A DNA stretch of 34,011 nucleotides, taken from an uncultured Opitutia bacterium. GTDB lineage: Bacteria > Verrucomicrobiota > Verrucomicrobiia > Opitutales > UBA953. Made by a program: the position numbers and the translations under genes. Positions 1-34,011 of the stretch are shown here, piece after piece (the stretch's first letter is position 1; each line of letters starts with the position of its first letter). The stretch lies in the NCBI GenBank assembly GCA_903850885.1, contig CAINMU010000005.1:1-34011 (forward strand), in the 5' to 3' direction. The notes below the pieces were generated by a model that did no database searches, had not been told where the DNA came from, and was given only the letters and a program-made list of their open reading frames with translations.

Positions 1-30
1 CCGGGGGTTCGAATCCCTTCCTCTCCGCCA
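1..30 (+). tRNA. tRNA-Ser, 3' part only (cut by window edge)
   Basis: The first 30 bases are the T arm and acceptor end of a tRNA. The T loop TTCGAAT (8-14) is closed by a 5-bp stem (3-7 with 15-19, including two G-T pairs). It is followed by the 3' acceptor strand CCTCTCC (20-26), discriminator G27 and an encoded CCA (28-30). An acceptor strand that would pair with GGAGAGG, plus G73, is typical of bacterial tRNA-Ser. The anticodon lies outside the window, so the isoacceptor cannot be named. Bases 11-39 recur with one mismatch at 3376-3404, which suggests an integration site. Confidence 0.85.
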
Positions 31-39
31 GGACACTTT
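11..39 (+). repeat. att-like direct repeat, copy 1 (tRNA-Ser 3' end)
   Basis: This 29-base segment comprises the last 20 bases of the tRNA-Ser gene plus 9 flanking bases (GGACACTTT). It matches 3376-3404 at 28 of 29 positions; the one difference is G27 against T3392, the discriminator base. A duplicated tRNA 3' end in direct orientation is the usual footprint of tyrosine-recombinase integration at a tRNA gene. No integrase gene is present between the copies. Confidence 0.6.
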
Positions 40-65
40 CATTAACCCCAAACAAAAGAGTCACG

Positions 66-1649
66 ATGTCCTCCTTTAAATGCAGCCCCGTGAAATTCCT
101 TCGGTTCCTCGGCCTGCAGGCGGCCATGACGGTCGCCTTGTTCGCCGCCGATAAAGCACGGCAAAAGGCAGCCGAATATCAAAGCAAGGGATACAACGTC
201 CTATTCATCGCCGTCGACGACATGAACGACTGGGTGGGCTGCATGGGCGGCAATCCGCAGGCCATCACCCCCAACATGGACCGACTGGCTAAGGAAAAAG
301 GGGTCGTCCTGAACAAGGCCTATTGCCCCTCCACGGTCTGCTGCCCGAGCCGTTCGGCCATCCTGACCGGCAAGCAGCCGGCATCGACTGGCGTCTACGG
401 CAATCGGCAGAATCTGAAGAACGCCCCGAAGGCGAAGGATGTCGTAACGCTGCCGGAATACTTCGCCAAGCATGGCTATCACACTCTCTCCACGGGGAAA
501 GTCTTCCATAAGCACCCGACCGCGAAAGGGATGGACGAGGGACAGTGGGCATTCAAAGAATTCGTGGACGCTGGCGGCAACAACGGCGGCATGCTCTGGT
601 CAGAATCTCCCGCCGCCCTGAAGGAATCGGCAAGCGAGAAGGCCACGAAAGAAAAAGGTGAGGAATTCCGGTGGGGGGCGGTCGCCGCTCCCATCGAACA
701 GACCAAAGATTATGTCTCCAGCAAATGGGCCGCCGATCAACTCAAGCGCGACTTCGACGGCAAGCCGTTTTTCCTGGCCCTCGGTATCTCCAAGCCACAT
801 TTGCCCTGGGAAGTCCCGCAGCAGTTTTTCGACCTCTATCCCTTGGATAAATTCAAGACCGTCGAGATCTTCCGCGACGACTTGAAGGACATCACGAACA
901 AGGCGGGCAAGGAGCTGTTCTCGGCTGATCCGCGCTTCCTGGCCGCCGACAAGGCGAACATGCACAAGCAGGCCCAGCGCGCCTACCTCGCGAACATCAG
1001 TTACGCCGACCACTGCCTCGGCGTCGTCTTCGACGCCCTGGCCAAGAGCAAATACGCCGACAATACCATCATCATGGTCTGGGGCGACCATGGCTGGCAC
1101 CTCAGCGAGAAACTCAAGTACGGCAAGACCGACCTCTGGGAAGAGTCGGACCGGGTTCCCTTCATCGTGAGCGTGCCGGGCGTGACCAAGCCGGGGCTGA
1201 AGAGCGAGGCGGTGGTCAACCTGCTCGACATGTACCCGACGCTGATCGAGCTGTGCGGGCTACCCGCCAACCCCGAGAACGAGGGGCGCAGTTTCGCGCC
1301 CGTGCTGAAGGATCCGACCCTGGCTTGGAACCACCCCACGCTGACGACTTACAACTGCGGGAACCATTCCGTCACGGACGGACGATATCGCTTCACGTAT
1401 TACGGCGCGAAAGGCGGCGCCGAGGAACTCTACGACCATTCGACCGACCCGCTCGAGCACCGGAATCTGGCCGCCCAGCCGGAATATATCCAGCCGGAAT
1501 ATAAGGAGATCGTCGAGCGACTGCGCCTCTTAATGCCGAAGCACAATGAACCGGATTCGCCGGTCAATAATCTGAGCCCCGAAGAGAAGAAGGAGATAGC
1601 GAAAGGTGCGCGGAAGGGGAAAAAGGCGGAGGCTGATGCCGTCAAATAA
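66..1649 (+). CDS. S1 family sulfatase, iduronate-2-sulfatase-like
   Basis: Secreted sulfatase of 527 residues, expected to hydrolyse sulfate esters, probably on sulfated polysaccharide. A hydrophobic leader (about residues 10-27) points to export. The metal-binding Asp pair is D51-D52 (FIAVDDMNDW). The formylglycine signature C-x-P-x-R-x4-TG is present as CCPSR...TG with C92 as the residue to be oxidised, so it belongs to the Cys-type S1 class and needs a maturase, which is not in the window. GDHGWHLSEKLKYGK near residues 345-360 is the second metal/sulfate-binding block, and its form resembles iduronate-2-sulfatases (inference). The tail is rich in Lys, Gly and Ala. The ATG lies 36 bp after the tRNA-Ser end, and the gene is followed by a second sulfatase that overlaps its 3' end. 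The exact substrate cannot be read from sequence. Confidence 0.93.
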   Translation: MSSFKCSPVKFLRFLGLQAAMTVALFAADKARQKAAEYQSKGYNVLFIAVDDMNDWVGCMGGNPQAITPNMDRLAKEKGVVLNKAYCPSTVCCPSRSAILTGKQPASTGVYGNRQNLKNAPKAKDVVTLPEYFAKHGYHTLSTGKVFHKHPTAKGMDEGQWAFKEFVDAGGNNGGMLWSESPAALKESASEKATKEKGEEFRWGAVAAPIEQTKDYVSSKWAADQLKRDFDGKPFFLALGISKPHLPWEVPQQFFDLYPLDKFKTVEIFRDDLKDITNKAGKELFSADPRFLAADKANMHKQAQRAYLANISYADHCLGVVFDALAKSKYADNTIIMVWGDHGWHLSEKLKYGKTDLWEESDRVPFIVSVPGVTKPGLKSEAVVNLLDMYPTLIELCGLPANPENEGRSFAPVLKDPTLAWNHPTLTTYNCGNHSVTDGRYRFTYYGAKGGAEELYDHSTDPLEHRNLAAQPEYIQPEYKEIVERLRLLMPKHNEPDSPVNNLSPEEKKEIAKGARKGKKAEADAVK

Positions 1650-3138
1650 AGAAGCCGCGTCGGACGTCGGCGAAGGCTCCGCTCGATTCCAAACGCTTTC
1701 GCCCCTTGCTTGGGGCTCCGTGCGCTTCGCTCCCGCCCTCTGCCTGCTCCTGCTCTCCGCACTCGGACTTCGCGCCGCGGATCACCCGAACATTCTCTTC
1801 ATCCTCGGCGACAACTGGCGCTACCCTAACGCCGGCGTCTTCGGCGATCCGCACGCGCGCACACCCGCCTTCGATCGCGTCGCCAAGGAAGGCGTGCTCT
1901 TCACGCACACGTTCAACCCCGCGCCATCCTGTTCGCCGTGTCGCTCGAGCCTACTCACGGGTCGCGCAATTCATGAACTCGGCGAACGCGCCTCGCTCTG
2001 GAGCGGCTTCCCACAGGACACCCCGGTGGTCACGCAGCTGCTCCGCGACGCGGGCTACGCGATCGGCTACCAAGGCAAACCTTGGGCGCCGGGTAATGCC
2101 GAGGCCTCGGGTTGGAAAGAAAATCCGGTCGGGCCGAAGTTCGCGGAGCTCGACACCTTTTTAAAGACACGCCGCTCGGGTCAGCCATTCTTCTTCTGGC
2201 TCGGCAACACCGACACAGCCACGAAAGCCGGTAAGCGACCCTATCTCGATGACGCCAAGCAGGCCGGCATCGATCCAGCTAAGCTGCCGATCCCGCTAGA
2301 GCTGCCCGATTGCGAAGAGGTCCGACTCGATCTGCTCAACTATTACGGCGGCATCATCCGCATGGACCGCGAAGCGGCCGCCGCGCTCGCCGTGCTCGAG
2401 GCCTCCGGCGAAATCGAGCGTACGCTAATTGTTTATTGTTCCGACAACGGCTGGCAGATGCCCCGCGGCCTGGGGAATTGCTACGACCAAGGATCCCGCG
2501 TCCCTCTCGCGATTCGGTGGGGCAAGGAAGCCAAGGCTGGCCTGAAGGTCGATGCGTTCGTCAACCTCGGCGATCTCGCCCCGACGTTCCTCGAAGCCGC
2601 CGGCCTGACGCCACCCAAGGAGATGACAATGCGCAGCTTAATGGGCCTGCTGCGCGGCGGGTCAGCGACGAATCGCGACGCGGTCTTCATCGAGCGCGAA
2701 CGCCACGCCGACGTCCGCCACGGCCACTTGAGCTACCCGATGCGCGCGGTCCGCACCCGCGACTTCCTTTACATCCGCAACGTCCGCCCGGATCGCTGGC
2801 CCGCCGGCGATCCAGATAATCTCTTCCTCCACGGCCGTCCCTTCGGTGACGTCGACACCATCGCGACTAAGGACTTTCTGCTGGCGCACCAGAACGACGA
2901 CCTCGGCCGACCGTTCTTCGCCCGTATCTTCGGCCAGCGTCCACTCGAAGAACTCTACGACCTCCGCCAGGATCCACATCAACTGACCAACGTCGCGGCC
3001 GACCCGGCCTACGCGACCGACCTCGCCGCCCACCGGGCCCGCGTCGACGCCTGGATGCGCGACACCCACGACCCTCGCCTTGATCTGACTTATGACGCCT
3101 GGGATAAATTCCCTTACTACGGTAAAGCACCGAAGTGA
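1636..3138 (+). CDS. S1 family sulfatase (second, divergent)
   Basis: Cys-type sulfatase. The signature C-S-P-C-R-x4-TG is present with C99 (counting from the ATG at 1636) as the predicted formylglycine. The usual metal-site Asp-Asp pair reads Asp-Asn here (FILGDNWRY), which is atypical. YCSDNGW supplies the later metal-binding Asp-Asn. The chosen ATG at 1636 has GGAGG three bases upstream and overlaps the first sulfatase by 14 bp. A GTG at 1606 is also open, and a GTG at 1720 would begin exactly at a clean signal peptide (RFAPALCLLLLSALGLRAA), so the start is uncertain and may be 1720. The overlap suggests co-transcription and translational coupling with the upstream sulfatase. The two proteins differ strongly outside the motifs, so they probably act on different linkages. 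It resembles the N-sulfoglucosamine sulfohydrolase/arylsulfatase group only loosely. Confidence 0.88.
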   Translation: MPSNKEAASDVGEGSARFQTLSPLAWGSVRFAPALCLLLLSALGLRAADHPNILFILGDNWRYPNAGVFGDPHARTPAFDRVAKEGVLFTHTFNPAPSCSPCRSSLLTGRAIHELGERASLWSGFPQDTPVVTQLLRDAGYAIGYQGKPWAPGNAEASGWKENPVGPKFAELDTFLKTRRSGQPFFFWLGNTDTATKAGKRPYLDDAKQAGIDPAKLPIPLELPDCEEVRLDLLNYYGGIIRMDREAAAALAVLEASGEIERTLIVYCSDNGWQMPRGLGNCYDQGSRVPLAIRWGKEAKAGLKVDAFVNLGDLAPTFLEAAGLTPPKEMTMRSLMGLLRGGSATNRDAVFIERERHADVRHGHLSYPMRAVRTRDFLYIRNVRPDRWPAGDPDNLFLHGRPFGDVDTIATKDFLLAHQNDDLGRPFFARIFGQRPLEELYDLRQDPHQLTNVAADPAYATDLAAHRARVDAWMRDTHDPRLDLTYDAWDKFPYYGKAPK

Positions 3139-3179
3139 GGAGGAAGGGATGGGATGACATCGCAACCGCTGTATCCAGG

Positions 3180-3205
3180 TAGGGGCAGCACCGCGTGCTG
3201 CCCTA
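3180..3205. repeat. Strong hairpin (REP-like)
   Basis: GGGCAGCAC (3183-3191) and GTGCTGCCC (3195-3203) form a perfect 9-bp stem with a 3-base loop; allowing one bulged G, pairing extends to 3180-3205. It lies 42 bp after the second sulfatase stop and has no T run, so it resembles an extragenic palindrome more than a classical terminator. It could still stabilise or end the sulfatase transcript. Confidence 0.6.
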
Positions 3206-3214
3206 GCTGCTCCT

Positions 3215-3289
3215 GCCTTAGGTAGGGCCGCGATGGCCATCACGTCCGTTCGCCGACGGACATAAGACATCATCGAGCCTAGCTAAGGC
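3215..3289. repeat. 75-bp element bounded by imperfect 12-bp inverted repeats
   Basis: GCCTTAGGTAGG (3215-3226) and CCTAGCTAAGGC (3278-3289) are inverted repeats with one mismatch. Inside are the 10-bp palindrome GATGGCCATC (3232-3241) and a 6-bp stem GTCCGT/ACGGAC (3244-3261). The nested symmetry suggests a REP/BIME-like or small MITE-like unit. The preceding hairpin also starts with AGGTAGGG, so the two may be related units. Genome-wide copy number is unknown from this window. Confidence 0.5.
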
Positions 3290-3375
3290 CTAATCTAAAG
3301 GTGACAGGTGACGGCCATCGGGGCATCGGGCATCGGCGTTTCAACCACCGACCGCCGGCTTCGGGTTCCCGCGCT

Positions 3376-3404
3376 GAATCCCTTCCTCTCCTCCAGGACA
3401 CTTT
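3376..3404 (+). repeat. att-like direct repeat, copy 2
   Basis: It matches 11-39 at 28 of 29 bases, including the acceptor strand CCTCTCC and the flanking GGACACTTT. Upstream of the match the tRNA is not recognisable: GGGTTC is followed by 7 extra bases before GAATCCC. It is therefore a fragment rather than a second tRNA. It sits 12 bp beyond the stop of the VWA-like gene on the other strand. Confidence 0.6.
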
Positions 3405-3416
3405 ACTCAGACTAAA

Positions 3417-4784
3417 CTATCGTGTGGCCCGGACGGTACCTGGAACTGTCGTACCCGTGGCGCCTTGCACGACCATCGGCTTACCGATGGTGAGTTCATC
3501 GGCGTCAGGCGGCGGATTGCCGCCGCTCCGCAACCATTCGACCATCTTAGATTGTCCACCCGAAGCGGCCACGCAGCGGGCAAAGATCGGCTGCGGCTCG
3601 ACTTCGGTGGAGAACAAATAAAGCCGGGGTCCATGGCCGGATTTCGCCCCCGCGAACGCATTGACCAGTTCATCTTCCCAATGCTTCTCGGCGGGCTTCC
3701 GGTCGTCGGTCGGCAGACGAGAGCGGACGCTGTCACAGTAGATGATCGTGGCGTCACGCGTCGAATAGCTGGCGGACTTATCGCCCTTCGGGCTGCGATA
3801 TTGGGTCACGCCGTCTTGAAAGTCGGAGAAGATAACCAAGCCGTCGTAAGCGCGCTCATTGCGCATGATATCAATCCACGCCCCCACGCAACCCGTCTTG
3901 AAATTATCATCATATTGTTTAAAGATACGCTTACCGTTAGCGGTGAGCTTTTCCGGGTCAGTGGTCTTGGCTGGGGGCGCGCCGGTCCGTCCGGTCGTGC
4001 CTTTGTAGCGAGAACCGCCGATGATGATATCGTCCTTCACATTGGTCCAAACTCCGGAATACATGAAGATATCCGCCGTGGGAAACTGCTTACGGATCTC
4101 GGATTCCACTCGATCAAGATAACGGGCCATCGATTTCGAGGCGTCCATAAAGACCGCGACTTTAGTCGCGACGATATGGGCGCCCATCACAGGCTTACCG
4201 ACGAAATTACGCGTGCCGCCGACGCCCAGGCCCTTCCCGGAACCAATGCCGCCGCCCGAACCTCCGCCAAAGCCCTTCGAGGATGTGCCCGAAAGTTTAG
4301 AAGATAAGGCATCAGGCATCACCGCACTCACCCGCAAATCAGGTAAGGCGATTTTGGCTTCGGTGCTCTTGGTGGTAATACGAGCGACTTTTTTCGCGTG
4401 CGTCTTTTCTTTCTTCGCCTGCAAGTTGTGTTCGACGATCTTGGCCCTTTCGCCGGCAGCCCCGCCGCCCGCGCCAGTGGCGATGTATACAGCCTGACTG
4501 GCCGCTTTATCCGTAAATGCCGAGATTACCCAAAGGAAGGCGACAATCAGCAGGAAGAAATGGATCGCGACGGAAATGATCAACCCCCGGCTGCTGATTA
4601 CTCGGGTCAGCCAATAGCGTAAAGTCCCGGCCACGCCCAGTTTCCGCAATGGGGGGCGGGCGGGCTCGTCCGTCGGGCGGGCTCGTAACAGGCTATTTTC
4701 TTCGACACTCATCGCGGAGTAATCGACTTTTGCAGGGGGGCCAAAACCCTCAATCTCCATAGCCAGTCGATGCCAAACCGTCAC
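3417..4784 (-). CDS. Membrane-anchored VWA-like protein
   Basis: This 455-residue protein has a cytoplasmic N-terminus of about 65 residues and a single membrane segment at about 68-90 (LIISVAIHFFLLIVAFLWVI). A basic stretch follows (about 123-145), then a Gly/Ser-rich linker (172-190), and a C-terminal domain starting near residue 205. That domain begins AVFMDASKSM, a DxSxS MIDAS motif (D214, S216, S218) typical of von Willebrand A folds that bind a divalent metal and mediate protein contacts. The single anchor followed by a long extended linker recalls TonB-type layouts, but no TonB C-terminal domain is seen. The track start is GTG at 4784; ATG at 4760 and at 4712 are alternatives and none has a clear ribosome binding site. 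The partner and function are unknown. Confidence 0.75.
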   Translation of the reverse strand: MTVWHRLAMEIEGFGPPAKVDYSAMSVEENSLLRARPTDEPARPPLRKLGVAGTLRYWLTRVISSRGLIISVAIHFFLLIVAFLWVISAFTDKAASQAVYIATGAGGGAAGERAKIVEHNLQAKKEKTHAKKVARITTKSTEAKIALPDLRVSAVMPDALSSKLSGTSSKGFGGGSGGGIGSGKGLGVGGTRNFVGKPVMGAHIVATKVAVFMDASKSMARYLDRVESEIRKQFPTADIFMYSGVWTNVKDDIIIGGSRYKGTTGRTGAPPAKTTDPEKLTANGKRIFKQYDDNFKTGCVGAWIDIMRNERAYDGLVIFSDFQDGVTQYRSPKGDKSASYSTRDATIIYCDSVRSRLPTDDRKPAEKHWEDELVNAFAGAKSGHGPRLYLFSTEVEPQPIFARCVAASGGQSKMVEWLRSGGNPPPDADELTIGKPMVVQGATGTTVPGTVRATR

Positions 4785-4904
4785 CTGCCCGTAACTTATG
4801 AAGCGTTAACTTTGCCTTTTCTTTAAATTATCCGCTAATCCGTTGGCACGATCGAATCGCACGCGGAGACCAAACCATCGAGACTAAATAACGGCGCGCG
4901 GACT

Positions 4905-4920
4905 AACGGCCGAAGCCGCT
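4905..4920. terminator. Possible terminator hairpin downstream of the Tat-leader gene
   Basis: On the - strand AGCGGC-TTCG-GCCGTT forms a 6-bp stem (one G-T pair) around a stable UUCG tetraloop, 23 bp after the stop of the gene ending at 4943. It is embedded in a larger 8-bp inverted repeat, TAACGGCC (4904-4911) with GGCCGTTA (4933-4940). The T run (CTCTTTT) lies on the + strand side, where no upstream gene is read, so intrinsic termination on the - strand is doubtful. Confidence 0.35.
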
Positions 4921-4942
4921 CTTTTACCCTCTGGCCGTTATC

Positions 4943-5632
4943 TCAATCTTGACGGTCCGCCGCATCGTTCGGATTTGGCTCCACGATTACGACTTGGCAG
5001 TTCCATCCCAATTCTTTGAGGACGCGCTGCAATGCTGCCAACGTCGCGTAATCGGGCGCGGTCGCCGCGACATAGGTGTCATTCCCCGGACAAGCGCCGT
5101 CGTAGAAATCAATCGATCCGACTTCGCTGACGTCAGCGAGGCTTACCTGAACTCCTTGTTCGTCAAGCGCATCAAAGAGCCCCTGCAAATAGGGCACGGC
5201 CTGAGCGCCTGGACAGCTCTGACGATACCAGTCGAGCTCGTGCTCTTCTTCCCGCTCTCGCCGCTCTGAGGCACGCTCCTCGTCCCATTCCTCCCGGGCG
5301 GCTTCAAGTCTCTCCTTAAAATCTGCTTTCGATTCGTCGTCCTCCTGCTCGTGCTCCGATTCGTCAAAGGATTCATCATCGTCATCTTCGAACTTCGGAA
5401 CCTCATCATATTTCGTGCCATTCAGGCAGAGCTCAAAATAGCCTGCCCCTTCAATCCAGAAGGCATTCAGAACCTGGGTACCCTTTTTTCTCTTTTTGCC
5501 CGACACGTCGGGCAGCTGTTTACCGTCCGTCGCCGCTTTCGTCTCCGCCACTCGCTTGCACCAGTCATCGGCGAAGAGGGCGAGGCCGCCCAGGGTGATG
5601 TTCTTCAGGAATTCGCGACGGTTGTAACTCAT
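4943..5632 (-). CDS. Unrecognised Tat-leader protein with acidic middle region
   Basis: I do not recognise this 229-residue protein. It begins with a twin-arginine leader (YNRREFLKNITLGGLALF), implying export of a folded protein, possibly with a cofactor or partner. A basic patch KKRKK (about 46-50) precedes a short folded-looking segment (NAFWIEGAGYFELCLNG). Then comes a very acidic, charged stretch of about 60 residues (about 80-140) rich in Asp, Glu and Arg, likely helical or disordered. The C-terminal 85 residues look globular, with Cys residues in SCPG and ACPG contexts. The ATG at 5632 directly abuts a perfect palindrome and lacks a Shine-Dalgarno sequence. It is likely a one-gene transcript with its own promoter. 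Cargo or metal binding is conceivable but not shown. Confidence 0.75.
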   Translation of the reverse strand: MSYNRREFLKNITLGGLALFADDWCKRVAETKAATDGKQLPDVSGKKRKKGTQVLNAFWIEGAGYFELCLNGTKYDEVPKFEDDDDESFDESEHEQEDDESKADFKERLEAAREEWDEERASERREREEEHELDWYRQSCPGAQAVPYLQGLFDALDEQGVQVSLADVSEVGSIDFYDGACPGNDTYVAATAPDYATLAALQRVLKELGWNCQVVIVEPNPNDAADRQD

Positions 5633-5651
5633 AGTAGAATAATTCTACTAT
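5631..5651. promoter_or_regulatory. Perfect 21-bp palindrome over the -10 box and start codon
   Basis: ATAGTAGAAT (5631-5640) and ATTCTACTAT (5642-5651) are perfect inverted repeats around a single central base. The palindrome covers the candidate -10 box and the first two bases of the start codon at 5632, which is a good position for a dimeric repressor. A second inverted repeat, TGTCA-N5-TGACA (5680-5694), lies just upstream of the -35. Confidence 0.5.
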
Positions 5652-5669
5652 TTTAGCCCGGTTTGTCTA
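5642..5669 (-). promoter_or_regulatory. Candidate sigma70-type promoter of the Tat-leader gene
   Basis: Read on the - strand, TAGACA (5669-5664) and TAGAAT (5647-5642) each match the -35 and -10 consensus at 5 of 6 bases and are separated by 16 bases. The -10 ends 9 bases before the ATG at 5632, so the transcript would be nearly leaderless, consistent with the missing Shine-Dalgarno sequence. Confidence 0.5.
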
Positions 5670-5738
5670 GGGGGCCACCTGTCATAGTCTGACATAGGGG
5701 TCTTCCGGATCTGCCGCCCCCCGAAGAAGGGTAAAATA

Positions 5739-7406
5739 TTACCAGCCTACCGCCCGGCCTTCGTGTGAGCGCGGGTCATGGGCGCCGAGGAAGGGGCCGC
5801 CGGCCTCAGGCTGGCCTACCGCTTGAGTCGAACCGATGAATTCAACTTCGTTAAGTACATGCCCTCGCCGGCGGAGGTCTGCCTTCATCGCTTCCGGCAT
5901 AGCCTTCTCGATGCGAAGTTCATCGGGACTCCACTGCTGATGGAAACGTGGACGGGCCAAAGCCTGCGCCGGGGTATCACCTTCATCCAAGATATGCAGG
6001 ATCGATAGTAACGTCTGTGAAATAATTGTTGGGCCGCCGGCCGCGCCGATGGCCAAGATCGGACGCTGCCCTTCGAAGACGATCGTAGGCGACATACTGG
6101 AGAGCGGCCGCTTACCTGGCGCCGGCAGATTGGCCTCGGCTCCGACCAGACCAAAGGCGTTGGGCGCGCCAGGCTCAGCGGCGAAATCGTCCATTTCATT
6201 ATTCAACACGACACCCATCCCTGGCACGACGACCTTGGAGCCGTAGGAAGTATTGATGGTCGAAGTGCACGCGACCCAATTGCCCGCCGCATCGGCCGAC
6301 GAAAAATGCGTGGTGTGCTTTTCAAAAACATGCTCATCCGCCTGCGGCGGGGTGCCGTGATCTTTGACCGGCGTGACCTTGGTGACATCAATCTTAGCAG
6401 CGAGCGACCGGCCGTATTCTTTGTCCACCAGCCCGCGTGGCACCTTGGTGAACGCGGGATCGCCCAACCAGAACGCCCGATCGGCGAAGGCGAGCTTCAT
6501 AGCCTCGGCGACAGTATGCGTAAAATCCTCTGGTTTCCCCGCACCCTTGGCCTCGAGAATATTTAAGATCTGGGCGACGTGCACGCCTCCGGAGCTGGGC
6601 GGAGGCATGCCGACGATGCGGTGCCCATGATAAGTCGTCTCCAGCGGGGTCCGGCGCTTAATCGCATACGCCGCGAAATCTGCCTCCGTGACGAGTCCGC
6701 CGTTCGCCCGCATCCATTGCGCGACGGCTTGCGCAAACTCGCCGCGATAAAACCAATCTGGTCCACCAGCACCGAGCGCGCGCAACGCTTTCGCCAAGTT
6801 GGGCTGCTTGTGCATTTCGCCTTCTTGCAGTGGCGTCCCATCAGCATGCAGGAATATGGCGCGGGAGGACGGGAACTTGGCGAGATCGCCGGCGACGCTC
6901 GCCAACCGCGATGCATAAGCGCGTGGCACCGGAAAGCCCTGCTCGGCGATCTTTGCCGCCGCTTCGCAATGGTAACTCCACGGTAATTTTCCGTAACGCG
7001 TCACGGCCTCGTAGAAGACGGCCACCTGCCCTGGCACCGCCACCGCAAGGGCGCCCGTGCGGCTGAGTTCTGGTACGGCATGACCGTTGCGCACAAACAT
7101 ATCGGCGGTCGCGGCCGCGGGGGCGGTCTCCCTCCCGTCGAGGGCGACGATTTCACCATCTGGCCGGCGGATCAGCATGAAACATCCGCCGCCGATACCG
7201 GAATTATGACTATCGACGACGCCCAGCATCAAGCCTGTCACCACGGCCGCGTCAACCGCGTTGCCACCCTGCCGCATTGCCTCGACCCCGGCCTCGCTTG
7301 CCAGGTGATGCACCGCGGCGACCATGCCTTGGCGGTATTCTTCTCCGTGCGCCGTAATCGTCGCAAGGAATAGCCATAGTCCAGCGGTAAAGGATTTTGG
7401 CTTCAT
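5739..7406 (-). CDS. ggt: Gamma-glutamyltransferase (GGT)
   Basis: Exported Ntn-hydrolase of 555 residues that removes or transfers gamma-glutamyl groups, for example from glutathione or gamma-glutamyl peptides. A signal peptide spans about residues 1-21. The N-terminal large-subunit hallmark GGNAVDAAV (48-56) and the substrate-binding region GIGGGCFMLI are present. Autoprocessing should occur before T365 in HTTHFS, which matches the catalytic Thr context of E. coli GGT. The small subunit carries NNEMDDF and SSMSPT, as expected. Length fits the family and no key residue is missing. It starts 32 bp after the DUF1501 gene stop, so it is probably the last gene of the PSD1-DUF1501 transcript. That association is unusual and may be incidental. 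Confidence 0.95.
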   Translation of the reverse strand: MKPKSFTAGLWLFLATITAHGEEYRQGMVAAVHHLASEAGVEAMRQGGNAVDAAVVTGLMLGVVDSHNSGIGGGCFMLIRRPDGEIVALDGRETAPAAATADMFVRNGHAVPELSRTGALAVAVPGQVAVFYEAVTRYGKLPWSYHCEAAAKIAEQGFPVPRAYASRLASVAGDLAKFPSSRAIFLHADGTPLQEGEMHKQPNLAKALRALGAGGPDWFYRGEFAQAVAQWMRANGGLVTEADFAAYAIKRRTPLETTYHGHRIVGMPPPSSGGVHVAQILNILEAKGAGKPEDFTHTVAEAMKLAFADRAFWLGDPAFTKVPRGLVDKEYGRSLAAKIDVTKVTPVKDHGTPPQADEHVFEKHTTHFSSADAAGNWVACTSTINTSYGSKVVVPGMGVVLNNEMDDFAAEPGAPNAFGLVGAEANLPAPGKRPLSSMSPTIVFEGQRPILAIGAAGGPTIISQTLLSILHILDEGDTPAQALARPRFHQQWSPDELRIEKAMPEAMKADLRRRGHVLNEVEFIGSTQAVGQPEAGGPFLGAHDPRSHEGRAVGW

Positions 7407-7438
7407 GCTTGGTTACTAAGCAAAAAACCTCCGGACGT

Positions 7439-8803
7439 TCAGGCAATGATTTCTTTGATGATCCGCGTGGGCTCGACGCCGGTCAGACGCTGGTCCAAGC
7501 CCTGGTAGCGGAAGGTCAGTTTTTCGTGATCAAGCCCGAGCTGATGGAAGAGTGTGGCATGCACGTCGCGAACCTCGACAGGATTTTCGGCGATGTTGTA
7601 TCCGGTCTCATCCGTGGCGCCATATTGTACGCCAGGCTTAAGGCCTCCTCCGGCCATCCAGATTGTGAACGCATCCTTATGGTGGTCACGCCCGCAGCCT
7701 TCCGCGCTCTCGTTGCCTTGCAACATTGGCGTGCGACCGAACTCGCCGGCACAGACCACTAACGTCTGGTCGAGCAACCCGCGTTGCTTAAGGTCGCGGA
7801 TCAATCCCGCCAACGCCTGATCCACCGTCTTGCAACTGGCCCGTAAGCGTCGATTCTGGCTCGCATGGCTGTCCCAATCGGCATTGAAGAGTTCGACGAA
7901 GCGGACGCCGGACTCCACCAAGCGGCGGGCATATAAGCACTGCCGCGCGAAATCTCCTTCGCCGTAAAGTTTTTTGACCGACTCCGGCTCGCTCTTCAAA
8001 TCCATCAGGCCGGGGACGCTCGACTGCATCCGGAAGGCCATTTCGTATTGGCTGATCTTGGTTAGGATTTCTGGATCGCGGAGTTCGCCGTGTTTTTCCT
8101 GATTAAGCGCGTTAACGCCATCCAGCACGCGTCGCCGACGCGCGGCATCGACCCCGGTCGGATTATTTAGAAATAAAACCGGTTCGCCGCTGCTCCGGAA
8201 TTCGACGCCTTGATGCACGCTGGGCAAGAAACCACTACCCCACAGGTTCGAGCCAGCTCCCGGCGAATTGCCCGTCAGGAAGACGACATAGCTTGGCAGG
8301 TCGTGGTTCTCGCTGCCCAGACCGTAATCAGCCCATGAACCCAAGCCTGGATAACCAGGACGGTTCTGACCCGTATGAAAAAGCAGTTGAGCCGGAGCGT
8401 GATTGAACTCCTTGGTGTGCATCGAACGGATGAACGTCAGGTCGTCGGCCACGCCGGCGAGGTTAGGTAGCAATTCGCTCATCCATGCGCCCGACTGGCC
8501 GCGTTGCTTAAATTCGTAAGGCGTCCCCAGGAGCTTTGGATGACCGCGCAAGAAACTGAAGCGCTTGCCTTCGAAAAAGGACAACGGGGCGGGCTGCCGG
8601 TCGAGTTTTTGCAGGGCCGGCTTGTAATCATATAAATCGAGCTGGGAGGGCGCACCTACGAGATGGACGAAGATCACGCTCTTCGCCTTCGGCGTGAAGT
8701 GCGGGCGCGGCGGCGTAGCGGCCAGCAGACGGCTGAAGGCCGTGGCGCCCAAGCCAAAACCAAGTCCGCCAAGAAAGGCACGTCGATGAAGAGGGGTAAT
8801 CAT
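7439..8803 (-). CDS. DUF1501 family Tat-exported protein
   Basis: This 454-residue protein has a twin-arginine leader (HRRAFLGGLGFGLGA, residues 6-20), so it is likely exported folded. The body matches DUF1501 (PF07394), a family in the alkaline-phosphatase/sulfatase-like clan that is abundant in Planctomycetota and Verrucomicrobiota. Recognisable blocks are IFVHLVGAPSQLDLYDYKP near residue 45, a central RFVELFNADWDSH, and LVVCAGEFGRTPM. The D-x-H and GEFGRTP motifs resemble metal ligands of that clan (inference). The biochemical role is not established. It starts 8 bp after the stop of the PSCyt1/PSD1 gene, the standard gene pairing for these families, which implies a shared complex or pathway. 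Confidence 0.92.
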   Translation of the reverse strand: MITPLHRRAFLGGLGFGLGATAFSRLLAATPPRPHFTPKAKSVIFVHLVGAPSQLDLYDYKPALQKLDRQPAPLSFFEGKRFSFLRGHPKLLGTPYEFKQRGQSGAWMSELLPNLAGVADDLTFIRSMHTKEFNHAPAQLLFHTGQNRPGYPGLGSWADYGLGSENHDLPSYVVFLTGNSPGAGSNLWGSGFLPSVHQGVEFRSSGEPVLFLNNPTGVDAARRRRVLDGVNALNQEKHGELRDPEILTKISQYEMAFRMQSSVPGLMDLKSEPESVKKLYGEGDFARQCLYARRLVESGVRFVELFNADWDSHASQNRRLRASCKTVDQALAGLIRDLKQRGLLDQTLVVCAGEFGRTPMLQGNESAEGCGRDHHKDAFTIWMAGGGLKPGVQYGATDETGYNIAENPVEVRDVHATLFHQLGLDHEKLTFRYQGLDQRLTGVEPTRIIKEIIA

Positions 8804-8811
8804 GTCAGGTC

Positions 8812-11283
8812 TCAGCCGCGGTGGATGGTTTCGTAAAGGTTGAGGATTGTCGTGGCGACATCGACGAACCCTTCGGCTTCCTTGCCCGAGGCTTTGACCG
8901 CGGCATCAAAAACTTTCCGAAGCTGCTGCTGCTCGGATGCCGTTGGCTTTCGCGCCAACGCGGTGCGGAAAGCTTGCGCGATGCGTTGGTCGACAGTCCC
9001 AGTGAATTCTCCGCTCATCCGTTGCGCGAAAGCGGCGGCCATTTCGACGTAAGCCTTATCATTGAGCAAGGCGAGCGCCTGCAAAGGCGTGCTGCTCCGC
9101 CCACGACGCAGACTGCAGGTGGCGCGATCGGGAGCGTCAAAAATCGAGAACGAAGGATAATGCGCCGTCCGTCGCCATATGGTATAGATGCCGCGCCGGA
9201 ACTGATCTCCGTCCGTAGATAATCTATATTTATTCAGCGAAGCCCCAGCGGTCGGTCTCCAAAAACCTTCTGGCTGCCAAGGGAAGACCGGCGGGCCACC
9301 CATCTTCGCATTCAGGAGTCCGCTGATGGCTAAGGCGTTATCCCGGATGGTCTCCGCGTCGAGTCGCTGCCCTGGGTGGCGCCAAAGCCAAACATCAGCG
9401 GGGTCGCGCACATCAGCACCCTCTCTGACGGCCGCACTCTGTCGATAAGTCGCCGACAGAACCATGCGGCGGATGGCTTGCTTCATCGACCAATGGTCTT
9501 CGGAGACAAAAGTGACCGCCAACCAATCAAGGAGTTCGGGGTGACTCGGCGGCGCACCCTGCGTGCCGAATTCTTCCAAGGTGGAGACGATGCCACGGCC
9601 GAACAATTCAGCCCAGAGGCGATTGACGGTAACGCGAGCCGTCAGCGGCTGCTCGGGCTGCACCAGCCATTGCGCCAGTCCGAGCCGATTCACCGGCGCC
9701 TGAGCCGGCCATGCGGGTAGCACCGACGGGACGCCTCCCGAAACTTTTTCGCCGTTGGTCAGGAAGTCTCCACGCTTGGCGACATAAGTCGGACGTGGCT
9801 CGGACATTTCTTGCATGACACGCGTGCTGGCCGGCTGAACACGGAGCAATAAGGCATGACTGGCGGCCACGGGTGCCCAGAGGGTTTGAATCTCTTTGTC
9901 CGTCCGGAATGCACCCTTCACGACCGTCTGATAGGTATCGAAAGTACGTTCGGATGGATCTAACTCCAACTCGGCTTGCGTCGCCTCAGGCAGCAGGGCA
10001 AACCTCTTGGCATTAGCCATAAGGGCTACCCACTTCGGCTCCAGGACCGTAAGCAAGGCAGCTTCTTTCTTTTTATAAGCCTGCTCAAGAACTTCATATC
10101 GCTTCTTCGTCACATCATCCATCGGCAAACTGACCGTGGGCCCGATCGGCACCATGGCGGACATCCCCATCTTCGAGCCCAGTTGTCGGCTCTCGATTGG
10201 CGTCTGGTTGAATAGCGCGAAGACCCGGTAATATTCCACGATCGAAATCGGGTCATACTTATGGTTGTGGCATTGAGCGCAGCCCAACGTCGTACCGAGC
10301 CAGACGGCTCCGAGGGTATTCACGCGGTCGACGACCTGTTTATAGTGGTCTTCGATCGGATCCGTCCCCGCTTCGATGTTGAGCGTCGTATTCCGCTGGA
10401 AGCCGGTCGCGATTTTTTGCGCGAGCGTCGGGGACGGCAGTAAGTCGCCGGCGAGTTGCTCGACCGTGAAGCGATCGAATGGCATATCTTTATTAAGCGC
10501 GTCGATCACCCAGTCGCGCCAGGGCCAAAGGGAGCGCTCCGCGTCGCGCTGGTAACCTTCGGAGTCCGCATAGCGGGCCGCATCCAGCCATGGGCGGGCC
10601 CAGCGTTCGCCGAAACTCGGGCTCGCCAAGAACTGGTCGACCAGTCGGGCATAGTTGGCGTCGGAGGGGTCGGCCAGAAATGCGTCGACCTGCGCGACCT
10701 TAGGCGGGAGCCCCGTGAGGTCGAGCGCGACCCGGCGCAATTGCACGGCTGGATCGGCATCGGGGCCACGCGTCAATTTTTCCGCAGAAAGTTTGGCGTC
10801 GATGAAGGCATCGATGGCATTGCGGGCGCCCTTACCGCTCTGTGCCGGCACCTTGGGTAAGCGAGGCGCGACATAGGCCCAGTGCGGGGTAGGCCGCCAA
10901 CCATCGTCCGGCCACACCGCGCCCTCGGCGACCCATTGCTTAAGCATTGCGATTTGGCCAGGCGTCAAGGCATTGCCCTTAGGTGGCATCCGCCGTTTCT
11001 TATCGGTGGCGGTGATGACGTGGATCAACAACGACTCGCCGGTGGCTCCAGGCGTCAGGATCGCCTCACCACTATCTCCCGGCCGATGAGCGCCGAAATA
11101 AGATGCCAGCACGACGCCGCCTTTCTTCTCTTCGGCGCTATGACAGTCGAGACAGCGATCCTCGAAGATAGGTTTGATTTCTTTGGCGAAATCTACGGCT
11201 GCCCACGTCGAAAGCCGGGCAAACAACGCCAACAGAAGAATGGCATGACGGGGTAGCACGCGGGGAAGCTCTATTTGTCGCAT
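8812..11283 (-). CDS. PSCyt1-PSCyt2-PSD1 protein (planctomycete-type cytochrome c)
   Basis: Exported protein of 823 residues from the chosen ATG at 11283. That start gives a good signal peptide ([18 protein letters not shown]); a TTG at 11328 would add 15 residues. A cytochrome-c-like PSCyt1 domain carries one CxxCH haem site, C44-L-D-C47-H48. PSCyt2/DUF1549 follows (from about residue 140, with [16 protein letters not shown] and the [12 protein letters not shown] block), then C-terminal PSD1/DUF1553 ([31 protein letters not shown]). CAQCH in the DUF1549 block provides a second CxxCH. These proteins are typical of Planctomycetota and Verrucomicrobiota and their function is unresolved; redox or surface roles in polymer use have been proposed. 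It is coupled to DUF1501 downstream (8 bp). Confidence 0.93.
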
Positions 11284-11375
11284 CCAACCGAGGGATTGCA
11301 AGACGTCAGCCCCGATTCCCTTAACCAAGGGCCGTCGTCAGCAAAGGCGGGAGTGTAGTTCCGTCTTCCGGCCCC

Positions 11376-13460
11376 TTAGGTTTCGGCGGATTTACACCAG
11401 TCTACCCATACGCGTCGCATCAAGGCTTCGAAACCTCGGGCAAATTTAACCCCATCGCAAAGCGGCGAGCCGGCCACGGCCTCACGCATGCCTGCCCGCA
11501 GTTTCGCGAGATGCGGTAGATCGCCGGCAAGCTTCGCGGCGATATCGACATACGCTTCTGGCGTTAAGGCAATCGTCTCGGTCAAGCCAGCGGCCGAAAG
11601 ATGCGTCAACGAATGACGGCTGGCAAAACGCTCGCCCGGGCAGGTAATCACGGGTACGCTCATCCAAATGGCCTCGCAAGTGGTCAACCCTCCGTTGTAA
11701 GCCAAAGGGTCAAGCGCGACATCAATTTTTCCATAAGCGGCAAGAACTTCAGACTGAGAGGCCCAGCCCTCGATAATGATCCGATCCTCCGAAATTCCGT
11801 GGGAAGCAAAGCTGGCAAGATAATGGGCCTTGATCTTCGCAGACTCGAAGCCGCGATTCTTGAGCATGAGTTTTGCGTTCGGGACGCGCTGGAGAATCTT
11901 AGCCCAAAGTGCGATCGTCTGTGGACCGGTTTTGGCTAAGATATTAAAACTACCGAAAGTGATGAAGCCGTTCGTGGCGGCCGGCAATGAACTCACCTCA
12001 GGGGCCTCGGCGGGAGGATCGAAACAAATATACCCATGTGGCATCCGCAGGATTTTTTCGGCGTAACCCGCTTCGGCTCCCGGCGGGACTTCATGGGAGT
12101 CAGCCAGCAAATAGTCTATGGCTGGCACCCCAGTCGTCCCCACATAATCCATCCATGTGATTTGCAACGGCGCCGCACGGCACGCAAAGACCTCCAGTCG
12201 ATTCCCCGGCGTCCATCCGGCGAGGTCGAACAAGATATCAACCTCATCCTCGCGAACTATCCGGCTTAATTCGTCCGCCGTCATGGCGGCAACTTCACGC
12301 CAGCGGGCCGAAGCGGCTTCAAGTCGACGCGTCATGGCATCAGGCATCAAGGTGTCACTATAGCAGATGACCTCGAAGGCTTCGGTTGAAATGTTTTCGA
12401 GAAGCCTAACCAGGAAATGCCCTACCGGATGAAAACAGAAATTCGGCGAAACAAACCCCACCCGGAGGCGACGAGAAGGGGCCCGGTTGTTGGGGAAGCC
12501 GGACTTGGGCGATGATTCAGACGTGAAGGAGGCGCCGATAGCACGATGCGTCACTAGTAGTTCTCGCTGTGACAGTCCTTCCTGATACTGTGACGCAATC
12601 AGAAGGTTAGCCTGTATGACCTGCCGAGAGTCTGGCGTGAGCTTGCCCTCGAGAGTATGGCGGTAACTTCGGATGGCCTCATCAACTCGTCCGGAATCCT
12701 TCCATAGTCCCGCAAGGTTATTTTGCGCCCAAGCAAAATGCGGACTGAGCGCCAAGGCGCGCAGGAGGCACTGTTCCGCTTCGTCCCATCTGTTCATCTT
12801 TAGGAGTAAGCCGCCAAGGTCATTGAGCGCCCTAAGATGCGAGGAGTCCAATGCGATGGCCCGCTGGTAAACCTCGACGGCCTGATTACTTTCGCCGCCA
12901 TCCCTAAGGACAGTAGCGAGATTATAGCTGAGGTCGGCCCGGGCTGGCGCCAAGCCTACGGCTTGATGAGCGAAACTCGAAGCTTCAGCAAACTGCCGGT
13001 GCCGACCCAGTTCGACGCCCAGGTTACTCAAAGCTTCCGCATAATTCGGCATCAGCTCGACCGCCTTTCGGTAATGTCCGATCGCCTCCGCCCGTCGGCC
13101 TTTACCGGCCAAGATGATCCCAAGATTGTTGTGGGCCGAAGCTGCATCTGGAAAACGTTCTATCTCTGCTTGAAAAGCCGCCGCCGCTTCGTCCCGACGA
13201 TCCAATGCCAACAGCGCATAACCGAGATTAAACCGATAATTCGGAGATTCTGGATTAACTTGAATTGCTCGATTAATCCGCTCGATGGCCGTTTCAAACT
13301 GCTGGTTTTGCGAGGCGATCACACCCAGAAGATGCCACGCGTCGGGATGGTTCGGCTCAACGGCAAGGACTTGCCGATAAATTGATTCCGCCGCCGCCGA
13401 CCGGCCGGCGTGGTGATGGCCTAACGCCATCTCCATTGCCTGTGCCAGGGTGACTTCCAT
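11376..13460 (-). CDS. TPR repeat protein with GT41 O-GlcNAc-transferase-like domain
   Basis: This 694-residue protein has about eight TPR units (roughly residues 5-275, with repeated patterns such as AHNNLGIILAGKGRRAEAI). These are fused to a GT41/SPINDLY-type glycosyltransferase domain from about residue 330. RVGFVSPNFCFHPVGHF contains H344, which aligns with His498 of human OGT. FNILAKTGP contains K510, which corresponds to the UDP-binding Lys842. The C-terminal IDVALDPLAYNGGLTTCEAIW and FASRHSLTHL blocks match the nucleotide-sugar site. The likely reaction is transfer of a sugar from a UDP-sugar to Ser/Thr of proteins selected by the TPR groove. No signal peptide, so cytoplasmic. It lies between the sulfatase and the PSD1 genes in the same direction. 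Donor and targets are unknown; candidates are neighbouring envelope proteins with Thr/Ser-rich tracts. Confidence 0.92.
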   Translation of the reverse strand: MEVTLAQAMEMALGHHHAGRSAAAESIYRQVLAVEPNHPDAWHLLGVIASQNQQFETAIERINRAIQVNPESPNYRFNLGYALLALDRRDEAAAAFQAEIERFPDAASAHNNLGIILAGKGRRAEAIGHYRKAVELMPNYAEALSNLGVELGRHRQFAEASSFAHQAVGLAPARADLSYNLATVLRDGGESNQAVEVYQRAIALDSSHLRALNDLGGLLLKMNRWDEAEQCLLRALALSPHFAWAQNNLAGLWKDSGRVDEAIRSYRHTLEGKLTPDSRQVIQANLLIASQYQEGLSQRELLVTHRAIGASFTSESSPKSGFPNNRAPSRRLRVGFVSPNFCFHPVGHFLVRLLENISTEAFEVICYSDTLMPDAMTRRLEAASARWREVAAMTADELSRIVREDEVDILFDLAGWTPGNRLEVFACRAAPLQITWMDYVGTTGVPAIDYLLADSHEVPPGAEAGYAEKILRMPHGYICFDPPAEAPEVSSLPAATNGFITFGSFNILAKTGPQTIALWAKILQRVPNAKLMLKNRGFESAKIKAHYLASFASHGISEDRIIIEGWASQSEVLAAYGKIDVALDPLAYNGGLTTCEAIWMSVPVITCPGERFASRHSLTHLSAAGLTETIALTPEAYVDIAAKLAGDLPHLAKLRAGMREAVAGSPLCDGVKFARGFEALMRRVWVDWCKSAET

Positions 13461-13528
13461 CCTTGAGTCTTAGTGAACGGCTCCAAGCCATCGCAATCCC
13501 GAACATCTCCATCGCAGGGCTAATGCCC

Positions 13529-13544
13529 GCACGGACATGCGTGC
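13529..13544. repeat. Short hairpin between sulfatase and TPR genes
   Basis: GCACG-GACATG-CGTGC gives a 5-bp stem with a 6-base loop within the 124-bp gap 13461-13584. No T run follows on either strand. It may be a weak terminator or pause site; nothing else is evident in the gap. Confidence 0.25.
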
Positions 13545-13584
13545 AGGCGCACTTATACGCACCTTCCCGCGATCATTAAGCCGT

Positions 13585-14982
13585 CTATTTCTTGGGCTTT
13601 GCGCCCTTATTACCCTTACCGCCGCCGCCACGTTGTTCTTTGGCGTTAGGGTCAAAAGCCGGATTAGGCTGATCGGCCAGAAAAGCGCCGGTGTCCTTCT
13701 GCCAGGCGACCAGGAGTTTCTTGAGCTCTTCGACTTTGGCTGGCTCCGCCTTGGCCAGATCATGCGCTTCGCTCGGGTCTTTCTTTACGTTATATAACTC
13801 GAAAGTCGGACCAGCGAATTTTTCGATCAGCTTGTAATCGCCAGCGCGGAGCAAACTCATCGGTTCGCCTTTGCCGATGTAGCACGGAAAGTGCCAATAG
13901 ATAGCCGGGCGATTGAGCGCTGCGCCAGTGGTAACCTGCTTGAAGAGGCTGATGCCGTCCATGGGCTGATCCTTCGGTAACGGCACGTGCAGCGCCTCGT
14001 GGATGGTGGCTGCGAAGTCCATGCTCAACACCGGCTCGTCGTAGGTCTTGCCGGCAGGAATGACACCAGGCCAACGGATTGCGCCGGGGACGCGAAGTCC
14101 GCCTTCATAAAGGAGCCCCTTGCTGCCACGGAGAGGATTGACGACGTACGGCAGGCCGCCGTTGTCGGACGTGAAGATGACGAGCGTATCGTTATCGAGG
14201 TTGAGACGCTTGAGCGTCGCCATGATGCGGCCGACGCTGACGTCCGCGGCCTCGCAGGTCGCGGCATATTCGGGCGTGATGCCCTTATCGAGGCCGGCGG
14301 GAATCTTCTTCTTATACTTGGCGAGCAACTCCGGCTTCGGGTCGAACGGCTCGTGCACAGAGTGGTCAGGGAAATAGAGGAAGAAAGGCTTGTCCTTATT
14401 TTTCTCGATCCAGGCGACGGCGTCGTCGCAGAGTGCGTCAGAGAGGTATTTGCCCTTTTCGTTGCGGTAGGCGTCTTTTTCGAAATCGAAATCGTCCGGA
14501 CGATGGTAGATATCAAAGCCCTGACCGGTCGGATTGCCAGGGGTGCCGTTCCGGCCGCGGCCAAGATTCCACATTCCGATGAGCGCCGTAGCGTAGCCCT
14601 TGGCCTTAAGCGATTCGGCGATCGTGACGGTCTTATCCGGGATCTCATCATTACCCTTTGTGGACATCACCTTCATGTGCGCCTGGCCCGGGGCGTAGCG
14701 GTCGTCGACGACCGTATAGACGCCATGACGCGACGTGTATTGTCCCGTGAGGAGACATGCGCGGGTCGGCGCGCAATTCGGGGCGCTCGCGTAGCACTGC
14801 GAGAAGATCGCACCTTCGCGCGCAAGCTTATCGATGTTCGGCGTCTCGATGTATTTGTTGCCGACGAAGCCAGGATCTCGCCAGCCCATGTCGTCGATAA
14901 GAATCAGGACCACGTTCGGCTGTTTGGCCGGCACGAGGGCTGCACAGCCCAAAGCGATGAAGAGCAGGGACAGGCGTCTCAT
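13585..14982 (-). CDS. S1 family sulfatase (third)
   Basis: Exported sulfatase of 465 residues with a signal peptide at about 1-19 (RRLSLLFIALGCAALVPA). The metal-binding pair is D30-D31 (LILIDDMGW). The formylglycine signature CAPTRACLLTG has C70 as the residue to be modified, so it is Cys-type. FTSDNGG supplies the second metal site, and GSKGLLYEGGLRVP is the conserved substrate-side block of arylsulfatase-type S1 enzymes. The C-terminus ends in a Gly/Lys tail (GGGGKGNKGAKPKK) that also occurs in the neighbouring phosphatase. It lies 10 bp after the metallophosphatase gene and is probably co-transcribed with it. It is closer to canonical arylsulfatases than the two sulfatases near the window start. 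The substrate cannot be assigned. Confidence 0.95.
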   Translation of the reverse strand: MRRLSLLFIALGCAALVPAKQPNVVLILIDDMGWRDPGFVGNKYIETPNIDKLAREGAIFSQCYASAPNCAPTRACLLTGQYTSRHGVYTVVDDRYAPGQAHMKVMSTKGNDEIPDKTVTIAESLKAKGYATALIGMWNLGRGRNGTPGNPTGQGFDIYHRPDDFDFEKDAYRNEKGKYLSDALCDDAVAWIEKNKDKPFFLYFPDHSVHEPFDPKPELLAKYKKKIPAGLDKGITPEYAATCEAADVSVGRIMATLKRLNLDNDTLVIFTSDNGGLPYVVNPLRGSKGLLYEGGLRVPGAIRWPGVIPAGKTYDEPVLSMDFAATIHEALHVPLPKDQPMDGISLFKQVTTGAALNRPAIYWHFPCYIGKGEPMSLLRAGDYKLIEKFAGPTFELYNVKKDPSEAHDLAKAEPAKVEELKKLLVAWQKDTGAFLADQPNPAFDPNAKEQRGGGGKGNKGAKPKK

Positions 14983-14992
14983 GGTTCAAAAA

Positions 14993-16639
14993 TCAGGCGT
15001 TCTTCGCTTTTACTTCGTACGCATGGGCGATCATGCCGTGCTTGGCTTCCTTGGTCTCGTCCTTCGGCAGGAACGAGCGGACGTATTCCACTTTCACGTT
15101 CGCAGGCGTGACGCTGACACGCATGTAGCCGGCGCTCGGCAACTTCTTGCCGGAGGCATAGCGATCTTCGTTATAGGCGATGTAGCCGTGGTCCGAAGGC
15201 ATCGGCAATTCCTGATAGATGATCCCGTCCTTCTCCTGCTGACAGTAGAGGTGGTCGTGACCTTGGAAAAAGATGCTGACCTTGTGCTTCACCATCAGCT
15301 GATGGATCGGCATTTCCCAGCCGGGTCGCTTTTCCTTGAAAGTACCTTCGCCTTTCTTGCCCTGACCGCCCCACTCGTAGAGATCGGCTTCATCGACGCC
15401 GCCGCGGCCGGAGCCAAGGACGTGGTGGGCGAAAACGAACTTATGCTTCGCCTTACTCGTCTCGAGGGTGTGCTTAAGCCATTTATACTGGGCATCGCCG
15501 ATCGTGATGGCCCACCAGTCGCGGTTCTTCTTGTCGTCACCGCCCTTTTCGCCGCCCCCGCCCTTGCCGGCCTTGCCACCAAAGCCGCTGTCGACCAACG
15601 CCGGCGAGTGCCAATAATTATCCAGTAAGATGAAGAGCGCATCTCCCCACGTCCAGGAACAGTAACTCTTGAGCGCGCCGATGTCTTTGACCGGCTCGAC
15701 GTGGCCTGTATAGATGCCTTCGTTGCCAGGGATAGGGTAAAGCTGATTGCGCGCCTTCTGGACGCCGACGGCGACGTCGTGGCGCTCGTCCTTCTGCGAG
15801 AAGTTGAAGAAGGAGGCTTGTTCGTGGTTGCCGTTCATCAGGAAGACCTGGCCGACCGAACCGACGAGGCCGAGGAACGGCCGCTGCAAAAGGTATGGGA
15901 TGGCGCAATTGGCATCCGAAATTGTCCGCACTTTCTCGATGGAAAAATCGTCGCCGATGCAGATATGGAAGTCAGGCTTATCAGCCGCCGCGGTGACGAG
16001 CGTCCGCGCGTAGAGGTCCGGATGGCTCGACTGCGGCCGCTCTGGGTGAGAGTCGCCTTGGATCGTGAAGACGAAGGAAGAGCCCGGGGTGCGCTGCGTC
16101 GCAAAGCGGGCCTCGGCGCGCTGCGCGAAACTACCGGCTCCGGGCTTGCGATGGTTCAATCGGTAAAAATATTCCGTGTTCGGAGCCAGGCCATCGATCA
16201 CGATTTCCGTAGCTTTGCCGGCGGCGAGTAACGTCACCGCCGTTTTCTTCACGTACTTGCCCTTCGCCGTCCCGATTTCGAGAAAAGCTTCGGTTGCCTC
16301 TTTGGGCACTAAACTCGCCGTGATGGCTTTGTCTGTGGCACGCCCGAAGATCAGTGAGACCTTCGCGAATTCGGCCAGTGACTCCGGCAACACGTACTCC
16401 CCTTGGAACGAAGGTCCACGGGCTTTCGACGAATCGTCTCCGCCGCCCTTGCCCCCTTTACCGCCTTTACCCTTCTTCTCCTGCGCCGAAAGCGGCGAAG
16501 ACAAAAGCGTCCAGCCGAACGTCGCCGCCATGAGGCCGAGAAACTCGCGCCGCACGAGACCGGAAAATTCTGCAACGGGTCGGTAGAACGGATTAAGTCG
16601 TTCGCCTTTTATTTCAGAAGATGACTCGGGCAGACTCAT
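14993..16639 (-). CDS. Calcineurin-like metallophosphatase with fibronectin-like N-domain
   Basis: Protein of 548 residues from ATG 16639; a GTG at 16687 would add 16 residues. A twin-arginine leader, LVRREFLGLMAATFGWTLL (R30-R31), directs export. A Gly/Lys tract follows (about 56-67). A beta-rich purple-acid-phosphatase-like N-domain spans about 80-185 (LAPNTEYFYRL). The calcineurin-like core has GDSH (195-198), GDD (229-231), GNHE (270-273), FAHHV and a later GHDH. Together these are the ligands of a dinuclear metal centre. It should hydrolyse phosphoesters outside the cytoplasm. A second Gly/Lys insertion (GKAGKGGGGEKGGDDKK) interrupts the core, which is unusual. It is coupled to the sulfatase 10 bp downstream, suggesting joint removal of phosphate and sulfate groups from a polymer. 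Confidence 0.93.
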   Translation of the reverse strand: MSLPESSSEIKGERLNPFYRPVAEFSGLVRREFLGLMAATFGWTLLSSPLSAQEKKGKGGKGGKGGGDDSSKARGPSFQGEYVLPESLAEFAKVSLIFGRATDKAITASLVPKEATEAFLEIGTAKGKYVKKTAVTLLAAGKATEIVIDGLAPNTEYFYRLNHRKPGAGSFAQRAEARFATQRTPGSSFVFTIQGDSHPERPQSSHPDLYARTLVTAAADKPDFHICIGDDFSIEKVRTISDANCAIPYLLQRPFLGLVGSVGQVFLMNGNHEQASFFNFSQKDERHDVAVGVQKARNQLYPIPGNEGIYTGHVEPVKDIGALKSYCSWTWGDALFILLDNYWHSPALVDSGFGGKAGKGGGGEKGGDDKKNRDWWAITIGDAQYKWLKHTLETSKAKHKFVFAHHVLGSGRGGVDEADLYEWGGQGKKGEGTFKEKRPGWEMPIHQLMVKHKVSIFFQGHDHLYCQQEKDGIIYQELPMPSDHGYIAYNEDRYASGKKLPSAGYMRVSVTPANVKVEYVRSFLPKDETKEAKHGMIAHAYEVKAKNA

Positions 16640-16716
16640 AGGGGTAAGGTTAAAGATGAAACCCCACGGCACAAAGACAAGTTTCACGCATCGTGATTTT
16701 GGCCGTTTTATTTGCT

Positions 16717-16735
16717 TAATCTCATCTTAAGATTA
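16717..16735. promoter_or_regulatory. Inverted repeat upstream of the metallophosphatase gene
   Basis: TAATCT-N7-AGATTA (16717-16735) lies 78 bp upstream of the ATG at 16639, inside the 206-bp AT-richer gap between the DUF1552 gene and the phosphatase. It is placed like an operator. No confident -35/-10 pair was identified. Confidence 0.3.
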
Positions 16736-16845
16736 GCCAGATGCGGGGCGGTTTCGCCATCGTATCGGTTTTATTTTAGCAACGAGCATGCCCGAATTAA
16801 GCCGCAAGCTTTACCCACGCTTTACTAACCGCTCGAAAACCGTTT

Positions 16846-18207
16846 TTAGCTTAATCGCTTCAGTTCACCCGTGCTATCGCCAAACTGAACGTCGCGGATG
16901 TCCATGCGGTTTAACATGCTGACCCAGAGATTATTAATCGGTGTCTCCTTCTGGTACACAATATGCCGACCTTGCCGAATGGTACCGCAACCCCGACCCG
17001 CAAGCAAGACGGGCAAGTCATCGTGATTATGTCGGTCGCCATCGCCGTTACCGCTGCCGTAGACAATCATTGAATGGTCCAGCAGGTTGCCATCCCCTTC
17101 CTTCACCGATTTCAACCGAGTCAGGAAATACGCCAGGTGGGTCGAGTGGAATTTATTGATATCCTGGATCTTCGACAGCTTCGCGGCATCGTTGCCGTGG
17201 TGCGAAAGGTTGTGGTGCCCTTCGCGGACATTGATGAAGGGGTATGATCGGTTGCTACCTTCGTTCGCGAAGACAAACGAACAGATGCGGGTGGTGTCCG
17301 TTTGGAACGCCAACACGACCAAGTCCGCCAGGAGCTTAAGGTGCTCAGCATAGCTTTCTGGAATACCTTTTGGCATACGGGCACCGGGCGGAAGCTGGGG
17401 CTTGCCCATCGTCCCTGATTTCTGGATGCGCAATTCAAGCTCCCGTACCGCCGTAAAATATTCATCGAGCTTACGCTGGTCTTGGACACCCAGCCGGATG
17501 TTAAGTTCTCGGAAGTCATCACGCACCGCATCGAGTACGCTCTTTCGCTGCGTCTCTCGCTGGGCACGCTCGATGGTCGTACCGGAGCCGAAAAGCCGCT
17601 CAAAGATTAAGGCAGGATTCACCTCTTTGGGCATCGGCTGCGAAGCGGAACGCCAAGAAAGATTAGATTCGTAGATGCAGCTGTAACCCGAGTCGCAACC
17701 GCCCGCAAGTTTACTGGCGTCGGCACCGATTTCCAAAGAAGCTAAGCGGGTGCGATCGCCCATGCGCGAAGCGGCCAGCTGGTCGGCCGAGATGCCCACG
17801 CGGATATTCGCGCCGTCGGTCTTCCGTGGCTGCGCTCCAGTCAGATAGGCGCTCATCGCTCGAGCGTGGTCGCCGCCGCCGTCACCATGGGAACGTGCCT
17901 TATCGGAGGTCAATCCGGTCAGGATCGAAAAGTCGTTCTTCAAGTCAGCCAAGGGCTCAAGAATCGGAGGTAGCTTAGAGGGCAGTACGCCATCGGAGGT
18001 GGCAGACCGATTGACGCGCCAGCCGTCCATGTTCACGCCGTTCGGCACATAAATATAGGCCATGCGATTAGGCGCGGCCTTGGCTACCGGGGTATTTCCA
18101 GCTGCCCAGCTCGTCTGCATCCCCATCGCCTCAAGCCACGGTAAAGCCATGGCAACGCCCATGCCCTTGAGGATGGTACGGCGCTTTATCTGCTGGTCTG
18201 ATTTCAT
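16846..18207 (-). CDS. DUF1552 family Tat-exported protein
   Basis: Protein of 453 residues from ATG 18207, four bases after the stop of the upstream DUF1592-type gene; an in-frame start at 18246 would overlap that gene by 35 bp. A twin-arginine leader KRRTILKGMGVAMALPWLEAM (residues 8-28) indicates folded export. The rest matches DUF1552 (PF07586): the AYIYVPNGVNMDGW block, LTSDKARSHGDGGGDHARAMSAYLTG and a late MIVYGSGNGDGDRHNHDDLPVLLAG. The D/H-rich end resembles metal sites of the alkaline-phosphatase clan and parallels DUF1501, so DUF1552 may be the functional counterpart of that protein in this second pair (inference). The biochemical function is unknown. The pairing with DUF1592 proteins is widespread in Planctomycetota and Verrucomicrobiota. 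Confidence 0.92.
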   Translation of the reverse strand: MKSDQQIKRRTILKGMGVAMALPWLEAMGMQTSWAAGNTPVAKAAPNRMAYIYVPNGVNMDGWRVNRSATSDGVLPSKLPPILEPLADLKNDFSILTGLTSDKARSHGDGGGDHARAMSAYLTGAQPRKTDGANIRVGISADQLAASRMGDRTRLASLEIGADASKLAGGCDSGYSCIYESNLSWRSASQPMPKEVNPALIFERLFGSGTTIERAQRETQRKSVLDAVRDDFRELNIRLGVQDQRKLDEYFTAVRELELRIQKSGTMGKPQLPPGARMPKGIPESYAEHLKLLADLVVLAFQTDTTRICSFVFANEGSNRSYPFINVREGHHNLSHHGNDAAKLSKIQDINKFHSTHLAYFLTRLKSVKEGDGNLLDHSMIVYGSGNGDGDRHNHDDLPVLLAGRGCGTIRQGRHIVYQKETPINNLWVSMLNRMDIRDVQFGDSTGELKRLS

Positions 18208-18211
18208 GGGG

Positions 18212-20533
18212 CTATTTCTTCTTAATGGTTTCTGACCCGTTTTCAACCTGTGATGTTCCCCGTCGGAGGCGGAAAGGATCGCTGAGCACGACGCCTAAGA
18301 CCAAGGCCGAGATGTGATTTCCGCCTTTGGTCGTGGCTTCAGCGATGCGATCCAAGGCGGGCTCATCATAAAACTCCAGTCCGCGGCCCAAGCCGTAAGT
18401 CAGGAGCTTAGCCGAAAGATTGCGGACGTAGCGGGCCTGATCGTCCTTCAAGATGGCCTTCAGCTGCGTGGCCCCCTTGAAAGTACGACCGTCGGGCAAC
18501 TTTCCAGAGGTGTCGATCGGTCCGCCATCGTCCACGGTGCGGCTTTGCCCGATCGCATCGAATTTTTCGAAGGCGAACCCGATGGCGTCCATCCGGGTAT
18601 GGCACGACGCACAGGTCGGATCGGCGCGGTGCTGCTCCATCCGTTGGCGCAGCGTGCCCGCCAGTTTATGCTGCGATTCGAGCGAGGCGACCGCGGGCGG
18701 CGCGGGCGGCGGCGGCGAACCAAGAATCTGCTCCAGGATCCACTTACCACGTTTGACCGGCGAGGTGCGATCCGGGTTAGAAGTCGCCGTCAAGATGCTC
18801 GCCTGCGTCAGGACGCCGCCGCGTTCGCCTACTGGAAGCTGAACGCGCAAGAATTCTCCCTGATCGCGACCGCGACCGAACGGGGCATCTTTGATCTTAT
18901 ACAAAGTCGCGAGGGAGCGATTAACGTAAGTGAAATCAGCATCGATGATATCTAAGATATTGCGATCGTCGCGGACGATCTCGGTCAAGAAAAGTTCCGT
19001 CTCGCGCACCATCGACGCTCGCAGGTTTTCGTTGAACAGCGGGAACTGCGACGTGTCCGGAGAGACGGTCGCAAGCCGGCGAACCTGGAGCCATTGCAGG
19101 CCAAAGCCGGTCACGAAGTATTGCGAGCGCGGATCGCGCAACATGCGCTTGGTCTGCGCCTCAAGGGCGCCGCTTAATTTCTTATTGGCCGCGAGGGCAA
19201 ATAACTCTTCGTCTGGGAGCGAACCCCAGAGGAAATAACTGAGCCGGGAGGCCAGAGCGAATTCGCCCACGGGATGGGCGTCTTTGGCCGTCGGTTGCTC
19301 ATCCTGCTCCGCCCGGAAGATGAATTTCGGCGAGGCGAGGACGACGGCGATCATCGCGCGCGCGCCGGCCTCCCAGGAGCCACCGGCTTTTTCGGCCTCG
19401 TTAAAAATGCGCTCATACCGCTGCGTTTCGGCGACGGTGGCCGGACGACGGAAGGCCCGGCTGACAAACCAATTGACGATGAACTGTGCCCTGGCCGCCG
19501 CCGGCTTGCCTTCGACCAAGGCACTTAGGCGGCGCTGCAGATCCGTCCGCGTATCGAGCGGCCCAAGCAGCCGCAAACGTAAGCCAGATAAGGTCCGCGT
19601 CGCTGTCGCCGGCTTTTCGGGAGCATTCAACCACGTCAACGTGAAGTTATGTTTTCCTTGTTTGACCGTGGCCTTAACTTCGGCCGTTTCAGATTTTACC
19701 GCGGTCTTGAAGCTATAAACTCCGACCTCGGCGCCATCGATCAGAAAAGAAACTTTGGGCGGCGGATCGCCGGCACTCCCGGTCGCGCGCAAACGCACAG
19801 AGATCAAGTAGTCCCCGTCGCGCGGGACCTCCATGGCTCCCGACATCGAAGCCGTGGGGTTGAAATACCGTTGCTGTTGGACGTTCTTTCCCCGCGGAAG
19901 CATGTCCACCATCGCGAAGCCCGTGCCATCAGGTTCATTAGGGCCCGTCGGCATCGCCTTGCCGGCGACTAAATCTGCCGCGGCGATGTATCGTTCGAGG
20001 TGGACGGGAGAAAATGATAGCACGTCACCGATATTATCGAAGCCATAGCCGGTATCGTCCGCCGGGAAATCCATCGAGAAATTTCCCTCCACCAGACAGA
20101 GGTCTCGAATAGTATTATTATATTCCGGGCGGTTTAGCCGCCGGATCGTCACCGAACCGGGGTCGACCTTCGTCCGGAGTTGCGCGCGATAAACCAGGCC
20201 GTGCACCTCGCGCTGCAGTTGCTCGATTTCGGCGAGCGAGGGCCGGACCTTTTTCTTGGCCGGTGGCATTTCGCCGACCGTGACTTGATTGAGCACTTCG
20301 CGCCAAAGTCGCTGCTGCGAGAACATCCGGCTGTCGTCCTTGATCTCTTCGAAATTGATTTCCCCCTTGGCCAAGTCATTCCCATGACATTCATAACAAT
20401 ACTTATCCAGGAAGGGTTTGACGCCTTTTTGAAAGTCCTGCCCGTAGACCAAGCTACTCCCAAGCACCCACGCCGCCAGCCAACCCAGCTGGAGAGCGGG
20501 GCGCCATCGGGGGGCTTGGGACGGGCGTAACAT
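18212..20533 (-). CDS. DUF1587-DUF1595-DUF1592-DUF1588-DUF1585 cytochrome-like protein
   Basis: This 773-residue exported protein has a signal peptide at about 15-31 (LGWLAAWVLGSSLVYG). An N-terminal cytochrome-c-like segment has C46-Y-E-C49-H50. Then follow DUF1587 (VTIRRLNRPEYNNTIRDL, about 128-195) and a beta-rich carbohydrate-binding-like insertion (about 215-330, with DGDYLISVRLRA). DUF1595 comes next (FVSRAFRRPAT), then DUF1592 (ASRLSYFLWGSLPDEELF), DUF1588 with a second haem motif C641-A-S-C644-H645, and DUF1585. The motifs predict covalent haem c attachment in the periplasm or at the surface. Electron transfer or polymer processing is suspected but unproven. It is the first gene of the minus-strand region, transcribed divergently from the secretion genes, and is followed at once by its DUF1552 partner. 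Confidence 0.93.
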   Translation of the reverse strand: MLRPSQAPRWRPALQLGWLAAWVLGSSLVYGQDFQKGVKPFLDKYCYECHGNDLAKGEINFEEIKDDSRMFSQQRLWREVLNQVTVGEMPPAKKKVRPSLAEIEQLQREVHGLVYRAQLRTKVDPGSVTIRRLNRPEYNNTIRDLCLVEGNFSMDFPADDTGYGFDNIGDVLSFSPVHLERYIAAADLVAGKAMPTGPNEPDGTGFAMVDMLPRGKNVQQQRYFNPTASMSGAMEVPRDGDYLISVRLRATGSAGDPPPKVSFLIDGAEVGVYSFKTAVKSETAEVKATVKQGKHNFTLTWLNAPEKPATATRTLSGLRLRLLGPLDTRTDLQRRLSALVEGKPAAARAQFIVNWFVSRAFRRPATVAETQRYERIFNEAEKAGGSWEAGARAMIAVVLASPKFIFRAEQDEQPTAKDAHPVGEFALASRLSYFLWGSLPDEELFALAANKKLSGALEAQTKRMLRDPRSQYFVTGFGLQWLQVRRLATVSPDTSQFPLFNENLRASMVRETELFLTEIVRDDRNILDIIDADFTYVNRSLATLYKIKDAPFGRGRDQGEFLRVQLPVGERGGVLTQASILTATSNPDRTSPVKRGKWILEQILGSPPPPAPPAVASLESQHKLAGTLRQRMEQHRADPTCASCHTRMDAIGFAFEKFDAIGQSRTVDDGGPIDTSGKLPDGRTFKGATQLKAILKDDQARYVRNLSAKLLTYGLGRGLEFYDEPALDRIAEATTKGGNHISALVLGVVLSDPFRLRRGTSQVENGSETIKKK

Positions 20534-20827
20534 AGCAAACTAAAGACAGAACGGGAGGGGGAAGGTTGCAATCACCTGAGGTCAATTTATCTAAAAAAGC
20601 TAAATCTGGATTTTATTATGTAAGTCGTTGATTAATAGTATTTTAAAATTTAATTTATCAAAATCCCAACTCATGTAGCCCCTTTCTCGCCTCTTCCGAA
20701 CTGATTTCGGCTCACTTCCCTTCATTTAAACTACCATTAGCCCCATTAAAGCCCAGAATGGACAAGAAGATACGAAACCAAACACTGGGTTTGGTGTTCT
20801 AAACAATACCACCCCTCCCCCTTCCTC
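20534..20827. promoter_or_regulatory. AT-rich divergent intergenic region
   Basis: This 294-bp gap separates the DUF1592-type gene (-) from the first secretion gene (+) and must hold both promoters. The stretch about 20584-20662 is markedly AT-rich against the GC-rich genes. TTGATT followed 17 bases later by TAATTT is a weak + strand candidate. No confident hexamer pair was found for the - strand. Confidence 0.4.
20777..20795 (+). promoter_or_regulatory. Hairpin in the leader of the secretion operon
   Basis: ACCAAAC (20777-20783) and GTTTGGT (20789-20795) form a perfect 7-bp stem with a 5-base loop, ending 32 bp before the ATG at 20828. No T run follows, so it is more likely an operator or an mRNA leader structure than a terminator. 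Confidence 0.3.
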
Positions 20828-21469
20828 ATGCCCCTCTCTCATAGACAGCCCATTCTTAGCCTGATCGCAGGAATTACCTTTTTAAGCGCGGCCAATACCC
20901 TCCAGGCCATCGACCTCGATGGGCTGGTAAAAAATTCCCCGTTTGGAGAATCAAAAGGTAGCGCCGTCGCCAATGCCAAGCCCGGCACCCTCGAATTCCG
21001 GGGAATGTATGCGGATAATGGCGTCACTTATTTCAGCATTTATAATTCTGTTACCAAACAATCCAACTGGGTGCCCCAAGGGGAGGCTCAAGGCGGATCC
21101 ATTCCGTTTTCGGTCAAAAGTTATGATCCGGACAATGAATCCGTCGAGATCGATAACGGCGGCCAAGCAATCAGCCTGCAATTACACCAAGCCACGGTGG
21201 TCCCTTACTCCGGCGCATCAGCGGCCGTGGCGGCCGCAGCTCCGGCCGGCGGCGCCGCCGTTGCAGGAGCTTTAAACAACGGCCAACCACCCTCCGCCGA
21301 GCAGATTCAGGCCTTTAGGGACGAGATGCGCCGTCGCTTTGGCGATCGCGGTCAAGGTGGTCCAGGCGGCGAAGTGGTGGCCGCGCCTGTCGCCAAATCC
21401 TCGAAGGCCTCCAAGGCCGAAGCAGCGGCGGCAACGCCTAAGGTTAAGACTTCTAAAAATAAACAGTAA
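20828..21469 (+). CDS. Candidate GspC-like protein of the type II secretion system
   Basis: I do not recognise this 213-residue protein by overall similarity. It has a hydrophobic N-terminus (about 8-27, ending ANTLQA). A beta-rich domain spans about 28-125: a LEFRGMYADNGVTYFSIYN strand pair, then WVPQGE and VEIDNGGQAISLQLHQA. Its strand order (an L-x-x-x-G start, a residue run ending in V-x-I/L, then G-x-x-x-x-L-x-L) resembles the homology-region domain of GspC or PilP, which connects the inner-membrane platform to the secretin. An Ala/Gly-rich linker and a charged Lys/Ala tail follow. It lies 18 bp upstream of gspG at the head of the block, where gspC would be expected. If the leader is cleaved, it would be soluble rather than anchored, unlike classical GspC. 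The assignment is inference. Confidence 0.5.
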   Translation: MPLSHRQPILSLIAGITFLSAANTLQAIDLDGLVKNSPFGESKGSAVANAKPGTLEFRGMYADNGVTYFSIYNSVTKQSNWVPQGEAQGGSIPFSVKSYDPDNESVEIDNGGQAISLQLHQATVVPYSGASAAVAAAAPAGGAAVAGALNNGQPPSAEQIQAFRDEMRRRFGDRGQGGPGGEVVAAPVAKSSKASKAEAAAATPKVKTSKNKQ

Positions 21470-21487
21470 TCTTCTTATCCATTTTTC

Positions 21488-21934
21488 ATGAATACTCCTA
21501 AGACGCCCGCCGTGCGCCACCTGCGCAAAGGCTTTACTCTGCTCGAAATCCTCATCGCCGTCGCCATCGTCGGCATGCTGGTCGGCCTTGCGGTCACGAA
21601 CACCGACAAAATCTTGGGTCAAAGCCAAGAGGGTGTGGCCAAATTATTCGTCAACGAATCGCTGAAGACCTCCTTGGTGCGTTACCGCATCGACATGGGC
21701 GACTATCCTTCAAGCGATGAAGGCATCAAATCGTTGATCGTTGCGCCCGAAGGCAAGGCCGATCGCTGGCGCGGCCCTTACATGGAAGCCAAAGGCGGCC
21801 GCAATCCCGTCGACCCTTGGAACGAAGAGTATCAATACCGCTACCCCGGTGCGCATAACACCGAAAGTTATGATTTGTTTTCGAAAGGCCGGGACAAACA
21901 GCCAGACACTGCGGACGATATCGGCAACTGGTGA
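21488..21934 (+). CDS. gspG: Type II secretion major pseudopilin GspG
   Basis: This 148-residue protein has a type III (prepilin) signal: cleavage is expected after G15 in RKGFTLLEILIAVAIVGML, with Glu at position +5 of the mature protein (E20) followed by the hydrophobic helix. The C-terminal part has the GspG hallmarks GDYPSSDEGIKSL, WRGPYM, DPWNEEYQYRYPG and a D-rich end (RDKQPDTADDIGNW), the usual Ca-binding loop region. It would polymerise into the pseudopilus that pushes substrates through the secretin, after processing by a prepilin peptidase not encoded here. Its stop overlaps the GTG of gspH by 4 bp. Confidence 0.97.
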   Translation: MNTPKTPAVRHLRKGFTLLEILIAVAIVGMLVGLAVTNTDKILGQSQEGVAKLFVNESLKTSLVRYRIDMGDYPSSDEGIKSLIVAPEGKADRWRGPYMEAKGGRNPVDPWNEEYQYRYPGAHNTESYDLFSKGRDKQPDTADDIGNW

Positions 21935-22452
21935 AGGAGTCCCTTCAGTCACCCACCGGTGCGCCGGCTCGAAGCGGCTTCACCCTCCTGGAAACGCTGC
22001 TTGTGATTGGCCTGATGAGCATGCTCGCGGCCGTCCTAATCGGAGGCTCCGCGTCGCTGCTTAAAGGCACGGCGCGATCCGATCCGGAAGACGCTCTCTT
22101 GGCGTTGATGCAAAAACTTCGGCGCGATGCCGTGGAACAAGCGCAGACCATCGAGCTTATTCCCGTCAGAAAAACCGAAGGTGAAGAAGGCGCCGACTTC
22201 ACTTGGGGTGAAGAGCATGAAGAGACCCTGCCGATCCAAGCTGGAGTCTCCGTCAAAATCATCGGCCCCGAAGTCGGCGGAGCTATTCTAATAGGCGGAC
22301 TGGAGACCGAAAGCTCCGTCGCTCGCTTACGTTTTTATCCGGATGGCACGTGTGACCGCGTCCGGCTCGAAATTGTCCGGAGTGAAAATCGCCGGATCAC
22401 GCCGATCGACCCCCTCACCTGTGCCCCGCTGCCGGCGGTAGATGCGAAATGA
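21931..22452 (+). CDS. gspH: Type II secretion minor pseudopilin GspH-like
   Basis: This 173-residue protein starts with GTG inside a GTGA overlap with gspG. Prepilin cleavage is expected after G16 in RSGFTLLETLLVIGLMSML, with Glu at +5 (E21). The globular part is short and beta-rich, with IELIPVRKT and VSVKIIGPEVGGAI. Position between gspG and gspI and size agree with GspH, a minor pseudopilin found along the pseudopilus; sequence outside the helix is too divergent to prove this. The stop overlaps the gspI ATG by 4 bp. Confidence 0.85.
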   Translation: MKESLQSPTGAPARSGFTLLETLLVIGLMSMLAAVLIGGSASLLKGTARSDPEDALLALMQKLRRDAVEQAQTIELIPVRKTEGEEGADFTWGEEHEETLPIQAGVSVKIIGPEVGGAILIGGLETESSVARLRFYPDGTCDRVRLEIVRSENRRITPIDPLTCAPLPAVDAK

Positions 22453-23336
22453 AGACCCGCGGCTTCACCCTCATCGAGGTCCTCGTCAGTCTCGCGATCT
22501 TCGCGCTCGCGGCAGTCGGATTAGGCTCAGCCTATTCCAACGTCTTGCTTGGGCGGATGGCTTTAAAACAAACCTCCACCGAACTGGAAGATATGGCGCG
22601 GGCCCGAGCGGCCCTCATGGAGTCGGCCAACTTCGAAGACGCCGAAGGCGGTGGCGACATTCATCTGCCGGGTAATCGCACGGCACGCTGGAAATCAAAA
22701 ATTGAACCGACTTCCGTCAGCGATCTGTTTAGCGTCGTCTTGTCCGTCGAAATCCAAGCGGAAGAAAATGGCGAATATTCGCCCGAGAAGACGGAGGCCC
22801 GCCTGCTGTTACGCCCGACGTGGTCGGTGCCGGCCGATCGCACTAAGATTCGCGACGAGGCCAAGCAAAAACTCGAACGCGAACGCGGTTACACCGAGTC
22901 CAACGGTAATTCCAGTTTTGTCAGTAAAGCGACTTCACCTAAAGGCACTACCACCGCCGCCGGAGGCAAGGGCAACACGCCCCCAGGCAAGGGCACGAAC
23001 AACGGCAAAGGCAGTAACAACGGTAAAGGCACGAATAACGGCGGCGGCAAAGGCAATAACAACGGTGGCGGGAAAAATGGCGGAGCTACGCCACCGCCGG
23101 CCCCAAGGGCGCAGGCGCCGCACCCAAATCTGTCCAATGAAACCCGCTTCGCCTCAGTCTCGCCGCGGTTTCACGCTCCTCGAGACCCTCGTTTCCTTGG
23201 CCCTCTTGGGCGTACTGATGGTCACGCTGAATACTTTCTTGTTCTCGATGAGCGAGCTCTGGGGCGATCGCCGAGATCAGCGGCTCTTCGATCAACACGT
23301 GAAAGCGGGCACGCGACTCTTAAGGGAGACGTTTGA
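22449..23336 (+). CDS. gspI: Minor pseudopilin GspI, probably frameshifted near its 3' end
   Basis: Prepilin leader KTRGFTLIEVLVSLAIFALAAVGLGSA with cleavage after G5 and Glu at +5 (E10) identifies a tip pseudopilin. The short pseudopilin domain ends near residue 130 and is followed by a low-complexity Gly/Asn/Lys/Thr region (about 165-215) encoded by tandem repeats. The frame then runs 200 bp into gspJ, ending in an Arg-rich stretch that looks like out-of-frame reading. In the -1 frame from 23060 onward the sequence is open and ends at a TGA at 23138-23140 that overlaps the gspJ ATG by 4 bp, as at all other junctions of the block. The true protein is therefore probably about 230 residues. 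Either the 295-residue version is real, or an indel or frameshift lies between 23060 and 23137. Confidence 0.88.
   Translation: MKTRGFTLIEVLVSLAIFALAAVGLGSAYSNVLLGRMALKQTSTELEDMARARAALMESANFEDAEGGGDIHLPGNRTARWKSKIEPTSVSDLFSVVLSVEIQAEENGEYSPEKTEARLLLRPTWSVPADRTKIRDEAKQKLERERGYTESNGNSSFVSKATSPKGTTTAAGGKGNTPPGKGTNNGKGSNNGKGTNNGGGKGNNNGGGKNGGATPPPAPRAQAPHPNLSNETRFASVSPRFHAPRDPRFLGPLGRTDGHAEYFLVLDERALGRSPRSAALRSTRESGHATLKGDV
22992..23075 (+). repeat. Tandem repeat encoding Gly-Thr/Ser-Asn-Asn-Gly-Lys units in gspI
   Basis: Four consecutive units each begin GGCA and end AAA: 22992-23009 and 23010-23027 (18 bp each), then 23028-23051 and 23052-23075 (24 bp each, with an extra Gly-Gly). Related GGCAAGGGCA copies lie just upstream. 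Such tracts are prone to slippage and sit directly before the suspected frameshift. Confidence 0.7.
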
Positions 23337-23787
23337 CGCTGCCACAATCGGACCCGGGGCGACCGGCGTGGTCATCAAGGATACGCGCTCCGGCAACGGC
23401 ACGACCGAACCTCGACTGGCTTTCTTGCTCGCCGACGCCGGCCGTCTGGCCGACTGGCCCGCCACACCTCTGCCCGATGTAGATTTCTCGCTCTACGTGG
23501 AAGCCGAGAAAGGCCTCGTCCTCCAATGGCAATCGCGCCTGGAAATCGAACGCGATACCAATGACCTCCACGAAACCATCATTTCGCCGTTCGTCACTGC
23601 GATTCATTACGAATATTATGACGCGACCTTAAAGACTTGGAGCGTCGAAGACGAGCCGAAGCAAAACGACGGCAGTACGGCCTGGTTACAACCGGCGCGC
23701 GTCCATCTCGATTTCGCCCGCGGATCCCTCAAATCGACGTCGGTCATTGACATGCCCATCAAGCGTTCCGGCGCTTCACGACCATGA
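23137..23787 (+). CDS. gspJ: Minor pseudopilin GspJ
   Basis: This 216-residue protein starts at ATG 23137 within the 3' part of the gspI frame; longer upstream reading in this frame is low-complexity shadow. Prepilin cleavage is expected after G11 in SRRGFTLLETLVSLALLGVLM, with Glu at +5 (E16). The body has the GspJ pattern WGDRRDQRLFDQHVKAGTRLLRETF followed by a beta-rich globular domain with VTAIHYEYYDATLKTW. GspJ forms the pseudopilus tip with GspI and GspK. Its stop overlaps the gspK ATG by 4 bp. Confidence 0.92.
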   Translation: MKPASPQSRRGFTLLETLVSLALLGVLMVTLNTFLFSMSELWGDRRDQRLFDQHVKAGTRLLRETFDAATIGPGATGVVIKDTRSGNGTTEPRLAFLLADAGRLADWPATPLPDVDFSLYVEAEKGLVLQWQSRLEIERDTNDLHETIISPFVTAIHYEYYDATLKTWSVEDEPKQNDGSTAWLQPARVHLDFARGSLKSTSVIDMPIKRSGASRP

Positions 23788-25013
23788 AGCAACGTCGTCG
23801 CGGTTCCGTCATCGTGGTGGTCTTGGTGCTGATCACCTTGGCATCCCTGCTCTTGGGGCGCTTCATGGAAGACAATTCCCTTGAGCTCTCCATGATCACC
23901 CACGAAGCCGACAAGCGTCGGCTCCGGGCTGATGCCCAATCGGAGCTGGAACTTGCCATCGCCGTCATCGCCGAGATTCGCTCCATCGACCTGAATAAGA
24001 TTCATGCCGTCTCCCAGGGCTTTGAGGATCCCCACGCTTACGCCGGCTTCCCGCCCCGCGAAGGCCTTGAAGTGACTTTTGAGTTCGAGGACGAAAGTTC
24101 GAAGCTCTCTCTCAGCACGACGGACAAGAACGGGCTGATCCAGCTTCTTTACTCGCTCGGCCAAGAACAGCGCGATGCGGAACGGGTGGCGGACGCTATC
24201 GTCGCCTGGACCAGTAAAAAATATGAGTCCATCGAGGAAGAGGCGACCGATGCCGCTTACGAGCGCGCCGCCTTATCCCACCGCCCCGCCCGTCGGCCGA
24301 TTCGCAACTTCGAAGAATTCCGCACCATCGGCGTGGCTAAAGAATTCTTCTTCGACGAAGAAGGTCGGCCCACCCCGCTATTCGAAGCCTTCAAGGGGTG
24401 CGTGAGCCTCTACACGTTCGACCGTTGTAATATTAATACCGCTTCCGATGCCGTCATCCTCTCCCAAGGCCTTGACGACAAGCAGTTGGCCATCATCCGC
24501 GAACGGCAAGCGACGGACAGCAAGCGGATCGTGGGGACTCCCCCTTATTTCCGCGTAACCAGCGAAGTTCGGCAGATGGTGGGCGGAAATGCCCCCCTCC
24601 AGCGTTTCGACGACGAAATTCAGATTCTTTGGGTACGCGCGACCGTCAAGGAAGGCCTCGCCCAGTGCCGGACCAGCGCCTTGGTCGCTATCCGCTCCGA
24701 CATCACGTTCACCGCGCCCGTGGCCGACCCCGAAACCTCCCCCTCGATCGACATCAAAGGCAGCACGAAGGCCCCAATTATCCCAAAAACATCGGGAACC
24801 TCGACAGCCTCCGCAGGGTCGACTACATCAACGACTAAAGCAGCCGCTACCTCCACGACCACCCCCGGAGTCGAACCCCCGACATCCCTTGGCAAATCCA
24901 CGCTCGGCGGCCGAGCCTCCAGCAAGACCATCAATTATCCCTTTCAAATCCTCGCCTGGAACGAAGACAACGGCCCAGCGAAAAAACCCCCGACCCCTCC
25001 GCCCCCTAAATGA
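23784..25013 (+). CDS. gspK: Minor pseudopilin GspK
   Basis: This 409-residue protein has a short basic leader ending at G7 (KQRRRGSVIVVVLVLITLASLLL). It lacks Glu at +5, which is the known distinguishing feature of GspK, the tip cap of the pseudopilus. The large globular domain includes DGDDKNGLIQLLYSLG-type helical regions (seen as TTDKNGLIQLLYSLG), AIVAWTS, the conserved FDRCNINTAS block and a late SEVRQMVGG. The C-terminal 90 residues form a Thr/Ser/Ala/Pro-rich tail (about 318-390) that ordinary GspK lacks and that may be a glycosylated or disordered linker. Its stop overlaps the next ATG by 4 bp. Confidence 0.92.
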   Translation: MKQRRRGSVIVVVLVLITLASLLLGRFMEDNSLELSMITHEADKRRLRADAQSELELAIAVIAEIRSIDLNKIHAVSQGFEDPHAYAGFPPREGLEVTFEFEDESSKLSLSTTDKNGLIQLLYSLGQEQRDAERVADAIVAWTSKKYESIEEEATDAAYERAALSHRPARRPIRNFEEFRTIGVAKEFFFDEEGRPTPLFEAFKGCVSLYTFDRCNINTASDAVILSQGLDDKQLAIIRERQATDSKRIVGTPPYFRVTSEVRQMVGGNAPLQRFDDEIQILWVRATVKEGLAQCRTSALVAIRSDITFTAPVADPETSPSIDIKGSTKAPIIPKTSGTSTASAGSTTSTTKAAATSTTTPGVEPPTSLGKSTLGGRASSKTINYPFQILAWNEDNGPAKKPPTPPPPK

Positions 25014-26140
25014 GTTCATTCATCACTCGCTGGTTTTCTAACGCTCAGCCGCAAACCGCGGCGGCGCTCCTTCCGGGTAATCGTTTCTTCGTCCGCCGGA
25101 TCAACGTCGAAAGCGCGACGGCGGAAGAGCAGGTAAACCTCGGGCTCGAGGCGATCTCCCCCTTCCCGCTTGAACAAATGCTTGTGGGCCACGTGCTTTC
25201 CGCCGACGGCACCCAAGCCTTGGCCTATGCCGCCCACCGACGTCGCTTCACGCCCGAAGAGAGCTTTGCTTGGCCGGACGATTGCCAAGTCATCCCCGAG
25301 TTCGTCGCCCTGTGTGGCATCCGCCCGAATGGTGCCGGCATCATCGTCCACCAGGGCGATGAACGCCTCATCGCACTGGCCTGGGGCGAAGGAGATATGC
25401 TTCCCGCCGCTATCGTCGTGGCAGAAACCGTAGATAGCGATCAGGCCTCGATTGTCCGCGAAGCGGCTGCCCGGGCCGATCTCCCCGCCGATACGGCCGT
25501 GACCGCGATTTCCGGAGCGCTTTTCGGCGAAACCATCGAAGGCCAGTTATCCCTTAAGGCCGAAGGCAACGCGCCGATGCTGATTTCCAAGAAGGCCCTC
25601 GATGCCGCTGACATTCGCGACCGCGATTTCCTGGCCCAACGCCGCAAAAAAGAAAGTACTAATATGCTGATCTGGAACGCGACCCGTCTCGGCCTGGCGA
25701 CACTCGTCGTTTCTTTCATCCTCGAACTGGTTGCGATGGGCATAAGCCTGCGCAGCAATAAACTGCAGGCCAAGACCGAGAGCCAGCAGCCCCTCGTCGC
25801 CGAAATTGAAGCGGCCCAAGCCATCTCGGCCCGCATCGTCGATCTCGGGGTGAGACGCCCGCTCTCCCTCGAGATGCTCGCCTTGGCGAATGAACACCGC
25901 CCGAGTACCCTCGATTTCCAACGCATCACCTGCAAGAATAACACCCTCCTCGAAGTGGAAGCTCGTACCACGAACGCGGGCGACATCGGCATCTTCGAAC
26001 GTGCCCTATCTGGGCTTCCAGAAGTCGCTTCCGCTGCCAGCCGCGATATTCGCGCCCGCGAATCATCGACGTCCTTCACCATCGCCATCACTTTCAAACC
26101 CGAAGTCCTTCGCAAATCTGCGGCCACCCCAAAACAATGA
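25010..26140 (+). CDS. gspL: Type II secretion inner-membrane protein GspL-like (PilM/PilN-like)
   Basis: This 376-residue protein has a cytoplasmic part of about 220 residues with a weak actin-like (PilM/GspL) pattern (EEQVNLGLEAISPFPLEQML, IIVHQGDERLIAL). One membrane segment follows at about 225-247 (TRLGLATLVVSFILELVAMGI), then a coiled-coil-like stretch and a periplasmic ferredoxin-like domain of about 100 residues (LDFQRITCKNNTLLEVEART). This is the GspL architecture: it recruits the GspE ATPase and joins GspM. Sequence is divergent, so the name rests on architecture and gene order. Its stop overlaps the gspM ATG by 4 bp. Confidence 0.82.
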   Translation: MSSFITRWFSNAQPQTAAALLPGNRFFVRRINVESATAEEQVNLGLEAISPFPLEQMLVGHVLSADGTQALAYAAHRRRFTPEESFAWPDDCQVIPEFVALCGIRPNGAGIIVHQGDERLIALAWGEGDMLPAAIVVAETVDSDQASIVREAAARADLPADTAVTAISGALFGETIEGQLSLKAEGNAPMLISKKALDAADIRDRDFLAQRRKKESTNMLIWNATRLGLATLVVSFILELVAMGISLRSNKLQAKTESQQPLVAEIEAAQAISARIVDLGVRRPLSLEMLALANEHRPSTLDFQRITCKNNTLLEVEARTTNAGDIGIFERALSGLPEVASAASRDIRARESSTSFTIAITFKPEVLRKSAATPKQ

Positions 26141-26682
26141 AACACCTCTTTTTCTCCCTCAAGATGCGCGAGCGCGTGATGGCACTCGCCGCCTTGGCCG
26201 TGGGCGCCTTCCTTTGGTCAACGGGCGCCTGGGCGCGCACCCGGGGCGGCTGGGATAACTGGCAGGCCCTTGAAGCTGAAGCCAAAATCCAATCCTCTTG
26301 GATGGCTAAAGAGAAAGAAATCCGAGACGCGGCGACGGCAGCCGTCCAAGGCCTTGATGCCGGTCACGGTTTTGATGAAGCTCACCTCGTCGCCGAAGCC
26401 GTTGCCGCCGCCAAAGAAGCCGGCCTGACCGCCAACACCGAAGCGCCTAAGACCCAGAAGGCCGGTCGCTTCGCCATCCACTCTCTCCAGATGAGTTGCC
26501 GCCGCGCCGACATGGCAAGCATGGTCAAGTTCTACGAGAACATCAGCGAGCGCGCACCGTATGTGGCGATCAGCCAGCTTACTTTGCAATCTGAGCGCGG
26601 TACGACCGGAACGGTGACCGCCACCCTGCGCCTGGATGCACTGGAACTGATTTCTCCCCCGACGTCCGCTCCGGCTAAATAA
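26137..26682 (+). CDS. gspM: Type II secretion inner-membrane protein GspM-like (PilO-like)
   Basis: This 181-residue protein begins KHLFFSLKMRERVMALAALAVGAFLW, a short cytoplasmic segment with a conserved R-E-R before the single membrane helix (about 13-33), as in GspM. A helical region then leads into a small C-terminal alpha/beta domain (FAIHSLQMSCRRADMASMVKFYENI, VTATLRLDALEL). GspM pairs with GspL to form the assembly platform. It is the last gene of the + block. Its TAA at 26680-26682 lies 2 bp from the gspF stop on the opposite strand, leaving no space for a terminator. Confidence 0.85.
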   Translation: MKHLFFSLKMRERVMALAALAVGAFLWSTGAWARTRGGWDNWQALEAEAKIQSSWMAKEKEIRDAATAAVQGLDAGHGFDEAHLVAEAVAAAKEAGLTANTEAPKTQKAGRFAIHSLQMSCRRADMASMVKFYENISERAPYVAISQLTLQSERGTTGTVTATLRLDALELISPPTSAPAK

Positions 26683-26684
26683 GC

Positions 26685-27917
26685 CTAGAAGCGGAAACTT
26701 GAGCTGACTTCGAAAACGGCCGCCACGATCGCGAACGCGATGAAGGCAACAAAGGAGAAGGCGGCGACCAAGACAGAGGCGGAAATAGTCTGGGAAATTG
26801 CGCCCAACCAACGATCGAGCTCGGCGCGATAAGAGCGCGAAATATCGCGCAAGCCGGGCGCGAGGTTGCCGGTCTGTTCGGCGACGGCGACCCGGTCCAA
26901 AAGAAGCCGAGGGAAATACCCCGTGCGGGCCAAGGCCTTGGAAAGGCTGTCCCCTTCCAAAACGCGGTCAGTCGCTTCGCGTAACTGTTGCCGAAGGGCA
27001 CGATTAGGCGCCGTCTTTTCCGCCAGCCGTAAGGCTTCGGCGGTCGTGATACCATTCTCCAGCAAGACCGCCAAGGTGTGACAGAAATTAAGGACTGAAA
27101 CCCGCATCACAAACGACCCGGCGATGGGTACGCGCAACAGCAAGCCGTCGGAAGCAATCTTACCCGCATCTGTCCGGCGCCAGCGATAGACTCCGATAAC
27201 CGTGATCACCAAGAGGCCGGCGAAGATCGGCCCGGCCACGACGAAGACGTCGGCGAAGGTAATTAAGAGCTTCGTGGACAGTGGCAGCTTACCGCCCAAG
27301 GAATTAAGTAAGGTCTGCAAGCGCGGCAAAAGAAACAGGACGAAGAAAATCACGACCCCGATGGCGATGACGCAGATGAAAATCGGGTAAGCCATGGCGC
27401 CGATTAGTTTGCGGCGGAATTCTTTTTGTTCGTTGAAGTGAGAGATCAGCCGCTCCAACACGTCGCGAATATTACCAGTGGCCTCACCCGCGGAAATCAG
27501 ATTGAGCGTTTGTCCGTCAAAGACCTTTGGGAAAGCTCCCATCGCCGCCGAGAGGCTTTGGCCTTCGCCTAGTTTGGCCCAGATACCGGAACAAAGCGTC
27601 CGCAGTCGGGATTTTTGCAGACGCAGTGACAGCAACCGCAATGATTCGCCGGCCGACATCCCGCTACGCACCAAGTCGGCCATGGATTCTAAAAACGGCA
27701 GACACTCGGCTTCGGTCGGCTCCTGGTCGGGCGTAAGTTTTGAGCCATCCTTGGATGCTTCTTTTGCCCGCACCGCCGCACCGGCCTCTTCCACTTTCAG
27801 AGGTCGGATATTACGTGACTGCAAGCGCCGCAAGGCCTCGCGGCGATTCGGGGCTTCGATTGTCCCCTCGGCCGCCGCTCCCTGGGCATCGCGTGCGGTA
27901 TAGTTAAAGACGGCCAT
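26685..27917 (-). CDS. gspF: Type II secretion platform protein GspF
   Basis: This 410-residue polytopic inner-membrane protein has two repeated GspF domains: FLESMADLVRSGMSAGESLRLL (about 75-200) and FCHTLAVLLENGITTAEALRLA (about 275-400). Membrane segments lie near 170-195, 218-245 and 375-402. The conserved G-E-x-T-G-N-I (about 142-148) and VAVAEQTGNLAPGL blocks are present. It is the platform core that couples GspE ATP hydrolysis to pseudopilus growth. It begins 5 bp after the gspE stop, so it is co-transcribed with gspD and gspE. Confidence 0.96.
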   Translation of the reverse strand: MAVFNYTARDAQGAAAEGTIEAPNRREALRRLQSRNIRPLKVEEAGAAVRAKEASKDGSKLTPDQEPTEAECLPFLESMADLVRSGMSAGESLRLLSLRLQKSRLRTLCSGIWAKLGEGQSLSAAMGAFPKVFDGQTLNLISAGEATGNIRDVLERLISHFNEQKEFRRKLIGAMAYPIFICVIAIGVVIFFVLFLLPRLQTLLNSLGGKLPLSTKLLITFADVFVVAGPIFAGLLVITVIGVYRWRRTDAGKIASDGLLLRVPIAGSFVMRVSVLNFCHTLAVLLENGITTAEALRLAEKTAPNRALRQQLREATDRVLEGDSLSKALARTGYFPRLLLDRVAVAEQTGNLAPGLRDISRSYRAELDRWLGAISQTISASVLVAAFSFVAFIAFAIVAAVFEVSSSFRF

Positions 27918-27922
27918 CGGGC

Positions 27923-29608
27923 TTATTCGTTCGAACTTAAGTTGCGCACGAGCTCATCGATGGTCGTGTGACCTTGGACAACCTTGATCCAGCCCGCCCG
28001 AGCCAATGGCCGCATCCCTTGGGAAATCGCTTTCTCCGTGAGTTCGCGATTACTGACGCGACTGACGATTAAATCATGCAGCGGCTTAGGGTGGAAAATT
28101 TCGAAAACCCCGACGCGGCCGCGATAGCCCGTATGGCGGCACTTACGGCAACCGACCGGTTCGCGCAGGGTCGTGACTTCTGCCAACTCTTTTTCCCCCA
28201 TGCCCAAAGCTTCGAGGGCCGGCAAGAGACGCTCGCGAACGACTGGTACCGTCTTGGCACAATCGCTACAGACTCGGCGAACGAGACGTTGGGCGATGAC
28301 CAGCTCGACGGCCGAGGCGACTAAGAAGGGCTCTACCCCCATGTCGACCAGACGCGTGATGGCGCCAGGTGCGTCGTTGGTGTGCAAAGTCGAGAAGACG
28401 AGGTGTCCCGTCAATGAGGCACGGATGGAAATTTCGGCAGTCTCTAAGTCGCGAATTTCTCCGACCATGATGACGTCCGGATCTTGACGCAGCGTGCTCC
28501 GCAAGGCGTTCGCGAACGTCAGGCCGATTTCGGCTTTGGTCTGCACCTGGTTCGCACCGGGCACTTCGTATTCAATCGGATCTTCAATCGTCACGATCCG
28601 GAGTTCGGGCGAATTGATTTCCTGCAAGAAGGCGTTCAACGTCGTCGACTTACCCGAACCGGTAGGGCCGGTGACGAGGATGATGCCGTGCGGATAGTCG
28701 AGCTCCTTGCGCACGGCGGACTGCTCATCGGGGTTCATGCCGATGCGGTCCATATTATAAGCCTCCTTACGTTGGTTCAGGAGACGAAGCGAAACCGATT
28801 CGGCGTAGATGGTAGGAATCGTCGAAACGCGAATATCGAGGACGTTCTTACCGTCGCGGAAATTGATTCGGCCGTCTTGCGGTAGACGACGTTCGGAAAT
28901 ATTCAACCGCGCCATGATCTTGAGGCGAGAGATGATGGCGTCTTGGAAGCGCGAGAGGTTATCTGGTAAAGGTACCGCGAGCAGAATGCCGTCGACGCGA
29001 TAACGGATGCGCAACGCCCCTTCTTGGGGCTCAAAGTGAACGTCCGTCGCGCCTTCGGCCACGGCTTGAGAAAGGACTTCCGTGACGAAGCGGACGACGG
29101 CAGCGTCTTGGTCGGCTTCGACATCGGCGCCAGCCGCTTGTAATTCGGGAAGGTCTTCGCCTTCGTCATCCAAGCTGCCCGAACCCACGCCGTAGTTTTC
29201 GTTGATCAGCTGACTGACGCGCTCGGGCGGAGCCAGATACCACTTGGGGCGGCGGGGCGTAAAAGTCGCGACCCAATCGGCCGTGTCAGCATCCGGCGGA
29301 AGCGAGGTCACCAAGCGAAGACGGCCTTCTTCGCCGCCGGGCATGGTAACCGGTACCACTTGGGCTTCGGAAGCGATCCGGGCGGGTAAGATTTTTAAAC
29401 CTTCCAGATCGATGGCTGGCTCATCCAGGACTTCGAAGCCCGTCAGCTTCGCCAATTCGGCGAGCAGTCCGGCCTCATTGAGATTAAGCGCTTGAGCCAA
29501 AAATTTAAAGCGGGCCTCTCGCGGCGTCTCCGCGAACGCGGCGCGAGCCTCGTCGGTCAGTCTTTCGGCGAGCGCCGAAGGCAGTCCGTGCCGGTCAACA
29601 GTCAGCAT
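27923..29608 (-). CDS. gspE: Type II secretion ATPase GspE
   Basis: This 561-residue cytoplasmic hexameric ATPase has an N-terminal GspE/MshEN-like domain (to about 160). The catalytic domain has Walker A GPTGSGKST (314-322), an Asp box around IEDPIEYEVPGANQVQ, Walker B DPDVIMVGEIRD (376-387) and a His box GHLVFSTLHTN (401-411). A zinc-type pair C447-x2-C450 and C487-x2-C490 is complete. All catalytic blocks are intact. It powers pseudopilus assembly through GspL and GspF. Its ATG lies 1 bp after the gspD stop and its stop 5 bp before gspF, so gspD-E-F form one tight operon. Confidence 0.97.
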   Translation of the reverse strand: MLTVDRHGLPSALAERLTDEARAAFAETPREARFKFLAQALNLNEAGLLAELAKLTGFEVLDEPAIDLEGLKILPARIASEAQVVPVTMPGGEEGRLRLVTSLPPDADTADWVATFTPRRPKWYLAPPERVSQLINENYGVGSGSLDDEGEDLPELQAAGADVEADQDAAVVRFVTEVLSQAVAEGATDVHFEPQEGALRIRYRVDGILLAVPLPDNLSRFQDAIISRLKIMARLNISERRLPQDGRINFRDGKNVLDIRVSTIPTIYAESVSLRLLNQRKEAYNMDRIGMNPDEQSAVRKELDYPHGIILVTGPTGSGKSTTLNAFLQEINSPELRIVTIEDPIEYEVPGANQVQTKAEIGLTFANALRSTLRQDPDVIMVGEIRDLETAEISIRASLTGHLVFSTLHTNDAPGAITRLVDMGVEPFLVASAVELVIAQRLVRRVCSDCAKTVPVVRERLLPALEALGMGEKELAEVTTLREPVGCRKCRHTGYRGRVGVFEIFHPKPLHDLIVSRVSNRELTEKAISQGMRPLARAGWIKVVQGHTTIDELVRNLSSNE

Positions 29609-29609
29609 G

Positions 29610-31751
29610 TTACTTCTTTGCAGGTGCGGCTACCGGTTGACCAGGGATACGGTCGAGTACCTGACGGGCTTCAGGTCCGAGGCTCGACGCATCGACGCGA
29701 TTGAGTCCGTCGATGTTATCGGCGGCCGTATTCGTCAGGACGTAAGGACGAAGGAACATCACCAGCTCCGTGCGAGTTTCGTCGCTTTGGCTTCCGCCAA
29801 ATAGATCGCTCAAGAATGGAATCGGTCCGAGTCGGCTGGTCGATTTGATTTTCTGCCGGCGCTGCAAGCCGCCGAGGACGATGATTTCTCCGCTCATCGC
29901 ACTGACGAAGGAATCTGTCGTGCGACGGCCGATGATCGGCTGGCTGTTACCGTCGACCATGACGTGGTCGATAATGTCTTCCACGGATTGGCTGACCTGT
30001 AATTGTACGGCTCCGTCCTTCCCGATCAGCGGTAGGACTTTTAATTGGATGCCGATATCGCGCATGGAAACCGTCGAGCTGGTCGTCAGGCCGGTCGAGC
30101 TACTGGTGTTAGCTGTCGAAGTCACCCCGGTGATGACGGGGAGAGATTCGCCGACGAAGATCGTCGCCTCTTTATTATGCGTGGTGGTGATAGCCGGGCA
30201 GGACAGGATACGCGCGTCGTTTTTAGCGGGCGTGGTGGCGAGGCCGATGATACCGGTCAAGTTGCCACTGCTGTTGATGGTCGCTTGTCCGCCGGCGAGA
30301 CCCCCTAAGCTTGAACCATTGGCGCCTGCAGCCGAAAGGAACGTGCCGCCGATGCTCGTAAGCTTACCGTTTGTCACCGTCATGTTCAGTGAGGAAATCC
30401 CGCTGGTATCGCTATCGGTCAAGGTCACTTCGGCGATGACTACTTCGACGCGCACTTGAGGGAGTAAGCCGTCGACTTTGTCGATCAAGTCGCGAAGCAG
30501 GCGCAAGTCATCCTTCGTTCCGGAAACGATAATCGAGTTACTGCGAATGTCTGGTAGCACCGTCACCGTATTACTAAATTCATCGGCCCCTGCTTGGGCG
30601 GCACCAGCGGCAGAAGGAGCCGCCACCGCGACGGGAATCGCCGCGACGGGCGTAGCCGCACGGGCGCTCGGTGAGCCCTTTGTGGTCCCGCTTGCCTTGG
30701 TCGCGGCGGCGACCTGGCCAGTGACTAACTGCGTCAGCATCGTGGCGACCTGGGTTGCGTCCGAGTGGCGGAGCGCGATGACGTCGGTCTTGGTGTTGGG
30801 CGCCGAAGCGGAATCCAGGGTGTTAATGAGCTTATCAAAGAATTCATGCTGGTCGGCCGAGCCCATGAGGATGATGCGGTTCGTCCGTTCATCGGCGGTA
30901 AAGCTGGTGCCGGTGCTCAAACGGAAAGGCGCTCCACCCGTGGCGGCAGGCGTGCGCAGCAAGGCGGTCAGCTTATTGACCAAATCGGTGGCGACGGCGT
31001 TCGTCAAAGAATATGTCTTGGTGGCGATGACATCGAGCTGCGGGCGATCCAGTTGCAGCACCAAGTTTTCAACTTTCTGGAGATTAGTAATCGAGTCGGT
31101 AACGAGCAGGGCGTTATTGCGCGCGAAGTAAATTGGCGGAGAAGCGAGCGTGCTATTTAGCATGCCCGAGATTTGGAGGACCATTTCCTGCCCGCTGGCG
31201 TGTTTGAGCGTGAAAATCTTGGAAGCGATGCGGCCACTGGGCGGCATTTTGAGTGTGCTCTCCATGAGCAACGTCGGCGACTCCGCCTTGGCGACGAGGT
31301 TGGGGACGACCTTGAGGAATTTATCGCCCTGCTGGATGACCGCAATGCCGTTAAGGTTAAGCAAGGTCTCGATCGCGAGGAGGGCATCGTCGCGCGTAAT
31401 CGAGGCGGGCAGCGAAAGCGTGTAGACGTTCGCGGGGAGCGCCTGTGGACGAAGCACCGACTTGCCGGTCCAGCGCTGCAAAAGCTCTAACATTTGGGCG
31501 ACGGTTTCATCGCGCAGAATGACTGGCCCGACCTTATCGGAGCCTAAGAGTTCGGGAGTTGGTACCGCTGCGGCGACGGCGACGACCGCAGGGGCGGTAG
31601 TGGTAGCGGCGGCAGGGGCGGCCTGGCCAAAGAAGGTGGAGGGTAGAACGGTGCCCAATAAACATAGGCAATAAAAGGGCAGGTAAGCCCGGCGTTCACG
31701 TGGGGTTGAAATAGAGCAATTCACTGGAGGGAGGGTACAAAGGGATAACAC
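29610..31751 (-). CDS. gspD: Type II secretion secretin GspD
   Basis: Outer-membrane channel of 713 residues. The start is a GTG at 31751, and GTG 31724 is an alternative; the export signal lies at about residues 24-43 (YLPFYCLCLLGTVLPSTFFG). An Ala/Thr-rich linker precedes the N0 domain (about 70-155). N1-N3 domains follow, with an Ala/Pro-rich insertion (about 355-400, ARAATPVAAIPVAVAAPSAAG). The secretin core (about 430-680) has VRVEVVIAEVTL, GEIIVLGGLQRRQ and RLGPIPFLSDLFGG. The C-terminus ELVMFLRPYVL is the last secretin strand region. Multimers form the gated exit pore. No pilotin gene or lipobox is visible nearby. It is transcribed divergently from the gene at 31926. Confidence 0.96.
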   Translation of the reverse strand: MLSLCTLPPVNCSISTPRERRAYLPFYCLCLLGTVLPSTFFGQAAPAAATTTAPAVVAVAAAVPTPELLGSDKVGPVILRDETVAQMLELLQRWTGKSVLRPQALPANVYTLSLPASITRDDALLAIETLLNLNGIAVIQQGDKFLKVVPNLVAKAESPTLLMESTLKMPPSGRIASKIFTLKHASGQEMVLQISGMLNSTLASPPIYFARNNALLVTDSITNLQKVENLVLQLDRPQLDVIATKTYSLTNAVATDLVNKLTALLRTPAATGGAPFRLSTGTSFTADERTNRIILMGSADQHEFFDKLINTLDSASAPNTKTDVIALRHSDATQVATMLTQLVTGQVAAATKASGTTKGSPSARAATPVAAIPVAVAAPSAAGAAQAGADEFSNTVTVLPDIRSNSIIVSGTKDDLRLLRDLIDKVDGLLPQVRVEVVIAEVTLTDSDTSGISSLNMTVTNGKLTSIGGTFLSAAGANGSSLGGLAGGQATINSSGNLTGIIGLATTPAKNDARILSCPAITTTHNKEATIFVGESLPVITGVTSTANTSSSTGLTTSSTVSMRDIGIQLKVLPLIGKDGAVQLQVSQSVEDIIDHVMVDGNSQPIIGRRTTDSFVSAMSGEIIVLGGLQRRQKIKSTSRLGPIPFLSDLFGGSQSDETRTELVMFLRPYVLTNTAADNIDGLNRVDASSLGPEARQVLDRIPGQPVAAPAKK

Positions 31752-31925
31752 CCAACTGGAAGAATAGTTCGATTAGTTTTAACGAATTTGACGAAATTCT
31801 TGTTATTAGCCTGATCGCTGGCCTCAGAACCGCCATAATCCTTCGCCTATGGTGAACAATTATTCACCTTTTTCTTGCATGGATGGCCGATTTACTTCAA
31901 TTCAGGGTCATAAACCCAATTTCTC
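31752..31925. promoter_or_regulatory. Divergent intergenic region with inverted repeats upstream of gspD
   Basis: This 174-bp AT-rich gap must hold the gspD promoter on - and probably that of the 176-aa gene on +. GAATTT-GACG-AAATTC (31784-31799) is a perfect 6-bp inverted repeat 33 bp upstream of the gspD GTG. GGTGAA-N6-TTCACC (31851-31868) is followed by five T residues on the + strand. No single promoter can be assigned with confidence. Confidence 0.4.
31851..31873 (+). terminator. Short hairpin with T run
   Basis: GGTGAA (31851-31856) and TTCACC (31863-31868) form a perfect 6-bp stem followed by TTTTT. It has the form of a weak intrinsic terminator on +, but no + strand gene ends upstream. 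An operator or attenuator before the gene at 31926 is equally possible. Confidence 0.3.
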
Positions 31926-32456
31926 GTGCGCGAAGATATCCCCGAATGGCTTGGTAAGCCACCTCTCCGTGGCACTGAAAAGTGGGACGCATGGCTAGCG
32001 AAATGGCGCCAGTACGCCCGGGTTGAATTACGCGATACCGCCGCCGATGACCCAGACTTTGATTTTGGCCTGCTGACGGTAGACGAAAGGTGGCGCGTGG
32101 CCCTGCAAATCGAAGTGCGTTCACACATTACAGCTGGGCGAGCGGGCGCACCGCCCCCGATGGAGTTGGGTAAGCGGATCAGCGATCTGAATCACGCCTC
32201 CGTCGTGGCTTGGATGGTCGGCCGATCCGTCCTTTCTCCCCTGCCCGACGCCCGCGACCAACAAGTCGCCGAGTGGAGCGCGGGGCGCGAAAACCCTCGC
32301 CGCCGCCGGATCGCGCACGGGATACGCTACGGCTTCATCGCCGGCCTCGGTGGCGATGCCGCCTCCCCTTCTTGGTCGTCGCCAGATTATGTCGCAGCCT
32401 ATGAAGCCGCTTGGGCGGCCGGTAATGAGTTGGCCATCGAAAATGACCCTCGCTGA
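31926..32456 (+). CDS. Hypothetical protein, 176 residues
   Basis: I do not recognise this protein. No signal peptide or membrane segment is seen, so it is likely cytoplasmic. It is rich in Trp, Arg and Ala and mostly helical in appearance, with repeated W-containing segments (EWLGKPPLRGTEKWDAWLAKW; VAWMVGR; YEAAWAAGN). DERWRVALQIEVRSHI and ASVVAWMVGRSVLSPLPDARDQQVAEWS are the best candidates for conserved blocks. An in-frame stop at 31911-31913 leaves GTG at 31926 as the first usable start; no Shine-Dalgarno is visible. It is preferred over frames on the other strand because it is the longest frame here and has normal composition. rmuC begins 53 bp downstream in the same direction. Confidence 0.6.
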   Translation: MREDIPEWLGKPPLRGTEKWDAWLAKWRQYARVELRDTAADDPDFDFGLLTVDERWRVALQIEVRSHITAGRAGAPPPMELGKRISDLNHASVVAWMVGRSVLSPLPDARDQQVAEWSAGRENPRRRRIAHGIRYGFIAGLGGDAASPSWSSPDYVAAYEAAWAAGNELAIENDPR

Positions 32457-32509
32457 TAAGTTGCGGAAACACGTCGGCCGGGTAGTCTGAGTCTTTCTAC
32501 AATAAATTC

Positions 32510-33865
32510 ATGGAATCCCTTACGCCCTACCTGTTGGTCGCCGTCCTTGCCGTGGTGATCTACGTCTCTTTCTTCAAATCCACCGAACCGGCCATCGACG
32601 ACAAAAATAGCGGGCTGCTGATCGATGAGCTCCGCCGCCAACTCAGCGCCGCCCAGGCCACGGCTGAAAGCGAGCGCGTCGCCAAGACCGACGCCCTATC
32701 CCGGGTGGCCGCCGCGGAAGCCGCCCGGAATGCGGCTTACCAGCAACTCACCGAAGCTCAGCAAGGCAATGAACGCGCCGTCAATCAACTCCGCGAAGAC
32801 AATCGCAAAGCGCAGGCCGAAGCCGCCGTACGGCATGAACGCGATCTCGCTGAGCTCAAGGTCTCCTTTTCTAAGATGAGCACGGACGTGCTTAAAGGCA
32901 TGACGCCAGACGTCACCAAGGAGGTCGCCAGCCAAGTCACGCCGCTCATCGCCCAGATCAACACCGCGCTGGGCAACTATCGCCAGACCATGGAACAAAG
33001 CCTGTCGAGCCAGGGCGATGCGCTCGCCGCTGTTCGGAATCAGATGCAGACTATCAGCGAGACCACGGCCGCCCTCGCGACCAGCACGACGGACTTCACC
33101 TCCGTGCTGAAATCTTCGCAACATCGCGGCAAGTGGGGCGAACAGACACTCCGTAATGTCGTCGAAGCCGCCGGCTTGAGCCCGCATTGCGACTTCGCCG
33201 AGCAGGTTTCGCAGGACGACTCCCGCCCTGACCTCATCGTGAAGCTCCCGGGCAATCGCTGCATCATCATCGACTCCAAGGTGCCAGAGTTTGACGTCGC
33301 ACTCGCCGACCAAGCCGCGCCAAATCGCCGCGATCTGGTCGCCTCCCATGCGCTCAAGTTGAAGAAGACCATCCGTGACCTCGCCGCCAAAAACTATTCG
33401 GCGGCCATGGAAAAACAAGGCGTGACCCCGTTCGACAAAGTCGTGCTCTTCCTGCCGGCCGAATCACTCCTCAGCACCGCGCTCGAAGGTGATAACGACC
33501 TGATCATGGACGCCGGACGCGCGGGCATCCTCATCGCGACTCCGGCCACGCTCATTGGCTTCCTCGGAGCGATCAATCTCGCCTGGCAACAACACACTCA
33601 AGCGGCGAACGCGGGCAAGATCGCCGCGGAAGCGACGGAGCTCTTTGATCGGTTAGTCAAGTTTGCTGAACATTTTACCAAGGTCCGTAAAGGCCTGCTT
33701 GCCGCCTCCGAAAGCCTCGATGCCGCCATCGGCAGTTACGAGACCCGCATCCGCCCACAAGGTGAACGCGTCCGGGAACTCGGCGGGGCAGCCAGTCGCG
33801 ATGAGCTGGCCGAGATTGCTCCCGTGAACGCGAACATCCGCCGCCTTGAAAATTCAGCCGAATAA
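32510..33865 (+). CDS. rmuC: RmuC family DNA recombination protein
   Basis: This 451-residue protein has an N-terminal membrane anchor (about 5-24, YLLVAVLAVVIYVSFF). A long charged coiled coil runs about 38-125, and an RmuC nuclease-like core about 200-400. Core blocks include HRGKWGEQTLRNVVEAAGL, RPDLIVKLPGNRCIIIDSKVP (D and DSK of a PD-(D/E)xK-like site) and FDKVVLFLPAESLLS. RmuC limits DNA inversions and rearrangements between short repeats in E. coli; its exact activity is less settled. TACAAT at 32498-32503 ends 6 bases before the ATG and could serve as -10 of a leaderless transcript. The gene converges on tRNA-Ala. Confidence 0.95.
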   Translation: MESLTPYLLVAVLAVVIYVSFFKSTEPAIDDKNSGLLIDELRRQLSAAQATAESERVAKTDALSRVAAAEAARNAAYQQLTEAQQGNERAVNQLREDNRKAQAEAAVRHERDLAELKVSFSKMSTDVLKGMTPDVTKEVASQVTPLIAQINTALGNYRQTMEQSLSSQGDALAAVRNQMQTISETTAALATSTTDFTSVLKSSQHRGKWGEQTLRNVVEAAGLSPHCDFAEQVSQDDSRPDLIVKLPGNRCIIIDSKVPEFDVALADQAAPNRRDLVASHALKLKKTIRDLAAKNYSAAMEKQGVTPFDKVVLFLPAESLLSTALEGDNDLIMDAGRAGILIATPATLIGFLGAINLAWQQHTQAANAGKIAAEATELFDRLVKFAEHFTKVRKGLLAASESLDAAIGSYETRIRPQGERVRELGGAASRDELAEIAPVNANIRRLENSAE

Positions 33866-33876
33866 GCCTGCCCTCC

Positions 33877-33952
33877 TGGTGGAGCCGATGAGGTTCGAAC
33901 TCACGGCCTCGTCGTTGCGAACGACGCGCTCTACCAACTGAGCTACGGCCCC
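33877..33952 (-). tRNA. tRNA-Ala (anticodon CGC)
   Basis: A complete 76-base cloverleaf on the - strand. The acceptor GGGGCCG pairs with CGGCTCC and contains the G3-U70 wobble that defines tRNA-Ala. The D arm is GCTC-AGTTGGTA-GAGC, the anticodon stem CGTCG/CGACG with loop TTCGCAA (anticodon CGC, reading GCG), the T arm GTGAG-TTCGAAC-CTCAT (last pair G-T), discriminator A73 and an encoded CCA. A TTGACC box lies at 33999-33994 upstream on the same strand, but a well-spaced -10 is not evident. It starts 11 bp beyond the rmuC stop in convergent orientation. Confidence 0.97.
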
Positions 33953-34011
33953 AGCAGCAGGGTGGAAAGATAGCCAAAAGGCCCCCTCCCGACGGTCAAG
34001 GTTAGATGCCG

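Follow-up and report, generated by a model that had tools for sequence, protein, structure and literature searches.

How did two sulfatase genes come to lie between two copies of the same tRNA 3' end? The locus that raises this question opens the stretch of DNA analyzed here (the window), which comprises all 34,011 bp of contig C5 from a genome of 2.34 Mb in 152 contigs, labeled G000 in our comparisons. The initial annotation had reported that positions 11-39 (GAATCCCTTCCTCTCCGCCAGGACACTTT) recur directly at 3376-3404 (GAATCCCTTCCTCTCCTCCAGGACACTTT) with an identity of 28/29, the sole mismatch falling on the discriminator base, and had taken the pair for the footprint of integration at a tRNA gene, with the sulfatases as a possible decayed or trans-mobilized cassette. 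The repeat pair is confirmed, as is the displaced tRNA-Ser 3' end, which relatives show to be that of tRNA-Ser(CGA): the full gene occupies this position in G001, G010, G025, G015, and others, and ARAGORN calls no tRNA-Ser in the window because C5 begins inside that gene. It also holds that the 3.3-kb segment between the two copies contains no integrase, its only open reading frames being the two sulfatases (Table 1), and with 58-64% GC the segment does not stand out clearly as foreign in its base composition.

Table 1. Features at the tRNA-Ser(CGA) locus of the window; the CCPSR and CSPCR motifs were read from the sequence.
Feature	Position	Strand	Basis
3' part of tRNA-Ser(CGA), remainder lost at the contig end	1..30	+	Full gene in congeners
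First 29-bp copy: T-loop to CCA plus 9 bp	11..39	+	Repeat comparison
SulfA, PF00884 sulfatase, CCPSR motif; start 36 nt past the tRNA CCA	66..1649	+	Orthologues at the locus in congeners
SulfB, PF00884 sulfatase, CSPCR motif; overlaps the end of sulfA	1606..3138	+	Orthologues in congeners
Intergenic, repeat-rich; REP-like hairpin near 3176-3210	3139..3299		Sequence comparison
Dispersed REP-like repeat directly ahead of the second tRNA copy	3300..3375		Repeat search
Second tRNA-Ser 3'-end copy (28/29), no RtT body upstream	3376..3404	+	Repeat comparison, model search
Membrane-anchored protein, VWA-like DASKS motif, no Pfam match	3417..4784	-	Right neighbor of the locus in several congeners

The pair is neither accidental nor a product of assembly. 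The next-best match to the 29-mer on both strands of the window reaches 18/29, a match of at least 28/29 is expected by chance about 2e-10 times per window, and the repeat has two copies only in its own genome. G010 and G025 carry the same repeat pair flanking orthologous sulfatases, at a spacing of 3366 and 3276 bp, respectively, and the pair is therefore not an assembly artefact; the same conservation, together with the expectation value, refutes a chance match, to which we assign next to no probability. All of our comparisons are built on draft genomes, mostly MAGs, and several contigs stop at the tRNA-Ser repeats themselves.

The history of the sulfatases speaks against their having arrived as the cargo of an element that inserted at the T-loop. 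Immediately after tRNA-Ser(CGA), SulfA orthologues of 88-96% identity are found in G001, G010, G025, G015, G029, G059, G068, G069, and G062, and among these SulfA-bearing congeners a second short copy like that of the window is present in G010 and G025 only; in the other seven SulfA occupies the locus without it, with the qualification that the contigs of G068 and G069 end early and that an IS lies at the place in G059. Relatives sharing the sulfatases at the same locus, which the initial annotation had named as one finding that would count against insertion, were thus largely found in the case of SulfA. SulfB occurs near the tRNA without SulfA in four genomes (G020, G033, G024, and G028), so that the two genes do not act as one cassette. 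An empty site with a single copy, proposed earlier as support for insertion, was sought among the congeners' loci, where incomplete contigs restrict the comparison, and no precise one was found. G001 lacks both SulfB and the second copy, and this is best read as a loss because G001 is the sister of the window in the SulfA tree (support 98/98); the loss spans about 1721 to 3461 in window coordinates, with breakpoints outside the repeats and not from repeat to repeat. The window and G059 share 99.5% identity over positions 3130-3349 although they differ by about 6% in SulfB, a pattern that suggests recombination between lineages. Taken together, the sulfatases resemble old residents of the locus that have been reshuffled, and not one cassette.

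Short copies of a tRNA-Ser end are a recurrent feature of the genus. With the window included, 20 congeners together have 23 short copies of the end of tRNA-Ser(CGA), all starting at the same T-loop position (AATCCC) and mostly spaced 119-195 bp apart, and 18 of the 23 are immediately preceded by a hairpin element of about 100 nt with the consensus GGGATGAGAACC...GCGNAGYC; in G027 the element has been parted from its tRNA copy by inserted DNA. The tRNA-Ser genes of this Opitutales genus are followed by one to four units, and in each of these a short spacer precedes the hairpin element and a copy of the last 20 nt of that tRNA, and the element accompanied by the matching tRNA end is found behind tRNA-Ser TGA, GGA, and GCT as well. 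A pattern search of named genomes, which are freshwater Opitutae/Opitutales MAGs, yielded 80 contigs; of the 69 elements in them that have more than 250 bp of DNA ahead of them, 57 follow a tRNA-Ser gene at a distance of 10-395 bp and none follows another tRNA. The window's own genome has one element behind tRNA-Ser(TGA) (C85:996-1106) and one beside the 3' end of tRNA-Ser(GCT) (C97:180-291), and a search of 30 loci of its other tRNAs, flanks of up to 1.5 kb included, found no 3'-end copies. Sequence and covariation show that the 5' strand of the element pairs with the copied tRNA end to form a closing stem, which varies with the tRNA (ATCCCTTC/GAAGGGAT, ATCCCATC/GATGGGAT, and ATCCCTCC/GGAGGGAT), two of its pairs being changed on both sides among 37 sequences.

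We assign this hairpin element to the RtT type. The RtT repeat is a small hairpin repeat long known behind tRNA-Tyr of Escherichia coli, where, at tyrT, its units are transcribed along with the tRNA. The Rfam RtT model (RF00391) matches the Opitutales elements at 26.3-37.4 bits, under its gathering cut-off of 45 bits, and we regard the reverse search as the stronger test: a model (R1) built from the Opitutales element sequences alone detects all four RtT units of E. coli K-12 tyrT-tyrV at 37-39 bits (E about 1e-6), and the layout of that locus, GGGGAAGGATGAGAA...TAATCCTTCCCCCACCACCA, can be read directly from its sequence. Behind tRNA-Ser(CGA) in congeners R1 scores 68-114 bits, so that the structured body is present there, and across the order it matches in 48 of 273 genomes. 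Most of the 20 matching places inspected lie behind tRNA-Ser, one lies behind tRNA-His (L398, three units) and one behind tRNA-Pro (L400), both of these outside the genus, and one (L385) has no tRNA in the stretch examined. An IscB/TnpB-type guide RNA was also considered for the hairpin units and gave no such Rfam match, whereas RtT fitted; the sX4 and plastid matches of the Rfam scan are matches to parts of the tRNA.

Against this background, the explanation that we rank first, and to which we give roughly an even chance, is that the copy at 3376-3404 is an RtT-type copy of the tRNA 3' end that has lost its hairpin body. The copy has the RtT-type boundary, and its position is the one at which RtT units stand in G020, G033, G024, and G021: G020, which shares SulfB and the VWA-like neighbor, has an RtT unit exactly at this locus, and the sulfatase-free G021 has two units ending ahead of the VWA-like gene. 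A tRNA copy can also be split from its unit, as the insertion in G027 shows by precedent. In the window itself, the unfiltered model finds no decayed body ahead of 3376, its best score in 3000-3500 being 6.6 bits, so that the copy would be a remnant at most. The bodyless copies (G000, G010, G025, and G017) are preceded by TG and the RtT copies by YC, which is why the identity runs one base longer in the former, and this difference counts against a remnant in that the bodyless copies may have had a separate origin. Judging by the identical tandem units, RtT units would multiply by tandem duplication behind the tRNA; in the lineage of the window the hairpin body would then have been lost, or the REP-like repeat would have taken its place, and the sulfatases would have come between the tRNA and its end copy through recombination at the locus and not as integrase cargo. 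Should intact units be part of the tRNA transcript, as they are in E. coli tyrT, processing of the tRNA 3' end would set them free as small structured RNAs, and the copy in the window is probably without function now, its discriminator base having decayed.

Two other histories have to be weighed. The one favored earlier, in which an element whose integrase targets the T-loop inserted into tRNA-Ser(CGA), left the copy at 3376, and later lost its integrase, with the sulfatases as leftover cargo or a trans-mobilized cassette, ranks second and appears doubtful to us. It is right about the hotspot, as the same tRNA hosts tyrosine-integrase islands in G020, G031, G062, and G064: in G020 and G031 the segments measure 5.2 and 8.7 kb, a Phage_integrase gene adjoins the distal tRNA copy, and the cargo also includes a C5 cytosine methylase or a GmrSD/HNH protein, while G062 has a 3.5-kb segment with a related integrase and G064 a related integrase adjoining a tRNA copy. 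The boundaries of these islands nevertheless lie deeper in the tRNA, since in the three whose duplication length is measurable the identity extends 30 nt (G031), 56 nt (G020), and 57 nt (G062) to the left of the AATCCC start, against 1 nt in the window, and a search of G000, G001, G010, and G025 turned up no relative of the G020 integrase. The identity of the repeats continues 8-12 nt beyond CCAG, which speaks for this history, and the reading is kept alive by an apparent island end at the 3' end of tRNA-Ser(GCT) in the same genome (C97:1-160; identity from TTCGAATCCC, with GTCCGCA repeats alongside), so that T-loop events may occur. Against it stand the sulfatases, which are found singly and at the locus without a copy, the breakpoints of the G001 loss, the missing empty site, and the short copies, which genus-wide are mostly tied to RtT-like repeats. 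The tRNA end, the lack of an integrase, and the hotspot thus survive from the initial interpretation, and the sulfatases as att cargo find no support.

The remaining history, which ranks third and which we hold to be unlikely, is a local one: the tRNA region, or a second tRNA-Ser, would have been duplicated in tandem, and a deletion would then have fused the REP-like repeat to the tRNA 3' end. In G010 and G025 the REP-like repeat of 3300-3375 is also met 220-310 bp ahead of the tRNA, giving the order of repeat and tRNA end twice, which fits local duplication and weighs against an RtT remnant; moreover, G017 has a 367-bp tandem duplication that begins at the same tRNA position and is without an RtT body. 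Yet the REP-like repeats are dispersed, about 10 further partial copies being scattered over the window's own genome, so that they may stand on both sides by coincidence, and all short copies begin at one T-loop base, unlike the products of random deletions. An RtT-type copy deprived of its body therefore stays our first choice, and the repeat that brackets the sulfatases is probably a worn tRNA-tail copy and not proof that they arrived as a mobile cassette.

These observations have a bearing beyond the sulfatases. A duplicated tRNA 3' end need not be an att scar, given that RtT-like repeats are the main source of such copies in this order, and island finders built on tRNA fragments could be misled by them. 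From E. coli, where it is documented here behind tRNA-Tyr, RtT-type RNA is extended to tRNA-Ser, tRNA-His, and tRNA-Pro in another phylum, and the covariation of the copied tRNA end makes the role of RtT RNA testable by comparison. We lean, if only slightly, towards a more general proposal: that RtT RNA is a wide family of tRNA-tail repeats and not an oddity of E. coli tyrT; that every tRNA-Ser gene of Opitutales, along with some tRNA-His and tRNA-Pro genes, may have units of its own, with closing stems that are built from the copied tRNA 3' end and co-evolve with it; that it is a structured RNA of general occurrence, connected with the maturation of tRNA 3' ends; and that its arrays make tRNA loci prone to rearrangement and could trap genes such as sulfatases.

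Two known systems offer themselves for comparison. Islander maps tRNA-targeted genomic islands with a tyrosine integrase (PMC4383910), and the window resembles such islands in that a regenerated tRNA is followed, in direct orientation, by a displaced piece of its 3' end and in that integrase islands use this tRNA in congeners; it differs from them in that its segment is without an integrase, its duplication is shorter than those of the islands measured at this tRNA, its sulfatases are not inherited as a unit, and no precise empty site accompanies it. From the RtT RNA of E. coli tyrT-tyrV (RF00391) the Opitutales elements differ in their host tRNA, which is Ser (also His and Pro) as opposed to Tyr, and in scores below the gathering cut-off of the family, and the window copy differs further in being without a body. 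The likeness lies in the architecture, as in both a tRNA is followed by units in tandem that terminate in a copy of its 3' end from the T-loop (AATCC) onward and have GATGAGAA on the 5' side, hairpins with GCGAAGCG, and a closing stem made with the copied tRNA end.

Units resembling RtT, the hairpin repeat that follows a tRNA gene and ends in a copy of its 3' end, occur behind other tRNAs in Opitutales families other than that of the window, with three behind tRNA-His in G267 (stretch L398, 685-1210) and more behind tRNA-Pro in G251 (L400, 664-833), in both cases with the matching tRNA 3' end. In the congener G059, four 127-bp RtT-like units lie behind tRNA-Ser(TGA) (L228, G059:C4:81278-81770), and because all four are identical, they point to recent tandem amplification. 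In this genome the position of the window's 3350-3404 stretch is taken by IS-like DNA that includes the beginning of a transposase (L250 from 7894).

Within the window, the sulfatase gene SulfA starts 36 nt past the tRNA CCA, and since no terminator-like site was found between tRNA-Ser and SulfA (31-66), the two may be co-transcribed. SulfA of the congener G010 has an apparent frameshift at about codon 438, unless the assembly is in error there (L111 around 5372). Farther along lie type II secretion/pilus-type genes.

Tyrosine-integrase islands, whole or in part, lie at tRNA-Ser(CGA) in four congeners (table); in G020 and G031 a further gene codes for either a cytosine methylase or a protein of the GmrSD/HNH kind, which may be defence cargo. 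In the window's own genome, contig G000:C97 opens (L262 1-160) with what may be one end of an integrated element: GTCCGCA repeats are followed by a tRNA-Ser(GCT) 3' end from TTCGAATCCC and then by an RtT body without its tRNA copy.

Coordinates of secretion-type genes and of islands at tRNA-Ser(CGA)
Feature	Location	Genome or strand
N-methylation protein, T2SSK-like, T2SSE ATPase, secretin	window 22449-31751	both strands
Tyrosine-integrase island or part	L117 122-5310	G020
Tyrosine-integrase island or part	L116 31-8750	G031
Tyrosine-integrase island or part	L184	G062
Tyrosine-integrase island or part	L185 and L261	G064

With R1, a model built from Opitutales RtT-like elements only, the tyrT-tyrV spacer of E. 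coli K-12 (L361 1566-1680, within NC_000913.3 1285800-1287800) is recognized as an RtT unit itself, with three further units downstream.
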